Below are positions 1-64,000 of a stretch of 64,000 bases of DNA, one piece after another. The notes beneath the pieces were generated by a model. It saw only the letters and a program-made list of their open reading frames with translations, was not told the DNA's origin and ran no database searches. The first letter of the stretch is position 1, and every line of letters starts with the position of its first letter. The stretch is from Aestuariimicrobium kwangyangense DSM 21549. GTDB taxonomy: Bacteria > Actinomycetota > Actinomycetes > Propionibacteriales > Propionibacteriaceae. The translations under genes and the position numbers were made by a program. The stretch covers positions 620,001 to 684,000 of the forward strand of contig NZ_ATXE01000001.1 in the NCBI RefSeq assembly GCF_000421525.1. The letters are read 5' to 3'.

Positions 1-678
1 GAGAAGGATGGCGGGTGGGCCTTCTGCTCCGGTGGTGACCAGCGCATTCGCGGACGATCCGGTTACCAGTACGCCGAGGGTGAGACCGCCTCGACCGTCG
101 ACGCCAGGCGAGCGGCCGCCGAGGGAGGACGGCTGCACATCCTCGAGGTGCAGCGGTTGATCCGGTTCATGCCGAAGGTGGTGATCGCGCTCGTCAACGG
201 ATGGGCCGCCGGTGGCGGTCACTCGCTGCACGTGGTCTGCGACCTGACCCTTGCCTCGGCCGAGCACGCCCGCTTCAAGCAGACCGATGCCGATGTCGGC
301 TCGTTCGATGCCGGGTTCGGCTCGGCGTACCTCGCGCGGCAGGTGGGGCAGAAGGTCGCTCGCGAGATCTTCTTCCTGGGTGAGACCTACGACGCGCAGC
401 GGGCCTACGAGATGGGCACGGTCAACAAGGTGGTGCCGCACGACGGCCTCGAGACGGTCGGTCTGGAGTGGGCGGCGAAGGTGTGCGGCAAGTCGCCGAC
501 TGCCCAGCGGATGTTGAAGTTCGCGTTCAACGCCATCGATGACGGGCTGATCGGGCAGCAGGTGTTCGCGGGGGAGACCACGCGGTTGGCGTACATGACG
601 GACGAGGCGGTGGAGGGGCGGGACTCGTTCCTGGAGAAGCGTCCGCCGGACTGGTCGGCCTTCCCGTACTACTACTGA
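1..678 (+). CDS. menB: 1,4-dihydroxy-2-naphthoyl-CoA synthase, 5' truncated by window edge
   Basis: The open frame enters from base 1 and gives 225 residues to the stop. MenB is the crotonase-fold enzyme that closes the naphthoate ring from o-succinylbenzoyl-CoA in menaquinone synthesis, in the cytoplasm. Recognisable family features are SGGDQR near the start (oxyanion-hole loop), [20 protein letters not shown], the DADVGSFD stretch specific to MenB among crotonases, and a C-terminal [14 protein letters not shown] tail. About the first 90 residues of the usual 300-320 lie outside the window. An internal ATG at 148 is not the true start because the upstream residues are conserved MenB sequence. 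Confidence 0.95.
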
Positions 679-698
679 CGGGCGATCGGGCGCCGCTC

Positions 699-736
699 GC
701 GGTTTCGACACGGTCGCTTCGCTCCCCACTCAACCG
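699..736. repeat. Possible dispersed actinobacterial intergenic repeat
   Basis: The stretch reading GGTTTCGACACGGTCGCTTC then CTCCCCACTCAACC resembles the GGTTTCGA...CTCAACC type intergenic repeat I know from many high-GC actinobacteria. A shorter related piece (CTCGACACCCCACTCAACC) is at 60008-60026. The assignment is by eye only. Confidence 0.4.
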
Positions 737-774
737 GGGGAACTCGGGTCGCTCGTGCTCGAGATTGGTGGTCC

Positions 775-921
775 CACCTGCCCGCGTTGCGTCCCACCTG
801 CCCGCCTTCGGAGCACCTGCCCTCTCCCTGTCCATGGGCAACTGCGCCGAACGTGGGCAACCGCCCCCGTACGCGGGCAAATGCGCCGGTCGCGGGCAAC
901 TGCGCCGGACGAGGGCAACCG
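775..921. repeat. Inverted array of 9-bp motifs at 19-20 bp spacing (array A)
   Basis: Three copies of CACCTGCCC begin at 775, 795 and 814, then five copies of the opposite orientation (GGGCAACTG, GGGCAACCG, GGGCAAATG, GGGCAACTG, GGGCAACCG) begin at 836, 855, 875, 894 and 913. Spacing is 19-20 bp throughout. Inter-unit sequence alternates between GCGCCGNNC-like and CCCCCGTNC-like pieces. The array fills the gap between menB and the molybdopterin gene. The same 3-left/many-right design recurs at 50953-51119. Confidence 0.85.
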
Positions 922-969
922 CCCCCGTCCGCCCTTGGTTCCTGCCCGCGACGAGGGGACGATGGGGAT

Positions 970-2586
970 GTGAACTCCGTCACCAGCCCTGCGGACGCTG
1001 CCGCTGATCCGTCCGGCCATCAGCCGCCGCCGAAACAGGCCAGGACACCGCCGCCTCGTCCGGCCACCTCGCCGCGGCTGGCGGGGTTGTGCGGCGTGGT
1101 GGCGACCGGAACGGGGTTGGCCGCGGCCGCGCTGGTCGCGCAGGCGACCGGTCCCGGGTCGGCGCCCGTGACCGCCATCGGGAATCGGCTGATCGACCTG
1201 ATGCCAGCCCCGCTCGTCAACTGGGGCAAGGAGACACTCGGCCACGCCGACAAGCCCGTGTTGCTCGTGATCGTCACCTTGGTCGCGCTGGCCCTCGGCG
1301 CCCTGGCCGGTCTCCTGGCGGCCAGACGAAGACACCTCGGCTGGGTCGTGATCGCCCCCTTGGCCGCGCTGTCCCTGCTCGCGGCTTCAACCGACCCGGC
1401 TGCCTCCTTCCCGTCCTCGCTCGTCCCCACCCTGGTGGCACTGGTGGTGGCGGTACCGCTGCTGTCGGCCCTGGTCGAGAGAGCGCACTCACGCACCTTC
1501 GCCGACGGCACTCCCGACACCGAGGCACGCCGCCGGTTCTTGACCCTGCTCGGGGGAGCGACCACCGCTGCCGTGGTCGGAGTCGGTGCCGAGCGCGTGA
1601 TCGACGCCCGCGTGGGAGCGGGCTCCGACGCCGGACTGCCCCCACTGCCGACCCCCTCAGCGACCGAGGCCGTACCCGCCGGCGCAGAGTTGGGCATCGC
1701 CGGGCTCAGTCCCTACGTGACCCCGGCCAAGGACTTCTACCGCATCGACACAGCCCTGGTGGTTCCCCGCGTCTCCGCCACGAAGTGGACGCTCTCGATC
1801 GTCGGCCAGGTGCGCAAGCCCGTCACCATCGACTACGCCACCCTGCTGTCGCGCGGTCTCGTGGAGCACGTGACCACCCTGACCTGCGTGTCGAACGAGG
1901 TCGGCGGCAACCTCGCCGGGAACGCCGTGTGGCTGGGCCTGCCGGTGCGCGAACTGCTGGCCGAGGCCGAGCCCCTCCCTGGTGCCGACATGGTGCTCTC
2001 GCGGTCGGCCGACGGGTGGACCGCTGGCACCCCGTTGGAGGCCCTCACCGACCCCCACCGCCAGGCGCTCCTCGCCGTCGGCATGAACGGCAAACCGCTG
2101 CCTCGTGAGCACGGCTACCCCGTGCGGATGGTCGTCCCCGGTCTCTACGGCTACGTCTCGGCGACCAAGTGGGTGGTCGAGTTGAAGGTGACCTCCTTCG
2201 CGGCCGACCAGGGGTACTGGACGCCGCTGGGCTGGTCCGCCAAGGGCCCCATCAAGCTGGCCTCTCGCATCGATGTCCCCGTCAACAGCGGCACGGTGCC
2301 CTCGGGGGACGTGGTCGTGGCAGGCGTCGCGTGGGCCCAACACACCGGGGTTCGCGCCGTCGAGGTGAGAGTGGACGAAGGGCCTTGGCAGCCAGCCACC
2401 CTGGCCGAGGTGACCTCCGCCGACACGTGGCGGCAGTGGCACTGGACGTGGCCGTCCACCCGGGGCAGGCACCTGCTGCAGTGCCGCGCGCAGGACGCCA
2501 CCGGGGCTTGGCAGACCGAGGACCAGGCGCCCCCAGCGCCCGACGGGGCAACCGGCCTCCACAGTGTCGACGTGGTGGTCGGCTGA
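970..2586 (+). CDS. Membrane-anchored molybdopterin-dependent oxidoreductase (sulfite oxidase fold)
   Basis: The GTG at 970 gives 538 residues; it follows a GAGGGG tract, and everything upstream in frame is repeat-array translation. The N-terminal 200 residues contain four to five hydrophobic segments (about 41-61, 98-118, 125-143, 152-170, 190-205). They are followed by a soluble sulfite-oxidase-type domain: the Moco-binding core has the expected single cysteine at C306 in TLTCVSNEVGG, and a C-terminal dimerisation-like domain begins at about residue 430 (GTVPSGDVVVAGVAWAQ). Related actinobacterial proteins are annotated as oxidoreductase molybdopterin-binding subunits of unknown substrate. 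The soluble domain is probably extracytoplasmic. The gene stands alone. Confidence 0.85.
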   Translation: MNSVTSPADAAADPSGHQPPPKQARTPPPRPATSPRLAGLCGVVATGTGLAAAALVAQATGPGSAPVTAIGNRLIDLMPAPLVNWGKETLGHADKPVLLVIVTLVALALGALAGLLAARRRHLGWVVIAPLAALSLLAASTDPAASFPSSLVPTLVALVVAVPLLSALVERAHSRTFADGTPDTEARRRFLTLLGGATTAAVVGVGAERVIDARVGAGSDAGLPPLPTPSATEAVPAGAELGIAGLSPYVTPAKDFYRIDTALVVPRVSATKWTLSIVGQVRKPVTIDYATLLSRGLVEHVTTLTCVSNEVGGNLAGNAVWLGLPVRELLAEAEPLPGADMVLSRSADGWTAGTPLEALTDPHRQALLAVGMNGKPLPREHGYPVRMVVPGLYGYVSATKWVVELKVTSFAADQGYWTPLGWSAKGPIKLASRIDVPVNSGTVPSGDVVVAGVAWAQHTGVRAVEVRVDEGPWQPATLAEVTSADTWRQWHWTWPSTRGRHLLQCRAQDATGAWQTEDQAPPAPDGATGLHSVDVVVG

Positions 2587-2681
2587 TCACCTTGGGGTGG
2601 GCAGCTGCGCGCTGGACCCTCACGGGCACGCGGCACTGACGGCAGGGCTGCAACCACCTCCCGTGCGCCCCCCGGTACCCC

Positions 2682-2687
2682 TACAGT
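2682..2687 (+). promoter_or_regulatory. -10 box, leaderless start
   Basis: TACAGT ends 6 nt before the GTG at 2694, so the predicted transcript starts at or next to the start codon; no Shine-Dalgarno sequence lies between. Confidence 0.55.
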
Positions 2688-2693
2688 GACGGC

Positions 2694-3896
2694 GTGTCAT
2701 CCCTCAGGTCGGGTACTTACCGGTGGTGGCTGGTCTCCGACTCCTCCGGCGTGGTCGGAGGCTCACTTCGCGGTTTCGCCGTGCCCCTGGTCGTCTACCT
2801 GCTGAGCGGGTCGCCGGTGTGGGCGGGCGCGGTTGGCACCTCGGCAGCCGTCATCACCACCATCGTCTCCCTGCCCGGCGGGGTGATCGTCGACCGGTAC
2901 GACCGCGGACGACTCGTCCGCCTGTACGCGCTGGGGTGCGTCGTGATCTGGGGCAGCGTCACCGGGCTGGGGATCGCGGGTCTGCTGACCTGGCCCATCG
3001 TCTTCGCGGCCGCCGTGGTCGGAGCCGTGCTCGCCGCCCTGTTCGGATCGGCCACCGATGCCGCCCTGCGCAGCGTGGTCGACGTGGAGGACTTCCCCGG
3101 CGCCATGGCCGTCAACCAAGGGCGCGACGCGGGCATCCGACTGGCGGCCGGACCCTTGGGCGGCCTGCTGCTGGGGCTCACGACCTGGCTGCCGTTCGCC
3201 GGCACTGCCGTGGCGCACCTGATCCAGGGGATCACCATCTCCCGCGTGACCACCGATCTCGCGCCCCCCACCCGTGAACCGAAATCGGTGCTGCACGACC
3301 TGCTCGAAGGTCTGCGATGGATGCGTGGCCAACGGGTGATCATCGACATCTCACTGATCGCGATCCTCACCAACTTCGGGTTCGGCGGCGCCTTGTTCAC
3401 CTTCAACCTGGTGCTGCTGGCCAACGGCCACACTCCCTTCGAGGTGGGCATCCTCGACGCGGCCTCGGCCGTCGCGGCACTGATCGGCTCACTGTTCGCC
3501 GCCCGCCTCGTCAGCCGCCTGCCCACCGGGGTGCTGGTGATCGGTGCGATCGGTGTCGACACGCTGCTGTTCGTGCCCGCAGTCGTCTGGCAGACCTACC
3601 CCGTGCTGATCGCCGTGGTCACGGCGGTGAGCTTCGTCGTCCCAGCCCTCAACGCTTCCGCGCTGGGGTACCTGTTCGGGCGAACCCCGGTCGAACTGCA
3701 GGGGCGCATGCAGTCGGTGCTGGGCGTCGTGTCGATGGGACTGGGGTCTCTCGCTCCCGGGTTGGCCGGGTTGCTGTTGCACTCCAGGAGCGCCGGTCTC
3801 ACCATCGGTGTGTTCGTCGCGGTGATGGTCCTGGCCACGGTGATGACGGCGTCCTCCCGAGCCGTGCGGACGATCCCCCGGCCGGCCCAGTGGTGA
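2694..3896 (+). CDS. MFS transporter (DHA3/enterobactin-exporter-like)
   Basis: Encodes 400 residues with about 11-12 hydrophobic helices. The motif-A equivalent, GGVIVDRYDRGRLV, follows helix 2, and the sequence SATDAALRSVVDVEDFPGAMAVNQGRD after helix 4 is typical of the DHA3-type drug/siderophore exporters (MFS_3). A central cytoplasmic loop (RVTTDLAPPTREPKSVLHDLLEGLRWM) separates the halves. Substrate cannot be told from sequence. The start at GTG 2694 is supported by the leaderless -10 box. The gene is convergent with the GH172 gene downstream, only 20 bp away. Confidence 0.85.
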   Translation: MSSLRSGTYRWWLVSDSSGVVGGSLRGFAVPLVVYLLSGSPVWAGAVGTSAAVITTIVSLPGGVIVDRYDRGRLVRLYALGCVVIWGSVTGLGIAGLLTWPIVFAAAVVGAVLAALFGSATDAALRSVVDVEDFPGAMAVNQGRDAGIRLAAGPLGGLLLGLTTWLPFAGTAVAHLIQGITISRVTTDLAPPTREPKSVLHDLLEGLRWMRGQRVIIDISLIAILTNFGFGGALFTFNLVLLANGHTPFEVGILDAASAVAALIGSLFAARLVSRLPTGVLVIGAIGVDTLLFVPAVVWQTYPVLIAVVTAVSFVVPALNASALGYLFGRTPVELQGRMQSVLGVVSMGLGSLAPGLAGLLLHSRSAGLTIGVFVAVMVLATVMTASSRAVRTIPRPAQW

Positions 3897-3916
3897 GTCC
3901 TTGGTGGCCCGCAGGC

Positions 3917-5023
3917 CTAGACCACCTCGAGGTGGTCGACGCCGCCCAACCCGGGGAAGGGGGCGTGCGGCTCGGACTGGTACCAGAAGGCCGTTGAGGC
4001 GATGTCGTCGCGCAGGGGGAGGTAGCGTCCCTCGCCGTCGCGCTCCGACCCCCAACCAAGGGCCTGGATCGTGACCCTCAGGTCGGAGCTGAACCTGATC
4101 GGGTCGGGCACGTGCCAGCGGTACATGCCGAACCGCTGGTTCATGCGGTAGAGGCCATCGGGCTGGATCACCTGGTGCAGTCCCAACCACGGCGTGGAGT
4201 AGACGCCGTACTGGCCCTGCGGCTGTTCGAAGTTCCACGCGCCGCCGAAGTAGTCCTCGGTGCCGGTGCCACAGATGGTCGGCCACTCGTCCCCGTCGAG
4301 GTGGAACTTGATCTCGCCCTCGCCCCACCACCCGTTGTTGTTGGCCTGCCAGGCCAGGTAGGTGCCGACGTAGTGGCCCTGACCGCTGACCCCGTCGAGC
4401 AGGGTGTGCACCTCGCCACGGCCGAGTGGCGCCGACCGACGCCATTGGGCGTGGAAGTACGCGGCATCGTCCGGCACCCAGGACAGCGCGTAGGTCGCCT
4501 GGTAGTAGAAGCCCTGGCAGACGTCGCCGACCAGGTTCTCGATCGTGATCCGGGCGCGCTGGCGGAAGGGCATCTGCCAGTAGGAGTTGAACCCGCCCGC
4601 CGGGTTCACCGCGATCGGCATCGACGCGACATTCGCCCGTTCGCACCATCCGTTGGCGAAGAAGTCACCCAGCGGGGTCTCGACCGAGGGGGTGTCCTCG
4701 TCGTCCCAGTACATGCGCAGCACGAGGCGGCGCCACCAACTCGGGTGCACCGTCAGCCAGAGGTGCTGCAGGCAGCCCGGGCCCTCGATGTCGGCCAATG
4801 TCACCGTCTCGTGACCGCCGATGTCGATGGATGGCGAGATCTTCCAGCCCTGCCCGAGTTCTCGTCCGACGACGGCGCCCGTGCCCTCGGTCGCGCGACC
4901 GCCGGCTCCCTTGGCGCCGGTCGGGTTCTCGGCCGAGATGGATCGGGTCTGGGCCGGTGAGAGCAGCGCGAGGTTCCCCAGGTGAGTACCGAGACCATTG
5001 AACGAGTACGGGTGCGAGGTCAT
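3917..5023 (-). CDS. Glycoside hydrolase family 172 (DUF2961) protein
   Basis: Encodes 368 residues, the usual length for the single-domain DUF2961/GH172 fold. It begins MTSHPYSFNGLGTHLGNLALL, and the conserved core includes IDIGGHETVTLADIEGPGCLQHLWLTV, the YWDDEDTPSVETPLGDFFANG segment, the GHYVGTYLAWQANNNGWWGEGEIKF segment and GTGTEDYFGGAW with a probable catalytic glutamate at E256. Characterised GH172 enzymes act on alpha-D-fructofuranosides (including difructose anhydride) or on D-arabinofuranosides, but substrate cannot be assigned here. No signal peptide is visible, so the product is probably cytoplasmic. Confidence 0.88.
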   Translation of the reverse strand: MTSHPYSFNGLGTHLGNLALLSPAQTRSISAENPTGAKGAGGRATEGTGAVVGRELGQGWKISPSIDIGGHETVTLADIEGPGCLQHLWLTVHPSWWRRLVLRMYWDDEDTPSVETPLGDFFANGWCERANVASMPIAVNPAGGFNSYWQMPFRQRARITIENLVGDVCQGFYYQATYALSWVPDDAAYFHAQWRRSAPLGRGEVHTLLDGVSGQGHYVGTYLAWQANNNGWWGEGEIKFHLDGDEWPTICGTGTEDYFGGAWNFEQPQGQYGVYSTPWLGLHQVIQPDGLYRMNQRFGMYRWHVPDPIRFSSDLRVTIQALGWGSERDGEGRYLPLRDDIASTAFWYQSEPHAPFPGLGGVDHLEVV

Positions 5024-5072
5024 GACTCGACGCTTTCACCGGTCGACGCCCGATGGGCGCTATCGCGGCAAA

Positions 5073-5172
5073 TCTGGCGCAGGTTCCGCGCGAATCGGGG
5101 CACGTGAGGGGCCTTGTCGTCACGTGGCGTGACGAGCAGGCCGCTCACCTGCCTGATCTTGCGTGGAAATCG
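5073..5172. repeat. About 100-bp imperfect palindrome / long hairpin
   Basis: A central arm pair, GTGAGGGGCCTTGTCGTCACG (written here only as a motif around 5104-5124) and its near complement at 5128-5148, flanks a 3-bp loop and matches at about 18 of 21 positions. Weaker complementarity extends outward (TTCCGCGCGAATC against GATCTTGCGTGGAA). The element lies in the 280-bp gap between the GH172 gene and the DUF6457 gene. The rest of that gap (5175-5303) is GC-rich without a recognisable gene. Confidence 0.55.
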
Positions 5173-5303
5173 GGCGCGAGACCACCGGCAGGCGAGGACT
5201 CCGAGCCGCGGCCCGGACGTCCCCGACGCCGCGGAAGTCCCCTCCGGCCCGGGCGCCCCCGGACCCGGAAGTCCCCGGAGCCCCGACCCCCCGGCGGGCC
5301 ACC

Positions 5304-5552
5304 TCAGGCGCCCTGGGCCCACTCGCTGGTGAGTCGGGTGGCCCGGGCGATCGCCTCGTCGACGGGCATCCCGCGCCCGACCGCGACCCCCACCAGGAAG
5401 GTCGTCAGCGGGGCTGCGGGTCGCATCACGGCGTGGGCCGCGTCGCGTGCCAGGTCGAGCACCCCGTCGACATCGCAGCAGCCGCGGTCGATCCCCAGGT
5501 CGGCGCACACGGCTGTCGCCCAGTACTGCAATTCCTGACCGGTCGCCATCAC
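5304..5552 (-). CDS. DUF6457 family protein, molybdenum-cofactor associated
   Basis: Small helical protein of 82 residues; the conserved core is LDLARDAAHAVMRPAAPLTTFLVGVAVG. This family is usually found beside or fused to MobA-type molybdenum cofactor guanylyltransferases in actinobacteria, so a role in cofactor supply to the neighbouring nitrate reductase is plausible. No mobA is visible in the window. The start could be GTG 5552 or ATG 5549. It is the last gene of the minus-strand nitrate cluster. Confidence 0.7.
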   Translation of the reverse strand: MMATGQELQYWATAVCADLGIDRGCCDVDGVLDLARDAAHAVMRPAAPLTTFLVGVAVGRGMPVDEAIARATRLTSEWAQGA

Positions 5553-5608
5553 CGGACCACCGACGCCGTCACCGCACCACCGACGCTGTCACCGGACCAC
5601 CGACAGGG
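5549..5608. repeat. 20-bp tandem repeat, three copies
   Basis: Units start at 5549, 5569 and 5589 and follow TCACCGGACCACCGACGCCG with few changes. The last unit overlaps the 3' end of the hemD-type gene, whose stop codon sits at 5589-5591, so the repeat has copied part of a coding sequence into the gap. Confidence 0.75.
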
Positions 5609-6701
5609 CGTACCCGCGCTTGACCACGGTGCGGACGATGTCCCGGTTCCCGGCTGACTCCCGCAACCGGTTGATGGCAGCATCCAGGGCGTGCGAACCG
5701 GCCCGGTCACCGGGCAGGAGGTCGCTCAGGTGCTCGCGGGGGAGCACGCCACCGCGAGCCTCAGCCAGGGTTCGCAGCAGATCGAGCCCCGTCGGTGACA
5801 GGGGCAGCACCTGCCCGTCGAGCACCGCGGCGTTCGCCCTCATCACCAGCCGTCCCGCCGAGGTCGGGACACCTGCGGTGGGGTCGGAGTAGTGCTGCAC
5901 CACCCACCGCACCAGCGCGCCCAGCCTCCACCGGTCGGGGTGGTGCACCTCGAGGCCCTCCTCCTGGAGCGGGGCGGCCGTCACGGGACCGACGGCTGCC
6001 AGCAGCACGTCACCGGCCACCGATCGTGACCGGATGGCATCGACCAGGCCCGCCGACCGGGCCGTGTCGAGCCAGGACCGCGAACCGGGGGCCGAGGTGA
6101 ACAGCACCGCATCGGCCCGTCCGGCGGCGACCCGCTCGATCCACCGGTGGTGCGCGTCGGGGTCCGGAGGCGGGCCCCAGCCGTAGACGACCACGGGAAC
6201 GACGTCGGCGCCGACCGCAGTGAAGGCCTCGTCCAGTCCGTCGGAGCCGTTGCCGTGGTGCTGCACGGCGACCCGCAGTCCGGCCAGCCCCTCGGCCACC
6301 AGGTGGTCGCGCAGTTCGGCGGCCGTCTCCGACTCGGCGACCCAGTCGGCCTCCAGCCCCGCGGCCTGGATGGCACCCCGTGCCTTGGGGCCGCGCGCGA
6401 CCAGTCTGGCTCCGCGCATCGCCGCGATCAGGGCATCGGCGAGCCCGGCTGCGTCCGCCGCCTCGATCCACCCGCGGAACCCGATACCGGTGGTGGCGAC
6501 CACCACCTGTGGGGGATGGGCGATCAACTCGCGGCTGCGTGAGACCAGCTGGGCATCGTCCAGGTGGGGGATGGTGCTCAGGCTCGGCGCGTGGGCGACG
6601 GTGGCACCGCGTCGCTCGAGAGCCGACGCCAGTTCTCGTTTGCGCCGGTCGGCGGTGATCACGACGGTGCACCCCACCAGCGCTGTGCCCTCCTCGGACA
6701 T
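5589..6701 (-). CDS. hemD: Uroporphyrinogen-III synthase fused to a winged-helix regulator domain
   Basis: Encodes 370 residues. Residues 1-265 form a HemD domain (TALVGCTVVITADRRKRELA, then PAGRADAVLFTSAPG and AAVGPVTAAPLQEEGLEV). Residues 275-370 form an OmpR/PhoB-type DNA-binding winged helix (PLSPTGLDLLRTLAEARGGVLPREHL ... ALDAAINRLRESAGNRDIVRTVVKRGYAL). Such fusions occur next to nitrite reductase in actinobacteria and are often annotated as response-regulator-like. It may supply siroheme precursor for NirB, regulate the operon, or both. The start at ATG 6701 has a strong GAGGGAGGG ribosome site. The preceding gene (sirC-like) ends 63 bp upstream. Confidence 0.85.
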   Translation of the reverse strand: MSEEGTALVGCTVVITADRRKRELASALERRGATVAHAPSLSTIPHLDDAQLVSRSRELIAHPPQVVVATTGIGFRGWIEAADAAGLADALIAAMRGARLVARGPKARGAIQAAGLEADWVAESETAAELRDHLVAEGLAGLRVAVQHHGNGSDGLDEAFTAVGADVVPVVVYGWGPPPDPDAHHRWIERVAAGRADAVLFTSAPGSRSWLDTARSAGLVDAIRSRSVAGDVLLAAVGPVTAAPLQEEGLEVHHPDRWRLGALVRWVVQHYSDPTAGVPTSAGRLVMRANAAVLDGQVLPLSPTGLDLLRTLAEARGGVLPREHLSDLLPGDRAGSHALDAAINRLRESAGNRDIVRTVVKRGYALSVVR

Positions 6702-6764
6702 GGTGACCCTCCCTCGCTCTGACCAGCGCTTTCGACGCTAGACGTGAGATGTTTCACTGCTGTT

Positions 6765-7223
6765 TCAGGCAGGCAACGAGCCCGAGCCGAACAGGTCGGC
6801 GATGGCATCGCGGATCGCCATGCTCCGTCGTGGGTCAGGGGCACCGGACGAGACCACCCCCACGGTCACCGGGCCGTGGGTGGTGCTGGCGGCCTGCTTG
6901 GCCGATCCCGACCCCGATCGGGAGCCGTTGATGCACCATGCCCGGCGCTCGTCCGCCCAGCCGGCGACCCGCTCGTCGACCTCGGGGGAGTCTGTGGCCG
7001 CCACCACGAACCACACCCCGTCCAGGTCGTCCTCGCACACCTCACGCCGGACGAGCGCGACCACTCCCTCCTCGACCAGGCGTTGCAGGTCGGGGCACAC
7101 CCGCGGCGAGACGACGGTGATCCGCGCCCCGTCGGCGAGAAGGCAGCCGACCCGTCGGGTGGCGATCCGTCCACCGCCCACCACCAGCACCCGTCGCTCG
7201 GCGAGGTCGAGTTCGAGCATCAT
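6765..7223 (-). CDS. Precorrin-2 dehydrogenase / siroheme synthase N-terminal domain
   Basis: Encodes 152 residues with an N-terminal NAD-binding Rossmann motif (RRVLVVGGGRIATRR) and the conserved VVAATDSPEVDERVAGWADERRAWCING segment, followed by a short C-terminal part (GVVSSGAPDPRRSMAIRDAI). It corresponds to the SirC/Met8/CysG-N family, which oxidises precorrin-2 to sirohydrochlorin and may chelate iron, giving siroheme for NirB. Its start codon overlaps the nirD stop (7220-7223), so translation is coupled. No uroporphyrinogen methyltransferase (CobA) gene is in the window. Confidence 0.85.
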   Translation of the reverse strand: MMLELDLAERRVLVVGGGRIATRRVGCLLADGARITVVSPRVCPDLQRLVEEGVVALVRREVCEDDLDGVWFVVAATDSPEVDERVAGWADERRAWCINGSRSGSGSAKQAASTTHGPVTVGVVSSGAPDPRRSMAIRDAIADLFGSGSLPA

Positions 7224-7684
7224 GGTCGCGAGTCCCCGGGAAGGGCACGCCCCGCCAGCGGGCCGGTACTTCCCAGGAGCCCGTGCCCTCCCAGGACGGC
7301 ATCGAGGGGAACCTCGACCACCACCCGAGCGCCGTCGAGGGTGACTGGGTAGACCGCCAGGTCACGACCGAGTCCGGGGCGTGGCTGTTTGTCGAGATCG
7401 GCGAGGCATCGCCCGTCGAGCAGCGAGAAGACCTGCTTGTACAGCGGTGATGCGACGGTTGGTTCCCCACCCCGAGACCCGGTGATCCCCCGGCTCATCA
7501 CCGAGGCCCCCGAGAACGGGCACAGGTTCTGCACGGCGTGCACGCTGCCGTCGTCCAGTCGGAACACCGCCACCTGCAGGGCGCCGGCGAGGGCGGCCAC
7601 CCCCAACTCGGGAGTGAGCAGGTCGTACTCGCACACGGTCACCAGGGTGGTGACCGGGGTCTCCACGTCCACGGTCGGGTTCAT
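7220..7684 (-). CDS. nirD: Nitrite reductase small subunit
   Basis: Encodes 154 residues of Rieske-like fold. The signature reads NLCPFSGASVMSRGITG followed by ASPLYKQVFSLLDGRCLADL, which matches assimilatory NirD. As usual for NirD, the full Rieske cysteine/histidine set is absent. The ATG at 7684 overlaps the nirB stop in an ATGA junction, so the two subunits are coupled. Works with NirB to reduce nitrite to ammonium with NADH. Confidence 0.92.
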   Translation of the reverse strand: MNPTVDVETPVTTLVTVCEYDLLTPELGVAALAGALQVAVFRLDDGSVHAVQNLCPFSGASVMSRGITGSRGGEPTVASPLYKQVFSLLDGRCLADLDKQPRPGLGRDLAVYPVTLDGARVVVEVPLDAVLGGHGLLGSTGPLAGRALPGDSRP

Positions 7685-10251
7685 CGACGCACCTCCAGGG
7701 TTGAGCCGGCGATCAGCACGGCGGGGTCCCGTTCCTCGGTCGTCGCCGGACGACGCTGGCCCCGCTGCTCGACGTAGGCCAGCGTGGGGTCCGGTTGGTC
7801 CGGGGCGTTGATGAAACTGGTGAACTGACGCAGCCGTTCGGGGTCGTTGAGCACCGCCTTCCATTCGTCCTCGTAGGAGTCGATGTGGCGCGCCATGTGG
7901 GCGTCCAGGTCGGCGCAGATGCCGAGGGAGTCGTCGATGATCACCGCCCGGATGGCGTCGAGACCGCCCTCGTGCTCCTCCTGCCAGGCCGCTGTGCGTT
8001 GCAGCCGGTCGGCGGTGCGGATGTAGAACATCAGGTACCGGTCGATCACCCGCAGCAGGGTCTCGTCGTCCACGTCCTCGACCAGCAGCTGTGCATGCCG
8101 AGGGGTGAACCCACCGTTGCCGCCGACGTAGACATTCCAGCCCCGGTCGGTGGCGATCACGCCGACGTCCTTGCCGCGGGCCTCGGCGCACTCCCGGGCG
8201 CACCCGGAGACGCCGAGCTTGAGCTTGTGGGGGCTGCGGAGTCCGCGGTAGCGGAGTTCCAGGGCGATGGCCATGCCGACGGAGTCCTGCACCCCGTATC
8301 GGCACCAGGTCGAGCCGACGCACGACTTCACGGTGCGCAGGGATTTGCCGTAGGCATGCCCCGACTCCATGCCGGCATCAACGAGCCGCTTCCAGATCTG
8401 CGGCAACTGTTCGAGGCGCGCACCGAACAGGTCGATCCGTTGGCCACCGGTGATCTTGGTGTACAGCCCGTGGTCCTGGGCGATCTGGCCGATCAGGATC
8501 AGGTGCTCCGGCAGGATCTCACCGCCCGGCACCCGCGGCACCACGGAGTAGGTGCCGTCCTTCTGCATGTTGGCCATCACGCGGTCATTGGTGTCCTGCA
8601 GGGCCGCCCGGTCGTCCGCCAGCACGTGCTCGTTCCACAACGAGGCGAGGATCGAGGCGACGGTCGGCTTGCAGATGTCGCAGCCACGGCCGCTGCCGAA
8701 TCGCTGCAGGATCTGCGAGAAGGTCGTCAACCCGGCCACCTGGACCGCCTCGAACAACTGCGCCCGCGAGAGGGGGAAGTGTTCGCACAAGGCGTTCGAC
8801 ACCTGGATGCCCGCCCGGGCGAGTTCGTTGCCCATGATCTTCTTCACCAGCGGCAGGCATGACCCGCACGAGGTGCCGGCGCGGGTGCACGCCTTCACGC
8901 CGGCCAGGTCGGTGCACTGTTGCTGGCAGACCGCCTCACGGATGGTGCCCGCCGTGACGTTGTTGCAGGAGCAGACCGTCGCGGCGTCGGGCAGTTCGAC
9001 CGACGGGCGTTCCACGGCTCCCTCGGGCAACAGCCAGCCAGCGGGGTCGACGCCCAGGTTCGACCCGACCAGCGGACGCAGGGCCGAGTACGCCGAGGCG
9101 TCCCCGACCAGGATGCCACCCAGCAGGGTGCGGGCGTCGTCGGTGAGCACGAGCTTCTTGTAGACCCCGGCGACGGGGTCGGAGTAGACGAGTTCCAGGG
9201 CCCCGGGGGTGGTGGCGAAGGCGTCACCGAAGGAGGCGACGTCGACACCCAGCAACTTCAACTTTGCCGCCGTGTCCGCCCCCGGGAAGGTGGCGCGCCC
9301 ACCGAGCAGACGGTCCACGGTGATCTCGGCCATGGTGTAGCCGGGGCCCACCAGTCCGATGCAGGCGCCCTGGATGCAGGCCACCTCACCGATCGCGGAG
9401 ATCCCCGGGTCGGCCGTGAGGCAGGTCTCGTCGACCACCACGCCGCCGCGCTCGCCGATCGGCAGACCCGCGGCTCGCGCGAGGTCGTCGCGCGGCCGCA
9501 CACCGGTGGCGAAGATGACCACGTCGACCTTGAGGTCGTCCCCGTCGGTGAACGTCAGGCGGGCGGCTCGTCCACGATCGTCGGCCCGCACGGCCTTGGT
9601 GGCGGTGTTGCAGCGCACCGTCACCCCGAGGTTCTCGATCAGCCGGGCCAGCGCGTTGCCGCCGCCCTCGTCGACCTGCAGGTTCATCAACCGGTCGGCG
9701 AACTGGATCACCGTCGAGGTTGCCCCCAACTCCTGGAGGGCTCCGGCGGCCTCCAGCCCGAGCAGTCCGCCACCGATCACCGCCCCGTGCACGGGGCGTC
9801 CCAGCTCCTCGGCGCGCTGCACGACCCAGGCATTGAGCGCGGCCACGTCGTCGATGGTGCGGTAGACGAAACAGCCGGGCAGGGTGGCCCCGTCCATCGG
9901 CGGGGTCCACGCGTACGATCCGGTCGCCAGCACCAGGTGGTCCCAGGCGAAGACCCGTCCGTGGCGGTCGGTGGCCGTGCGCGCCTGCCGGTCGATGGCG
10001 ACCACCCGCGACTCCCGCTGCAGGCTTACCAGCGGGTCGTGCCACAGCCCGGCGTCCCCCAGGGAGAGTTCCTTGGGGTCGCGTCCCGTGAAATAGGTGG
10101 TGAGGGCCACCCGGTCGTAGGGCGCGCGCGGCTCCTCGGCGAGCACCGTGACGTGGAAGCGTCCCTCGGTGTCGCGGGAACGCAGGGCCTCGACGAAGCG
10201 GTGGGCGACCATGCCGCCCCCCACCACGACGATCTTCTCGGTTGTGATCAT
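7681..10251 (-). CDS. nirB: Nitrite reductase [NAD(P)H] large subunit
   Basis: Encodes 856 residues, the normal length. Order: FAD/NAD-binding domain (KIVVVGGGMVAHRF at the start), BFD-like [2Fe-2S] domain with C427 and C429 (VCSCNNVTAGTI, then TSCGSCLP), ferredoxin-like half domains, and siroheme/[4Fe-4S] domain with ligands C644, C650, C684 and C688 (SCVGSTWCRYG and SGCARECAEA). All cofactor residues are present, so it should be active. Reduces nitrite to ammonium in the cytoplasm. The gene starts 3 bp after the upstream electron-transfer gene. Confidence 0.96.
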   Translation of the reverse strand: MITTEKIVVVGGGMVAHRFVEALRSRDTEGRFHVTVLAEEPRAPYDRVALTTYFTGRDPKELSLGDAGLWHDPLVSLQRESRVVAIDRQARTATDRHGRVFAWDHLVLATGSYAWTPPMDGATLPGCFVYRTIDDVAALNAWVVQRAEELGRPVHGAVIGGGLLGLEAAGALQELGATSTVIQFADRLMNLQVDEGGGNALARLIENLGVTVRCNTATKAVRADDRGRAARLTFTDGDDLKVDVVIFATGVRPRDDLARAAGLPIGERGGVVVDETCLTADPGISAIGEVACIQGACIGLVGPGYTMAEITVDRLLGGRATFPGADTAAKLKLLGVDVASFGDAFATTPGALELVYSDPVAGVYKKLVLTDDARTLLGGILVGDASAYSALRPLVGSNLGVDPAGWLLPEGAVERPSVELPDAATVCSCNNVTAGTIREAVCQQQCTDLAGVKACTRAGTSCGSCLPLVKKIMGNELARAGIQVSNALCEHFPLSRAQLFEAVQVAGLTTFSQILQRFGSGRGCDICKPTVASILASLWNEHVLADDRAALQDTNDRVMANMQKDGTYSVVPRVPGGEILPEHLILIGQIAQDHGLYTKITGGQRIDLFGARLEQLPQIWKRLVDAGMESGHAYGKSLRTVKSCVGSTWCRYGVQDSVGMAIALELRYRGLRSPHKLKLGVSGCARECAEARGKDVGVIATDRGWNVYVGGNGGFTPRHAQLLVEDVDDETLLRVIDRYLMFYIRTADRLQRTAAWQEEHEGGLDAIRAVIIDDSLGICADLDAHMARHIDSYEDEWKAVLNDPERLRQFTSFINAPDQPDPTLAYVEQRGQRRPATTEERDPAVLIAGSTLEVRR

Positions 10252-10254
10252 GGT

Positions 10255-11765
10255 TCATCCCTCCGATCGGCCCGCGAGTGCGGGAATCCGGTTGGCGTTG
10301 CCCGTCGGGCAGTCGCGAATGATGTCGCCCACGAGCCGGGCGCAGTCCCCGCAGCCGGTGCTCGCGCGGGTGGCCCGGCTGACCCCGTCGACCGTGGTGC
10401 AGCCCTCGTTGACGGCGCGCACGATGCGCGCCTTGGTGACGCTGTTGCAGCGGCAGACTGTGTCGTCGTCGGTCAGGTCGGCAGCGGTGGCCGAACTCGC
10501 CCGGACGGTGGCCAGCGGGCGGACGATCAGGTGGGCCGGGTCGCGGGGCACCGGCAGCATGCGGGTGTAGAGGGCCGACAGTTCCGAGGCGCACTGCTGG
10601 TCGCCGACGACGGTGGCCCCCACCAGCAGTCCCTGGCTCACCACCACCTCGACGTGACGTCCGATGGCAGGGTCGGAGAGGCGGACGGTGCGCACCTCGC
10701 GCTCGCCGTGGTCGACCTGACCCGACAGGCCCATCGTCACCAGGTCGAGGCCGGGGGCCTTCACCCGCACCACGTCGGTCAGGTCGGGCGTTTCACTGCC
10801 GGACGGTTCACCGGCGGACGGTTCACCGGCGGACGGGGCGACCGTCGCGGGGTGGCCGGTGAGCAGTTCGACCAACCGGGACGACTGCCGCCACCCTTGG
10901 GCGACCAGACCGGTCGCCCCCTCGGGCGGCTGAGCACAGTCGCCGATGGCGAAGACGTCATCGGCGGCGGGTGAGCGGAGGTCGTCGCCGACCAGGATGC
11001 CCCGGTCGCAGGGCAGTCCCGCGCTGCGGGCCAGGGTGGTCTCGGGGATCGTGCCGGCGCACATCACCAGCAGCTCGCACGGTAGGTGGGTGCCGTCGGT
11101 CAGGGTGAGGCCGGTGAGCGCCCCGCGACGGTCGGTGACGGCGGCGACAGAGGTGTTGGTGACCACCCGCACCCCCAGTTCCCTGAGGCGCGAGGTGGCG
11201 ACCTGCGCCGCGGCTGCCCCGAGTTGGCGCTCCATCACCCGACCCGAGTGGTGCACGACGGTCACCCCCAGCCCCCGCGAGGCGAGCCCCGTGGCCACTT
11301 CGAGCCCGAGCACGCCCGCACCCAGCACCACGGCCTGCCGGGACCTCGGCAGCGCCGCCATGATGCGGTGGGCGTCGTCCAAGTCCTTGAGCACGCAGAT
11401 GCCGGGCAGCAGGCCACGGGGGTTGGCGATGCCGTGGATGTCGGGGATGCGAGCCTGCGATCCCGTGGCGAGGACGAGTCTGTGCCACGGGTGCACCTCG
11501 CCGTTGGCGTCGGTGACGGTGTGCCCGTCGAGGTCGATGCGGCCGGCAGGCACCCCGGTCAGCACGCGGGCCCGTTGGGACTCGACCTGGGGCAGCGCCA
11601 GAGTCGACGGGTCGGTGCGTCCCGAGACGACACTCGACAACAGCACCCGGTTGTAGGGGGCATGTGGCTCTCGGGCCAGCACGGTGAGGTGCGCCGACGG
11701 ATGCTGTTCGACCAGGTCGGCGGCGAATCGGGACCCGACCATGCCGTGACCGATGACGACGACCC

Positions 11766-11769
<4 letters not shown>
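10255..11769 (-). CDS. nasB: FAD-dependent electron-transfer subunit of assimilatory nitrate reductase (NasB/NirB-like)
   Basis: Encodes 504 residues with the pyridine-nucleotide oxidoreductase start MRVVVIGHGMVGSRFAADL, a second dinucleotide motif near residue 145 (VLGAGVLGLEVA), FAD motif VFAIGDCAQ, and a C-terminal BFD-like iron-sulfur domain with C439 and C441 (VCRCNSVT) and TGCGDCARLVGDII. It resembles the first two domains of NirB without the siroheme part, and probably passes electrons from NAD(P)H to the nitrate reductase. A 15-bp coding repeat at about 10796-10846 inserts a Gly-Glu-Pro-Ser-Ala tract near residue 310. The start overlaps the previous stop. Confidence 0.82.
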
Positions 11770-13922
<2,153 letters not shown>

Positions 13923-13924
13923 GG

Positions 13925-15406
13925 TCAGACCTTCCGCATCAGGGTGCCGCGTCGCAGGAAGAACAGCCAGGTGAGCGCGGCCAGCACCAGGAAGACACCG
14001 ACGTAGACCTGCAGGGCCGGCACGATCGACCCGCCGAAGCTCTCCCGCGACCACTTGTAGACGAAGGGGATCGCGAACCCGCCCAGGGCGCCGACGGCCG
14101 AGATGATTCCGACCGCACCGGCGCTCTGCCGCTTTAACTCGAGGCTGACCTCGGACGAGGTGTCGGGGTCGAGTGCCCGCAGCCGTCCGAAGATGGCGGG
14201 GATCATGCGGTAGGTCGAGCCGTTGCCGACACCGGTCACGGCGAACAGGGCGACGAAGCTGGCGAAGAACAGTCCGATGCTGTGGGTGCGCACCCCCACC
14301 ACCGCGATGCAGCCCGCGGCCGCCATCAGCACGAAGGAGGTGAGGGTGATGATCGATCCGCCGAACCGGTCGGCCAACCTGCCGCCGAACGGACGGGCCA
14401 GTGAGCCCACCAGGGCACCGGCGAAGCCCCAGCCGAGTGCGAGGTCGGGTCGCCGGAAGACGACGGTCAACAGGGTGGGGAAGGCCGCCGAGTAGCCGAT
14501 GAATGATCCGAAGGTGCCGATGTACAGCAGCGCCATCAGCCACACGTGGGGGTGACGGACGGCCCGCAGGGTGGGCGCCGGGTCGGCCTTCGCCTCACGC
14601 AGGTTGTCCATCAGCAGGAAGGCGCAGACGGCGGCAGCGATCGCCAGTGGGGCGTACACCAGCCCGGCGGCGGCCAGTCCCACCCCACCCAGTCCCACGA
14701 CGAACGGCACCACCTTCTGTGCCACGGCGACCCCGATGTTGCCCCCGGCCGCGTTCAGTCCCAGTGCCCAGCCCTTCTGCCTGTCGGGGTAGAAGAACGA
14801 GATGTTGGCCATCGACGAGGCGAAGTTGCCCCCACCCAGACCCGCGGTGGCCGCAATCGCCACCAGCACGCCGAACGAGGTCTCGGGGTGGCTGACGGCC
14901 CAGGAGAGTCCGAGCGTGGGAACCAGCAGCAGCAGCGCCGAGACGACGGTCCAGTTGCGTCCGCCGAAGATCGGAACCATGAACGTGTAGGGCACCCGCA
15001 ACACCGCTCCGACCCCGGAGGCGACCGCCAGCAGGGTGAGTCCCTGCCCGGCGGTGAGCGCCCAACCGTTGACGCCGGGCTCCACCAACGTCCCGGCCGA
15101 GTCGTAGGTGCCGTACATCGTGACGACGACGATCGACCACAGCATCCACACCGAGAACCCGATGTGTTCGGCGACGATCGAGAAGATGAGGTTGCGCCGC
15201 GCCACGGCCTTGCCGTGGGAGGCCCAGAAGGTGGGGTTCTCGGGGTCCCAGTGCTCGATCCAGCGACCGGTGGCGAGCCGCGAGGGGGACTCGGGGGCGA
15301 TCTCGCCCGAGAGCGTCCCGGCGCTACCCGCGGCCTCGGTGCTGGCGTCGGCCTCGGTGCTGGAGTGGGCTCTGGGGGGGCTGGTGGTGACGTCCTGCGT
15401 GGTCAT
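13925..15406 (-). CDS. narK: Nitrate/nitrite MFS transporter
   Basis: Encodes 493 residues with 12 predicted helices. The NNP-family nitrate signatures appear as GVGAVLRVPYTFMVPIFGGRNW (helix 2-3 region) and GLGGGNFASSMANISFFYPDRQKGWALG (helix 5). The first 50 residues are a Ser/Ala-rich cytoplasmic tail. The ATG at 15406 is preceded by AGGAG at good spacing and a possible TAGCGT -10 box further upstream. It is the first gene of the seven-gene minus-strand nitrate assimilation operon. Confidence 0.93.
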   Translation of the reverse strand: MTTQDVTTSPPRAHSSTEADASTEAAGSAGTLSGEIAPESPSRLATGRWIEHWDPENPTFWASHGKAVARRNLIFSIVAEHIGFSVWMLWSIVVVTMYGTYDSAGTLVEPGVNGWALTAGQGLTLLAVASGVGAVLRVPYTFMVPIFGGRNWTVVSALLLLVPTLGLSWAVSHPETSFGVLVAIAATAGLGGGNFASSMANISFFYPDRQKGWALGLNAAGGNIGVAVAQKVVPFVVGLGGVGLAAAGLVYAPLAIAAAVCAFLLMDNLREAKADPAPTLRAVRHPHVWLMALLYIGTFGSFIGYSAAFPTLLTVVFRRPDLALGWGFAGALVGSLARPFGGRLADRFGGSIITLTSFVLMAAAGCIAVVGVRTHSIGLFFASFVALFAVTGVGNGSTYRMIPAIFGRLRALDPDTSSEVSLELKRQSAGAVGIISAVGALGGFAIPFVYKWSRESFGGSIVPALQVYVGVFLVLAALTWLFFLRRGTLMRKV

Positions 15407-15562
15407 CGGGCACTCCTGGTGTGATCAGCGGGGATGTGGTTCCACGCTAGGGAGCCCATGTTTCGGACGATCAGCCGCATGTGACGCACCCGCGAACACC
15501 TGCTCACAGCCGCCGGGCCGTCCGGTGTGAGGTCCTCGGAGGGACCCCGCCCGCGGCCCCTC

Positions 15563-15568
15563 TACCGT
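15563..15568 (+). promoter_or_regulatory. -10 box, leaderless start
   Basis: TACCGT ends 7 nt before the ATG at 15576, which favours that start over the upstream GTG at 15567. Confidence 0.5.
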
Positions 15569-15575
15569 GGAGCCC

Positions 15576-16115
15576 ATGGATGCCCTCCCCCCTCATTTCT
15601 CCGTCCTCGGTGCCGTGCCCGCCTCCGGACGTCCCGACCTGCTCGCCGAGCCGGTGGCGGCGGCCATCGCGCGGTTGCCGGAGGCGTTGGTCTTCGAGAT
15701 CGACCCGGCCCTGGCCGACACCGCGGCGCTGAACGCCGCGTTGAACCTGCCCGCCGACTCCGCCGCCAACTGCGTCATCGTCACCGGCAGACGCGCGGGG
15801 GATGAACGGACCGTCGCCTGCCTGGCCCTGGCCACCACGCGGGTCGACGTCAACCGCACCGTGAAGCAGAAGCTGGACGTGCGCAAGGCGAGCTTCGCCC
15901 CGATGGAGCACGCCACCGAGGTGTCGGGCATGGAGTACGGCGGTATCACCCCGGTGGGCTTGCCGGCGGGGTGGCCGATCTGGATCGACGCAGCGGTCGA
16001 CGCCCAGCCGTGGGTGTGCATCGGTGCCGGCACCAGGGCGGCGAAGTTGCTCGTGCCCGGGTCGTCCCTCAAGCACCTTCCTGGTGCCGAGGTGGTCGAA
16101 GGACTGGCAGGCTGA
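15576..16115 (+). CDS. YbaK/EbsC-type aminoacyl-tRNA deacylase
   Basis: Encodes 179 residues. The YbaK fold is visible from NRTVKQKLDVRKASFAPMEH through ATEVSGMEYGGITPVGLP (the characteristic G-x-x-P-hG loop) to WIDAAVDAQPWVCIGAG. Family members hydrolyse mischarged aminoacyl-tRNA (Cys-tRNA-Pro and similar) in trans. The gene is followed within 5 bp by the GMC oxidoreductase and reads in the same direction, but the two functions are not obviously linked. Divergent from narK. Confidence 0.85.
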   Translation: MDALPPHFSVLGAVPASGRPDLLAEPVAAAIARLPEALVFEIDPALADTAALNAALNLPADSAANCVIVTGRRAGDERTVACLALATTRVDVNRTVKQKLDVRKASFAPMEHATEVSGMEYGGITPVGLPAGWPIWIDAAVDAQPWVCIGAGTRAAKLLVPGSSLKHLPGAEVVEGLAG

Positions 16116-16119
16116 TCCC

Positions 16120-17661
16120 ATGACTGAACCCGTCAACGACGCTGTCGACGTCCTCATCATCGGTTCCGGGCCAGTGGGCTCCACGTGGGCGCGCACCCTC
16201 GGTGAGGCCGACCCGCAGCTGTCGATCCTGATGGTCGAGGTCGGCCCTCCCACCCACGGCGAGGGCATCCCCGGACCCCGGGGGAACCACACCCGCAACC
16301 TCGACCCGCACCATCGCCACGCCGTCGAACTGCTCACCCAGGGACCCGACCGGGGCATCGTCCGCGCCGATGCGCTCGACGACATCGCTCCCGGGCTCGA
16401 CCCGAGCCTGGAGTTCCGACTGACCATCCTGCCCGGGCTGTTCTTCCTCGACCCCCGACCCGAGCGGGCCGACGACGAGGTGGGCCTGCCTGCCGCCAGC
16501 ATGGCCTCGGGGGTGGGAGGCATGGGCATCCACTGGGGCACCTCGTGCCCTCGTCCCCACCAGTCGGAACGCATCAGCTTCATCCCGGCCGAGGAGTTGG
16601 ACGAGGCGCTGGATGCCGCCGAGCAGTTGCTGCAGGTCACCACACCACCGGTGCCGGGGCACGGCCTGGCCGAGGCGGTGCGGACGGCCATGGCCGAGGT
16701 CTTCGACGGCCCCGGTCTGGCGCCGGCCCAGTTCATGCCCACCGCCACCCATTGGGAGCAGGTGGAGGGCCAGCCCGACAGGCTGGTCTTCTCGGGGGCC
16801 GGCACGATCCTCGGTGACCTCGAGTCGCATGTGCCCGGGTTCCAGTTGCTGACCGAAACCCTGGCCAAGCGGGTGATCATCGAGAACGGACGGGCGGTCG
16901 GTGCGCTGCTCGAGGACCGTCGCACCGGTGCGACCCGCGAGGTGCGTGCCGGCCGGGTGATCGTGTGCGCCGACGGGCTGCGCACCCCCCAGGTGCTGTT
17001 CGCCTCGGGTGTGCGCCCCCCGATGCTCGGGCGCACCCTGAACGAGCACTTCCAGGTGAACACCTTCGTGCAACTGTCGGACGAGTTCGATCCCGACCAC
17101 TTCGAGCACGGCCCCCGCGACATCGTGCAGCCGATCGTCCCCTTCTCCGATGACCGACCCATGCAGGGGGGCGCCATCCTGCTGGCCAACTCGGCCTTCG
17201 CCGACGCCGACGACCAGCACGAGCACTCCAAATTCGCGCTGCTCGCCTGGTACGGCGCCAAGGACCTGCGCGAGCAGGACGCCGTGGAGTTCTCCGAGGA
17301 GGAGACCGACTTCTACGGGATGCCCAGGATGCGGATCCGCTACGGCCACTCGGAGGTCGACCGGCAGACCCTGGCCGAGATGAAGGCCAACTCCGTGCGG
17401 ATGGGTGAGCGCATCGGAACGATCACCATGCAGCCGACCGAGGCGGCGGGCGGTTCATCCCTGCACTACCAGGGGACGGTGCGGATGGGCGAGACGGACG
17501 ACGGAACGTCGGTGTGCGACCCGTGGCTGCGGGTGTGGGGAGTCGAAGGGCTGTACGTCGGCGGGAACGGGGTGATCCCGACGTCCACCGCCTGCAACCC
17601 CACGCTCACCTCGGTGGCGTTGGCGTGGCGAGCGGCCCGAAAGCTGGCCCAGGAGTTGTGA
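16120..17661 (+). CDS. GMC-family flavoprotein, pyranose 2-oxidase / C-glycoside oxidase-like
   Basis: The ATG at 16120 gives 513 residues beginning with the FAD motif VLIIGSGPVGSTWARTL. The MASGVGGMGIHWGTSCPRP segment aligns with the histidyl-flavin/active-site region of pyranose oxidases (STHWTCATP-type), and the C-terminal GTVRMGETDDGTSVCDPWLRV then LYVGGNGVIPTSTACNPTLT is the GMC C-terminal domain with the conserved His/Asn replaced in context by YQGTVRMG and N at the end. Related bacterial enzymes oxidise free sugars or the 3-hydroxyl of C-glycosides. No signal peptide, so cytoplasmic. The 3' end overlaps the convergent GNAT gene by 56 bp. Confidence 0.8.
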   Translation: MTEPVNDAVDVLIIGSGPVGSTWARTLGEADPQLSILMVEVGPPTHGEGIPGPRGNHTRNLDPHHRHAVELLTQGPDRGIVRADALDDIAPGLDPSLEFRLTILPGLFFLDPRPERADDEVGLPAASMASGVGGMGIHWGTSCPRPHQSERISFIPAEELDEALDAAEQLLQVTTPPVPGHGLAEAVRTAMAEVFDGPGLAPAQFMPTATHWEQVEGQPDRLVFSGAGTILGDLESHVPGFQLLTETLAKRVIIENGRAVGALLEDRRTGATREVRAGRVIVCADGLRTPQVLFASGVRPPMLGRTLNEHFQVNTFVQLSDEFDPDHFEHGPRDIVQPIVPFSDDRPMQGGAILLANSAFADADDQHEHSKFALLAWYGAKDLREQDAVEFSEEETDFYGMPRMRIRYGHSEVDRQTLAEMKANSVRMGERIGTITMQPTEAAGGSSLHYQGTVRMGETDDGTSVCDPWLRVWGVEGLYVGGNGVIPTSTACNPTLTSVALAWRAARKLAQEL

Positions 17662-18307
17662 GTCCGATGAAGGCGCGGAAGGCTTCCACCCCCGCGTACT
17701 CGATGGGCTGGTCAGGGCGGACGAACCCCTGCGGGTCCAGCCGGAGCGTGTGATGGGTCTGCCAGCCCTGCTCGTCGGCTCGCGCCTCACGGGTCGTGTC
17801 GACGATCTCGTAACCCACCTTCCGGCTCACTCCGAGCGAGCGGGCGTTGTCGCTGAACGCTCCCGAGCGGCACTCGACGGCGCCCAGGTGGTCGAAGGCC
17901 AACGCGCAGACGAGTTGCCTCATCAGGGTGCCCACGCCGCGTCCCTGGAACTCACGGCCCAGCCAGCTGCCGGTCGACGCGGTACGGGTGGCCACGAAGT
18001 GCTTGCCGGCCAGTTCCTGGATGCCAGCGATCCGACCGCCGACGAACACCCCGAACGTCAGGTTCCAGTCCTCCGGGGTGATGGCGGCCCGCCTGGACCA
18101 CAGGAAACGAAGGGTGTTGGTCGGCAGTTCGTCGCGCGGGGCCAATGTCCATGGCGACTCGAAGGGCATGTAGTCCTCGTCGTGCACACCGCGCAGCGCC
18201 ACCTCGACGAGGCCGGGCAGGTCGTCGTCCGACAACCAACCGAGACGCAGGTCGCCGCAGCGCACCTCGACTCCGGCGGGTGGGAACATCTGGGCCAGAG
18301 GGGTCAT
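17606..18307 (-). CDS. GNAT family N-acetyltransferase
   Basis: The ATG at 18307 (MTPLAQMFPPAG) gives 233 residues; an upstream TTG would add four. The acetyl-CoA site is the segment STGSWLGREFQGRGVGTLMRQ (Q/RxxGxG/A present as FQGRGVGT), followed by AVECRSGAFSDNARSLGVSRKVGYEI, typical of RimJ/RimL-like protein-serine or N-terminal acetyltransferases. Substrate unknown. Its last 18 codons run antisense through the end of the GMC gene. Confidence 0.8.
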   Translation of the reverse strand: MTPLAQMFPPAGVEVRCGDLRLGWLSDDDLPGLVEVALRGVHDEDYMPFESPWTLAPRDELPTNTLRFLWSRRAAITPEDWNLTFGVFVGGRIAGIQELAGKHFVATRTASTGSWLGREFQGRGVGTLMRQLVCALAFDHLGAVECRSGAFSDNARSLGVSRKVGYEIVDTTREARADEQGWQTHHTLRLDPQGFVRPDQPIEYAGVEAFRAFIGLTTPGPAFGPLATPTPPR

Positions 18308-18315
18308 GCAGCCAT

Positions 18316-18400
18316 CCAATCACTGGGCCCCCTCACTGCGCCCTCTCGATCACTGGGCCCTCTCGATCACTGGGCCCTCGCAATCACGGGGGACCCTCAA
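18316..18400. repeat. 17-bp short tandem repeat upstream of cueP
   Basis: Units of the form CACTGGGCCCTCTCGAT begin at 18321, 18334 (degenerate), 18351, 18368 and 18385 (degenerate), with a 17-bp period after the first short step. The array fills most of the 184-bp gap between the GNAT start and cueP. The CACTGGG core is shared with the 19-bp array at 19799. Confidence 0.75.
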
Positions 18401-18491
18401 TCAGGGGCTGCTTGCCCCGACGGAGCGCCACCGTGTTCCCAATATGGCACCCCCAATGCGAGGGGTACGTGGGCAACGGAAGAGTGTCGCC

Positions 18492-19064
18492 ATGATCACA
18501 CGTCGTCAGCTGGCCATCGGTGGGCTGGGTGTGGGTGCCGTCGTCGGCCTCGGCGCGTGGGCGCGTGGTGCTGCGGACGGGGACGACTCGGCCCGGGTGC
18601 TGCTCGAGAAGTACGGCCTCGCGCAGCTGACACCCGAACAGGTCATCGACACCCTCGACGCCGACGGCCGCGCCCGACCCCTGCCCCTGTCCGGTTCGGT
18701 GCGCGCCCGCGAGGTGATCCTCTCCGACGGTGAGACCCGGGCCTCGGTCGCGCTCACGGGCGACCGGTTCTACCTGGCCGTCATGCCCTTTCGCAGCCGG
18801 ACCCACGAGTGCTTCTTCCACGACGTGGGTCGCTGCTCGGGGGAGTACGCGCGGCAGGCCGTGCACCTGACCATCACGGACTCCTCCGGTGCCGTGCTGG
18901 TCGACGAGGACGCGGTCACCGGGGCCAACGCCTTCGTCGGTCGCTGGCTCCCGCGCAACCGCACGGGCACCGTCACTGTCACCGCCGAGGGTCTGCGCGG
19001 GGAGGCCGCCTTCTCGTCCAAGGACGATGCCGCCACCTGCCTGACCACACTGCAGCTGGTCTGA
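18492..19064 (+). CDS. cueP: CueP family copper-binding protein
   Basis: Encodes 190 residues from ATG 18492. The N-terminus ITRRQLAIGGLGVGAVVGLG is a twin-arginine or Sec-type export signal, so the product is extracytoplasmic. The CueP signatures are HECFFHDVGRCSGEY, ANAFVGRWLPRNRTGTVTV and DDAATCLTTLQLV. Cysteines fall at 107, 115 and 183; spacing 8 and 68 is, as I recall, the same as in Salmonella CueP (Cys96, Cys104, Cys172), where the protein buffers and reduces periplasmic copper. Stands alone, facing upp, but a copper export operon lies 9 kb downstream. Confidence 0.85.
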   Translation: MITRRQLAIGGLGVGAVVGLGAWARGAADGDDSARVLLEKYGLAQLTPEQVIDTLDADGRARPLPLSGSVRAREVILSDGETRASVALTGDRFYLAVMPFRSRTHECFFHDVGRCSGEYARQAVHLTITDSSGAVLVDEDAVTGANAFVGRWLPRNRTGTVTVTAEGLRGEAAFSSKDDAATCLTTLQLV

Positions 19065-19081
19065 CCAGCCTGCCGGCGGGC

Positions 19082-19723
19082 TTACTCGGCCAACCCGTAG
19101 AGCCGGTCGCCGGCGTCACCCAGTCCCGGCACGATGTAGCCGTGCTCGTTGAGTCGCTCGTCGACGGCGGACACCACCAGGGTGCAGGGCACCTCGAGGT
19201 CGGCGACCAGCTTCTCGAAGTTGGCGATGCCCTCCGGTGCCGCCAACAGGCAGATGCAGGTGATGTGGTCGGCGCCTCGGTCGACCAGGAACTTCACGGT
19301 TCCACCCAGTGACCCACCGGTGGCGAGCATCGGATCGAGCACGTAGCACTGGCGCCCCGTCAGGTCGTGCGGCAGGCGCTCGGCGTAGGTGACGGGCTGC
19401 AGGGTCTCCTCGTTGCGGGCCATGCCGACGAAACCCACCTCTGCGGTGGGGACCAGCTTCATCATTCCCTCGAGCATGCCCAGACCCGCGCGCAGGATGG
19501 GTACGACCAAGGGGGCAGGGCGCGACAACCGCACGCCCATCGTCGGCGCCACAGGAGTCTCGATCGGGTGTTGCTCGACCCGCACCTGTCTGGTCGCCTC
19601 GTAGGCGAGCAGGGTGACGAGCTCCTCGACCAGTTGCCGGAAGGTCGTCGAGTCGGTCTCACGCTTGCGCAGCAAGGTCAGCTTGTGATCGACGAGCGGG
19701 TGTTCCACGACTCTCAGTTCCAC
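19082..19723 (-). CDS. upp: Uracil phosphoribosyltransferase
   Basis: Encodes 213 residues from GTG 19723. The PRPP-binding loop is [18 protein letters not shown], and the uracil-binding C-terminus reads [17 protein letters not shown]. Length and motifs fit the standard UPRTase, which converts uracil and PRPP to UMP. The region upstream of the GTG translates only into the tandem repeat array, so longer starts are rejected. A weak GACAGT -10 box sits 6 nt before the start. Confidence 0.95.
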
Positions 19724-19798
19724 GGCCCCACTGTCCCACACGCCCATCGGGGCGCACACGTCGGGCTGGCATGGCACGATGGGGACGTCGTCGCGATT

Positions 19799-19938
19799 GC
19801 ACTGAGCGCTCGAGGCGGCACTGGGACGTGGAGATCGCACTGGGTTGTCGAGATCGCACTGGGTTGTCGAGATCGCACTGGGTTGTCGAGATTGCACTGG
19901 GTTGTCGAGATTGCACTGGGTTATCGGATTGCACTGTG
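19799..19938. repeat. 19-bp tandem repeat, about eight copies
   Basis: GCACTG cores start at 19799, 19818, 19837, 19856, 19875, 19894, 19913 and 19931, a 19-bp step at every interval except the last (18). The consensus is GCACTGGGTTGTCGAGATC; the central copies are near identical and the outer ones decayed. The array occupies the divergent region between upp and the tadA-associated gene and ends 12 bp before the latter's start codon. Confidence 0.9.
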
Positions 19939-19950
19939 GAGGAGGCCGCG

Positions 19951-20664
19951 ATGACCGCATACGGTGATGACGTGAACACCCACACTCGTGCTGACGAGGA
20001 CCTCCTTCCCGATGCCCCCGACCTGGACGACGATGCTGCTGACCTCGATGACGACGCCGTCGTCGACGGGGATGTCGACGTCGATGATGATGACGACGAT
20101 GACGACGATGACTCCGACGACGAGGATGACGACGACTCGGACGACGACGACTCGGACGACGAGGACGACGACGACCTCGAGGACGCCACGGCCGAGGACA
20201 TCGACTGCGTGGTCGCCCTGTACCGCGAGGACGGCCTGCCGGTGGGACAGGCCTTGGCCTTCGAGCTCGCCAACGACCTCGACGAACTGATCGACCAGTT
20301 GCGCCGACTGCCCGGTGACGCCGGAGCCCTCGGTGCGGTCTCGATCGCGGGTGAGTTCTTCGTCCTGGTCAGGGTGCGCGGTCGCAACGTGCAGACGATG
20401 CTGTCGGACTCGCTGTCGGCCAACGACTGGCCCCTCGCACGCGACGTGGTCGAGTTCCTCGGCCTGGACGTGCCCGACGAGGACGAGGACGACTCCGAGC
20501 TGGTCGGTGACCTCGACATGCTGGCCGATCTCGGCATCAGCGAGTTCGATCTCGAGAACCTGGTCGAGGACCTCGACGAGTCCTCCGACGACCAACTGGC
20601 GGGCATCGCCAAGCGGCTCAAGTTCGGGCCCCAGTTCCAGCGCGCCATCCAGTCGCAGCGCTGA
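19951..20664 (+). CDS. tRNA adenosine deaminase-associated protein with long acidic run
   Basis: Encodes 237 residues from ATG 19951, preceded by GGAGGAGG. This actinobacterial family lies directly upstream of tadA. Residues about 25-82 are almost entirely Asp/Glu/Ser, including a stretch of ten aspartates. The conserved domain follows ([20 protein letters not shown] through [18 protein letters not shown]). The acidic run is longer than I would expect for the family and coincides with GAC/GAT repeat DNA, so length may vary between strains. Function is unproven; proximity suggests a role with TadA. Confidence 0.85.
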
Positions 20665-20731
20665 CGGGGTCCTGGCGTATGGGCGATTGCCGTCCGAGGT
20701 TCACTGCCGTCAGCCGGTCGGCGGTGTGAGG

Positions 20732-21187
20732 GTGTCGAAGTGGGACGACGCGATGGGACTCGCACTGGCCGAGGCCGCCCTGGCCCCCGGGCACGGCGAC
20801 GTGCCCATCGGTGCCGTCATCCTCGACGAACACGGAACCGTGATCGCGCAGGGCCACAACGAACGCGAACTCACGGGTGACCCCACCGCCCACGCGGAAG
20901 TGTTGGCGCTCAGGCGCGCGGCCGAACGGGTGGGCCACTGGCGACTGTCGGGGTGCACCCTCGTCGTCACCCTCGAGCCCTGCACCATGTGCGCCGGTGC
21001 GCTGGTGCTCTCCCGCGTCGACCGGCTCGTGATGGGGGCGTTCGACCCGAAGGCGGGGGCGGTGGCGTCGCTCTTCGACGTCGTCCGTGACCCTCGGCTC
21101 AACCACCGGGTCGAGGTCGTGACCGGAGTGCTGGCCCAGGAGTGCTCCCTTCCCCTGCTCGAGTTCTTCGCCGGACACCGTCAGTGA
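20732..21187 (+). CDS. tadA: tRNA-specific adenosine deaminase
   Basis: Encodes 151 residues from GTG 20732 (VSKWDDAMGLALAEA, the normal TadA start); ATG 20753 is a weaker alternative. Zinc and catalytic residues are all present: H54-A-E56 (TAHAEVLAL) and C84/C87 (EPCTMCAGA). Converts A34 to inosine in tRNA-Arg(ACG). It lies 67 bp after the associated acidic protein and 62 bp before tRNA-Ser(CGA). Confidence 0.93.
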   Translation: MSKWDDAMGLALAEAALAPGHGDVPIGAVILDEHGTVIAQGHNERELTGDPTAHAEVLALRRAAERVGHWRLSGCTLVVTLEPCTMCAGALVLSRVDRLVMGAFDPKAGAVASLFDVVRDPRLNHRVEVVTGVLAQECSLPLLEFFAGHRQ

Positions 21188-21236
21188 CTGCGTAGGGAGG
21201 CCTGAGGGCGATTGGCGGCCGACGGCCGGCTCGCGG

Positions 21237-21242
21237 TATGGT
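21237..21242 (+). promoter_or_regulatory. -10 box of tRNA-Ser(CGA)
   Basis: TATGGT lies 7 nt upstream of the mature tRNA 5' end. Confidence 0.5.
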
Positions 21243-21249
21243 TTTCGGC

Positions 21250-21337
21250 GGTGACGTGTCTGAGCGGCCGAAAGAGCTCGCCTCGAAAGCGAGTGTGGTG
21301 CAAGCCACCGAGGGTTCAAATCCCTCCGTCACCGCCA
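21250..21337 (+). tRNA. tRNA-Ser(CGA)
   Basis: The acceptor stem GGTGACG pairs with CGTCACC, followed by discriminator G and an encoded CCA. The anticodon stem-loop CTCGC-CTCGAAA-GCGAG gives anticodon CGA. A long variable arm (GTGTGGTGCAAGCCAC region) marks a class II serine tRNA, and the T loop reads GGGTTCAAATCCC. It forms the left edge of the accessory island. Confidence 0.96.
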
Positions 21338-21339
21338 CG

Positions 21340-21369
21340 GGCCGAACACGATCTCGATCGGGTTCGGCC
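21340..21369 (+). terminator. Hairpin after tRNA-Ser(CGA)
   Basis: GGCCGAAC and GTTCGGCC form an 8-bp stem 3 bp beyond the CCA end. There is no clear T tract. Confidence 0.55.
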
Positions 21370-21386
21370 ACGAATTGAGTAGGGAT

Positions 21387-21422
21387 GCCGGTTCCACCCC
21401 CGTTGGGGGCGGTGGGACCGGC
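21387..21422. terminator. Second hairpin at the island left edge
   Basis: GCCGGTTCCACCCCC faces GGGGGCGGTGGGACCGGC across a 3-base loop, giving a strong GC stem with a small bulge. Its role as terminator or as a folded mobile-element end is open. Confidence 0.5.
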
Positions 21423-21547
21423 GTTCTGCTCGTCACGGGCGGAACAGGCGGTGCGCCTAAGGCGCTTCCAGACGACCGCCGCGCTGCCCGCGTGTCGGTC
21501 GTCAGTGTCAGGCACGCCTCTGGCCAGGACCTGGTGGGGGCCGGGTG

Positions 21548-21769
21548 TCAGTGAGGCGTGGGGTGTCCTGTTGGGTTCTGCTGATCGCCGCTCCGAGACG
21601 GTGGGCTCCTCGGGTGCCGATCGCAAGAGCAGCGGGTGCCGAGCGGAAGACCGGACCGGGCACGGAGATTCTTCCGTTCAGTGCGCTTTACGAAGTAGTC
21701 TCCGTCGTCGTCGTCGATCTGGGGACGTTCGAAGATCAACCTGATGCGCCGCAGGTTGGGCGCTGCCAT
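21548..21769 (-). CDS. Possible small protein, doubtful
   Basis: The frame from ATG 21769 gives 73 residues. Its first 30 (AAPNLRRIRLIFERPQIDDD, then GDYFVKRTE) look protein-like; the rest is Arg/Ser/Pro-rich and may be out of frame. Not recognised. It could be the surviving 5' end of a broken gene. Confidence 0.2.
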   Translation of the reverse strand: MAAPNLRRIRLIFERPQIDDDDGDYFVKRTERKNLRARSGLPLGTRCSCDRHPRSPPSRSGDQQNPTGHPTPH

Positions 21770-22099
21770 CAGGAACCCACCATCACCTGCCGGGCGGCCT
21801 TGGTGCGCACCGGTCGGCGTCCAGCCAGCGCGAGCCCCTCCCAAGCTTCGTCCTTGGCGTACCCGTTCGGCCTTCGTGCGGCTGCCGCAACCGGTTGTAG
21901 AGGTCGGTGTGCGCATCGCCAATGGGCAGGTCCTGCCGGACTTCGCGAGATCGCTTGGACCTGGCAGATGGTAGGCGGCTGCCGATTGGTCAGCGCTGTG
22001 TCGGGCAGGACGATGGTGCGCCGGTTGTCGGCGTGGTTGCAGTCGCGGTCGGGGGTGAGGCGTTCCGTCATCGAGGCGGGCTTGTGAGGGCACCTGACG

Positions 22100-22440
22100 G
22101 TGAGCGACCACCCCGCACGGGAAGCGCGCGACGGCACCCGCTGGTGCGCGTGCGGCCACACCCTCGACCCACACTCCAGAACCCGTCGCTGCGACTCCAG
22201 CGCCGCCTTCCGCGACCGCATCAGGCACCAGACCGTCGGCGACGCATTTCGCTATCTCCGTCCGAAGTCATCAACGGGCTTATGGCCGCCGCCAGCGACT
22301 GCCAAGAACTCGTCGGACGCCTCCACGCCAAGTTCGTGCTCCACCAAGACCTCACCACCGACGAACTCACCGACCTGTTCAGCGCCGCGATCGCGAACAA
22401 GGTGATCGCCCGACTTGCCGAGGAGTACCTCGCCAAGTGA
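22100..22440 (+). pseudogene. Frameshifted small gene with zinc-finger-like N-terminus
   Basis: From GTG 22100 one frame gives SDHPAREARDGTRWCACGHT and a further basic segment ending near AFRYLRP (about 22265). A good protein sequence then continues in another frame (SEVINGLMAAASDCQELVGR to RLAEEYLAK, stop 22438-22440). The simplest reading is one gene with a single frameshift near 22262; otherwise a separate 52-residue protein starts at ATG 22282. The CAC...C arrangement followed by a basic FRDRIRHQ segment resembles the C-terminal zinc-finger tails of actinobacterial mobile-element proteins, but with cysteines missing. Confidence 0.45.
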
Positions 22441-22619
22441 CACGTTCCTGCCGGGACTTGTCACGCCTGCGCTAGCCCCTAGGCCCCCTAAGGTGAGGTC
22501 TGAACATTGCCGGGGTGTATGCGGCCTTGCGCGGGCCTCTTTCCGGTAGGGCGATCCGCCACTCCTGCCGATGTCGACGCGGATCAGCAGGAAATGACGA
22601 GCACTAGAGGCGGCTACCG

Positions 22620-22820
22620 GTGAAGTTGACCCAGAACGAGTTGGAATCCCGATTGGGGGAGCCGCGAACGCGCTTCGCGCACCGGTCGACCCGGCAGACT
22701 TCAAGACCTATGTCTTCCCCAGGCTGTTCTGGAAGCGGATCAGCGACACCTGGCAGCATGAGCACGACCTCGCCTTCGACAAGTGGGGCGACAATCTTGA
22801 CGAGGTCGCGTTGATCATCG
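22620..22820 (+). pseudogene. 5' remnant of type I restriction methyltransferase subunit (hsdM)
   Basis: From GTG 22620 the first twelve residues MKLTQNELESRL match the HsdM N-terminus. Loss of one base near 22656 disrupts the expected WGAAN motif, after which the frame continues with GAANALRAPVDPADFKTYVF and PRLFWKRISDTWQHEHDLAF, the conserved HsdM N-terminal helical domain. Similarity ends near 22820, so about 90 percent of the gene, including the DNA methylase domain, is gone. A clear decayed type I methyltransferase. Confidence 0.75.
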
Positions 22821-22874
22821 ACCGCAACATCGGGGCGCCGACCCAGAGCGTGGACGAGCACAAGCCCGAAGGCC

Positions 22875-23075
22875 CACCGGTCGTCGTCGAAGATCTCCCC
22901 CTACGACATCGACGCGATCGTCAAGCAGCGCTTCACCGGCTGGAACCAGAACAATTCCGACGGAGACAAACTCGTCCGCCGCAACATCCGCGACGTGCTC
23001 GGCTCCTGCGGACTCCCGCCCACGGGTCCCCTGTTCGACAACACCTACGTCTACGTCAGCGAGAAATACCAATGA
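22875..23075 (+). pseudogene. 3' remnant of a larger gene, possibly hsdR
   Basis: In the frame that ends at TGA 23073-23075 a well-formed protein tail can be read: PYDIDAIVKQRFTGWNQNNS, then RRNIRDVLGSCGLPP and LFDNTYVYVSEKYQ. It resembles the extreme C-terminus of some type I HsdR subunits, which would fit hsdM decay next door, but I hold this loosely. No start codon or upstream body remains. Its stop overlaps the ATG of the PIN-like gene, so the two were once coupled. Confidence 0.45.
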
Positions 23076-25117
23076 CTAACGAACCACACGACAGCACTCT
23101 GCTTTCGTCTGAAGTGACCACCGACGGCCTGCTCACCAGCCTTGCCATCTTGAACGTCAACTGGGACACCGACCGAAGAAGTTACCTCGACAATTTCTTG
23201 CCCTTCGTCTACGAGGCGATGCGGCGGAAGGCGTCCGACGCCCATAGACCGGCTGGTGTCCGGGCGCACGTCGTGGATCTCTTTGGGTTGGACCTTCCCG
23301 TTCACGTCGTCAACCAACTCCTGGAGCGAGGGGTCAAGAGCGGCGCATTGGAGACGGGCAGCGCCGGACGAGGCTGCTACAAGTTCAAGAATGGTGCCGC
23401 TGAAGCGGAGCCCTCTGGCATGGATAGGCAGCAGGCGAACTTGAGGCGACAGCAGGCGCACCTTATTGACAATCTCCGTTCCTACGTCTATGAGAAGTTT
23501 GACCTGACCTGGCGCTCCGAAGAGGCCGAACAGGCACTGCTCTCACATGTTGAAGCGCACGCAGCCCCGCTCCTGGAGAGCGCCCAGCACGGAAGTCCGT
23601 ACGGCAGGGGCACCAGTGGCGCTTCCGAGAGCCGTGACTTCGTGGTCAGCAGTTTCGTGGTGCATGCCTTCGAGAGAGACGCCGAGTCCTTTGCGGAACT
23701 GGAAACGATGGTCAAGGGGTGCATGCTCGCGTCAGCGCTCTATCTGGGCACGCCAGCGAACGTAGCCCGCGACTTCCAGAACACGACCCTGTACCTCGAT
23801 ACCCCGATTTGCCTGAAGGCTCTCGGGCATGAGGGGGATGAGGCCCGCGATGCGGTCCAGCAGACGCTTGAGTTGGCGGTCCAGCACGGAGCCACCCTCG
23901 CGTGCTTTTCGCACACGGTCTCCGAGACAGATGGAGTGCTAGAGAAGGTCCAGAACCAACTCGCGGGTCGCACCGTGATAGACGCACGCGCCCAAGGTGT
24001 ACTCAAGCACTACCTCGCCACCGGGCTCCGTGAGACCGACGCCATCCTCGCCCGCGAGAACCTGGAGGAGGCCGTAGCAGCGCTCGGAGTCCATGTCCAC
24101 GACAAGCCTTCCCATCGCCGCGCCGTCAGCGTCGATGAAGCAGCGTTCGAAGAACAACTCCAGTCCACGGTCGGCTACCACTCACGCAACACCTTGCTGA
24201 TGGACCTCGACAGCCTCACCGCGATTCACCGACTCCGAGATGGGCGCAGCAGCAACCGGCTCGAAACGTGCCGTGCGGTACTAATCACCGACAACCACAA
24301 ACTCGTCCGCGCCTCTCGGCAGTTCTTCAACAGCGGTCAGCACCGCTGGCCCCTCGCGATGGTTGACCATGAATTGGCAGCACTTGTCTGGATCAAGCGC
24401 CCAGCGCAAGCACCGGATCTACCCCGCAGGCAGATCATCGCTGACTGCTACGCGGCGCTGGACCCGAGCGACGCCTACTGGAATCGGGTGAGCGAGGAAA
24501 TCAGCGCCTTGCGTGAGAGCAACCGGTTGTCAGCCGACGAGGTCACGATCCTGATGGGCTCTCACGAAGCGCAGCGGTCCATCATGGAGGTCACCCTCGG
24601 CGACCCCCGCAGGATCGACGAGAGGGCACTCCAGCGCGCCCTTGGCAAGGCAATCGAGGACCTACGCAAGCCCGTGGTGGATGAGGCCGAGGCAGCGATA
24701 ACACGGGCCCAGGAAGCCGAAAGCGCCGAGGTGACGGCCCGCTTCGAGGCGACCGAACGGCAAGGCGAGGTCGAAGAACTCCGACAGCGACTGTCGAAAC
24801 TCGAAGAGCAGCAACTGAAGGCTGACGAGAATGACCGTCTAAGAGCTCGAAGGACAGCCAAGGTGCTCGGCGGGCTCACCTTGATCGCGCTCTCCGTCGT
24901 GGCCACGGCAGGCACCTCCCTCGTGGCGACGCAGATCGCGCCGCACGTTCCTTCACCCTGGTTGTGGACCTTGCGCGCCGCCGAAGTGATCACCTTCGTG
25001 GCGACGCTCGCGATCCTGATGTTCGGAGGAAGCCTCAAGACCTGGTCCGATAAGGCCGAGGAGTACGTCTACCAGCGCCTGCATCGACGCAGTCTTCGGG
25101 CGCGCGGTCAAGCCTGA
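23072..25117 (+). CDS. Membrane-anchored PIN-like nuclease protein, candidate defence effector
   Basis: Encodes 681 residues from ATG 23072, which overlaps the previous stop (ATGA). I do not recognise a named family. Residues 1-110 look winged-helix-like (VDLFGLDLPVHVVNQLLERG). A PIN-type nuclease domain spans about 235-430, with acidic residues D243 (LYLDTP), E285 (HTVSETDG), D378/D380 (LLMDLDSLTA) and D407 (VLITDNHKLV) in the order expected for the metal site. Residues 530-595 form a charged coiled coil (EVEELRQRLSKLEEQQ). Two transmembrane helices follow (about 598-620 and 632-654). This suggests a membrane-tethered RNase or DNase. A hairpin ends the unit. Codon third positions look less GC-rich than in core genes. 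Confidence 0.75.
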   Translation: MTNEPHDSTLLSSEVTTDGLLTSLAILNVNWDTDRRSYLDNFLPFVYEAMRRKASDAHRPAGVRAHVVDLFGLDLPVHVVNQLLERGVKSGALETGSAGRGCYKFKNGAAEAEPSGMDRQQANLRRQQAHLIDNLRSYVYEKFDLTWRSEEAEQALLSHVEAHAAPLLESAQHGSPYGRGTSGASESRDFVVSSFVVHAFERDAESFAELETMVKGCMLASALYLGTPANVARDFQNTTLYLDTPICLKALGHEGDEARDAVQQTLELAVQHGATLACFSHTVSETDGVLEKVQNQLAGRTVIDARAQGVLKHYLATGLRETDAILARENLEEAVAALGVHVHDKPSHRRAVSVDEAAFEEQLQSTVGYHSRNTLLMDLDSLTAIHRLRDGRSSNRLETCRAVLITDNHKLVRASRQFFNSGQHRWPLAMVDHELAALVWIKRPAQAPDLPRRQIIADCYAALDPSDAYWNRVSEEISALRESNRLSADEVTILMGSHEAQRSIMEVTLGDPRRIDERALQRALGKAIEDLRKPVVDEAEAAITRAQEAESAEVTARFEATERQGEVEELRQRLSKLEEQQLKADENDRLRARRTAKVLGGLTLIALSVVATAGTSLVATQIAPHVPSPWLWTLRAAEVITFVATLAILMFGGSLKTWSDKAEEYVYQRLHRRSLRARGQA

Positions 25118-25132
25118 TTCGGGCAATGTGCC

Positions 25133-25154
25133 GAGCCGCCTGTAACAGCGGCTC
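25133..25154 (+). terminator. Hairpin after the PIN-like gene
   Basis: GAGCCGC and GCGGCTC pair across an 8-base loop, 15 bp after the stop. The rest of the gap to 25388 holds no gene that I can see. Confidence 0.5.
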
Positions 25155-25388
25155 GCGCCACCCGGTCGGCCCGGTTCGCCGCGTACCCCACCGGAGTAGG
25201 TGGACAAGCCTGTCAAATCCACTCGAATCCACGAACCGGGAGTCCAGTGCGCTTGGTCACGGCGAATCGAGCCACCTCACTGGTCGATATTCTGCGCTTG
25301 GCCGTCGGGAAGCACTAGCGGCTGAAGTGTCGGACCGCGTGCCGATACTTATCGCAGGATGCGGACGAGGATGGATGAGGGTGGGCTG

Positions 25389-26960
25389 ATGTCTCGTGGG
25401 TCAAGCCGTGCCAGCCGACCGGATGGTGTGAGCGGGGCGGTGTCCGACTACATGGGCATGGTGGCCGGGCAGCCGACATGGCCGACTGCGCCCGCGCGCA
25501 GGGAGAGGGTCCTGTTCAAGGAGTTCCGGCAGATCGTCAGACGCTACCGGCCCTCGGACCTCCTGCCCGCTCTCGCAGAACTCTCGCTTGCTGGCGGAGA
25601 GCCGCCATACGAGGGAAAGGTCCTCGCGACCGTTCCGCCCTGGGCGACGGCGCTGGCGGCGCGCGAGTCCGCTCTTTGGGGCAACAAGTATCGCGACACC
25701 GAAGTGACCGGCGACAGCCTGCGCGTCATCATCAACGCTCACAACAACATCTACGAAGAGGACCCGTCGCCCGACGCAAGGGGCGTCCTCGACATCATGA
25801 CCCGTCTGGCCTACGAGCAGTTCCCCTACCAGGAGTCGATTTTCGAGGAGGTGAGCCGGTCCCACGCACTAATGTTCGAGGGGGCTGCAGAGATTCCCGT
25901 CGAGGTCCTCAATGACGAGGCATGGCACCGCCTCCTTGGGGCACCGCTCGGTGAGATTGTCGGCGCGACGTTCTTCCTCCAGGTTGCCGCCATCAGCAAC
26001 AAGGGGTGGTTCGACGACGCCGTCCTTGATCGAGACGGCCTGCAAGCGATCTACGACCGGTGGCCCAGAGCGGTCATCCGAGAGCGCGCGGCGCAACTCT
26101 CATCATCTTTCGAAGAGTTCAAGGCGGCGTACGAGGCCGTGCCCCATCCTCCTGCCGGGTACGAGCGCTACGCCTACAACCCGCTGATCAAGCGGCCGTT
26201 CCTCCGGATGCCCGACGGGAGGCTACTTGCCCCGCAGCCCCGACTGATCCTCCGCACCGTCAGCCCTGGGGCGCTGTACTACCGGGGCGTAGAAGAGTTC
26301 GGTGAGTCGTTCTCCCGTGACCTCGGCCACCTCACCGAGCACTACGTCGGCAAGCAACTACGCGCCATCACCCCCTCGCCTGACCTCCACCCCGAGATCG
26401 TCTACCGCGAGGGCAAGGCCGAGAAGAAGAGCATCGACTGGTTTCTGGTACTGCCCTCGGCGGTCATCATGTTCGAGGTCAAGTCGGCTCGGTTCGGGCT
26501 TCTGGAGCGGGCTGCCTTCGGGGGATACCAGGACAAGGTCAAGACGCTCCTGAACAAGGCAACCGAGCAACTCGAACGTACCGCCAAGGCGCTGGACGAG
26601 AACAATCCGCACTTCGGTCATATCCCGAACAACCTGCCCCGCGTCGGCGTCATCGTCACCGGAGAGCCGTACTACATGGCGAACAGTCCATTGGTGCGCG
26701 ACCTGCTCAACGAAGCACCCTTCCCCACGCTTACGGCCTCCCTGCGCGAAATCGAGTTCCTCGCCGGGCTTCCCCTCGACGAAGTCGAGCGCCAGCTCGT
26801 GCACATCGCCAACGATCCTGAGCGCTCCACGTGGAGTCTGAGCAACGCCCTCGACAAGGCTTCCGGCACGCGGAGTCCCGTCCTGCAGCGTGCCTGGGAC
26901 GCCTACCCCTGGCCCGAAGACCTCGATTCCGACGACGAAATCCCGGGCAACAACGACTGA
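25389..26960 (+). CDS. PD-(D/E)XK nuclease-like protein of unknown family
   Basis: The ATG at 25389 gives 523 residues and has GAGGG at 7-nt spacing; in-frame ATGs at 25359 and 25371 lack spaced ribosome sites. The N-terminal 300 residues are mainly helical and not recognised. The C-terminal part carries a restriction-endonuclease-fold signature: E317 (LTEHYVGKQL), D350 (KKSIDWFLVL), E363-x-K365 (VIMFEVKSAR) and Q394 (ATEQLERT), the order and spacing expected of PD-(D/E)XK enzymes. It is soluble. The position next to restriction debris and the PIN-like gene suggests defence, but separate promoters are likely because a hairpin lies between. Could also be a solitary Shedu-like nuclease. Confidence 0.7.
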   Translation: MSRGSSRASRPDGVSGAVSDYMGMVAGQPTWPTAPARRERVLFKEFRQIVRRYRPSDLLPALAELSLAGGEPPYEGKVLATVPPWATALAARESALWGNKYRDTEVTGDSLRVIINAHNNIYEEDPSPDARGVLDIMTRLAYEQFPYQESIFEEVSRSHALMFEGAAEIPVEVLNDEAWHRLLGAPLGEIVGATFFLQVAAISNKGWFDDAVLDRDGLQAIYDRWPRAVIRERAAQLSSSFEEFKAAYEAVPHPPAGYERYAYNPLIKRPFLRMPDGRLLAPQPRLILRTVSPGALYYRGVEEFGESFSRDLGHLTEHYVGKQLRAITPSPDLHPEIVYREGKAEKKSIDWFLVLPSAVIMFEVKSARFGLLERAAFGGYQDKVKTLLNKATEQLERTAKALDENNPHFGHIPNNLPRVGVIVTGEPYYMANSPLVRDLLNEAPFPTLTASLREIEFLAGLPLDEVERQLVHIANDPERSTWSLSNALDKASGTRSPVLQRAWDAYPWPEDLDSDDEIPGNND

Positions 26961-27052
26961 CGTGGGCGCACCGCAGCGGTGTCGTCAACACGGCCCCTGT
27001 CCGATCCAGTGCTGCCGCGTACAGGTGCACCGGCCCACCGCCGACGACCCGC

Positions 27053-27199
27053 ATGACTGAAGATGTGCAAGAGGGGCTTCGCGCGGAGATGCTCCCGCTC
27101 GTAGAGGCGCACCGCCCCTACGCAGACCGCCTCCACAAGCCAGCGCGCATGGCGTACGCGGTTGCCGAGCGGTATTGGCGTCAACACCGTCGCCACTGA
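27053..27199 (+). CDS. Small hypothetical protein
   Basis: The ATG at 27053 gives 48 residues starting MTEDVQEGLRAEMLPLVEAH and ending AVAERYWRQHRRH, amphipathic and basic at the end. Not recognised. It may be the start of a gene interrupted near 27200, since a different frame continues with coding-like sequence (VATEELDDATVAFSDYLQ) across 27190-27280. Confidence 0.35.
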   Translation: MTEDVQEGLRAEMLPLVEAHRPYADRLHKPARMAYAVAERYWRQHRRH

Positions 27200-27465
27200 A
27201 GAACTAGATGACGCGACGGTCGCCTTTTCGGACTACCTCCAGACAAAGAACCACTCTTCGACCCTGCTGGTCGACAGGGTGACGACTTGGTGCGCGCCTG
27301 CATCGCCGGCTTGGCGCATCACTGTGACTCCGAGGCCTCACCTGCACGGCGACCAAACTGCTGCAGGGGTTCCTCGACGAGGGGCGGCGAATACCTGACC
27401 CGACGATCTGCCCTCGAAGTACTCGACACTCCCAGGGCGGCCCACTCCTTCGCTGTCTGTGACAA

Positions 27466-27699
27466 GTGAGGTTATTGCCGGGCTCCACCCTCATTGCTGA
27501 GGAAGCGGCCCATGTGGCTGAGGCTGTGTGCCGTGAGCAAGGTTGGTGGGCGGAGCGCTTCCCCACGATGGCGGTCCTCCCCGGTCGCACTGAGTGGGTG
27601 GTCCGGCATCCGTCGGACGCGTCGAATGGAGCAGCCACCGTGCGGGTCTCGATGATGACCGGCGAGGTGGCCTTCTCTCGCCCGCACAACCTCGGATAG
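27466..27699 (+). CDS. Small hypothetical protein
   Basis: The GTG at 27466 gives 77 residues (LIAEEAAHVAEAVCREQGWW ... AATVRVSMMTGEVAFSRPHN), a balanced composition that looks genuinely coding. No family recognised. It is the last gene-like item of the island, with no clear ribosome site. Confidence 0.4.
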   Translation: MRLLPGSTLIAEEAAHVAEAVCREQGWWAERFPTMAVLPGRTEWVVRHPSDASNGAATVRVSMMTGEVAFSRPHNLG

Positions 27700-27809
27700 A
27701 GCGGCACCGGCGCGAAAAAGGGGAATTCGGGTGACCCGGCCGGGGTGACCGCATCACGGACTGCCGACAAAGCAGGTCAGCGGCTTTCGCGTCCAGCCCG
27801 CCACGCAAT

Positions 27810-27845
27810 GAGCAGCCCTCGAACCTCGCGGTTCGGGGGCTGCTC
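27810..27845. terminator. Strong 16-bp hairpin at the island right edge
   Basis: GAGCAGCCCTCGAACC pairs with GGTTCGGGGGCTGCTC around a TCGC loop; the only imperfection is one T:G wobble. It separates island reading from the copper operon and can act in both directions. Confidence 0.75.
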
Positions 27846-27872
27846 GGCGTCAGGGCCCAGATGGCCATCCGA

Positions 27873-27878
27873 TAGAGT
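27873..27878 (+). promoter_or_regulatory. -10 box of the copper operon
   Basis: TAGAGT lies 78 bp before the ATG at 27956, leaving a leader with a GAGGTG ribosome site. No CsoR operator was recognised in the leader. Confidence 0.4.
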
Positions 27879-27955
27879 CGGCCCACAGAGTCACAGCTCG
27901 ATGGAGTCACCGCCTCGAGATCGTGACAGCACCGCTCGAACACGAGGTGAGCACC

Positions 27956-29959
27956 ATGCCGGACGAGGCCCTGACCCGCGAGCCCACCGGTCGAGGTGCG
28001 CAGGCAGTGAGCCTGCTGCTGGTGGTGCTGGTCACGGTGGCTGCGGTGATGGTGCCGGTGCAGGCCACGTTGGCCGGGGGTGAACAGGCCTACCGCAGGA
28101 TCGGGCTCACCCACCCCGGCGCTCTGACCGGTTCGATCACGGCCGCCCTGCGCGGACTCGCGGACCTCGCCTCGGCCACCACGGTCGGCGCTCTGGTCTG
28201 GCTGCTCCTGCTGGGGCGCACCCGCAGCCGCAGGGCTGAGCACGGACGCTGCCTCGAACCAGATGACCGACTCGTCCAATCCGTGCTGCGTCATGCCGCG
28301 GGGTGGTGGCTGGCCACGGCAGCCGGCTCGGTGCTGTTCACGGCGGCCGACAGCAACGGCCTGCCCGTCGAGACCCTCAGCGACACCACCGCCTTGAGGT
28401 TCGCCCTCTTCTCCGGCGACCTTCCCCGCGCCTGGATGGTCAGCGTCGAGGCCTCGTTCGTGATCGTGCTGCTGGCCAGCCTGGCACGCGGGTGGACCCC
28501 CCACCTGGTCGCCCTCTGGGCGGCGCTGGTCGGATCCCTCGCGCCGGTGGTCGTGGGTCAGGTGTTGGTCGGTCCCAACCATGACTTCGGGGGCGACGCC
28601 GCCGTCGTCCAGACGGTGGTGGGGCAGGCGCTGCTGGGTGTCGCCCTCGTGATGGTGCTGAGGCTGGCCACCGGACAGGTCCCAGGGTGGCGCACGGGCG
28701 GGCTCCCGGCTGGGTGGATCCGGGCCGCCTGGGTGGGCTGGTTCCTCCTGGTGGCCACCGAAGTGGTCGTGACCTGGTTCAAACTGGCCGGCAGCGGTCC
28801 CACCTCGAGCCCCACGGGCATGCTGGCGCTCGTCCGGTTCGGCGCGCTGGTGCTGCTGGGTGTCGCGTTGGCTGTGATCGGTCGTCGACCCGCCGTCGGC
28901 ACTCTCGTCGGCGGACTTGCCGCGGGGGCGACGGTGGTGGTCGGCGCTGCGATGACCCGCATCTCGCCACCGCTGTTCTTCGTGCCCACCAGCATCAGCC
29001 AGACCCTGCTCGGGTTCGACGTGCCCGACGCCCCCAGTCTTCGCGTGCTGCTCACCCAGTGGCGACCCAACCTGCTGTTCTGCACCCTGGTCGCGACCGC
29101 CCTGGTCGCCTACGGCTGGGGTCTGTGGCGGCTGCGCCTGCGCCGCGAGGGCTGGCCTGCGATGAGGACGCTGGCGTGGGTGCTGGGCTGGCTGGTCGTG
29201 CTGATCGCGACCAGTTCCGGCTTCGGCAAGTACTCGGCGCCGGACTTCGCCGTGCACATGGGGGTGCACATGACGCTCAACATGCTGGCACCGGTGCTGA
29301 TCGTGCTGGGCGCCCCCATCACCTTGGCCCTGCGGGCCCTGAGGCCCTCGTCCGAACCCGACCAGGTGGGTGTCAGGGAGAAGCTGGTGGCCCTGCTGCC
29401 GTCGCGACTGTTGGCCTTCGTCTACCATCCCCTGCTCGTGTTCGCCCTCTACATCGGTTCGTACTACGGCCTCTACCTCACGGGGCTGTTCGGCGCCTTG
29501 ATGCGGTTCCACTGGGCGCACCAGCTGATGAATCTGCACTTCCTGATCGTCGGGGCCCTCTACTTCGGGCTGGTGATCGGTGTCGACCCCAACCCTCGGC
29601 GCCTGCCCCACCTCGCCAAACTGGGCATCCTGATGGCGGCCATGCCGTTCCATGCGTTCTTCGGGGTGATCCTGATGGACTCGACCCGGATCGTCGCCGA
29701 GACCTTCTACCGCTACCTCGCCCTGCCGTGGGCCCACGACCTCGCCGCCATCCAGCGGGTAGCCGGGGGAGTGGCATGGGCCGGGAGCGAGTTGCCCCTG
29801 CTGGTGGTGGTGTTGGCGCTCGGTGCCCAGTGGGCCCGACAGGACGACAAGGAGGCCAAACGCATCGATCGTCACCTCGACACCGGTCTGGACGACTCCC
29901 ACGAGGCCTACAACGTCATGCTGCAGAGGCTCGCCTCCGAAGGTGAGGCACGCCCGTGA
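27956..29959 (+). CDS. CopD-CtaG fusion: copper resistance / cytochrome oxidase assembly membrane protein
   Basis: The ATG at 27956 (MPDEALTREP) has a GAGGTG ribosome site and gives 667 residues with about 15 hydrophobic helices. The first half is CopD-like (eight helices including FSGDLPRAWMVSVEASFVIV). The second half, from about residue 400, is a CtaG/caa3 domain with FAVHMGVHMTLNMLAPVLIV, SYYGLYLTGLFG, HWAHQLMNLHFLIVGALYFG and MPFHAFFGVILM, rich in copper-binding His and Met. Likely imports or hands over copper for cytochrome oxidase. Its TGA overlaps the GTG of copA. Confidence 0.87.
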   Translation: MPDEALTREPTGRGAQAVSLLLVVLVTVAAVMVPVQATLAGGEQAYRRIGLTHPGALTGSITAALRGLADLASATTVGALVWLLLLGRTRSRRAEHGRCLEPDDRLVQSVLRHAAGWWLATAAGSVLFTAADSNGLPVETLSDTTALRFALFSGDLPRAWMVSVEASFVIVLLASLARGWTPHLVALWAALVGSLAPVVVGQVLVGPNHDFGGDAAVVQTVVGQALLGVALVMVLRLATGQVPGWRTGGLPAGWIRAAWVGWFLLVATEVVVTWFKLAGSGPTSSPTGMLALVRFGALVLLGVALAVIGRRPAVGTLVGGLAAGATVVVGAAMTRISPPLFFVPTSISQTLLGFDVPDAPSLRVLLTQWRPNLLFCTLVATALVAYGWGLWRLRLRREGWPAMRTLAWVLGWLVVLIATSSGFGKYSAPDFAVHMGVHMTLNMLAPVLIVLGAPITLALRALRPSSEPDQVGVREKLVALLPSRLLAFVYHPLLVFALYIGSYYGLYLTGLFGALMRFHWAHQLMNLHFLIVGALYFGLVIGVDPNPRRLPHLAKLGILMAAMPFHAFFGVILMDSTRIVAETFYRYLALPWAHDLAAIQRVAGGVAWAGSELPLLVVVLALGAQWARQDDKEAKRIDRHLDTGLDDSHEAYNVMLQRLASEGEARP

Positions 29960-32223
29960 GCACCGATCAGTCCGAGGTCGTCGAACTCAACATCGGCGGC
30001 ATGACCTGTGCCGCCTGCGCCACCCGTGTGCAGAAGGCACTCAACAAGCTCGACGGCGTGCAGGCGAGTGTCAACTACGCCACCGAGCGTGCCGTCATCA
30101 CCGGACCTCCGAGCAGCGACGACGGCACCCTCGTCGAACGCAGTCTGGCGGCCGTGGTCCGCGCCGGGTACGAGGCCCAGCAGCGTGCCGACGAGAGCGA
30201 CGACTGGTTGCATGACGTCTCGAGCCAGCGGATCACCTCGTTGCGGCGCCGACTCATCGTCTCGACCCTGCTGGCGGTGCCGTTGATGGACGCCACCATC
30301 ATCCTGGCCCTGTCACCCAGCCTGCGATTCGCCGGCTGGGAGTTGGTGTGCCTGCTGCTGGCGCTGCCGATCGTCAGTTGGGCCGCCTGGCCCTTCCACC
30401 GCACGACGGTCCGGAACCTGCGCCACGGTGCCGTCAGCATGGACACCCTGGTCTCGCTCGGCATTGTGGTCTCGTTCGGGTGGGCCGTACTCACCCTGCT
30501 GTGGCCCGCTCTGGCGCAGGGACAGAACCGTGGCTTCTGGTTCGGCTACGGGCGGGTGCCCGAGGGCGCCAGCAGCGTGTACCTCGACGTGGCTGCCGGC
30601 ATGACCGTGTTCCAACTGGCCGGTCGCTACTTCGAGACCCGATCACGGCGACGTGCCGCCGACGTGTTCAACGCGATCGGCAACCTCGCCGCGCCCACCA
30701 CCCGGCTGCTGGTCGACGGCGCCGAGATCGAGGTTCCCACCCTGCAGGTGCGCGCCGGTGACGTGGCCGTGGTTCGTCCGGGGGAGATCATCCCCGTCGA
30801 CGGCACCGTGGTCGAAGGGACCGCCTCGGTCGACACCAGCATGGTCACCGGCGAGGCCCAACCTCGTACCGTGGCCGTCGCCCAGGCCGTGGTCGGCGGC
30901 ACGATCTCGACCGACGGACGACTCGTCATCACCGCCACTGCGGTGGGCGCACACACCCAACTGGCCCAGATGGCCGCCTTGGCCGAACAGGCCCAGGACC
31001 GCAAGGCGCGGGTGCAGCACACGGTCGACCAGGTGATCAGCTGGTTCGTGCCAGCCGTGATCGTCTGCGCGCTGCTGGTGGCAGCTGGCTGGCTGGTGGC
31101 AGGATCCTCGGCCGCCACCGCCGTCGGCATCGGCGTCTCGGTGCTGATCATCGCCTGTCCCTGCGCCCTGGGTCTGGCCACGCCGACCGCCCTGATGGTG
31201 GGCATCGGGCGAGGTGCCAGTCTGGGCATCCTGATCAAGGGCCACGACGCCCTTGAGGCCAGCGGCGCCATCGACACGGTGGTGCTCGACAAGACCGGAA
31301 CCCTCACCACCGGCCAGTTGCAGGTGACCGACGTTGTCGTCACCGACGGCGAGTTCACGCACGGGGACGACGAGCCACTGCTCGGCTGGGCGGCAGCGCT
31401 GGAACGCGGCTCGGAACATCCGGTGGCACGTGCCATCACCTCGTTCGTGGACGAGGGCACCGCCGGGGCCTTCACGGTGGAGCAGTTCGAGGTGATGCCC
31501 GGCCTGGGCGTCAGCGGTCGCGTGGACGGTCACCACGTGGTGGTCGGCAACCGCGCCCTGTTGACCGGTCACGACATCGACCACGCAGCCGCCTCGACGA
31601 CCCTGGCGGACACGGCCGGGCCCCTGGCCCTGGTGGCCGTCGACGGCACCCTGCGTGCGGTCGTCCGGATGCGCGACGAGCTGCGACCCGGTGCCCACGA
31701 GGCAGTCGCGGCGCTGCGTCGGCAAGGTCTGCGCACGGTCCTGCTGACCGGGGACGAGCAGGCCGCGGCCGACCACATCGCCGCTGAACTGGGGATCGAC
31801 GAGTCGTTGGCCGGGGTGCTACCCACCGAGAAGGTGGCGGTGCTGGCACGCATCCAGGGCGACGGTCACAAGGTCGCCATGGTCGGCGACGGCATCAATG
31901 ACGCCGCCGCGCTGTCGACCGCCGACCTGGGCATCGCGCTGATCTCGGGCACCGACATCGCCCTGAAGTCCGCAGACATCATCCTCGTCCGCGAGCACCT
32001 GGCGGTGCTGCCCGACTCCATCGCCCTGGCCCGACGCACGCTGCGGACGATCCGGGGCAACCTGGTCTGGGCGTTCGGCTACAACGTCGCCGCCATCCCC
32101 ATCGCCGCCGCCGGGCTGCTCAACCCACTGGTCGCCGCAGGCGCGATGGCGGCCTCGTCGCTGCTCGTCACCTGGAACAGCCTGCGCCTCAACTCGTTCG
32201 CGGGAGCGGGACGCCGCCCGTGA
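29956..32223 (+). CDS. copA: Copper-exporting P1B-type ATPase
   Basis: Encodes 755 residues. One N-terminal heavy-metal domain with GGMTCAACATRV (C18, C21), followed by eight membrane helices; the membrane metal motif C401-P-C403 (IIACPCALGLATPTA), phosphorylation site D445-KTGT, HP loop (SEHPVARAI) and MVGDGINDAAAL hinge. The CPC motif and the CxxC domain point to Cu(I). GTGA overlap with the gene before and a GTGA overlap with the one after make a three-gene coupled operon. Confidence 0.95.
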   Translation: MSTDQSEVVELNIGGMTCAACATRVQKALNKLDGVQASVNYATERAVITGPPSSDDGTLVERSLAAVVRAGYEAQQRADESDDWLHDVSSQRITSLRRRLIVSTLLAVPLMDATIILALSPSLRFAGWELVCLLLALPIVSWAAWPFHRTTVRNLRHGAVSMDTLVSLGIVVSFGWAVLTLLWPALAQGQNRGFWFGYGRVPEGASSVYLDVAAGMTVFQLAGRYFETRSRRRAADVFNAIGNLAAPTTRLLVDGAEIEVPTLQVRAGDVAVVRPGEIIPVDGTVVEGTASVDTSMVTGEAQPRTVAVAQAVVGGTISTDGRLVITATAVGAHTQLAQMAALAEQAQDRKARVQHTVDQVISWFVPAVIVCALLVAAGWLVAGSSAATAVGIGVSVLIIACPCALGLATPTALMVGIGRGASLGILIKGHDALEASGAIDTVVLDKTGTLTTGQLQVTDVVVTDGEFTHGDDEPLLGWAAALERGSEHPVARAITSFVDEGTAGAFTVEQFEVMPGLGVSGRVDGHHVVVGNRALLTGHDIDHAAASTTLADTAGPLALVAVDGTLRAVVRMRDELRPGAHEAVAALRRQGLRTVLLTGDEQAAADHIAAELGIDESLAGVLPTEKVAVLARIQGDGHKVAMVGDGINDAAALSTADLGIALISGTDIALKSADIILVREHLAVLPDSIALARRTLRTIRGNLVWAFGYNVAAIPIAAAGLLNPLVAAGAMAASSLLVTWNSLRLNSFAGAGRRP

Positions 32224-33716
32224 GCCTTGACCTCTCCCTGCTGCTGGCCGCCGCGGTCACCCTGGTGGCGATCGGTGCGGCCCGGCTCTCGGCGCGGGTG
32301 GGGTTGCCGGCCCTGCTGCTCTTCCTGGGGGTGGGCATGTTGCTGGGGGACTCCGGGTTGGGCATCTCGTTCTCCGACCCCCAACTGGCCGCCAAGCTCG
32401 GGTTCGCCGCCCTGGTCATCATCCTGGCCGAGGGGGGACTGACCACCAAGTGGTCGGAGATCAGGCCAGCCGTCGGGGTCGCCATGCTGCTGGCCACCGC
32501 GAGCGTCGGCGTCAGCGTGGCCGTCGTGGCGCTCTTCGCGCACTACGTCTTCGGCCTCACACCCGCGGTGGCCGTCGTGCTCGGTGGCATCGTGGCCTCG
32601 ACCGACGCGGCGGCCGTGTTCGCCGTGCTGCGCAACGTGGCGATCCCCGGGCGGCTGCGCGCAACCCTCGAGGCGGAATCCGGTCTCAACGACGCGCCCA
32701 CCGTGTTGATCGTCACGATGGCCACCTCGGTGGCGCTGCATCGGGCGCCCGAGGGCGGCACCTGGGTGGCGGTCGGGCTGGTGGTCATCGAACTGCTCGC
32801 CGGTCAGGCCCTCGGTCTGGGGGTCGGACTGGTGGCCGCCTGGCTGATGCGGCGGGTGCAACTGCCCTCATCGGGTCTGTACGCCATCGCCGCGGTGGCC
32901 TGGGCCTTCGGAGTCTATGAACTGGCCGGCGTGCTGCACGTCTCCGGGTTCGCCGCTGCCTACGTGGCCTCGGTCGTCCTCGGCAACTCCCAACTGCCGC
33001 ACCGTCAGTCGGTGCGAGCCTTCGCGGAGGGACTCGGCTGGATCGCCCAGATCGGCTTGTTCGTGATGCTGGGACTGCTGGCCAGCCCCTCCCGCATCAC
33101 CTGGGGAGTGGTGGGCGCCGGCCTGGTGCTGGGTCTGTTCCTGCTGCTGGTGGCCCGCCCCTTGTCGGTGGTGCTGGTCGCTGCCGGTTTCCGCCTCCCC
33201 TGGCGGGAGCAGGCCTTCATGAGCTGGGCCGGGCTGCGCGGGGCGGTGCCCATCATCTTGTGCACCATCCCGATGGCAGCAAGGCTGCCCGGTGCCGAGC
33301 GGCTGTTCGACATGGTGTTGGTGCTGGTGATCGCCTTCACCTTCCTGCAGGGCCCCACGCTTCCGTGGCTGGGGCAGCGCCTGGGGCTGGTCGACCCGCA
33401 CGGACCTCGCGACGTCGACATCGAGGCAGCTCCCCTCGACCGGCTGCGGGCCGAACTGCTGCAGGTGCGGGTGCCCGACGGGTCGAAACTGGCAGGAGTC
33501 AGCGTGCGCGAGCTGCGTCTGCCCAAGGACACCGTCGTCTCGTTGATCATCCGTGACGAGACACCCTTCGCTCCCACCGGCCGTGACCGGCTCGAGGTCG
33601 GCGACGAGATGATGATCATGACGCCCACCCAGCACCGGGCGAAGGTCGAGGTGCGGCTGACCGAGATCGGACGAGGCGGACGCCTGGCCCGATGGAACGG
33701 TGTGCGGGCCGACTAG
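32220..33716 (+). CDS. Potassium/proton antiporter (CvrA/NhaP2-like)
   Basis: Encodes 498 residues. Residues 1-385 are a 12-13 helix CPA1 exchanger with the conserved LVIILAEGGLTTKW and GGIVASTDAAAVFAVLR, ESGLNDAPTV motifs carrying the ion-binding aspartates. The C-terminal 100 residues form a TrkA_C-like regulatory domain (LLQVRVPDGSKLAGVSVREL ... GDEMMIMTPT). Family members exchange K+ or Na+ for H+. It is coupled to copA by a GTGA overlap, an unexpected partner. Its stop codon TAG shares the palindrome CTAG with the stop of the convergent next gene. Confidence 0.88.
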   Translation: MSLDLSLLLAAAVTLVAIGAARLSARVGLPALLLFLGVGMLLGDSGLGISFSDPQLAAKLGFAALVIILAEGGLTTKWSEIRPAVGVAMLLATASVGVSVAVVALFAHYVFGLTPAVAVVLGGIVASTDAAAVFAVLRNVAIPGRLRATLEAESGLNDAPTVLIVTMATSVALHRAPEGGTWVAVGLVVIELLAGQALGLGVGLVAAWLMRRVQLPSSGLYAIAAVAWAFGVYELAGVLHVSGFAAAYVASVVLGNSQLPHRQSVRAFAEGLGWIAQIGLFVMLGLLASPSRITWGVVGAGLVLGLFLLLVARPLSVVLVAAGFRLPWREQAFMSWAGLRGAVPIILCTIPMAARLPGAERLFDMVLVLVIAFTFLQGPTLPWLGQRLGLVDPHGPRDVDIEAAPLDRLRAELLQVRVPDGSKLAGVSVRELRLPKDTVVSLIIRDETPFAPTGRDRLEVGDEMMIMTPTQHRAKVEVRLTEIGRGGRLARWNGVRAD

Positions 33717-34267
33717 CGCTTGGGCGTCACCGAGGGGGCCGGGGTGCCCGAGGACGAACCCGACGGGGTCGGGGTGGCCGAGGTGGGCAGGCAGACGGCT
33801 CCGCCGGGCACGGCGATCGAGGTGGCGGCCTTGGCGTTCATGCCCGCGTAGGCGGTGCCGATCATCACGTCGACCGTGTGGTCGGGACGATCGTCGGCCT
33901 TCACCGTGGCGCCCTTGAAGTGTCCGGCCACCAGCTTGACCTCGGGGTTGGTGGCCGCGGCCCCGACGATCACCGTCTGCTTGATGCGCTGGTCGGTGTT
34001 GTCGACGTGCTTGATGATGAAGCCCTTGGCCTTGAGGGCCTTGGCGACGGTGTTGGCCTGACCCGCGACGTAGCCGCCGTTGTAGACGCTGACGGTGACC
34101 TTGTTCGCCTGCAGGGTCTGGCCGACGCTCTGCGTCACGCACGGGTCGGGCAGGTGAGCTGGAACAGGTGCCATCACGTTCCGGTATCCCCACCACGCGC
34201 CCCAGGTCAGGAAGCCCAACAGGGCCAGCAACAGCACAGGGGTGGCGATCATCCGCACGATGCGCAT
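33713..34267 (-). CDS. LytR C-terminal domain protein
   Basis: Encodes 184 residues: one N-terminal membrane anchor (about 5-27), then a LytR_C domain (KVTVSVYNGGYVAGQANTVA, ALKAKGFIIKHV, then VDVMIGTAYAGM), and a Ser/Thr/Pro-rich tail. The domain is found alone in many actinobacteria and is associated with cell-envelope assembly. The product faces outward. The gene is 28 bp downstream of the small ParB-like gene in the same direction. Confidence 0.8.
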   Translation of the reverse strand: MRIVRMIATPVLLLALLGFLTWGAWWGYRNVMAPVPAHLPDPCVTQSVGQTLQANKVTVSVYNGGYVAGQANTVAKALKAKGFIIKHVDNTDQRIKQTVIVGAAATNPEVKLVAGHFKGATVKADDRPDHTVDVMIGTAYAGMNAKAATSIAVPGGAVCLPTSATPTPSGSSSGTPAPSVTPKR

Positions 34268-34295
34268 CTGGCTCCTTCGTCCCCTGCTCGCGGGA

Positions 34296-34589
34296 TCAGT
34301 TGAGGTCGAGCACGCGCGCGTGCATGGTCTGGCGCTGCTGCAGTGCGGCGCGCAGGGCTCGGTGCAGTCCGTCCTCGAGGTACAGCTCGCCGCGGTAGCT
34401 CACCACGTGCGCGAACAGGTCACCGTAGAACGTGCTGTCGTCCTCGAGCAGCGCCTCCAGGTCGAGGGTGCGCTTGGTGGTCACCAACTCGTCCAGTCGC
34501 ACCTGGTGAGGAGCAATGGCCGCCCACTGCTTCTGAACGTACCCGTGGTCCGGGTAGGGCCGGGTGTCACCCACACGCTTGAAGATCAC
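34296..34589 (-). CDS. Conserved actinobacterial ParB/sulfiredoxin-like small protein
   Basis: Encodes 97 residues: IFKRVGDTRPYPDHGYVQKQ, VRLDELVTTKRTLDLEALL, then YLEDGLHRALRAALQQRQ. The DGLHRAL segment resembles the DGxHR motif of ParB/Srx-fold domains, and widely conserved actinobacterial homologues of this shape exist without an established role. Probably cytoplasmic. It is the first gene of a short two-gene minus-strand unit. Confidence 0.65.
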   Translation of the reverse strand: MIFKRVGDTRPYPDHGYVQKQWAAIAPHQVRLDELVTTKRTLDLEALLEDDSTFYGDLFAHVVSYRGELYLEDGLHRALRAALQQRQTMHARVLDLN

Positions 34590-34698
34590 CCCGCCACTCT
34601 AGCCAGCAGTGGGTGCCGACCGCCCCATCAGCCTCAAGCCGTGCTGAAGCCGTGACCAAGTCTTTGGCGAACTGTCAGGCTGGTCTCAGGCGGTGGCA

Positions 34699-34704
34699 TA
34701 GATT
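34699..34704 (+). promoter_or_regulatory. -10 box, leaderless start
   Basis: TAGATT ends 6 nt before ATG 34711. Confidence 0.55.
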
Positions 34705-34710
34705 CTGGCC

Positions 34711-36405
34711 ATGAGCGATCCGGCCGCCGATCCCGCCACCCAGAACCCCAGCGCCCAGAGCCCCAGCGCCCAGAGCCCCAGCACCCAGAGCCCCAGCACC
34801 CAGACCTCCAGCGCGCAGACGTCGGTGATCACGAAGGGCTACACCTTCGACGAGCCGAGCATCGAACTGGGGGTGCTGGTGCAGGACGACGTTCCGGTGC
34901 CCGGGGCGAAGATCCGCATCCCGTTGAGCATGCTGAACCGGCACGGCCTGGTCGCGGGTGCGACCGGCACCGGCAAGACCAAGACCCTGCAACTGATGGC
35001 CGAACAGGTCTCGGCGGCGGGGGGGCCGGGCTTCGCAGCCGACATCAAGGGCGACCTGTCGGGCCTGGCCTCACCGGGGCAGCCCAGCCCCAAGCTGCTG
35101 GAACGCACCCAGAAGATCGGTCAGGACTGGCAGCCGTCGGCCGCACCCGTGGAGTTCTACGCCTTGGGCGGCGAGGGCATCGGCGTCCCGCTGAGGGCGA
35201 CCATGTCGTCCTTCGGTCCCATCCTGCTGTCGAAGGTGCTGGAGCTCAACGACACCCAGGAGTCGACTCTTGGCCTGGTCTTCCACTACGCCGACCAGGC
35301 CGGGCTGCCGCTGCTGGACCTGTCCGACCTGAGGGCCGTGCTCACCCACCTGACCTCGGACGAGGGCAAGCAGGAACTGAAGAACCTCGGCGGGGTGTCC
35401 GCGTCGACGGCCGGCGTGATCCTGCGCTCGCTGATCACCCTGTCGGACCAGGGAGCCGACGCCTTCTTCGGCGAGCCGGAGTTCGACACCGCCGATCTGC
35501 TGCACGTCACCGCCGACGGACGAGGCGTGATCTCGCTGCTGGAGCTGCCGAACCTGCAATCGCGTCCGGCGATCTTCTCCACCTTCCTGATGTGGCTGCT
35601 CGCCGACCTCTTCCACGACCTGCCCGAGGTCGGCGACGTCGAGAAGCCCAAGTTGGTCTTCTTCTTCGATGAGGCCCACCTGCTGTTCGACGGGGCGTCC
35701 AAGGCCTTCCTCGACGCCATCGCGCAGACGGTGCGCCTGATCCGTTCGAAGGGTGTGGGTGTCTTCTTCGTCACCCAGACCCCCAAGGACGTGCCCGATG
35801 ACGTGCTGGCCCAGTTGGGTTCGCGGGTGCAGCACCAGTTGCGCGCCCACACCCCCAACGACGCCAAGGCCCTGAAGCAGACCGTGCAGACGTTCCCGAC
35901 CTCGGACTACGACCTCGCCCAGGTGCTGCAGCAACTGGGCATCGGTGAGGCGATCGTCACGGTGATGGACCCCGACGGGGCCCCGACACCGGTGGCGTGG
36001 ACGAGGATGCGTGCCCCCCAGACGCTGATGGCCCCCACACCCGAGGACGCCATGCGCTCCGGGGTCGCCCAGTCGCAGATGCAGGCGAAGTACGGCCAGC
36101 CGATCGACCGCGACTCGGCCCGCGAGATCCTCGCCCGCAAGCTCGAGCAGGGTGCCGCGGATGCCCGGGCCGAGCAGGGCAGGGCCCAACAGGACACGCC
36201 CCAGCGGGACAGGTATGACCAGACCCAGCAGGACGGGTATGACCAGCCCCAGCCCCGCCCCGAGCGCAGTTCGACCCGCACCACCCGGCAGCAGAAGTCG
36301 GCGGTCGAGAACGTCATGACCAACCCCGTGGTCAAGTCGTTCATCCGCACCGCGGGCAATGAGATCATCCGCTCCATCTTCGGCACGGCTCGCCGTCGTC
36401 GGTGA
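34711..36405 (+). CDS. HerA-like ATPase / DUF853 helicase-like protein
   Basis: Encodes 564 residues. Walker A is GATGTGKTKT (K89), Walker B is LVFFFDEAHLLFDG, and GVGVFFVTQTPKDVPDDVLAQL is the sensor region; these identify the DUF853 branch of HerA/FtsK ATPases. Residues 8-32 consist of a pentapeptide repeat (NPSAQ, SPSAQ, SPSTQ, SPSTQ, TSSAQ) encoded by a 15-bp tandem repeat. A Gln/Arg/Asp-rich linker (about 480-530) precedes a C-terminal helical segment. Function of the family is unproven (DNA translocation or repair suspected). Confidence 0.85.
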   Translation: MSDPAADPATQNPSAQSPSAQSPSTQSPSTQTSSAQTSVITKGYTFDEPSIELGVLVQDDVPVPGAKIRIPLSMLNRHGLVAGATGTGKTKTLQLMAEQVSAAGGPGFAADIKGDLSGLASPGQPSPKLLERTQKIGQDWQPSAAPVEFYALGGEGIGVPLRATMSSFGPILLSKVLELNDTQESTLGLVFHYADQAGLPLLDLSDLRAVLTHLTSDEGKQELKNLGGVSASTAGVILRSLITLSDQGADAFFGEPEFDTADLLHVTADGRGVISLLELPNLQSRPAIFSTFLMWLLADLFHDLPEVGDVEKPKLVFFFDEAHLLFDGASKAFLDAIAQTVRLIRSKGVGVFFVTQTPKDVPDDVLAQLGSRVQHQLRAHTPNDAKALKQTVQTFPTSDYDLAQVLQQLGIGEAIVTVMDPDGAPTPVAWTRMRAPQTLMAPTPEDAMRSGVAQSQMQAKYGQPIDRDSAREILARKLEQGAADARAEQGRAQQDTPQRDRYDQTQQDGYDQPQPRPERSSTRTTRQQKSAVENVMTNPVVKSFIRTAGNEIIRSIFGTARRRR

Positions 36406-36424
36406 GGGCTGCTTGGATGAGCCG

Positions 36425-37654
36425 GTGACTCCACCAGAACACCGGCACCACGTCGGCACCACGATCATCATCGCGATGCTCGGCATGATCGGCCCGTTCA
36501 CCATCGACTCGATGTTCCCGGCGTTCGCCCAGATCGGGCGTGAGTTCAGCGTCGACACGGTGGCCCTGCAGCAGTTGACCAGCGTGTACCTGGTCTCGTT
36601 CGCGGTGATGTCGCTCTTCCACGGCCCCATCTCTGACGCCGTGGGCCGCAAGCCGGTGATGATCACCGGCCTGCTGGTCTACGCCCTGGCGTCGGTGGGG
36701 GCCGCACTGGCACCCAGCTTCGGTGTCCTGCTGGTCTTCCGCGCCATGCAGGGACTGTCTGCCGGTGCCGGCCAGATCATCTCGAGAGCCCTCATCCGCG
36801 ACCTGTTCCATGGAGCCGCTGCCCAGCGACTGATGGCGCAGGTGTCGATGATCTTCGCCATCTCCCCGGCCCTGGCACCGGTGGTGGGCGGCTGGATCCT
36901 GCTGGTCGGCAACTGGCGACTCACGTTCTGGTTCCTGGTCGCCTTCGGTCTGTTGCTGTGCGTGCTGGTGAGGTTCGGCCTGCCCGAGACCCACCCCCAC
37001 CAACGCCGGGTGCCCCTGCGGGTCGGCACCCTGCTGAGGGGGTTGGCGCAGGTGATGGGGAACCGGGTCTTCCTGCGGCTGGGGTTCGCGTCCGCCTTCG
37101 CGTTCGCCGCCCAGTTCCTCTACATCTCGGCGGCACCCATCTTCATCGTCGACCTGTTGGGCAAGGGGGAGCAGGACTTCTGGATCTTCTTCGTGCCCAT
37201 GATCGCCGGCATGATGACGGGTTTCTTCCTCAATGCCCGCCTCGCCGAGCGGGTGCCGGGACGCCGTCTGGCCACCATCGGCTACGTGGTCGCCATCTCG
37301 GCTGGGCTGGTGAACGTCGCCCTCTCGGCCCTGCCCAGCGCCCCGCAACTGCCGTGGGCGGTGGTGGGTCCCATGCTGATCGCCTTCGGGGTGGCCCTCA
37401 GCTTCCCGGTGGTCAACCTCGTCATGCTCGACCTGTTCCCCAGCCTGCGTGGTTCGGCCGCCTCGGGCCAGTCGTTCATGCAACTGATGCTCAACGCCGC
37501 CCTGGCCGGACTGGTCGCACCCATGGTGACCGGGTCGGTGCTGCAACTGGCGCTGGGGGCGGCCTGCTTCTCGCTGGCCGGGTTCGGGATGTGGGTGTGG
37601 CACCTACGAGCGGTTCCCGCTGACGCCACTGCGGGCCAGGTGGTGGTCGCGTGA
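36425..37654 (+). CDS. Bcr/CflA-type multidrug MFS transporter
   Basis: The GTG at 36425 gives 409 residues; the ATG at 36359 would run 47 bp into the previous gene. Twelve helices are predicted. The early motif DSMFPAFAQIGREFSVD and the motif A sequence HGPISDAVGRKPVMI are characteristic of Bcr/CflA drug:H+ antiporters (DHA1). AMQGLSAGAGQIISRALIRDLF follows helix 4. Its TGA overlaps the GTG of the next gene. Confidence 0.87.
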   Translation: MTPPEHRHHVGTTIIIAMLGMIGPFTIDSMFPAFAQIGREFSVDTVALQQLTSVYLVSFAVMSLFHGPISDAVGRKPVMITGLLVYALASVGAALAPSFGVLLVFRAMQGLSAGAGQIISRALIRDLFHGAAAQRLMAQVSMIFAISPALAPVVGGWILLVGNWRLTFWFLVAFGLLLCVLVRFGLPETHPHQRRVPLRVGTLLRGLAQVMGNRVFLRLGFASAFAFAAQFLYISAAPIFIVDLLGKGEQDFWIFFVPMIAGMMTGFFLNARLAERVPGRRLATIGYVVAISAGLVNVALSALPSAPQLPWAVVGPMLIAFGVALSFPVVNLVMLDLFPSLRGSAASGQSFMQLMLNAALAGLVAPMVTGSVLQLALGAACFSLAGFGMWVWHLRAVPADATAGQVVVA

Positions 37655-38622
37655 TCGTCGTGGGCGTCGATGCCGGCGGTACCTCCACCCGTGCGCTGGC
37701 CTGGGACGACACCGTCCGGGTGGTGGTGGGGGTGGGACGATCCGGCCCCGGCAATCCGAACTCCACGGGGCACGACCTGGCCAGGCAGAACGTGCTGCGG
37801 GCCGTGCTCGATGCCGTCGGCGACCGGGCCGATGAGGTCACCCGCCTCGCCGTGACCATGGCAGGGGGATCGGCCACCGGAGGAGCCCTCGACGGACTGG
37901 CCGCGGCCGCCGCCGCTGCGGGACTGGCGTGTCCGATCGACATCGAGCCCGATCTGCTCGGAGCATGGTTCTCGGGCTGCTCCGAGGAGCAGGGGGTGGT
38001 TCTGATCGCGGGCACCGGTGCCGTGGCCGCCACCATCGTGGGCGGACGCATCAACCGTCTGGTCGACGGCGCCGGCTGGCTGCTGGGTGACGACGGAGCC
38101 GGGTTCTGGATCGGGCGACGGGCGGTGCACGACGTGCTGGCTGCCATCGACGGACGAGGCCCCGACACCGCCCTGACCGACCTCGTGCTGGCCCGCACGC
38201 CGCAGTTGGCGAGTCATCGCGATCGCCCCGGCGACCCCCGCAGGGTCGCCCTGATCGAGCACTGCTACGGGCTTCGTCCGGTGCAACTGGCCGGCTTCGC
38301 CCCGCTGGTGGTGCAGTCGGTGGGTGACCCCGTGGCTGACCGCATCCTGGCAGATGCCGCAGACCTGATCGAGAGCACGGCCAGGGCTGCGCTGGTCGGG
38401 GTGCACGAGAGCAGTCCCGTGGTGCTGGCGGGTTCCGTGGCCGGGCTCGACTCGGTCATCCGCGACCGGCTGGTCAGCCTGCTGGGCGACCGGGCCAGAC
38501 TGGCCTCGGACGGGGTGGTCGGGGCCACCATGGTGGCGCTGAGGGCAGCCGGCCGACCGGCGGACGAGGCCACCCGGGTGGCGATGGGGGTGCCACCCGA
38601 AAGGGTTCAGGGGCAACCCTGA
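37651..38622 (+). CDS. BadF/BadG-type ATPase, N-acetylglucosamine kinase-like
   Basis: Encodes 323 residues of the ASKHA fold: phosphate-1 motif VVGVDAGGTSTRALAWDD, adenosine and phosphate-2 region VVLIAGTGAVAATIVGG, LLGDDGAGFWIGRRAVHDVL, and VVLAGSVAGLDSVIRDRL. Homologues phosphorylate N-acetylglucosamine or glucosamine, but no GlcNAc catabolic gene is nearby, so substrate is an inference. Coupled by GTGA overlap to the upstream MFS transporter. Confidence 0.82.
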   Translation: MIVVGVDAGGTSTRALAWDDTVRVVVGVGRSGPGNPNSTGHDLARQNVLRAVLDAVGDRADEVTRLAVTMAGGSATGGALDGLAAAAAAAGLACPIDIEPDLLGAWFSGCSEEQGVVLIAGTGAVAATIVGGRINRLVDGAGWLLGDDGAGFWIGRRAVHDVLAAIDGRGPDTALTDLVLARTPQLASHRDRPGDPRRVALIEHCYGLRPVQLAGFAPLVVQSVGDPVADRILADAADLIESTARAALVGVHESSPVVLAGSVAGLDSVIRDRLVSLLGDRARLASDGVVGATMVALRAAGRPADEATRVAMGVPPERVQGQP

Positions 38623-38759
38623 GCCCACCCGCGCGGGCCCTCGCTGTCGGCAGAAATGCCGCTGACTGCGACTTTCCCATGCCACTGTTGGGGATGGGTC
38701 AGGCTCACGCCGCCCCCGGGAGCCGGATCAGTCGGCCCCGCGCACCACAGGAGGACACC

Positions 38760-39476
38760 ATGGGACTGTTCGACATGTTTGACAAGTCCAAGGACACCAA
38801 GGCCCCCCAGCGCCCTGCCATGGATGCCGCGACCGACGGCTCGGGGGACGACGTCGCCACCAAGCTGATCGAGCAGCTGATCTCGGTGGGCATCGACGGC
38901 AGGGGGCCCGCCAAGAGCGCCCAGGTCGTCGCCGACAGGGCGCTCGCGGATGCCAACGGCGATGTCGAGAAGGCGATCAACAAGCTCTCGGCGGCCTACC
39001 TGCGCACCGCGGCCGGCGCCGGGTTCCTGACCGGACTGGGTGGCTTCGTCACGATGCCGGTGGCCCTGCCGGCCAACATCCTCGAGTTCTACGTCGTCGC
39101 CACCCGCATGGTCGCCGGCATCGCGCACCTGCGCGGTTATGACTTGAACAAGCCTCAGGTGCGCACGGCCGTGCTGTTGACCCTGTCGGGTTCGGGCGGC
39201 TACGACGTGCTGCAGAAGGTGGGCGTCAACCCCGTCACCGGCAAGGCGACCGCCGTTGCCCTGGAACGGCTGCCCCAGGCGGCGTTGATGATGGTCAACA
39301 AGGGGATCGGCTTCCGGTTGATCCGGCAGCTGACCACCAAGAGCCTGTCGAAGCTCGGAAAGCTCGTTCCCTTCGCAGGCGGAGTGATCGGCGGCGGACT
39401 CGACCTGTACCTGATGAACCGGATCGCCGACAACGCCCGCAAGGAGTTCCCGCTGGTGGTCGGCTCGACCCTCTGA
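38760..39476 (+). CDS. EcsC family protein
   Basis: The ATG at 38760 lies 5 nt after AGGAGG and gives 238 residues. The EcsC-like core contains hydrophobic stretches AGFLTGLGGFVTMPVALPAN and KLVPFAGGVIGGGLDLYLMN around RTAVLLTLSGSGGYDVLQ. Family members are membrane-associated and of unknown function. A strong terminator follows, so the gene is probably monocistronic. Confidence 0.75.
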   Translation: MGLFDMFDKSKDTKAPQRPAMDAATDGSGDDVATKLIEQLISVGIDGRGPAKSAQVVADRALADANGDVEKAINKLSAAYLRTAAGAGFLTGLGGFVTMPVALPANILEFYVVATRMVAGIAHLRGYDLNKPQVRTAVLLTLSGSGGYDVLQKVGVNPVTGKATAVALERLPQAALMMVNKGIGFRLIRQLTTKSLSKLGKLVPFAGGVIGGGLDLYLMNRIADNARKEFPLVVGSTL

Positions 39477-39499
39477 GCCCTGACGGCTCGGGCACACCT

Positions 39500-39543
39500 C
39501 GGTCGGACGATGCGGGCCTTCGGGCCCCGGCATCGTCCGACCG
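39500..39543 (+). terminator. Strong rho-independent-like hairpin
   Basis: CGGTCGGACGATGCGGGCC pairs with its complement across TTCG, an 18-19 bp stem with one small bulge, 24 bp after the EcsC stop. Confidence 0.85.
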
Positions 39544-39651
39544 TTGTGTCCGGGCCGGTTCGATCACACAGGCCGCGGTCATGGACCCTGGTGTGACAGG
39601 TCGCGACCTTGGTCTGATGGCCCGTTTCGTGCACGCGCGCAGAATGGGTGC

Positions 39652-40797
39652 ATGAGGAATCTGGCAGCTCTCACCCGTGCGCGCCGAACCCGCGCAGCTC
39701 TGGCCGGGGCAACCCGAGCTGGGGCAGCCCGAACCCGGGCAGCATGGATCGCCCCCGTGGCCGTCCTGGGCGTCGCACTTGCCGTGCCGGCGCTGGTCCA
39801 GACCACCGCCAAGGCTGACCCGACCCTGCCCCCGATCACTGCCCAGCAGTTGGTCGCCGACGTGATCGCGGCCAAGCCGGTGGCGATGCAGGGTGAACTC
39901 ACCCAGACCATGGACATCGGACTCCCCGAGGTGCCGGGTGGGGTGCAGAAGCCCTCGACCCTCGACCCGTTGAACCTGCTGCAGGGCAGCCACACGTGGC
40001 GGGTCTGGTACGACGGCAAGCAGTCGGCGCGAGTCGCCCTGGTGGACGGCACCAGCGAGGCAGCCGTGATCACCAACCCCACCGACACCTGGGTGTGGAG
40101 TTCGTCCACCCGGGAGGCCGTGCACTCCAAGACCCCCGAGACCTCGGGAGCGGGCCCGAGGGAGGAGCTGAACCTCACCCCGGCCGAGGCCGCCAGGAAG
40201 CTGCTCACCACCGCTGACCAGTCGACCACCGTCAGCGTCGCGGGCACCACGACAGTCGCCGGGCACGCCGCCTACGACCTCACCCTGACACCCAAGTCGG
40301 GCACGACCTTGGTGAAGAAGGTGTCCATCGCCGTCGAGGCCACCACCAAGCAGCCGCTGCGCGTGCAGGTCTACTCCACCCGCAGCTCCGACCCGGCGGT
40401 GAACATCGGCTTCACCCAGCTGAGCTTCGCCCAGCCCGACCCTGCGATGTTCCGGTTCACCACCCCGCCCGGCACGAAGGTGACCGAGAAGTCGGCCGAC
40501 ACGACCGGGGCGAACGACCACCCGTCGATGCCCACCAAGGTCGACCCGAAGTCCGGTCACAAGCCCACCGTCACCGGTCAGGGCTGGGGCACCGTGGTCG
40601 TCGCCGACCAGTTGTCCGACCTGAGCGGGCTGCCCGCCGAACTGCAGGGGGTGCTCTCCAGCTTCCCCAAGGTCTCGGGTACGTGGGGGAGTGGACGCAT
40701 CTTCGAAGGCACCCTGTTCACGGTCGTCGTGACCGACCAGGGCAAGGTCGCCGCCGGTGCGGTGCCCGCCGGCACGCTGTTCGCGGCCCTGGGATGA
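39652..40797 (+). CDS. LolA-like / DUF2092-type exported protein
   Basis: Encodes 381 residues from ATG 39652. A long basic N-region (ALTRARRTRAALAGATRAGA) precedes a signal helix (WIAPVAVLGVALAVPALVQ), then a lipoprotein-carrier-like half-barrel domain: SHTWRVWYDGKQSARVAL, TWVWSSSTREAVH and AAYDLTLTPKSG. The domain resembles LolA/RseB-fold sensors used in actinobacteria as secreted regulators. The 3' end overlaps the ABC ATPase start (ATGA), so it may sense or deliver a lipid-like ligand for that exporter. Confidence 0.75.
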   Translation: MRNLAALTRARRTRAALAGATRAGAARTRAAWIAPVAVLGVALAVPALVQTTAKADPTLPPITAQQLVADVIAAKPVAMQGELTQTMDIGLPEVPGGVQKPSTLDPLNLLQGSHTWRVWYDGKQSARVALVDGTSEAAVITNPTDTWVWSSSTREAVHSKTPETSGAGPREELNLTPAEAARKLLTTADQSTTVSVAGTTTVAGHAAYDLTLTPKSGTTLVKKVSIAVEATTKQPLRVQVYSTRSSDPAVNIGFTQLSFAQPDPAMFRFTTPPGTKVTEKSADTTGANDHPSMPTKVDPKSGHKPTVTGQGWGTVVVADQLSDLSGLPAELQGVLSSFPKVSGTWGSGRIFEGTLFTVVVTDQGKVAAGAVPAGTLFAALG

Positions 40798-41744
40798 GTG
40801 AGGGTGGCGCCGCCGTCGTCACCTCGGGACTGACCAAGACCTTCGGCCACCAGACGGCGGTCGACGATCTTGCCCTCGAGGTGCCCACGGGCTCTGTGTA
40901 CGGATTCCTCGGCCCCAACGGTTCGGGCAAGACCACGACCATCCGCATGCTGCTCGGCCTGGTGCACCCGACCGCCGGTCACGTGAGGCTGCTGGACGAA
41001 CCCATGCCGGCTCACGCCAACCGGGTGCTCCCCAGGGTCGGTGCGCTGGTCGAAGGTCCCGCGTTCCACCTGCACCTCAACGGACGAGACAACCTGCGCC
41101 GCCTCGATGCCGCTGACGCGACCGCCGAGGCGCGCACCTCGTCCGCCCGGATCGGAGCCGCGCTGGAGCGGGTCGGACTGACCGCGGCGGCCAGGAAGCG
41201 CGTCAAGAACTACTCCTTGGGCATGAAGCAGCGCCTCGGTATCGCAGCCGCTCTGCTGCAGCCGCACGACCTGCTGGTGCTGGACGAGCCCACCAACGGG
41301 CTCGACCCGCAGGGCACCCGTGAGGTGCGGCACCTGGTCGCGGGCCTCGCCCACGACGGCACCACCGTGCTGGTGTCGAGCCACCTGCTGGCCGAGGTCG
41401 AACAGATGTGCAGCCATGTCGGGGTGATGAGCCGCGGACGACTCGTCGCCCAGGACTCACTGGCCGGACTTCGCCGTGCCCACGGGGTGCGCGTGCGGGT
41501 GACCACCCCCGACCTCGCGCAGGCCACCGACGCGCTCACGGTGCTCGGGTTGGACGAGGTCGCGTCGTCCGCCGGTGAGGGTGCCTCGGGTCAGGTGACA
41601 GCGGCCCTGGGAGACCATGCGGTCGAGGCCGTGGTGCCCGCGCTGGTGTCGGCGGGGGTGCGGGTGCTCGGCTTCAGTGCTGACTCCGCCAGCCTCGAGG
41701 AGCGTTTCGTCGAGCTGACCGGGGAGGGCTTCGATGTCCGTTGA
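40794..41744 (+). CDS. ABC transporter ATP-binding protein
   Basis: The ATG at 40794 gives 316 residues. Walker A GPNGSGKTTT, signature NYSLGMKQRLGIA, Walker B LLVLDEPTNGLDP and the switch histidine (VSSHLL) are complete. The C-terminal 90 residues form a DrrA-like extension. Drug or lipid export family. Overlaps the permease start by 11 bp. Confidence 0.93.
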   Translation: MSEGGAAVVTSGLTKTFGHQTAVDDLALEVPTGSVYGFLGPNGSGKTTTIRMLLGLVHPTAGHVRLLDEPMPAHANRVLPRVGALVEGPAFHLHLNGRDNLRRLDAADATAEARTSSARIGAALERVGLTAAARKRVKNYSLGMKQRLGIAAALLQPHDLLVLDEPTNGLDPQGTREVRHLVAGLAHDGTTVLVSSHLLAEVEQMCSHVGVMSRGRLVAQDSLAGLRRAHGVRVRVTTPDLAQATDALTVLGLDEVASSAGEGASGQVTAALGDHAVEAVVPALVSAGVRVLGFSADSASLEERFVELTGEGFDVR

Positions 41745-42558
41745 GGCACGACCGGTTCGTCCGTTCGCGTTCTGGCGACTGGTCGGCAGCGAGATCTCAC
41801 TGATGCTGTCGCGGCGCCGCAACCAGTTGGGGCTGGTGATCCTGGCGGCGGTTCCCGTGGTCATGGCCGTCGCCATCAAGACCTCCGGTGACACCGGGCT
41901 GATGGTCTCGGTGGCCAATGGCACCGTGCTCCCGATGTTGGCGCTGATGATGGAGTCGGCCTTCTTCCTCCCGCTCGCCATGTCGCTGTTGGCGGGTGAC
42001 GCCATCGCGGGGGAGGCCCACGGCGGCACCCTGCGCTACCTGCTCGTCACCCCTGTGGGACGGGCCCGGTTGTTGGCGGTGAAGTTCGCCGGCCTGCTGG
42101 TGGGCGCGTTCTTCGGCACCTTCCTGATCGCCGTGGTCGGGCTGGTCGCCGGTGTGATGGTGTTCGGGTCGGGTGCGTCCATGACCCTCTCGGGCACCGC
42201 GATCACGTTCACGGAGTCCTTGGGGCGACTGGCCCTGATGGCCTTGTTCCTGGCGCTGATGATGACGGCCGTCGGCACCATGGGGTTGTTCCTGTCGACC
42301 CTGGTCGACCAGCCGCTGGCGGTGACGGTCGGGTGCATGGTGGTGGTGATCCTCAGCTGGCTGACCGAGGCGACGAGCCAACTGGCGTGGCTGCAGCCCT
42401 ACCTGCTCACCCACTGGTTCCTGCAGTTCGCCGACGTGTTGCGCGATCCTCCGCTGTGGTCGCGTGCCGTGAAGGGGCTGGGCGTCGCAGCCGCCTGGAT
42501 GGCTGTCACCGGAGCGGCCGCCTGGGCCAGGTTCACCAGCAAGGACATCGGCAGCTGA
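41734..42558 (+). CDS. ABC-2 type permease
   Basis: Encodes 274 residues with six helices (for example NQLGLVILAAVPVVMAVAIK and LPLAMSLLAGDAIAGEAHGG). The EAHGGTLRYLLVTPVGRARL segment after helix 2 is the typical ABC-2 (CcmB/DrrB-like) coupling region. Forms the membrane half of the exporter with the preceding ATPase. Confidence 0.88.
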   Translation: MSVEARPVRPFAFWRLVGSEISLMLSRRRNQLGLVILAAVPVVMAVAIKTSGDTGLMVSVANGTVLPMLALMMESAFFLPLAMSLLAGDAIAGEAHGGTLRYLLVTPVGRARLLAVKFAGLLVGAFFGTFLIAVVGLVAGVMVFGSGASMTLSGTAITFTESLGRLALMALFLALMMTAVGTMGLFLSTLVDQPLAVTVGCMVVVILSWLTEATSQLAWLQPYLLTHWFLQFADVLRDPPLWSRAVKGLGVAAAWMAVTGAAAWARFTSKDIGS

Positions 42559-42634
42559 GACCCGGGTCGTGGGGTCCCTCCCACCCGTCAGGTCCTGCTC
42601 ACGCCCGGCCGGGGGTCCACCTGCCGGCAAACTC

Positions 42635-43867
42635 TCAGGCTGTAGCGCGCGAGTTCGTCCCGGAAGGTGAAGTTTGTGCGGGGGGGCCGGGGGCTGCGGG
42701 AGCGGTGGGAGCGGAGCCCGCCCCACCGTTGGCCGACCGCGCAGCCACCCCGACCAGCACCAGTCCGATGAAGGCCGTGGGCACCGCCAGGTAGAACACC
42801 CCCGGGTAGTTCCAGGTCTGGTTGGCCCCCAGCGCGATCAGGGCCCCGGAGACGATGGCCCCCACCTTCGAGGCATTGTTGAACAGGCCCGAGGCGAGAC
42901 CCGGTCGCGCGATCACGGCCTGGAACAGGGTCAGCCCCACCCCGGTCATGGTGGCGAACCCCCAGGACTTCAGGGCCTGCAGCGGCAGCAGCAGCCATGG
43001 GTCCCTGACCAGCGACATGCCGGTGTAGTAGGCCATGAAGCTCACCGCTCCCGAGGCCACCAGTGCGAAGGAGGAGAACCGTCGGTTGAGTCGTCCCAGC
43101 ACCAACAGGGCAGGGATCTCGAGTCCGGCAGCCAGCCCCAACGCGATGCCGGCCCAGATGACGGGCAGTCCGCGGTAGTCGTGGACGAGCAACTGGGTGA
43201 CCGCGACGGTGCCACTGTTGGCGGCGCTGAGCGCGACGAAGGCACCGAAGATGGCCACCAGCGACAGCCGTGAGATGTGAAGTTCTGGTTCCTCGCGGCG
43301 ATGGGCGGCATGGTCCTCGGCGGTGACCCGGGGACGGGTCAGTTGCAGGCCGACGGTCACGGCGCAGACCAGCACCGAGGTGCCCAGGATGAGCCACAGC
43401 ACCGAGCGGGCGCCCCAGGCGCCGATCGAGAAGGTCGCCAGCGGCTGACCGGCGATCCAGGCGAAGGACACCCAGGCGCGCACACTCAACACGTCCGAGG
43501 CGGTGAATCCGGCGTGGCGCATGTGCGCGAACAGCAGGGTCATGCCCACGGTCGCCGGCGCCGCCAGGAGCAGCAGGGCACCGAACGCCACCACCAACGA
43601 ATGCGTCATCAGCAGGGCCGCGCACCAGGCGGCCGCAGCGATCCCGCACACCAGCATCGGCCGCAGGTAGTTGCCGTGTCGGTCGGCCCAGGCCGGGATC
43701 AGCAGTGAGACCACCAGCCCCAGGCCGTTGTAGATGCCCAGGATCCAGCCGACCTGCTGCGGGGTCGCCCTGAACAGTTCGGTGAGGATCAACGCCAGGG
43801 TTGGCCCCAGGAAGCTGAACAGCAGTCCCCAGAGCAGGGCCGAACTCGAGACCAGGAATCGCTGCAC
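42635..43867 (-). CDS. MFS transporter, sugar-efflux (SET)-like
   Basis: Encodes 410 residues from GTG 43867. Twelve helices, with PAWADRHGNYLRPMLVCGIAA as motif A and an internal repeat in the second half (PALLVLGRLNRRFSSFALVA). The overall shape matches SetA-type sugar efflux or uptake proteins. It is divergent from the PhyH/AraC pair, and the AraC protein may control both. Confidence 0.78.
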   Translation of the reverse strand: MQRFLVSSSALLWGLLFSFLGPTLALILTELFRATPQQVGWILGIYNGLGLVVSLLIPAWADRHGNYLRPMLVCGIAAAAWCAALLMTHSLVVAFGALLLLAAPATVGMTLLFAHMRHAGFTASDVLSVRAWVSFAWIAGQPLATFSIGAWGARSVLWLILGTSVLVCAVTVGLQLTRPRVTAEDHAAHRREEPELHISRLSLVAIFGAFVALSAANSGTVAVTQLLVHDYRGLPVIWAGIALGLAAGLEIPALLVLGRLNRRFSSFALVASGAVSFMAYYTGMSLVRDPWLLLPLQALKSWGFATMTGVGLTLFQAVIARPGLASGLFNNASKVGAIVSGALIALGANQTWNYPGVFYLAVPTAFIGLVLVGVAARSANGGAGSAPTAPAAPGPPAQTSPSGTNSRATA

Positions 43868-43998
43868 CCGCTCACCTTGGCAGGTGTTCAGTTCGGGTGC
43901 GAGGGTGCCCGCGGATTCGCTCAGTGGTCACCGGACGATGGCGGGATCGCCCCCGGTACCCGGCTGTCGGCCCCGTTGTCGTCCCTCCTGCCCGGGCC

Positions 43999-44004
43999 TA
44001 GCGT
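43999..44004 (+). promoter_or_regulatory. -10 box of the PhyH-AraC unit
   Basis: TAGCGT lies 29 bp before the ATG at 44034; the leader carries AGGAGAG, so this gene is not leaderless. Confidence 0.5.
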
Positions 44005-44033
44005 CGAGACATCGACCCGACAGGAGAGACCCC

Positions 44034-44888
44034 ATGACCATCACTGCCACCCAGCAGCGTGACCTGACAGCGCCGTCCTCGGTGTACGACCCCGACCAAC
44101 TGGCCGACTACGCCCGCCAGTACAACGAGCAGGGCTTCGTGCGAGTGCGGGGGCTGCTGAGCAAGGACGAGGCCGCCGCCTACCGCGCCGAGACCCACCG
44201 GCTGTTGGCGGCCCTCAACCGCGGCGACGACCCCACCTGGGCATCGGCCGCCGGTGTCGCGGGAGGCCAGAAGACCTCGCTGCAGCACCTGCATGACGCG
44301 CAGTTCTACTCGTCCGCCTTCACCCGGTTGCTGGTCGACCCCCGGTTCACCGAGGTGGCGACCGCCGCACTCGGCACCCCCAACCTGCAGTTGCACCACA
44401 CGAAGGCGTTCGTGAAGCCGCCGGCCAACGGCTCGCCCTTCCCCTTCCACCAGGACCACCCGTTCTTCCCGCACCGCGACCACAAGGTGGGGGCCGTCAT
44501 CTTCCACTTCGATGACGCCCCCGTGGTCAAGGGCTGCGTCAGGGTCGTGCCCGGCAGCCATCTCGCTGGCCCGCTGGAGCACGACCCCGAGGGCAGCTTC
44601 CACCTCAACGACATCGACCCGACGACAGCAGTCGACATCGAGTGCGAGGCGGGGGACGCCATCTTCTTCCCCTACCTGACGGTGCACGCGTCCGGGGTCA
44701 ACGTCTCCGACGAGGCCCGTACGACCTGGCTCGTCCAGTTCCGTGACCCGGCCGACCGTCCCACGGTGAAGACCCATGACCACTCGTTGGGGCAGGGGCT
44801 CATCCTGGCCGGGGTCGACCCGACCGGACGCTCCGGTGGCGAACCCCCGGCCCCCGCCGCCGGTGCGCCCGCCATGATGGGTGGATGA
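44034..44888 (+). CDS. Phytanoyl-CoA dioxygenase (PhyH) family protein
   Basis: Encodes 284 residues with a good AGGAG ribosome site. The Fe(II) ligands are H139 and D141 (PFHQDHPF) and H218 (LTVHASGVN), with the 2-oxoglutarate arginine in SDEARTTWLVQF. Belongs to the 2-oxoglutarate-dependent oxygenases; bacterial members hydroxylate diverse substrates. Pairing with an AraC regulator whose start overlaps its stop (ATGA) is typical of small catabolic modules. Confidence 0.85.
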   Translation: MTITATQQRDLTAPSSVYDPDQLADYARQYNEQGFVRVRGLLSKDEAAAYRAETHRLLAALNRGDDPTWASAAGVAGGQKTSLQHLHDAQFYSSAFTRLLVDPRFTEVATAALGTPNLQLHHTKAFVKPPANGSPFPFHQDHPFFPHRDHKVGAVIFHFDDAPVVKGCVRVVPGSHLAGPLEHDPEGSFHLNDIDPTTAVDIECEAGDAIFFPYLTVHASGVNVSDEARTTWLVQFRDPADRPTVKTHDHSLGQGLILAGVDPTGRSGGEPPAPAAGAPAMMGG

Positions 44889-45787
44889 GCGAAGACCGTG
44901 ACGTCTCCGGCTTGATCGGACGCCTCACCGCCACCCGGGTCGAGGGCTTCGAGGTCGACTTCACCGACTGGGGGTACTTCCCCGGAGCCGACCTGGGTGG
45001 CGTGTGGTGGCGGAACCACTGGCACCGGCACACCTACCTCGAGGTCTGCCTGGCCAACTCCGGAAGTGGCGTGTTCCGCCACGGTGACGAGAGCTTCTCC
45101 GTCGCGGCCGGGGACCTCTTCCTCGCCCGTCGTGGGGTGCTGCACGAGATCGAGTCCCACCATGATGACCCCTTGGGGATCAGCTTCTGGGGCTTCGACC
45201 TGACGCCGGGGCGGCGAGCCCCGCGCGTGGGGGAGGGCGGTTGGTGGTCGGGACTCTTCCGCGGCGCGGTCGTCTCGCGCCGGGTGGGGCAGGTGCCCGC
45301 GCTGCTGCAGGCGTTGGCCGCCGAGGCGGGCTCCTTCCGCTCGGGCCACCGGCCGGTCACCCGGGCGCTGGGCGCGGCCCTCGTGGTCGAGACCGGACGG
45401 GCCTTCAGCGAGGCCGAGGAACTGGTGACCGAGCCGCCGGCCCTCGACCGGAGCGAGCAGTCGTATGCCGTGATGCACCGCTTCCTGCAGGACAACCTGG
45501 CCCAGCCGGTGAGTGTGCGCGACGTCGCCTCGGCTGCGCACCTGTCCGACCGGCAGGCCGAACGACTCTTCCACCGGCACGGCGGCGCGTCGATGATGAC
45601 CGTGCTGAGGCGGTTGCGGATCGAACGCGCAGCCAGGCTGCTGCGCGCGGACGACGCCGTGGTCGGTGGCGTCGCAGCCGAGGTGGGCTACACCGACCTG
45701 CCCTCGTTCCGCGCCGCCTTCAAGGCCGTCACGGGGCAGTCCCCACGTGACTTCCGCCGGACCAACGGCACCGTGCACCTGGGCTGA
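44885..45787 (+). CDS. AraC family transcriptional regulator
   Basis: Encodes 300 residues. An N-terminal cupin-like sensing domain (RNHWHRHTYLEVCLANSGSG, FLARRGVLHEIESHHDD) is followed by two helix-turn-helix motifs in residues about 200-295 (VRDVASAAHLSDRQAERLFH and VAAEVGYTDLPSFRAAFKAV). Likely regulates the adjacent dioxygenase and possibly the divergent MFS gene in response to a sugar-like compound. Confidence 0.9.
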   Translation: MSEDRDVSGLIGRLTATRVEGFEVDFTDWGYFPGADLGGVWWRNHWHRHTYLEVCLANSGSGVFRHGDESFSVAAGDLFLARRGVLHEIESHHDDPLGISFWGFDLTPGRRAPRVGEGGWWSGLFRGAVVSRRVGQVPALLQALAAEAGSFRSGHRPVTRALGAALVVETGRAFSEAEELVTEPPALDRSEQSYAVMHRFLQDNLAQPVSVRDVASAAHLSDRQAERLFHRHGGASMMTVLRRLRIERAARLLRADDAVVGGVAAEVGYTDLPSFRAAFKAVTGQSPRDFRRTNGTVHLG

Positions 45788-45889
45788 ACCGGACGGTGTC
45801 GCTGGTCAGCGGGTTTGGCCAGCCTCCTCCAGCGCGGGAGGATGGGCGGAGCCCGAGGAGCCCCCGGGTGAGCCGGAACGGGAGGACGC

Positions 45890-48088
45890 ATGCCACGCCG
45901 ACATCGTCCGTTGCCCGTTCCCGCCTGGGTGTTGGTGAGCCTGGTGACGGCCTTGGCCCTCGCCGTGGCTGCGGCCGGAGTGCTGGCACAGCGACTCGCC
46001 CGCGATCGGGCCCCTGAACCCCGTCCCGTGGTGTCGACGGGCGCCGACGGCCTTCCCTCGACGAGCTGTGACAAGCAGGCGAGGGCCGAAGGGCTGGTGC
46101 CGATGCGGGTGCTCGACGTGCCCGAACGAGCGAGTTGGACGAGCACGCCACCGGTCTGGTCCTACGACCGGGTGCCCGAGGGATTCGTGCCGGACAGGGT
46201 CGGCTACTGCCTCGAACTCGGCGGCCCGTCCTCGTCCGGTGGGCCTCAAGCGGGCGAGGGCACGACGAAGGGGAGCAGCCAGGCGCCCCGGTGGGCGTTC
46301 GCCTCGATGCTGCCCACGGGCAAGGCCTCTGACCTGGCCATGCCGGTGAGGGTGGGTGAGATCACCCGACAGTCCGCGCGTGACCTCACGGTGTCCAGCA
46401 ACGACCCTGCGGTCACGGCAGTGCAGCACGGGCAGGGGTGGCTCGAGATGTGGCCCAATTCCTACGTCGCCACCGCCTCCCGGCAGGTTCCGGGCCCGTA
46501 CACGGGCGACGACTACCCGTCCGACCACAGCTACGACTCCGACGACACCCCCAGTGGTGGGGAGTACGGCTCATTCCAGGTGCACGAGGTCGACACCACA
46601 GCGCGCACCCCGGGGGCCGGGGCCTCCCGCACGGTGCTGGCGCTCAACGGGTGGGCTGGCAGAGGCGGCATCGACGTCGGGATCGGCACCGCCCCGGCTC
46701 CGGGCAGCCCCGACTGGACCTTCTCCCAGGACGCCGGCCAGTACTCGATGCGCAGGCTCACCTTCTTCGCCCGACAGGCGACGGCGGTCGTCGAGAACGG
46801 TCCCCGCCCGATGCAACTCCTGGCTCGCGCACCGGGTGCCACCCAGGTCGTGACCACGATTTCGGGACGTGTCACCGACCCTCGCGCCACGGTCGCCCTG
46901 GTCACCAGCCGGGCGGGTCGATCGTCCACCCAGCAGCTGAAGCTGACCCAAGGACGATTCACGGTGCGGGTGCAGGTGCCTGTTGCGTTGGTCGGCACCA
47001 CCTTCGAGGTGCGCTCGACCCTGGACGGCGTGACCCGGCTGGCGTGGCGGGCCGAGGACGTGCTCGCCGGTGACGCGCTGCTCGTGCAGGGACAGTCCAA
47101 CGCGGTGGCGGCGCAGGTGCAGGGCTCCGCGCACGCCGTGGAATCGGAGTTCGTGCGCAGTTTCGGGTCGCAGACCCCTCTGACCTCGGTCAGCCTCGCC
47201 GACGACCAGTGGAACCGCGGCATCGCCGACACCTTGGGCAATGCGGGCTCCATCGGCCAGTGGGCGGCAGAACTGGGCCACCGCATCGTCACCCAGCAAC
47301 GGGTGCCGGTCGCCATCATCAACGGGGGCGAGGGTGGTCGTCCGGTCGCGTTCTTCCAACGCTCGCCCGATGGGGCGGCCGATCCTGACACGAACTACGG
47401 GCGGACGATCCTCAGGTTGCGCGGGGCAGGAGTCCAGTCGCAGCTGTCGGCGGTGCTCTGGTACCAGGGTGAGGGCGACCACGACCAGGCCGACGTGTAC
47501 GCGGCCGGCTTCACCCAGCTGGTCAGCGACTGGCGCGACGACCTCGACGGCCCACGCATCTACCAGCACCAGGTGCGGGTCTCGCCGTGCGACTCGGCCA
47601 CCGCCATCAATCTGCGCGAGCGCCAGCGTGAACTGGGGCAGCAGCTCGACGTGCGGGTGCTCACCACCCAGGGACTGACGGCCCAGATCGGCTGCCACTT
47701 CGCGTTCGAGAACGGGTACCGCACCCTGGGCGACTGGAACCACCGGGTGTTGGCGGCCGATCTGTACGGCGGCAGCAGACGCGGAGTCCTCGCCCCCGAC
47801 GTCACCGGCGCCCGACTCGATCCGTCCGACCCGCGGGTGGTGTGGCTGAGCCTGCGCGCGACCGACCCGTTGACCGTGGAACCGGGGGTGGAGCAGGACT
47901 TCCGGGTCGACGGGGTGACGCCGACCTCCGTGGCCTTCGAGTCTGGACGGCTCCGCCTGACCAGTGCGACGGCTGTTCCCACCGGCGCAGAAGTGCGCTA
48001 CCTCGGACACGTGGGGGCCGGCGCCTTCGTCCGCACCGGCGACGGGGCCGGCATGCTCGCGTTCGCCGGGGTGCGGGTGCGGGGCTGA
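45890..48088 (+). CDS. Secreted/anchored sialate O-acetylesterase (SASA) family protein
   Basis: Encodes 732 residues from ATG 45890 with a GGGAGGA ribosome site. A hydrophobic helix (about 10-33) anchors or exports it. The C-terminal SGNH-like SASA domain contains the nucleophile serine S403 in LVQGQSNAVA, the WYQGEGDHDQ block, and a histidine in IGCHFAFENGY. The usual DxxH aspartate is Ile here, so the catalytic set may be a dyad or the enzyme may be altered. An Asp/Ser-rich beta domain occupies 150-320. Probably acts on acetylated glycans outside the cell. Confidence 0.78.
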   Translation: MPRRHRPLPVPAWVLVSLVTALALAVAAAGVLAQRLARDRAPEPRPVVSTGADGLPSTSCDKQARAEGLVPMRVLDVPERASWTSTPPVWSYDRVPEGFVPDRVGYCLELGGPSSSGGPQAGEGTTKGSSQAPRWAFASMLPTGKASDLAMPVRVGEITRQSARDLTVSSNDPAVTAVQHGQGWLEMWPNSYVATASRQVPGPYTGDDYPSDHSYDSDDTPSGGEYGSFQVHEVDTTARTPGAGASRTVLALNGWAGRGGIDVGIGTAPAPGSPDWTFSQDAGQYSMRRLTFFARQATAVVENGPRPMQLLARAPGATQVVTTISGRVTDPRATVALVTSRAGRSSTQQLKLTQGRFTVRVQVPVALVGTTFEVRSTLDGVTRLAWRAEDVLAGDALLVQGQSNAVAAQVQGSAHAVESEFVRSFGSQTPLTSVSLADDQWNRGIADTLGNAGSIGQWAAELGHRIVTQQRVPVAIINGGEGGRPVAFFQRSPDGAADPDTNYGRTILRLRGAGVQSQLSAVLWYQGEGDHDQADVYAAGFTQLVSDWRDDLDGPRIYQHQVRVSPCDSATAINLRERQRELGQQLDVRVLTTQGLTAQIGCHFAFENGYRTLGDWNHRVLAADLYGGSRRGVLAPDVTGARLDPSDPRVVWLSLRATDPLTVEPGVEQDFRVDGVTPTSVAFESGRLRLTSATAVPTGAEVRYLGHVGAGAFVRTGDGAGMLAFAGVRVRG

Positions 48089-48128
48089 CAACCTTTGGCA
48101 AGCCGGGGGGCCCGTCCGGGCCCCTTCC

Positions 48129-48134
48129 TAGGGT
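48129..48134 (+). promoter_or_regulatory. -10 box, leaderless start
   Basis: TAGGGT ends 7 nt before ATG 48142. Confidence 0.55.
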
Positions 48135-48141
48135 GGGGACC

Positions 48142-49191
48142 ATGAGCCCTGCACCCTTCCGCTTCGCCGCCATCGGTCTCGACCACGCCCACATCTTCGG
48201 GCAGGTCAAGGGCCTGCTCGAACAGGGGGGTGAGCTGGTCGGTCTGTGGACGGGTGACCCCTCGTCCGCTGTCGCCCAGACGGTGAAGCAGACCTGGCCC
48301 CAGTTCCCCTGGGTCGAGAATGCAGACGACCTGTACGACGACGCGACCATCGACCTGGTCGTGACCGCTGCAGTGCCCGGGGACCGCTCCGAGATCACCG
48401 TCAAGGCACTGCGCACCGGGCACCACGTCGTCACCGACAAGCCGGGTGCCATCTCGACGGAGCAACTGGACGAGATCGAGCGGGCCGTCCAGGAGTCGGG
48501 CAAGTTCTGGTCGGTCACGTTCTCGGAGCGATTCGAGGTGCCGAGTGTCACGAAGGCTGGCCAGTTGGTGCGTGAGGGGCGGATCGGCACCGTCGTCCAG
48601 ACCTTGGGCCTCGGCCCCCACCGTGAGATCGACCGCGTGCACCTGGGCACGGGGGCGACGGGGCGTCCCGACTGGTTCTACGACGACTCGCGCTTCGGGG
48701 GCATCCTCTGCGACATTGCCTCACATCAGATCGACCAGTTCCTGTGGTTCACGGGGAATTCCGACGGTGAGGTCGTGCATTCAGCCGTCGGCAATTTCGC
48801 CCACCCCGACACCCCGAAGATGCAGGACTTCGGCGAGATCCTGCTCAAGGCCGGCGATGCCCAGGGCTACATTCGCGTGGACTGGTTCACCCCGCAGGGC
48901 CTGCCCACCTGGGGCGACGGGCGACTGATCATCCTCGGCACCAAGGGCTACATCGAGCTGCGCAAGTATGTCGACATCGCCGGGCGTGAGGGCAGCGACC
49001 ACCTGTTCGTCGTCGACGACAACGGCACCGAGTACCTCAATTGTGAGGACGTCGCCCTCGACTACTACCCCGACCTGGTGCGGGCACTGTCGCACGGACT
49101 GGATGCGGCCGAGCAGCAGCAGATGTTCACGGTGATGCGGTTGGCGATCACGGCCCAGCAGAAGGCCGAGAAGCGCGGGTTCGCTGTCTGA
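48142..49191 (+). CDS. Gfo/Idh/MocA family oxidoreductase
   Basis: Encodes 349 residues. The NAD-binding N-terminal domain begins FRFAAIGLDHAHIFGQV and has the family motif TDKPGA (normally EKP) near residue 97. The substrate domain includes GATGRPDWFYDDSRFGGILC and SHQIDQFLWFTG with the conserved D-x-x-H-like geometry. Probably a sugar or polyol dehydrogenase. A single-gene unit with its own leaderless promoter, between two glycan-acting enzymes. Confidence 0.85.
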   Translation: MSPAPFRFAAIGLDHAHIFGQVKGLLEQGGELVGLWTGDPSSAVAQTVKQTWPQFPWVENADDLYDDATIDLVVTAAVPGDRSEITVKALRTGHHVVTDKPGAISTEQLDEIERAVQESGKFWSVTFSERFEVPSVTKAGQLVREGRIGTVVQTLGLGPHREIDRVHLGTGATGRPDWFYDDSRFGGILCDIASHQIDQFLWFTGNSDGEVVHSAVGNFAHPDTPKMQDFGEILLKAGDAQGYIRVDWFTPQGLPTWGDGRLIILGTKGYIELRKYVDIAGREGSDHLFVVDDNGTEYLNCEDVALDYYPDLVRALSHGLDAAEQQQMFTVMRLAITAQQKAEKRGFAV

Positions 49192-49229
49192 CTCGCATCC
49201 ACCGCCGGTCAGGCGGGACGTGCCTCCAC

Positions 49230-49235
49230 TAGATT
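49230..49235 (+). promoter_or_regulatory. -10 box, leaderless start
   Basis: TAGATT ends 6 nt before ATG 49242. Confidence 0.55.
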
Positions 49236-49241
49236 CCGTGC

Positions 49242-50915
49242 ATGGCAGTGATGCGTGCTGGCGGGTTCCCATTCCTCCGTGAAGGGGTCGACTGGTGGCG
49301 GTCGGCGGTGGTCTACCAGATCTATCCGCGCAGCTTCGCGGACTCCGACGGCGACGGCATCGGGGACCTGCCGGGCATCACCTCCCGGGTCTGGCATCTC
49401 GCCGCCCTGGGGGTGGACGCAGTCTGGCTGAGCCCCTTCTACCCCTCGGCCCTGGCCGACGGCGGCTACGACGTCGACGACCACCGCGACGTCGACCCCC
49501 GCCTGGGAACGCTGGCTGACTTCGACGACATGGTGGCCGCGCTGCACGGGGCCGGGCTGCGGATCATCGCCGACATCGTGCCCAACCACACCTCCGACCG
49601 TCACCCATGGTTCCGGGAGGCGTTGGCCAGCGGACGAGGGGCTCCGGAGCGGGAGCGCTACATCTTCCGCGACGGCAGGGGGCCCGGCGGCGCCGAGCCG
49701 CCCAACGACTGGCAGTCGGGATTCGGGGGACCGGCGTGGGAGCCGGTCGGCGACGGTCAGTGGTACTTCCACTACTTCGCCAAGGAACAGCCCGACCTCA
49801 ACTGGGACGACCCCGGCGTGCGTGAGGACTTCCGCACCACCCTGCGGTTCTGGTCGGACCGAGGCGTTGACGGATTCCGGATCGACGTGGCCCATGGGCT
49901 GGTGAAGGACCTCTCGGAGCCGTTCGCCCCGTGGTCGGAGGTGGCCGAGGTGACCCGCGCCGACGGCACCCACCCCCTGTGGGACCGCGAGGGCGTGCAC
50001 GAGATCTACGCCGACTGGCGCAGGGTGTTCGACGAGTACGACCCGCCCCGGTTCGCGGTCGCCGAAGCAGCGGTCCATCCCACCCGGCGCGCCCGCTACG
50101 CCTCCCCTGAGGGGCTCGGGCAGGCCTTCAACTTCCAGATGCAGGAGGCGGGCTTCCAACCGGACGAGTTCCGGGCGGTGATCGACGCCGGTCTTGCCGA
50201 CATGCGAGTCAGCGGGTCGACCACCACCTGGCTGCTCGGTTGTCATGACACGCTGCGGGTGGCCACCCGCTACGGACTGCCCCGTGACCCCGACCTGAAC
50301 TCCCATCAGGTGGGCCAGCGGTGGTTGCTGACCAACGGGGCGGAGCCCGTGGCCGACCTGGCCCTGGGTGAGCGCCGCGCCCGCGCCGCAGCCCTGGTGC
50401 TGCTGGCACTGCCCGGCGCCACCTACGTCTACCAGGGAGACGAATTGGGCCTGCACGAGGTGCCCGACCTGCCGCCCGAATCCCTGCAGGACCCGATCGC
50501 GACGCGCTCGCGTGGCACCGCCAAGGGACGCGACGGCTGCCGCGTTCCCCTGCCCTGGACGCCCGACGGGCCGTCCTTCGGTTTCGGACCGGGTGGTGCG
50601 CAACCGCCCCAGCCCGCCTGGTTCGGGCGCTACGCGGTCAGCGTCGAGGCGGACGACCCGGACTCCACCCTGTCGATGTACCGACGGGCATTGTCGTTGC
50701 GGCGTTCGCTGACCAGCGAGGAGGAGTTCGCCTGGGTGTCCGATCCGGACGAGTCGGTGCTCCACTTCGTCCGGCCGGGTGGCTGGCACTGTGTGTCGAA
50801 CTTCGGGGGCGCTCCAGTTGAACTGCCCCACGGGACGGTGGCGGTGAGCAGTGTTCGGTTGGAGGACGGACGACTGCCCAGGGACGCGACGGCCTGGGTG
50901 CTGGTGGAGGACTGA
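49242..50915 (+). CDS. GH13 alpha-glucosidase (oligo-1,6-glucosidase type)
   Basis: Encodes 557 residues with the complete TIM-barrel order: YPRSFADSDGDGIGDLPGI, ADIVPNHTSDRHPWF, nucleophile D215 (GFRIDVAHG), acid/base E275 (FAVAEAAV) and H335/D336 (LLGCHDTLRVATRYGL). The residue before His is Cys rather than the usual Asn. The sequence matches subfamilies active on alpha-1,4 or alpha-1,6 gluco-oligosaccharides or sucrose-like substrates. Cytoplasmic, no signal. Confidence 0.9.
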   Translation: MAVMRAGGFPFLREGVDWWRSAVVYQIYPRSFADSDGDGIGDLPGITSRVWHLAALGVDAVWLSPFYPSALADGGYDVDDHRDVDPRLGTLADFDDMVAALHGAGLRIIADIVPNHTSDRHPWFREALASGRGAPERERYIFRDGRGPGGAEPPNDWQSGFGGPAWEPVGDGQWYFHYFAKEQPDLNWDDPGVREDFRTTLRFWSDRGVDGFRIDVAHGLVKDLSEPFAPWSEVAEVTRADGTHPLWDREGVHEIYADWRRVFDEYDPPRFAVAEAAVHPTRRARYASPEGLGQAFNFQMQEAGFQPDEFRAVIDAGLADMRVSGSTTTWLLGCHDTLRVATRYGLPRDPDLNSHQVGQRWLLTNGAEPVADLALGERRARAAALVLLALPGATYVYQGDELGLHEVPDLPPESLQDPIATRSRGTAKGRDGCRVPLPWTPDGPSFGFGPGGAQPPQPAWFGRYAVSVEADDPDSTLSMYRRALSLRRSLTSEEEFAWVSDPDESVLHFVRPGGWHCVSNFGGAPVELPHGTVAVSSVRLEDGRLPRDATAWVLVED

Positions 50916-50952
50916 CGTTGTCGGGGCTGGGGGTGCTGCCCCGGAGCTGCAG

Positions 50953-51119
50953 CAGCTGCCCTCGTTTCGCCCCAGCTGCCCTCGTTCGTTGCAGTTGCCC
51001 CCGTCCAGGGGTAGGGCAGGTGCACCGCGAGGGGGCAGGTGGTGCGCGATGAGGGCAGGTGCGCCGGACGCGGGCAGGTGGTGCGCGATGAGGGCAGGTG
51101 CGCCGGACGCGGGCAGGTG
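50953..51119. repeat. Inverted array of 9-bp motifs at 19-20 bp spacing (array B)
   Basis: Three left units CAGCTGCCC, CAGCTGCCC and CAGTTGCCC start at 50953, 50973 and 50992. Six right units GGGCAGGTG start at 51014, 51033, 51053, 51072, 51092 and 51111. Steps are 19 or 20 bp throughout. The last four right units form two copies of a 39-bp higher-order repeat. Same plan as array A. A single unit GGGCAGCTG with similar flanks is at 61016-61024. Confidence 0.88.
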
Positions 51120-51181
51120 GACGAGCGGTCGGCACCTGCGGCACCGATCCAACCCCCGGCTCCAACCACCCCGGCAGCACG

Positions 51182-51214
51182 ACGCCCCGCCCGGCTCGAG
51201 GCCGGACGGGGCGT
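51182..51214 (-). terminator. Hairpin beyond tRNA-Ser(GGA)
   Basis: ACGCCCCG and CGGGGCGT pair around a CCGGC/GCCGG inner stem. It lies 44 nt after the 3' end of the tRNA, which is read on the minus strand. Confidence 0.7.
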
Positions 51215-51257
51215 TTCCCTGATCCACAACTGGTCGGAAATCCCAGCTGTTCAGGGC

Positions 51258-51345
51258 TGGCGGAGGATACGGGATTTGAACCCGTGAGGGCTTGCACCCA
51301 ACCCGCTTTCCAAGCGAGCGCCATAGGCCACTAGGCGAATCCTCC
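51258..51345 (-). tRNA. tRNA-Ser(GGA)
   Basis: Minus-strand reading gives acceptor GGAGGAT pairing with ATCCTCC, discriminator G and an encoded CCA. The anticodon stem-loop CGCTTGGAAAGCG gives anticodon GGA, with a class II long variable arm (GGGTTGGGTGCAAGCCCT region). T loop GGTTCAAATCCC. Confidence 0.96.
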
Positions 51346-51406
51346 GCCGGGCAGCTTACAGGCTCCCGCTCGTCCGGCGCGAACCGGCGCGAACCGGCGG
51401 TGACCG

Positions 51407-51649
51407 TCAGCGCTCGTGCATCAGGGCGGAGCGCTCAAGGTACTCGTCAGGGGTGATCTCACCGTCGGCGAGGCGCCCAGCCAGCACTTCGGAGGGAGAC
51501 GGCTTCTCCGGTGCCGACGGACGAGCACCCAGCATCCGTGGGTGTGACTGGCCCGCGAGGTGTTCCCGGCCCGCCCAGGTGAGGGGTCCCACTCGTCCCC
51601 GCGTGTACAGCAGCACGACCAGCAGCACGACGGCTGCGCCGACGATCAC
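51407..51649 (-). CDS. Small SHOCT-domain membrane protein
   Basis: Encodes 80 residues from GTG 51649. One N-terminal helix (IVGAAVVLLVVLLYTRGRVG) and a C-terminal SHOCT motif (LAGRLADGEITPDEYLERSA). Its start overlaps the stop of the next upstream SHOCT gene (GTGA), so both are made together. Likely a partner or duplicate of that protein. Confidence 0.75.
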   Translation of the reverse strand: MIVGAAVVLLVVLLYTRGRVGPLTWAGREHLAGQSHPRMLGARPSAPEKPSPSEVLAGRLADGEITPDEYLERSALMHER

Positions 51650-52032
51650 TGGTCTGCCTTCGGCGGAGGGGTGGTTCCGGAGGGGCTGCGGAGCACGGAA
51701 CTGCGCTCGAGGAACTCCTCAGGAGTGATGTCGCCCGTGGCCAGACGCATCTTCAGCGTCTCGAAGGCCTGGTCCTCGGCGGCCCTCGCCGACGTCCAGC
51801 CCGAACCCGGTCCGGGGGTCGAGCCGTTGCGGGTGCGGTCGAGCCGGATCGGCCCGACCCGTCCCTTCGTCAACAGGAGCACGACGACGACGATCAGGGC
51901 GAGCACCAGCAGCAGGCCCGGCAGGAATCCGAGGAATCCGAATCCGTATCCGTGGTGGCCCCCCATGGGGCCACGGTTCATGTGCATCTCGAGCAGCGGC
52001 AGCTGGAGTGCAGGAAGCAGTGTGGTCAACAT
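51646..52032 (-). CDS. SHOCT-domain membrane protein with Met/His-rich N-terminal segment
   Basis: The ATG at 52032 gives 128 residues; a GTG at 52074 would add 14. The N-terminal segment EMHMNRGPMGGHHGYG precedes a membrane helix (LGFLPGLLLVLALIVVVVLL), and the C-terminus ends with a SHOCT motif (MRLATGDITPEEFLERSSVL). The Met/His cluster lies before the helix and may be extracytoplasmic, a plausible metal ligand. Divergent from the histidine kinase, with a shared palindrome between them. Confidence 0.75.
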   Translation of the reverse strand: MLTTLLPALQLPLLEMHMNRGPMGGHHGYGFGFLGFLPGLLLVLALIVVVVLLLTKGRVGPIRLDRTRNGSTPGPGSGWTSARAAEDQAFETLKMRLATGDITPEEFLERSSVLRSPSGTTPPPKADQ

Positions 52033-52099
52033 GCATCCAGTGAACTCCGCGCCGGCCGCGCGCACATCGGTCACGGTGTTGATCTTTGAACCACGAGAC

Positions 52100-52117
52100 C
52101 TACGTCAACTGACGTAG
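52100..52117. promoter_or_regulatory. Perfect palindrome, probable response-regulator operator
   Basis: CTACGTCA, two bases, TGACGTAG. The 18-bp element lies in the divergent region between the SHOCT gene (start 52032) and the kinase gene (start 52175). It is a good candidate for autoregulation by the adjacent LuxR-type response regulator. Confidence 0.6.
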
Positions 52118-52162
52118 TCGAATCTCGTCCCGACAACCGATGTCATCGCCGCCCCGGCCTCG

Positions 52163-52168
52163 TAGGCT
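52163..52168 (+). promoter_or_regulatory. -10 box, leaderless start
   Basis: TAGGCT ends 6 nt before GTG 52175. Confidence 0.55.
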
Positions 52169-52174
52169 CAAGAT

Positions 52175-53443
52175 GTGACCACAGGGATGCCCGCACTGAC
52201 CGAGCGCACCCGCGCGCACGGGTGGAGGTGGCTGCTCGACGTGGCCCTCGCCGTCGCAGTCGGGTGGGTGATGTCGATCGCGTGGGTGGCCGTTGCCACC
52301 CCCGACCGCATGGGCATGGGCATGGGTCGGGGCCGGATGCGTCCCGAGGTCGAGCTGACCTGGTCGCCCATCGTCCAGCTTGCGGTCGCGACCGTCGCCG
52401 TCGCGGTGGTGCTCGGTCGCGTGCTGCCCCGCACCGGTTGGGTGCTGGGGCTGGTCGGCGTGGCCGGCTACCTCGCGGCGGGTGGATCCCCGGTCGCCGC
52501 CGTGGTGGCAGCGATCGTCCTCGGGGTCCGGTTGCTGATCCTCTCGTCCGTTCCCGTGACCACGCCCGGGAGCGCGGAGTCGGACCGCCACCCTTCACAC
52601 CTCGCCCCCGCCCGGCTGTGGCCCTGGCTGGTGGCGCTGGTGCCCGCCTACCTCGCCAACGGTCTGGGCGACGGTCACCCGTGGGTCTCGGTGTTCACCA
52701 CCGCGACCATGCTGGTGTGGACGACCCTCCCCCTGGTCGCCGCCGCGGCCTTCCTGGCCCGCCGGGGGCAACGGGTGAGGGAACGAGCCCTGGAACTCGA
52801 GGGGGTGGCACGGGCCGAACGGTTGCGCCTGGCCCGAGACATCCACGACGTCGTCGGGCACTCCCTGTCGCTGATCTCGCTGCAGTCGGGAGTCGCGCTG
52901 CGAGTGCTCGACACCGACCCGACCCAGGCGAGACGCAGTCTCGAGGCGATCCGGCAGACCTCGAAGGAAGCGCTCGCCGAGGTGCGCACCACCTTGGGCG
53001 TCTTCCGCGAGTCCGATGAGGCACCGCTCGCTCCCACCCCCGGTCTGGTCGCCATCGAACGTCTGGTGCGGCAGGTGGCCTCGTCCGGTGTCTCCGTCAC
53101 GTTGACTGAACTCCGGGATCCGGCGGAGGTTCCCGCCGTGGTGCAGTCGGTGGCGCACCGCGTCGTCCAGGAGTCCGTCACCAATGCCCTGCGCCACGCC
53201 CCCGGCTCACCGATCACCGTCGTGGCGGTCGTCGTGGGCCGCGACCTGAGGGTGCGGGTCGCCGACACCGGTGCTCCGTCCCTCCCGATCCGCGAGGGCA
53301 ATGGTCTGACAGGCATGCGTGAGCGGGTGCGCGCGATCGGGGGGACGATGACCATCGACGCCGGGCCGACGGGGTTCGCGGTCATGGCCACCCTGCCGCT
53401 CGAACCGCCACCCGGTGTCGTCCCGGCCGGGACTGACACATGA
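52175..53443 (+). CDS. Sensor histidine kinase (HisKA_3 type)
   Basis: Encodes 422 residues from GTG 52175. Several N-terminal helices (about 20-41, 66-86, 90-130, 150-195) with a first outside loop carrying RMGMGMGRGRM, four methionines in eleven residues. The dimerisation domain has the phospho-acceptor H224 (ARDIHDVVGHSLSL), and the ATPase domain shows VVQESVTNALRHAPGSPI, RVADTGAP and GLTGMRERV. NarL/LiaS-type kinase. Its stop overlaps the regulator start (ATGA). Confidence 0.9.
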   Translation: MTTGMPALTERTRAHGWRWLLDVALAVAVGWVMSIAWVAVATPDRMGMGMGRGRMRPEVELTWSPIVQLAVATVAVAVVLGRVLPRTGWVLGLVGVAGYLAAGGSPVAAVVAAIVLGVRLLILSSVPVTTPGSAESDRHPSHLAPARLWPWLVALVPAYLANGLGDGHPWVSVFTTATMLVWTTLPLVAAAAFLARRGQRVRERALELEGVARAERLRLARDIHDVVGHSLSLISLQSGVALRVLDTDPTQARRSLEAIRQTSKEALAEVRTTLGVFRESDEAPLAPTPGLVAIERLVRQVASSGVSVTLTELRDPAEVPAVVQSVAHRVVQESVTNALRHAPGSPITVVAVVVGRDLRVRVADTGAPSLPIREGNGLTGMRERVRAIGGTMTIDAGPTGFAVMATLPLEPPPGVVPAGTDT

Positions 53444-54096
53444 TCAGCGTGCTGCTGGTGGACGACCAACCGCTCGTCCGGATGGGGTTGCGCGCGCTGC
53501 TCGATGCGGAGGGCGACATCGAGGTGGTGGCCGAGGGCGGCGACGGGGCCGAGGCCCTCCCCCTGGTGCGCGTCCAACACCCCGACGTGGTGCTGATGGA
53601 CATCCGCATGCCCGGTCTCGACGGTCTGACGGCGTTGCGGCAGATCGTCGAGGATCCCTCACTGTCGGGCTCGAAGGTGGTGATGCTGACGACCTTCGAG
53701 TTGGACGAGTACGTCTTCGCCGCGCTCGAGGCCGGTGCCTCGGGTTTCGTGATCAAGGACGCCGAGCCCGACGAGATCGTCCGTGCGGTGCGCGCTGCCG
53801 CAGCCGGAGAGGGGATGCTCTCGCCCACGGTGACCAAGCGGGTGATCGGCCGTTTCGCCTCACCCGCTGGCCACGGACGACGGGCACGCCCCCACCCGGG
53901 TCTCAACCAACTCACCGAGCGGGAGAAGGAGGTGCTGGGGCTGGTGGCCGAGGGCCTGAACAATGACGAGATCGCCGGCCGACTGGTGATCTCCAAGGCC
54001 ACAGCGCGCACCCACGTCGGCAACATCCTCGGCAAGCTGGGGGCCAGGGATCGCGCCCAGTTGGTGGTGATCGCCTACCAATCGGGGTTGGCCTGA
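53440..54096 (+). CDS. LuxR-family response regulator
   Basis: Encodes 218 residues. Receiver domain with phospho-acceptor D54 (VVLMDIRMPG) and the conserved Lys in SGFVIKDAEPD. The C-terminal LuxR helix-turn-helix (LTEREKEVLGLVAEGLNNDE) spans about residues 155-215. Works with the preceding kinase, and the likely target is the palindrome at 52100. Confidence 0.93.
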   Translation: MISVLLVDDQPLVRMGLRALLDAEGDIEVVAEGGDGAEALPLVRVQHPDVVLMDIRMPGLDGLTALRQIVEDPSLSGSKVVMLTTFELDEYVFAALEAGASGFVIKDAEPDEIVRAVRAAAAGEGMLSPTVTKRVIGRFASPAGHGRRARPHPGLNQLTEREKEVLGLVAEGLNNDEIAGRLVISKATARTHVGNILGKLGARDRAQLVVIAYQSGLA

Positions 54097-54100
54097 GGGC

Positions 54101-54985
54101 TCACTCGGTCGGTCCGGGCACCCTGCTCCCGTGCACTCCGGCCAGGCCCCAGCGCACCGCTGCCACCCCGATCCGTCCGCGGGCTCGTCCGCCACGGGGC
54201 TGGCGCAGTCCGAGCATCTGCGCGGCCCAGGGCTGGAGGATCGCCAGTCCGCCGGCGGCCAGCAGCCCGTAGGCGGGACGAGCCCACCACTGCAGGGGCG
54301 GGTCCTCGAGCAGGAAGTGGGCGGTCTCCACCGCGGCGGGCGAGACCTCGAGTTCGGGGCGGAAGGAGTCGATGGCCGCCTCGAGTCCGGCGACCGTGGT
54401 GGGCGGGTCGAGCACCCCCAACTTGGCTGCGGCGTGGCCACTCTCTTCGACGTAGCGGTCCTGCTCCGTGGGAGTGAGCGGGTCGACGCCGTAGGCGCGG
54501 TGACCGGCGAGGAATGACCAGATCTCGGCCACGTGCACCCACTCGAGCAACCGTGGGTCGCCGGCCCGGTAGGGGCGTCCGCGGAAGTCCTTGCCGCGTA
54601 CGCGGTCGTGCACGGACCGCACCCGCGCGATCATCGCCTCGGCGTCGTCGATGGTGCCGAAGGTGGTGCGCCCGATGTAGTCACTGGTGCGTTGCAATCG
54701 GCCCCACGGGTCGGACTTGTAGCCCGAGTGGCCCGCGACCCCGGCCATCGCCAACGGGTGCAGCGACTGCAGCAGCAGCGCCGTCACGCCGCTGGAGAAC
54801 ATGGCGGCGTCATCGTGCACCCGCCAGACGGGGTCGGTGCTCGTGAACCATCGGGGACCGGGCTTGTCGACCGTGTCCGACCTGCGTCCCAGCGCATCGT
54901 CACCGCCGACCCGACCCACCACCGCCAGTCCCACCCGGTACTGCAACGCGGAGAGGGGCTGCAGGGGGGCGGGGGCACGGGTCAT
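54101..54985 (-). CDS. MpaB/DUF2236 oxygenase-like protein
   Basis: The ATG at 54985 gives 294 residues. The DUF2236 signatures are LLLQSLHPLAMAGVAGHSGY, DPWGRLQRTSDYIGRTTFGT and DPRLLEWVHVAEIWSFLAGH. The family includes the heme protein latex clearing enzyme relative MpaB, but most members are uncharacterised. Its leaderless -10 box is at 54993-54998. The 3' end is 5 bp from the response regulator stop (convergent). Confidence 0.82.
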   Translation of the reverse strand: MTRAPAPLQPLSALQYRVGLAVVGRVGGDDALGRRSDTVDKPGPRWFTSTDPVWRVHDDAAMFSSGVTALLLQSLHPLAMAGVAGHSGYKSDPWGRLQRTSDYIGRTTFGTIDDAEAMIARVRSVHDRVRGKDFRGRPYRAGDPRLLEWVHVAEIWSFLAGHRAYGVDPLTPTEQDRYVEESGHAAAKLGVLDPPTTVAGLEAAIDSFRPELEVSPAAVETAHFLLEDPPLQWWARPAYGLLAAGGLAILQPWAAQMLGLRQPRGGRARGRIGVAAVRWGLAGVHGSRVPGPTE

Positions 54986-54992
54986 GTCGTCC

Positions 54993-54998
54993 AGCCTA
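54993..54998 (-). promoter_or_regulatory. -10 box, leaderless start (minus strand)
   Basis: Minus-strand TAGGCT ends 7 nt before ATG 54985. Confidence 0.55.
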
Positions 54999-55086
54999 GT
55001 CGGGGCGGGCGAACCCCCCGGGGGCGACGACCCGGGCGGTGAACACCGGGGAGTTGGGGGTGCGGGCGGGCACCGGATAGACTTCT

Positions 55087-55177
55087 GGGCAACCCCCGTG
55101 CGGCGGCACCTCGCCCAACTCCCCCAGGGTCGGAAGACAGCAAGGGTAAGTGAGCTCTGTCGGGTGCGCGGGGGCCC
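55087..55177 (+). ncRNA. ffs: Signal recognition particle RNA (small bacterial type)
   Basis: The conserved domain IV is seen as CCCCCAGGGTCGGAAGACAG followed by CAAGGG, with the GGAA tetraloop on a GTC/GAC stem. The 5' GGGC...CCCCCG and 3' CGGGGG...GCCC ends pair to close a rod of about 90 nt. A -10 TAGACT is at 55078-55083, 4 nt before the proposed 5' end. The location just upstream of dnaX matches other actinobacteria. Ends are estimated to a few nucleotides. Confidence 0.85.
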
Positions 55178-55255
55178 TTTCATGCCTCCGTCCGGAAGGT
55201 CCGCCGGGGAGTGCTCCGGTCGTCCGGTTCGGGTGGAAGTGTCGGGAGCCTTCTC

Positions 55256-55261
55256 TAGAGT
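55256..55261 (+). promoter_or_regulatory. -10 box, leaderless start
   Basis: TAGAGT ends 7 nt before GTG 55269. Confidence 0.55.
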
Positions 55262-55268
55262 GGGTCCC

Positions 55269-57878
55269 GTGACTGACGACAATGACGACGACGCCCTGGA
55301 TTTCGATCTCGACCAGGACGTGACGGAGCAGGACGGGCCCGGCCTGTTCGACTTCGACGAGTCGTCAGACCTCGACACCGCCGGTGAGGATGTCGGCTCG
55401 GCTGATGCACCCGATGACCCAGCCACGAGCATCGAGCGGGACGAGGCCTGGGCCGACCAGGTCGCCACCGCGGACGCCGAGGGCCCCTCAGTCGCCGAGG
55501 TCGGCGCCGCATCCCCCGGTCTGGCCCCTCCGGCCGCGCCGGTGCGCGCCCCTCGTGCCCAGACTCCCGACGCCCCGCTGGCCCTCTACCGCCGCTACCG
55601 CCCTGACACCTTCGCGGACGTGATCGGCCAGGAGCACGTCACCGAGCCGCTGCAGCGAGCCCTGGCCAACAACAAGGTGAACCACGCCTATCTGTTCTCG
55701 GGGCCTCGAGGCTGCGGCAAGACCACCTCGGCGCGCATCCTGGCCCGCGCCCTCAACTGCGAGCAGGGTCCGACCCCGACGCCGTGCGGGGAATGCCTGT
55801 CGTGTCGGGAACTGGCTCGCGGTGGCTCCGGTTCGATCGACGTGATCGAGATCGATGCGGCCTCCCACGGTGGCGTGGACGACGCCCGAGACCTGCGTGA
55901 GCGGGCATTCTTCGCGCCCGTCAACAGCCGCTACAAGATCTACATCGTCGACGAGGCGCACATGGTGACGTCGGCCGGTTTCAACGCCCTGCTGAAGTTG
56001 GTCGAGGAGCCGCCGCCCCACGTGAAGTTCATCTTCGCCACCACCGAGCCCGAGAAGGTGATCGGCACGATCCGGTCGCGCACGCACCACTACCCGTTCC
56101 GGCTGGTGCCGCCGAAGGTGCTCTCCGGCTATCTCGGACGACTGTGCGAGGCCGAGGGGGTGCCCGTCGACGACGCGGTGCTGCCACTGGTGGTGCGCGC
56201 CGGCGCCGGTTCGGTGCGTGACTCGTTGTCGGTCCTCGACCAGTTGTTGGGTGGCGCCGGCGAGGGGGGTGTCAGTTACGACCAGGCCGCCAGCCTGCTG
56301 GGGTTCACCCCGGACACCCTGCTCGACGAGATCATGGACGCGTTCGCTGCCGGTGACGCCAAGGGTGTCTTCGCCACCATCGACAAGGTCATCGAGGTGG
56401 GTCAGGACCCGCGCCGGTTCGCGGAGGACCTGTTGCGCCGTCTGCGTGACCTGGTGATCGTGGCCGCGGTGCCCGACGCGATGTCGTCCGGCCTCATCGA
56501 CGTCGCCGGCGACCAGGCCGACCGACTGACGGTGCAGGCCCAAGGCTTGGGGGCCGGGGAACTGACCCGCGCGGCCGAGGTGATCGCACAGGGTCTCACC
56601 GACATGCGGGGCACGACGGCCCCGCGGCTGCACCTCGAGCTGATGTGCGCGCGCGTGCTGCTCCCCGGCGCCGACGTCGACGGACGAGGTGTGCACGCCC
56701 GCCTCGACCGTCTCGAGCGACGCCTCGCCGACACCGGCGTGCCGGTCGACCGCCAAGGGGCCGCCACGCAGCCGGAGCCCCTCGAGCCCAAGGTGTGGCC
56801 CGACCAGGAGCGGGTGCACCAGGGTCGCCCCGACTACCCCGTCCCCGCCGGCCACGCAGCCGCGACGGAACCGGTGGGACCTCCCACCCCTGGGCAGGAG
56901 CGGCCGGTCGAGCAACCCCCATCGCCGGCGAGCCGGGCCCACCAGTCGCAGTCGGACGAGCGCCCGGCGGATCAGCCCCCGAAAAGTCCCACGGCCGGGG
57001 AGCAGCCGCGCTCCCTCCAGCGAGCCCCCGGTCCGCGCGCCGCCACCCCGCCGCCGACGGACGAGTCGACGAAGCGGTCGCAGGCCCAGGTGCCGCCGGG
57101 CACCATCGATGTCACCCGCCTGCGTGCCGAGTGGCCACGGGTGCTCGAGGAGGTGCGCTCCCGACGACGGTTCTCGTGGATCCTGCTCAGCCAGAACGCC
57201 CAAGTGTTGGATGTGACCGATGGAGTGCTCACCCTCGGGTTCGCCAACCCGGGTGCCCGTGACAACTACACCCAGGGGGGCACGCCGGACGTGCTCCTGG
57301 ACTCGCTGGTCGAGGTGCTCGGAGCCAACCTGCACGTGAACGCCGTGGTCGACGGCACCGAGCGCAGTCACGCGGCCCGCGGCGGCCAGCCCACCCACCC
57401 CAGCCAGCAGCCCTCGGGCAGGACGGCGCCTGAGGCGGGACGCCAGCAGGAGTCGGCGCGCCACCTGCACGCGGTGCCCGACACCGCGCACCCGTCCGCT
57501 GTGGGGCACGACCTGCCCGCCGAGCCACCGCACGACCCCGACGAGGACCCCGACCCGGCCGGTGGCCCGTTCCCTCCTGACCGGACCTCACCGGCCCAAG
57601 CCAACGACCCCGCTCTCCCGAACAACGCCCGGAGCAACCGCCCGAGCAGCCAGCCGGGGGCGTCCGAGGACAGCCGACGCGAGCACGTGCGCCGCGCGAA
57701 GGAGGCGATTCGTCCGATGGCCCGGGCGAGTTCCACGGCTGGCTCACCCACCACACCCCAGGACGACGCCGACGAGGACGTCTTGGCCGAGGACGACGAC
57801 CCGGTGATCGACTCGGGGGAGTCGGCGCACGAACTGATTGCCAAGCACCTGGGTGGCACGGTCATCGAGGAGGGGTGA
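55269..57878 (+). CDS. dnaX: DNA polymerase III subunits gamma/tau
   Basis: The GTG at 55269 gives 869 residues. An acidic extension (DDNDDDALDFDLDQD, residues 1-95) precedes the clamp-loader core YRRYRPDTFADVIGQEHV. Walker A is GPRGCGKTTSA (K151), a four-cysteine zinc module (LNCEQ ... PCGECLSCREL) follows, then VDEAHMV. After about residue 400 comes the tau region, with a long Pro/Gln-rich linker, a conserved C-terminal block (RLRAEWPRVLEEVRSRRRFS), and a further disordered acidic tail. No slippery frameshift signal was recognised. Confidence 0.94.
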   Translation: MTDDNDDDALDFDLDQDVTEQDGPGLFDFDESSDLDTAGEDVGSADAPDDPATSIERDEAWADQVATADAEGPSVAEVGAASPGLAPPAAPVRAPRAQTPDAPLALYRRYRPDTFADVIGQEHVTEPLQRALANNKVNHAYLFSGPRGCGKTTSARILARALNCEQGPTPTPCGECLSCRELARGGSGSIDVIEIDAASHGGVDDARDLRERAFFAPVNSRYKIYIVDEAHMVTSAGFNALLKLVEEPPPHVKFIFATTEPEKVIGTIRSRTHHYPFRLVPPKVLSGYLGRLCEAEGVPVDDAVLPLVVRAGAGSVRDSLSVLDQLLGGAGEGGVSYDQAASLLGFTPDTLLDEIMDAFAAGDAKGVFATIDKVIEVGQDPRRFAEDLLRRLRDLVIVAAVPDAMSSGLIDVAGDQADRLTVQAQGLGAGELTRAAEVIAQGLTDMRGTTAPRLHLELMCARVLLPGADVDGRGVHARLDRLERRLADTGVPVDRQGAATQPEPLEPKVWPDQERVHQGRPDYPVPAGHAAATEPVGPPTPGQERPVEQPPSPASRAHQSQSDERPADQPPKSPTAGEQPRSLQRAPGPRAATPPPTDESTKRSQAQVPPGTIDVTRLRAEWPRVLEEVRSRRRFSWILLSQNAQVLDVTDGVLTLGFANPGARDNYTQGGTPDVLLDSLVEVLGANLHVNAVVDGTERSHAARGGQPTHPSQQPSGRTAPEAGRQQESARHLHAVPDTAHPSAVGHDLPAEPPHDPDEDPDPAGGPFPPDRTSPAQANDPALPNNARSNRPSSQPGASEDSRREHVRRAKEAIRPMARASSTAGSPTTPQDDADEDVLAEDDDPVIDSGESAHELIAKHLGGTVIEEG

Positions 57879-57888
57879 GCAGCCCCAC

Positions 57889-57894
57889 TAGGCT
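57889..57894 (+). promoter_or_regulatory. -10 box, leaderless start
   Basis: TAGGCT ends 7 nt before ATG 57902, lying just after the dnaX stop. Confidence 0.5.
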
Positions 57895-57901
57895 CACGGG
57901 C

Positions 57902-59989
57902 ATGGACTTCCGCAACAGCTACGCCCAGGGGTTCGCACGCGTCGCCGCCTGCACCGTGCCCGTCGCGGACTTCGACGCTGCCACCAACGTCGAGCGCATC
58001 CTGGAGCAGGCCGCCGTCCTGCACGACCAGCACGTGGCGGTGGCCGTGTTCCCCGAACTCGGTGTGTCGGGCTATGCCATCGACGACCTGTTGCTGAACG
58101 ACTCCCTGCTCGACGCCGTGCACGCCGGGATCACCGAGATCGTCCACGCCTCCCGTGAGCTGATGCCGATCCTGGTGGTCGGTGCACCGTTGTCGGTCGG
58201 CAACCGTCTGTACAACTGCGCGGTGGTCGTCCACCGCGGCGAGGTTCTGGGGATCGTCCCCAAGACCTACCTGCCCAACTACCGCGAGTTCTACGAGAAG
58301 CGTCACTTCGCCTCGGGCGCCAGCCTCGAGATCGACGAGATCGAGCGTCCCGAGTGGGTGCGTCCCGGATCCGACCCGTGGGTTCCGGTGGGTGCGCGGC
58401 TGCTCTTCCAGGTGGACGACGTGCCGGGTCTCACCATCCACGTCGAGGTCTGTGAGGACATGTGGGTTCCCGTGCCGCCGAGCGCGCACGCGGCCCTGCA
58501 CGGCGCCACTGTGTTGCTCAACCTCTCGGCCTCGCCCATCACCATCGGCCGCGCCGCCGACCGCCACCTGCTGGCGCGGAGCGCCTCGTCCCGCGACAAC
58601 GCCGTCTACGCCTACGCCGCCGCCATGTTCGGGGAATCGACCACCGACCTGTCCTGGGACGGCATGACCATGGTCTACGAACTGGGCACGCTGCTGGGGG
58701 AGACCGAGCGATTCCCCCAGCAGGCGCAGGCAACGGTCGTCGACGTCGACCTGGACCGTCTGCGGCAGGAACGCCTCCGGCAGGGCTCCTTCGACGACAA
58801 CCGGGCTGCGCTGACCTCCCAGGGCTGGGACGAGACCTACACGGTCGTCCACACCGAACTCCAGCCGCCCTCCGGCGACCTGGGTCTGTTGCGCAAGGTC
58901 GACCGGTTCCCCTTCGTACCGGACGACGCAGCCCGCCTCGCCCAGGACTGTTACGAGGGCTACAACATCCAGGTCTCGGGCCTCGAGCGCCGGATGCTGG
59001 CCATCGGCGGGGGCAACCCCGAGAAGGCGCCGAAGATCTGCATCGGTGTCTCGGGTGGGCTCGACTCCACCCATGCCCTGATCGTCGCTGCCAAGGCCTG
59101 CGACCGACTGGGGTTGCCGCGCACCCACATCCTCGCCTACACGATGCCCGGTTTCGCGACCACGGCCCACACCAAGTCCAACGCCCAAGCTTTGTCGGAG
59201 GCACTGGGGGTCACCTTCGAGGAGGTCGACATCCGGCCCTTGGCGACCCAGTTGCTGAAGGACCTCAAGCACCCCTTCGGCGACGGCCACGAGGTCTACG
59301 ACATCACCTTCGAGAACGTGCAGGCGGGGGTCCGCTACGACTTCCTCTTCCGGGCCGCCAACCATCACGGTGGCATCGTGCTGGGTACCGGAGACCTCTC
59401 GGAACTGGCCCTGGGCTGGTGCACCTACGGGGTCGGTGACCAGATGAGCCACTACGGGGTGAACACCGGTGTGCCGAAGACCTTGATGCAGCACCTGATC
59501 AGGTGGGTGGTCTCGTCTCGTCAGTTCGGGGACGACGTCAACGGCCTGCTGACCAGCATCCTCGACACCGAGATCACCCCGGAGTTGATTCCCACGAAGG
59601 AGGGCGAGACACCCCAGTCGACGGAGGCCTCGGTCGGTCCCTACGCGCTGCAGGACTTCACGCTCCACCACCTGCTGCGCCACGGCATGCGTCCCCGTCG
59701 GATCGCGTACCTCGCCTGGGTGGCCTGGCATGACGAGTCGCTGGGGGAGTGGCCCGAAGGGTTCCCCGACGACCAGCGGGTCGCGTACGACCTGGCAGCG
59801 GTTCGGGCCTGGCTGGTGGTGTTCGTGAAGAGGTTCGCCACCAACCAGTTCAAGCGCTCGGCCCTGCCCAACGGCCCCAAGGTGATCGCCGGCGGAACGC
59901 TCAGTCCGCGCGGGGACTGGCGGATGCCCTCGGACGTGTCGGCCAAGCTGTGGCTCGACGAGATCGAGCGCGACGTGCCGTCCGCATAA
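57902..59989 (+). CDS. nadE: Glutamine-dependent NAD+ synthetase
   Basis: Encodes 695 residues. The glutaminase half is a nitrilase with the catalytic triad E52 ([10 protein letters not shown]), K121 ([12 protein letters not shown]) and C184 ([10 protein letters not shown]). The synthetase half has the PP-loop [10 protein letters not shown] and [16 protein letters not shown]. Length and domain order match the actinobacterial enzyme, which amidates nicotinate adenine dinucleotide using glutamine. All key residues are intact. Confidence 0.96.
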
Positions 59990-60019
59990 GCTGGACCGGT
60001 ATTGCGGCTCGACACCCCA

Positions 60020-60040
60020 CTCAACCAACCCGGGGTTGAG
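60020..60040 (+). terminator. Hairpin after nadE
   Basis: CTCAACC pairs with GGTTGAG over a 7-base loop. It sits in a partial copy of the CTCAACC-type intergenic repeat. Confidence 0.5.
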
Positions 60041-60074
60041 CCACCCACTCGACATCCCAGACAGAGGAGACGCC

Positions 60075-60386
60075 ATGTTCGGTGAAGGCATGGACATGAA
60101 CGCCCTGCTCGCCCAGGCGCAGGCGATGCAGTCGCAGTTGCAGACGGCCCAGGAGGAACTGGCCGCCAGCGAGTTCACCGGATCGGCAGGCGGCGACCTG
60201 GTCGTCGCCACCGTGCTGGGCACCGGCGAACTGACCCACCTGGTCATCAAGCCGGAAGCCATCGACCCGGACGACGCCGAGGGTTTGGCTGATCTCGTGC
60301 TCGCAGCCGTCCGTTCGGCCAACTCACAGCTCCAGGCCAAGGCCGCCGCCGTCATGCCGCAGCTGCCCGGCGGGCTCGGCTTCTGA
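60075..60386 (+). CDS. ybaB: YbaB/EbfC nucleoid-associated protein
   Basis: The ATG at 60075 follows GAGGAGA and gives 103 residues: an N-terminal helix rich in Ala/Gln ([20 protein letters not shown]), the DNA-binding beta sheet ([18 protein letters not shown]) and [18 protein letters not shown]. It lies immediately before recR, the classical arrangement. Confidence 0.92.
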
Positions 60387-60387
60387 G

Positions 60388-61005
60388 GTGTACGAGGGAG
60401 CACTGCAAGAACTGATCGACGCCCTCGGCACGTTGCCGGGCATCGGTCCGCGCTCAGCCCAACGGATCGCGTTCCACCTGCTCGACGCGCCCACCGAGGA
60501 CGTGAACCACCTCGCGGACGCCCTGCGCGAGCTGAAGTTGCGCGCCAAGTTCTGCGAGGTCTGCTTCAACGTCTCGACGGAGGACAAGTGCGCCATCTGT
60601 CGTGACCCGCGCCGTGACCACAGCTACCTGTGCGTGGTCGAGGAGTCCAAGGACGTGATGGCGATCGAGCGCACCCGCGAGTTCCGGGGGCTCTACCACG
60701 TGTTGGGTGGAACCATCTCGCCGATCGACGGGCGGGGCCCCAGCGACCTGCACATCCGGGAACTGTTCGTCCGGTTGCAGGATCCCGCGATCAGCGAGGT
60801 GATCCTCGCCACCGACCCCACTGTCGACGGTGAGGCGACGGCCACGTACCTCACCCGCCAGTTGGCACCGACCGGGGTGACCGTCTCCCGGCTGGCCAGT
60901 GGACTCCCCGTGGGTGGTGACCTGGAGTACGCCGACGAGGTCACCCTCGGACGAGCCTTCGAGGGTCGCCGCGTGGTCGCGTCCCCGCCTGCAGCGCAGG
61001 TCTGA
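60388..61005 (+). CDS. recR: Recombination mediator RecR
   Basis: Encodes 205 residues from GTG 60388, one base after the ybaB stop. Helix-hairpin-helix [20 protein letters not shown], zinc module CEVC...CAIC and Toprim domain ([15 protein letters not shown]) are all present. Acts with RecF/RecO in single-strand gap repair. Confidence 0.95.
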
Positions 61006-61056
61006 GGCCGGACGAGGGCAGCTGGTGCGGCCACTGGCGCCGACGAGCCTCGAGAC

Positions 61057-62490
61057 TCAGCGGCGTCGCGAGGCCTCGGGCACGTTCCGTCGCCACGCCT
61101 TCAACAGCGAGCGCCGCTGTTGCGGGTCGTCCGGCAGTCCGAACGGACGAGCAACCATCGCCCCGAACGCCGATCCGGCTGCCAACCAGACCGCCGTCAA
61201 CACGGCCGTGAGCAGGAGCCGGGGCGACTCCGAGGCCAGCACCGTCTGGCCCTGGTTGAGCTGGACGGTGGCGAGCAGACCTCGATAGGTGACCATGCCC
61301 GGCAGCAACGACACCACCCCCGCCGAGAGCAGGGCCAGCTGGGACACTCGCCACCGGCGGGTGCCCAACTGGGCGATGAACGACACGGCGAACGCCCCAA
61401 GACCGGCCGCGGCGGCCGTCCCGACCTGGCTGGTCAGCAGTCTCGACACGGCGACTCCCAGCCCACCCAGGGCGGCGCTGAGGGGGAGCGACCGCGGCCC
61501 GAGGTGGCAGACGACGGCGAATGACACCGAGATCACCATGGCGGCGGGCACCTGCACCAGCAGGGGTGTGAGTGCTCCCACCTGCGGGGTGAGGTAGGCG
61601 GGAACGCCGAACCGCAGCCCGACCCACAGGGTCGTCAGCAGACCGAAGATGATGCCGCCTGTCTGCAGCAGCACCTCGACCATCCGAGCGCCCGAGGTCA
61701 CGTAGTACCCGTCGATGGCGTCGCGTGCGGCGGTCATCAGGGCGAGGCCCGAGAGCATCGCCACCATGCCGGCCGAGACCACCATGGACGGTGACACCGA
61801 CAGCGGCACCCAGGGTGTGGAACGTCCCAGCATGATCGCGATCGCGACCAGTCCCAGGGCGGAGGCCCCGGCGATCTGCTGGAAGAAGCCCGGCATCCGG
61901 CTGCGCGCGACCCACCCCTGCACCCGTTCGATCAGGCCGCACACCAAGGCAGCGAGCACGATCTCGAGCCCGTTGGCGCCGATCAGCCACGCGACCGCAC
62001 CCCCCAGCGCGCCGGTGGCCGTCGAGACGAGCCAGCGGCGGTAGGTCCGGGGGCTGTGGGACTCGTCCAGTACGGCTTGGCGGGCATCATCGAGTGCCAG
62101 TCGTCCCGAGGCGATGTCGGCGCCGATCCCTTCGAGGCGAGCGAGCCGCTGGTAGTCGGTCTCCCGCGAACGGACGGTGCGCAGCAGCGTGATGGGGTCC
62201 TCGTCGTAACCGCGCTGGTGGGTCATGGTGACCGAGGTGAAGGTGACGTCGACATGGGCGGGAACGTGGTGGTGGTCGGCCACCAACAGCGCGATCGCGG
62301 TGGCGTCCGCGGCCGAGGCACCCGCACCCAGTGACAACGAGGCGAGGCGGGTGGCGATGTCGAGCACCATCCGAGCCTGTCTGGCCTCCATCTGTCGCAG
62401 CGTCTCGTCGTCGCTGCGAGCGGGCGTCTGGTCGCGCCCGGCTTGCCAGACGGCGCGAGCCCGGTCACGCCAGCCACGTGGGTCGCCCAT
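61057..62490 (-). CDS. ThrE-family threonine/serine exporter
   Basis: The ATG at 62490, with an AGGAGAG ribosome site, gives 477 residues. The N-terminal DUF1212 domain begins with ARMVLDIATRLASLSLGAGA and runs to TDYQRLARLEGIGADIASGR, followed by about ten helices covering both ThrE domains (for example GALGGAVAWLIGANGLEIVL and VPAAMVISVSFAVVCHLGPR). Corynebacterium ThrE exports threonine and serine. A short stretch from 61012 to 61056 between it and recR carries one array-type motif. Confidence 0.85.
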   Translation of the reverse strand: MGDPRGWRDRARAVWQAGRDQTPARSDDETLRQMEARQARMVLDIATRLASLSLGAGASAADATAIALLVADHHHVPAHVDVTFTSVTMTHQRGYDEDPITLLRTVRSRETDYQRLARLEGIGADIASGRLALDDARQAVLDESHSPRTYRRWLVSTATGALGGAVAWLIGANGLEIVLAALVCGLIERVQGWVARSRMPGFFQQIAGASALGLVAIAIMLGRSTPWVPLSVSPSMVVSAGMVAMLSGLALMTAARDAIDGYYVTSGARMVEVLLQTGGIIFGLLTTLWVGLRFGVPAYLTPQVGALTPLLVQVPAAMVISVSFAVVCHLGPRSLPLSAALGGLGVAVSRLLTSQVGTAAAAGLGAFAVSFIAQLGTRRWRVSQLALLSAGVVSLLPGMVTYRGLLATVQLNQGQTVLASESPRLLLTAVLTAVWLAAGSAFGAMVARPFGLPDDPQQRRSLLKAWRRNVPEASRRR

Positions 62491-62614
62491 CGTCGCTCTC
62501 CTGTGGTCTGGGGATCGTGGCATCTGTGGCACGATCGGCCCACGTCGTGGACGGGGCCGGTGCGAGCCTGATGCTAGTGGTGCACCCCTTCGAGCGCATC
62601 GGCGGCCCGCACCC

Positions 62615-62620
62615 TAGGGT
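62615..62620 (+). promoter_or_regulatory. -10 box, leaderless start
   Basis: TAGGGT ends 6 nt before ATG 62627. Confidence 0.55.
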
Positions 62621-62626
62621 CGAGTC

Positions 62627-63403
62627 ATGATTCATTCCCGCCTCGAATTGTTCAGCGAATCCCTCGGCATGTGCACCTCGGTGACGGTGCTGCTGCCCCA
62701 GCGCACGAGCGGTCAGATCGGCATGGCGGGGGCGACCGCTGCCGGCCCGCCACCGGTGCTGTGGCTGCTGCACGGTGCCAGTGACGACGACACCATCTGG
62801 CTGCGGCGCACCTCGATCGAGCGCTACGCCGCCGAGTACGGCCTGGCGGTGGTCATGCCCCATGCCGGTCTCAGCTTCTACTGCGACGAGGCGCGGGGGC
62901 AGAAGTGGTGGACCTGGATCTCGCAGGAACTGCCAGCGGTTCTCGACGACACCTTCAAGCTGGCCACCGAGCGTGACCAGACCTTCGTCGCGGGGCTGTC
63001 GATGGGCGGGTTCGGAGCCTTCAAACTCGCCCTCAACCAGCCCGGACGATTCGCCGCCGCCGCCTCGCTGTCGGGGGCCCTGTGGAAGGCGAGCCCGGAT
63101 CTGCGCGAGCGCCTCGGCGAGTGGTACGACCGCATCTGGGGCGAGGCGGGTCTGCAGGTGGGCGGGGTGGACGACCTGGCTGGGCTGTTGGGATCGGCCG
63201 ACAAGAACTCCCTGCCGAAGCTGTGGACGACCTGCGGCACCGAGGACTTCCTCTACCAGGACAACCTGGACTTCGAGGCCGCTGCCGCCGCCGCCGGGGT
63301 GCCGCTCGAGATCGAACACCGGCCCGGTGGGCACGAGTGGGGGTACTGGGACCAAGCCATCCAGGACGTGCTCGCGTGGTTGCCCATCGAGAAGCTCGCC
63401 TGA
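62627..63403 (+). CDS. Esterase-D-like alpha/beta hydrolase
   Basis: Encodes 258 residues. The nucleophile elbow is GLSMGGFGAFKLA (S125); TCGTEDFLYQDNLDF carries the probable aspartate and GGHEWGYW the histidine. Belongs to the putative esterase family (S-formylglutathione hydrolase, antigen 85 and FrsA relatives). Cytoplasmic, no signal. Could be an acetyl xylan or carbohydrate esterase given the glycosidase downstream. Confidence 0.85.
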   Translation: MIHSRLELFSESLGMCTSVTVLLPQRTSGQIGMAGATAAGPPPVLWLLHGASDDDTIWLRRTSIERYAAEYGLAVVMPHAGLSFYCDEARGQKWWTWISQELPAVLDDTFKLATERDQTFVAGLSMGGFGAFKLALNQPGRFAAAASLSGALWKASPDLRERLGEWYDRIWGEAGLQVGGVDDLAGLLGSADKNSLPKLWTTCGTEDFLYQDNLDFEAAAAAAGVPLEIEHRPGGHEWGYWDQAIQDVLAWLPIEKLA

Positions 63404-63441
63404 ACACGCCCCTGTGACCGGGCGAGCGAATCCGCCGAATC

Positions 63442-63498
63442 GGGGGCCCATGGCCCCCCGGCGTGTTTCGCTGGGCGAATCCGCTCCGCAGGGAGCGG
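63442..63498. promoter_or_regulatory. Two hairpins and direct repeats upstream of the GHL10 gene
   Basis: GGGGGCC-CAT-GGCCCCC (63442-63458) and CCGCTCC-GCA-GGGAGCGG (63481-63498) lie between the esterase and the glycosidase, with CGAATCCGC repeated either side of the first. They may be a terminator followed by a regulator site. Confidence 0.4.
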
Positions 63499-63520
63499 TC
63501 CGACTCCCGGAAGGTTCGCC

Positions 63521-64000
63521 ATGTCCCCCCACGGTTCCCTGCCGTCCCGAGATCCTCTGCTGCCCGGCTCCGCACTGTCGCGGCGCTCGCTCATCAGCGC
63601 CGCCGCGGTCGGTGCCGCGGCCAGTTCCCTCGCTCTCAGCCAGACTCGGACGGCGGCAGCAGCTCCGCCGTCCGATCCGGCCGCCGTCACCCCGGGTGAC
63701 CCCTACGGCGCCGGCACCGACCCCCACCTGCGCAAGTTCGACCTGCGCGCGATGTGGGTCGCGACCGTCGCCAACATCGACTTCCCCTCCAAGCGGGGCC
63801 TCTCCGCCGACCAGATGAAGGCGGAACTGGTGGCCTGGCTCGACCTGGCCCGAGCCTCGAACCACAACGCTGTGGTCTACCAGGTTCGTCCCACGGCCGA
63901 CACCTTCTGGCCCAGCGCCCTGGAGCCGTGGTCACACTGGCTGACGGGCACCCAGGGGGTCGATCCCGGCTTCGACCCCCTGCAGTTCTGCATCGACGAG
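63521..64000 (+). CDS. Tat-exported GHL10 (DUF187) glycoside hydrolase-like protein, 3' end outside window
   Basis: From ATG 63521 the frame stays open for 160 codons to the window edge. A twin-arginine signal, SRRSLISAAAVGAAASSLAL, ends near residue 45. The mature start FDLRAMWVATVANIDFPSKR, then LVAWLDLARASNHNAVVYQV and RPTADTFWPSALEPWSHWLT, are characteristic of the GHL10/DUF187 TIM-barrel family thought to act on cell-wall-derived or plant glycans. The rest lies beyond 64000. Confidence 0.85.
   Translation, partial: MSPHGSLPSRDPLLPGSALSRRSLISAAAVGAAASSLALSQTRTAAAAPPSDPAAVTPGDPYGAGTDPHLRKFDLRAMWVATVANIDFPSKRGLSADQMKAELVAWLDLARASNHNAVVYQVRPTADTFWPSALEPWSHWLTGTQGVDPGFDPLQFCIDE

Follow-up and report, generated by a model that had tools for sequence, protein, structure and literature searches.

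The genome of Aestuariimicrobium kwangyangense DSM 21549 encodes a sensor histidine kinase and a response regulator opposite a pair of small SHOCT proteins, and Met/His-rich stretches occur in the outside segments of both the kinase and one of the SHOCT proteins. Does this arrangement constitute a regulatory unit of its own, and does it sense a soft metal? An earlier reading of the DNA alone (here termed the sequence-only reading) had proposed a circuit that senses copper or silver at the membrane, separate from the CopA operon. Both questions were addressed by comparing the locus with its relatives. All positions refer to the window, i.e., the whole stretch of 64,000 nucleotides analyzed (contig NZ_ATXE01000001.1, positions 620,001 to 684,000).

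A two-component system divergent from two SHOCT genes

The locus consists of four genes and is bounded by a tRNA-Ser gene and the region before dnaX. The kinase and regulator genes (plus strand) overlap by 4 bp, as do the two SHOCT genes (minus strand). Its features are the following:

51258-51345, minus strand: tRNA-Ser (GGA), directly beyond SHOCT gene 2
51407-51649, minus strand: SHOCT protein 2, 80 aa (Pfam SHOCT below cut-off)
51646-52032, minus strand: SHOCT protein 1, 128 aa (Pfam SHOCT below cut-off, hydropathy, alignment of 26 relatives)
51949-51987, minus strand: MHMNRGPMGGHHG, the segment of SHOCT protein 1 before its helix (residues 16-28)
52100-52117: dyad CTACGTCA-AC-TGACGTAG, probable operator common to both transcripts (conserved in relatives)
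52163-52168, plus strand: TAGGCT, probable -10 box of the kinase-regulator transcript (spacing conservation)
52175-53443, plus strand: HisKA_3 sensor histidine kinase, 422 aa (Pfam, family relatives)
52307-52339, plus strand: RMGMGMGRGRM in the first loop of the kinase (residues 45-55)
53440-54096, plus strand: NarL/LuxR-type response regulator, 218 aa (Pfam Response_reg and GerE)

Both Met/His stretches named in the sequence-only reading are present, one in the first outside loop of the kinase, the other before the helix of the divergent SHOCT protein. The opposite genes do share a palindrome, a perfect dyad of 8+2+8 bp that recurs in relatives, and the circuit is indeed separate from CopA, the gene for which (29956-32223) lies about 19 kb from the module. 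SHOCT protein 2 falls outside the range covered by that reading (51646-54096). Between a glucosidase gene and the tRNA-Ser gene (about 50920-51230), apparent short tandem repeats were observed, with LPASGAPALIAHH repeated in a minus frame.

The kinase matched HisKA_3 (1.6e-21) and HATPase_c (7.3e-8), the regulator Response_reg (6.3e-28) and GerE (4.1e-18). With every domain above the Pfam cut-offs, a HisKA_3/HATPase kinase adjacent to a receiver-GerE regulator constitutes a two-component system, which is in itself of a known kind. Several hydrophobic helices make up the N-terminus of the kinase; its topology was read by eye, which places RMGMGMGRGRM between the first two hydrophobic stretches. 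The nearest solved structure is that of DesK (2.8e-19, the match spanning residues 201-397 only), and those nearest to the regulator are VraR (1.1e-41) and NarL (1.6e-39). Neither HAMP nor a CusS-type domain was matched by the kinase in Pfam, and the NCBIfam LiaS model failed (55 bits vs a cut-off of 450).

SHOCT protein 1 comprises a Met/His/Gly-rich N-terminal segment, one transmembrane helix, and a C-terminal SHOCT domain (PF09851, E 0.001); its start was set at the ATG at 52032, which the relatives support (the mechanical ORF extends to 52074). SHOCT protein 2 begins with a transmembrane helix followed by SHOCT (E 0.00068) and has no outside segment. Both scores, 19.2 and 19.7 bits, respectively, are below the curated cut-off of 27, which is exceeded by module SHOCT proteins of some relatives (e.g., G156, G165, G155, and G166). 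These two are the only SHOCT matches better than E 0.01 in their own genome; the other models matched by the accessory genes were DUF1707-like and, weakly, VbhA. A separate second SHOCT frame follows in 6 of the 27 relatives checked (L002, L031, L032, L033, L035, and L036). One further relative (L039:2790-3170) encodes a single protein containing two SHOCT repeats, resembling a fusion of SHOCT genes 1 and 2, and in another (L142; G196 contig 15, 10579-21598) several extra SHOCT paralogues, including L211, lie close to the module. SHOCT proteins are proposed as membrane-stress partners of two-component systems in the accessible part of one study (PMC11237479). According to the accessible part of the original SHOCT paper, a direct test did not support oligomerization by this domain (PMC3581485), which weakens the case for SHOCT-SHOCT assembly.

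The module is conserved within the family

Searching the kinase in 198 genomes of the same family (E ≤ 1e-38) yielded 35 places in 33 genomes, 30 of them with loci. At 28 of the 30, a divergent gene for a single-TM SHOCT protein is present. The other two (L016 and L053), which had been dropped early as paralogues, before the set of 28 was formed, and were checked afterwards, lack the dyad as well. Two of the five places without loci (L215 and L210) contained SHOCT and an opposite kinase motif. Among the 28, the reading frame of the SHOCT gene is broken in L049. The closest relative of the window kinase, L031, is 55% identical to it.

A SHOCT profile made from an alignment of 26 rows matched 67 of the 245 genomes in the order (E ≤ 1e-6). 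Every hit below 1e-18 fell within the same family, and 27 genomes outside it gave weaker ones (best, 3.5e-13). In the single same-genus genome, which is 90% complete, no copy of the module was detected. Across 21 regions (20 relatives plus the window, up to about 17 kb, two of them shorter), clusters for the kinase, SHOCT, and the regulator were recovered in 19, 17, and 16, respectively; these counts are lower than those from direct reading because ORF picking was crude. The next most widely shared flanking gene clusters occurred in only 3 of the 21 regions. In three genomes of one genus (L151, L152, and L154), the module has hrcA- and dnaJ-like genes as neighbors. When named genomes were scanned in full with the kinase alignment, 563 relatives were returned; none of the 80 kept had a divergent SHOCT gene by pattern, and this set, which thus appears to consist mostly of kinase-class paralogues, was set aside.

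Judged by sequence comparison, the recurrence of the divergent layout together with the dyad is more than chance, and the SHOCT-kinase-regulator locus is a real, conserved, and self-contained regulatory module. A search of one open literature library indicated that it is apparently undescribed.

A dyad at fixed spacing is the probable operator

A degenerate form of the dyad, STACGYNNNNNNRCGTAS, was drawn up after seeing the same loci and searched within 230 bp downstream of the SHOCT start codon position. It was present without mismatch at 22 of the 28 loci and with at most one mismatch at 26, compared with means of 0.02 and 0.37 (maxima 1 and 3), respectively, in 300 sets of resampled controls. 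Two loci (L041 and L035) contained two candidate dyads each, and the best match was counted. The exceptions are L002, which has the genes but no dyad (three mismatches), and L015 (two mismatches).

The position of the dyad is constrained on both sides. Its distance to the SHOCT ATG is 57/58 bp at 19 of the 26 loci, 67 bp at six, and 180 bp at one, the two main spacing classes differing by about one helical turn. Toward the kinase, 20 of the 26 loci have a TAnnnT box at 53-55 bp, measured from the dyad centre (it is missing there from six), whereas every other 3-bp bin contained at most three. In the window, this box is TAGGCT, 54 bp from the dyad centre; it ends six bases ahead of the GTG start, and the kinase transcript is thus probably leaderless. 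In relatives including L031, L002, L032, L033, and L039, the box is likewise followed by a start codon at a distance of six or seven bases. The assignment as a -10 box follows from spacing conservation only, and a standard sigma-70 scan of the region returned no promoter.

The degenerate dyad occurs once in the 3.0-Mb genome of the organism, namely, at the module (reversed-pattern control, two). In 11 relatives, there were between 0 and 11 copies per genome, the module locus being the only one in G061, G155, and G166. The contexts of four extra matches (L228, L229, L238, and L242), inspected by eye, had nothing in common. In G023 (contig 1, 647825-647905), a 21-bp tandem array located apart from the module contains four dyad matches. 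The exact dyad was found in 3 of 394 genomes of the class, its control pattern in 5; by eye, neither a kinase nor a SHOCT gene was seen in the other two genomes (L158 and L159), and the exact dyad alone was rejected as a marker outside the family. TACG-type dyads lie near 11 of the 80 listed DesK-like kinase loci at which no SHOCT gene was detected; the site may thus reflect the class of regulator. The words ACATCGG (52064-52070) and CCGATGT (52137-52143) flank the dyad on its left and right, with similar words in the same places in many relatives, and possibly form a second regulatory element.

The outside segments single out no soft metal

If the kinase and the SHOCT protein bound Cu(I) or Ag(I) through their outside Met/His segments, the circuit would be a metal sensor, and the pooled composition of the loops points that way: across the 28 kinases, Met accounts for 42 of 836 residues in loop 1 (5.0%) vs 1.8% in whole kinases. 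The excess is concentrated in one clade. The kinase tree comprises two groups, 15 nearer sequences and 13 others, with 37 Met in 405 loop residues and 5 in 431, respectively; two or more Met occur in 11 of the 15 nearer loops but in none of the 13, which are rich in Gly, Pro, and Trp. The Met run itself is, however, not conserved. Homologous kinases largely lack the motif, as 17 of the 28 loops contain no or one Met—that of L031 has one Met and one His—and none contains Cys. Furthermore, the run in the window coincides with a GCATGG tandem repeat (3.2 copies, 52308-52326), so slippage could have produced it.

Met contents of loop and SHOCT segment were correlated (Spearman 0.71, the highest among the residues tested), which again favors metal binding. 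After independent contrasts, computed on the tree of the kinase catalytic domain, this correlation faded (r 0.33, p 0.09), and Glu, Trp, and Ala performed equally well or better (0.37-0.41). In overall composition, the two segments of the same genome resembled each other more than pairs permuted within the clade (0.673 vs 0.638, p 0.0016; p 0.014 with 19 representatives). The two outside segments may therefore share a function, which is in line with metal sensing although no soft metal is singled out. The same likeness argues against the notion that the segments are weakly constrained, low-complexity spacers and that the signal is read inside the membrane as in DesK. Such spacers would account for loops that are rich in Gly and Pro (17.5% and 18.1% pooled), 16-41 residues long, and variable in sequence, for the hexamer repeat in the window, and for a run of nine His in the SHOCT outside segment of L042 (2899-3294), yet every SHOCT segment retains His. 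We consider spacers unlikely, if conceivable.

At least one His precedes the helix in all 28 module SHOCT proteins, and at least one is present in 20 of the 28 kinase loops. As the only potential ligand or titratable residue retained in every SHOCT segment, His is compatible with metal binding and also with sensing of outside pH or of another cation, in which case Met would be incidental. Against the latter, the SHOCT alignment contains no fixed His column, and the His contents of the two segments are uncorrelated (PIC r 0.04). Moreover, orphan single-helix SHOCT proteins (L211, L213, L220, and L222) without a kinase motif within about 1.5 kb also have a His-rich segment, which weighs against pH, cation, and metal sensing alike, albeit from a small control of four. 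It was used in place of the 30 best Pfam SHOCT matches, of which 27 were readable and none had a transmembrane helix; L219 and L223-L226 were left out because they contained no readable SHOCT with the pattern used. Sensing of pH or another cation thus appears rather improbable.

The surroundings of the module bear on metal sensing as well. No copper-type ATPase with CPC/DKTGT motifs was present among the predicted ORFs of the 20 relatives' regions and the window region, and no copper family was among the 25 commonest of the 104 Pfam families in 109 flanking proteins. The kinase, as stated above, has no HAMP or CusS-type domain. An external hint in favor is that silver induced a SHOCT membrane protein in the haloarchaeon Haloferax, as reported in the accessible part of PMC10694973. 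Taken together, we regard metal sensing by these segments as improbable. Of the proposed copper or silver circuit, the self-standing circuit with its shared palindrome was supported, whereas its metal specificity was not: neither the class of kinase and regulator nor the neighborhoods of relatives provide a link to metals. The Met-rich loops of the nearer clade, the raw Met correlation, and His in 28 of 28 SHOCT proteins are what is left for it. The copper/silver inference is accordingly weak and unsupported by comparison, although it could still apply to the Met-rich clade.

Proposed mechanism and significance

Layout, dyad conservation, spacing, and uniqueness emerge from the comparison, and on balance they lead us to favor, with slightly more confidence than doubt, an autoregulated envelope-sensing two-component system whose local output consists of SHOCT membrane proteins. 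In this scheme, the DesK-like kinase with its multiple helices would monitor the condition of the membrane or envelope and phosphorylate the NarL-type regulator. The latter would then bind the 18-bp dyad between the genes and thereby set both the kinase-regulator transcript and the divergent SHOCT pair. The SHOCT proteins are predicted to have a short segment rich in His, Gly, and Pro on the outside and the SHOCT hairpin on the inside; they would, most likely, feed back on the kinase or recruit a membrane partner, in a manner resembling LiaF with LiaSR or VraT with VraSR. As DesK is a thermosensor, an envelope signal is only one option.

A broader and clearly more tentative reading, which we consider rather doubtful as a whole, is that the module represents a dedicated class of two-component systems in which a single-helix SHOCT protein is the partner of the kinase and regulation is confined to the module itself via one phased operator. 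The SHOCT outside segment and the first loop of the kinase would, in such a class, form a co-evolving sensing surface, the ligand of which might be a soft metal in the Met-rich clade and another one in the Pro/Trp-rich clade.

Hardly any role has been assigned to SHOCT proteins, which are common. One SHOCT protein with a kinase, a regulator, and an operator at fixed spacing provides a compact system for direct tests of SHOCT function, and also lets sensing by a DesK-like kinase in actinobacteria be tested. The case further illustrates that, unless relatives are compared, the presence of Met and His in a short outside loop says little about metal sensing.

Comparison with known systems

With CusRS/CopRS, the module shares Met and His in an outside stretch. 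Those systems pair a HAMP/HisKA kinase with an OmpR-type regulator, whereas HisKA_3 and GerE, and no HAMP match, are found here. Conserved outside metal ligands are absent, given the scarcity of Met and the lack of Cys in the loops, and neither the motif search nor the top Pfam families revealed copper genes at the relatives.

SHOCT-like proteins also occur beside phage-shock and two-component genes. Such membrane partners near two-component systems are discussed in the accessible part of PMC11237479, and a membrane partner near two-component genes is what the present locus has in common with them; a three-part module of kinase, regulator, and SHOCT protein is not described in that part. No PspA, PspC, or Toastrack gene was identified at this locus.

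The likeness to DesK-DesR, the membrane thermosensor of Bacillus subtilis, lies in the multi-helix HisKA_3/HATPase kinase and the NarL-type regulator. The target of DesR is a desaturase, in place of which a divergent SHOCT pair with a shared operator is found here. The envelope-stress systems LiaFSR and VraTSR, which are autoregulated, likewise combine a HisKA_3 kinase with a NarL-type regulator (VraR being the best match) and an accessory membrane protein. The N-terminus of the present kinase differs from theirs, the LiaS model failed, and the accessory protein is not LiaF or VraT but a divergently transcribed single-helix SHOCT protein.
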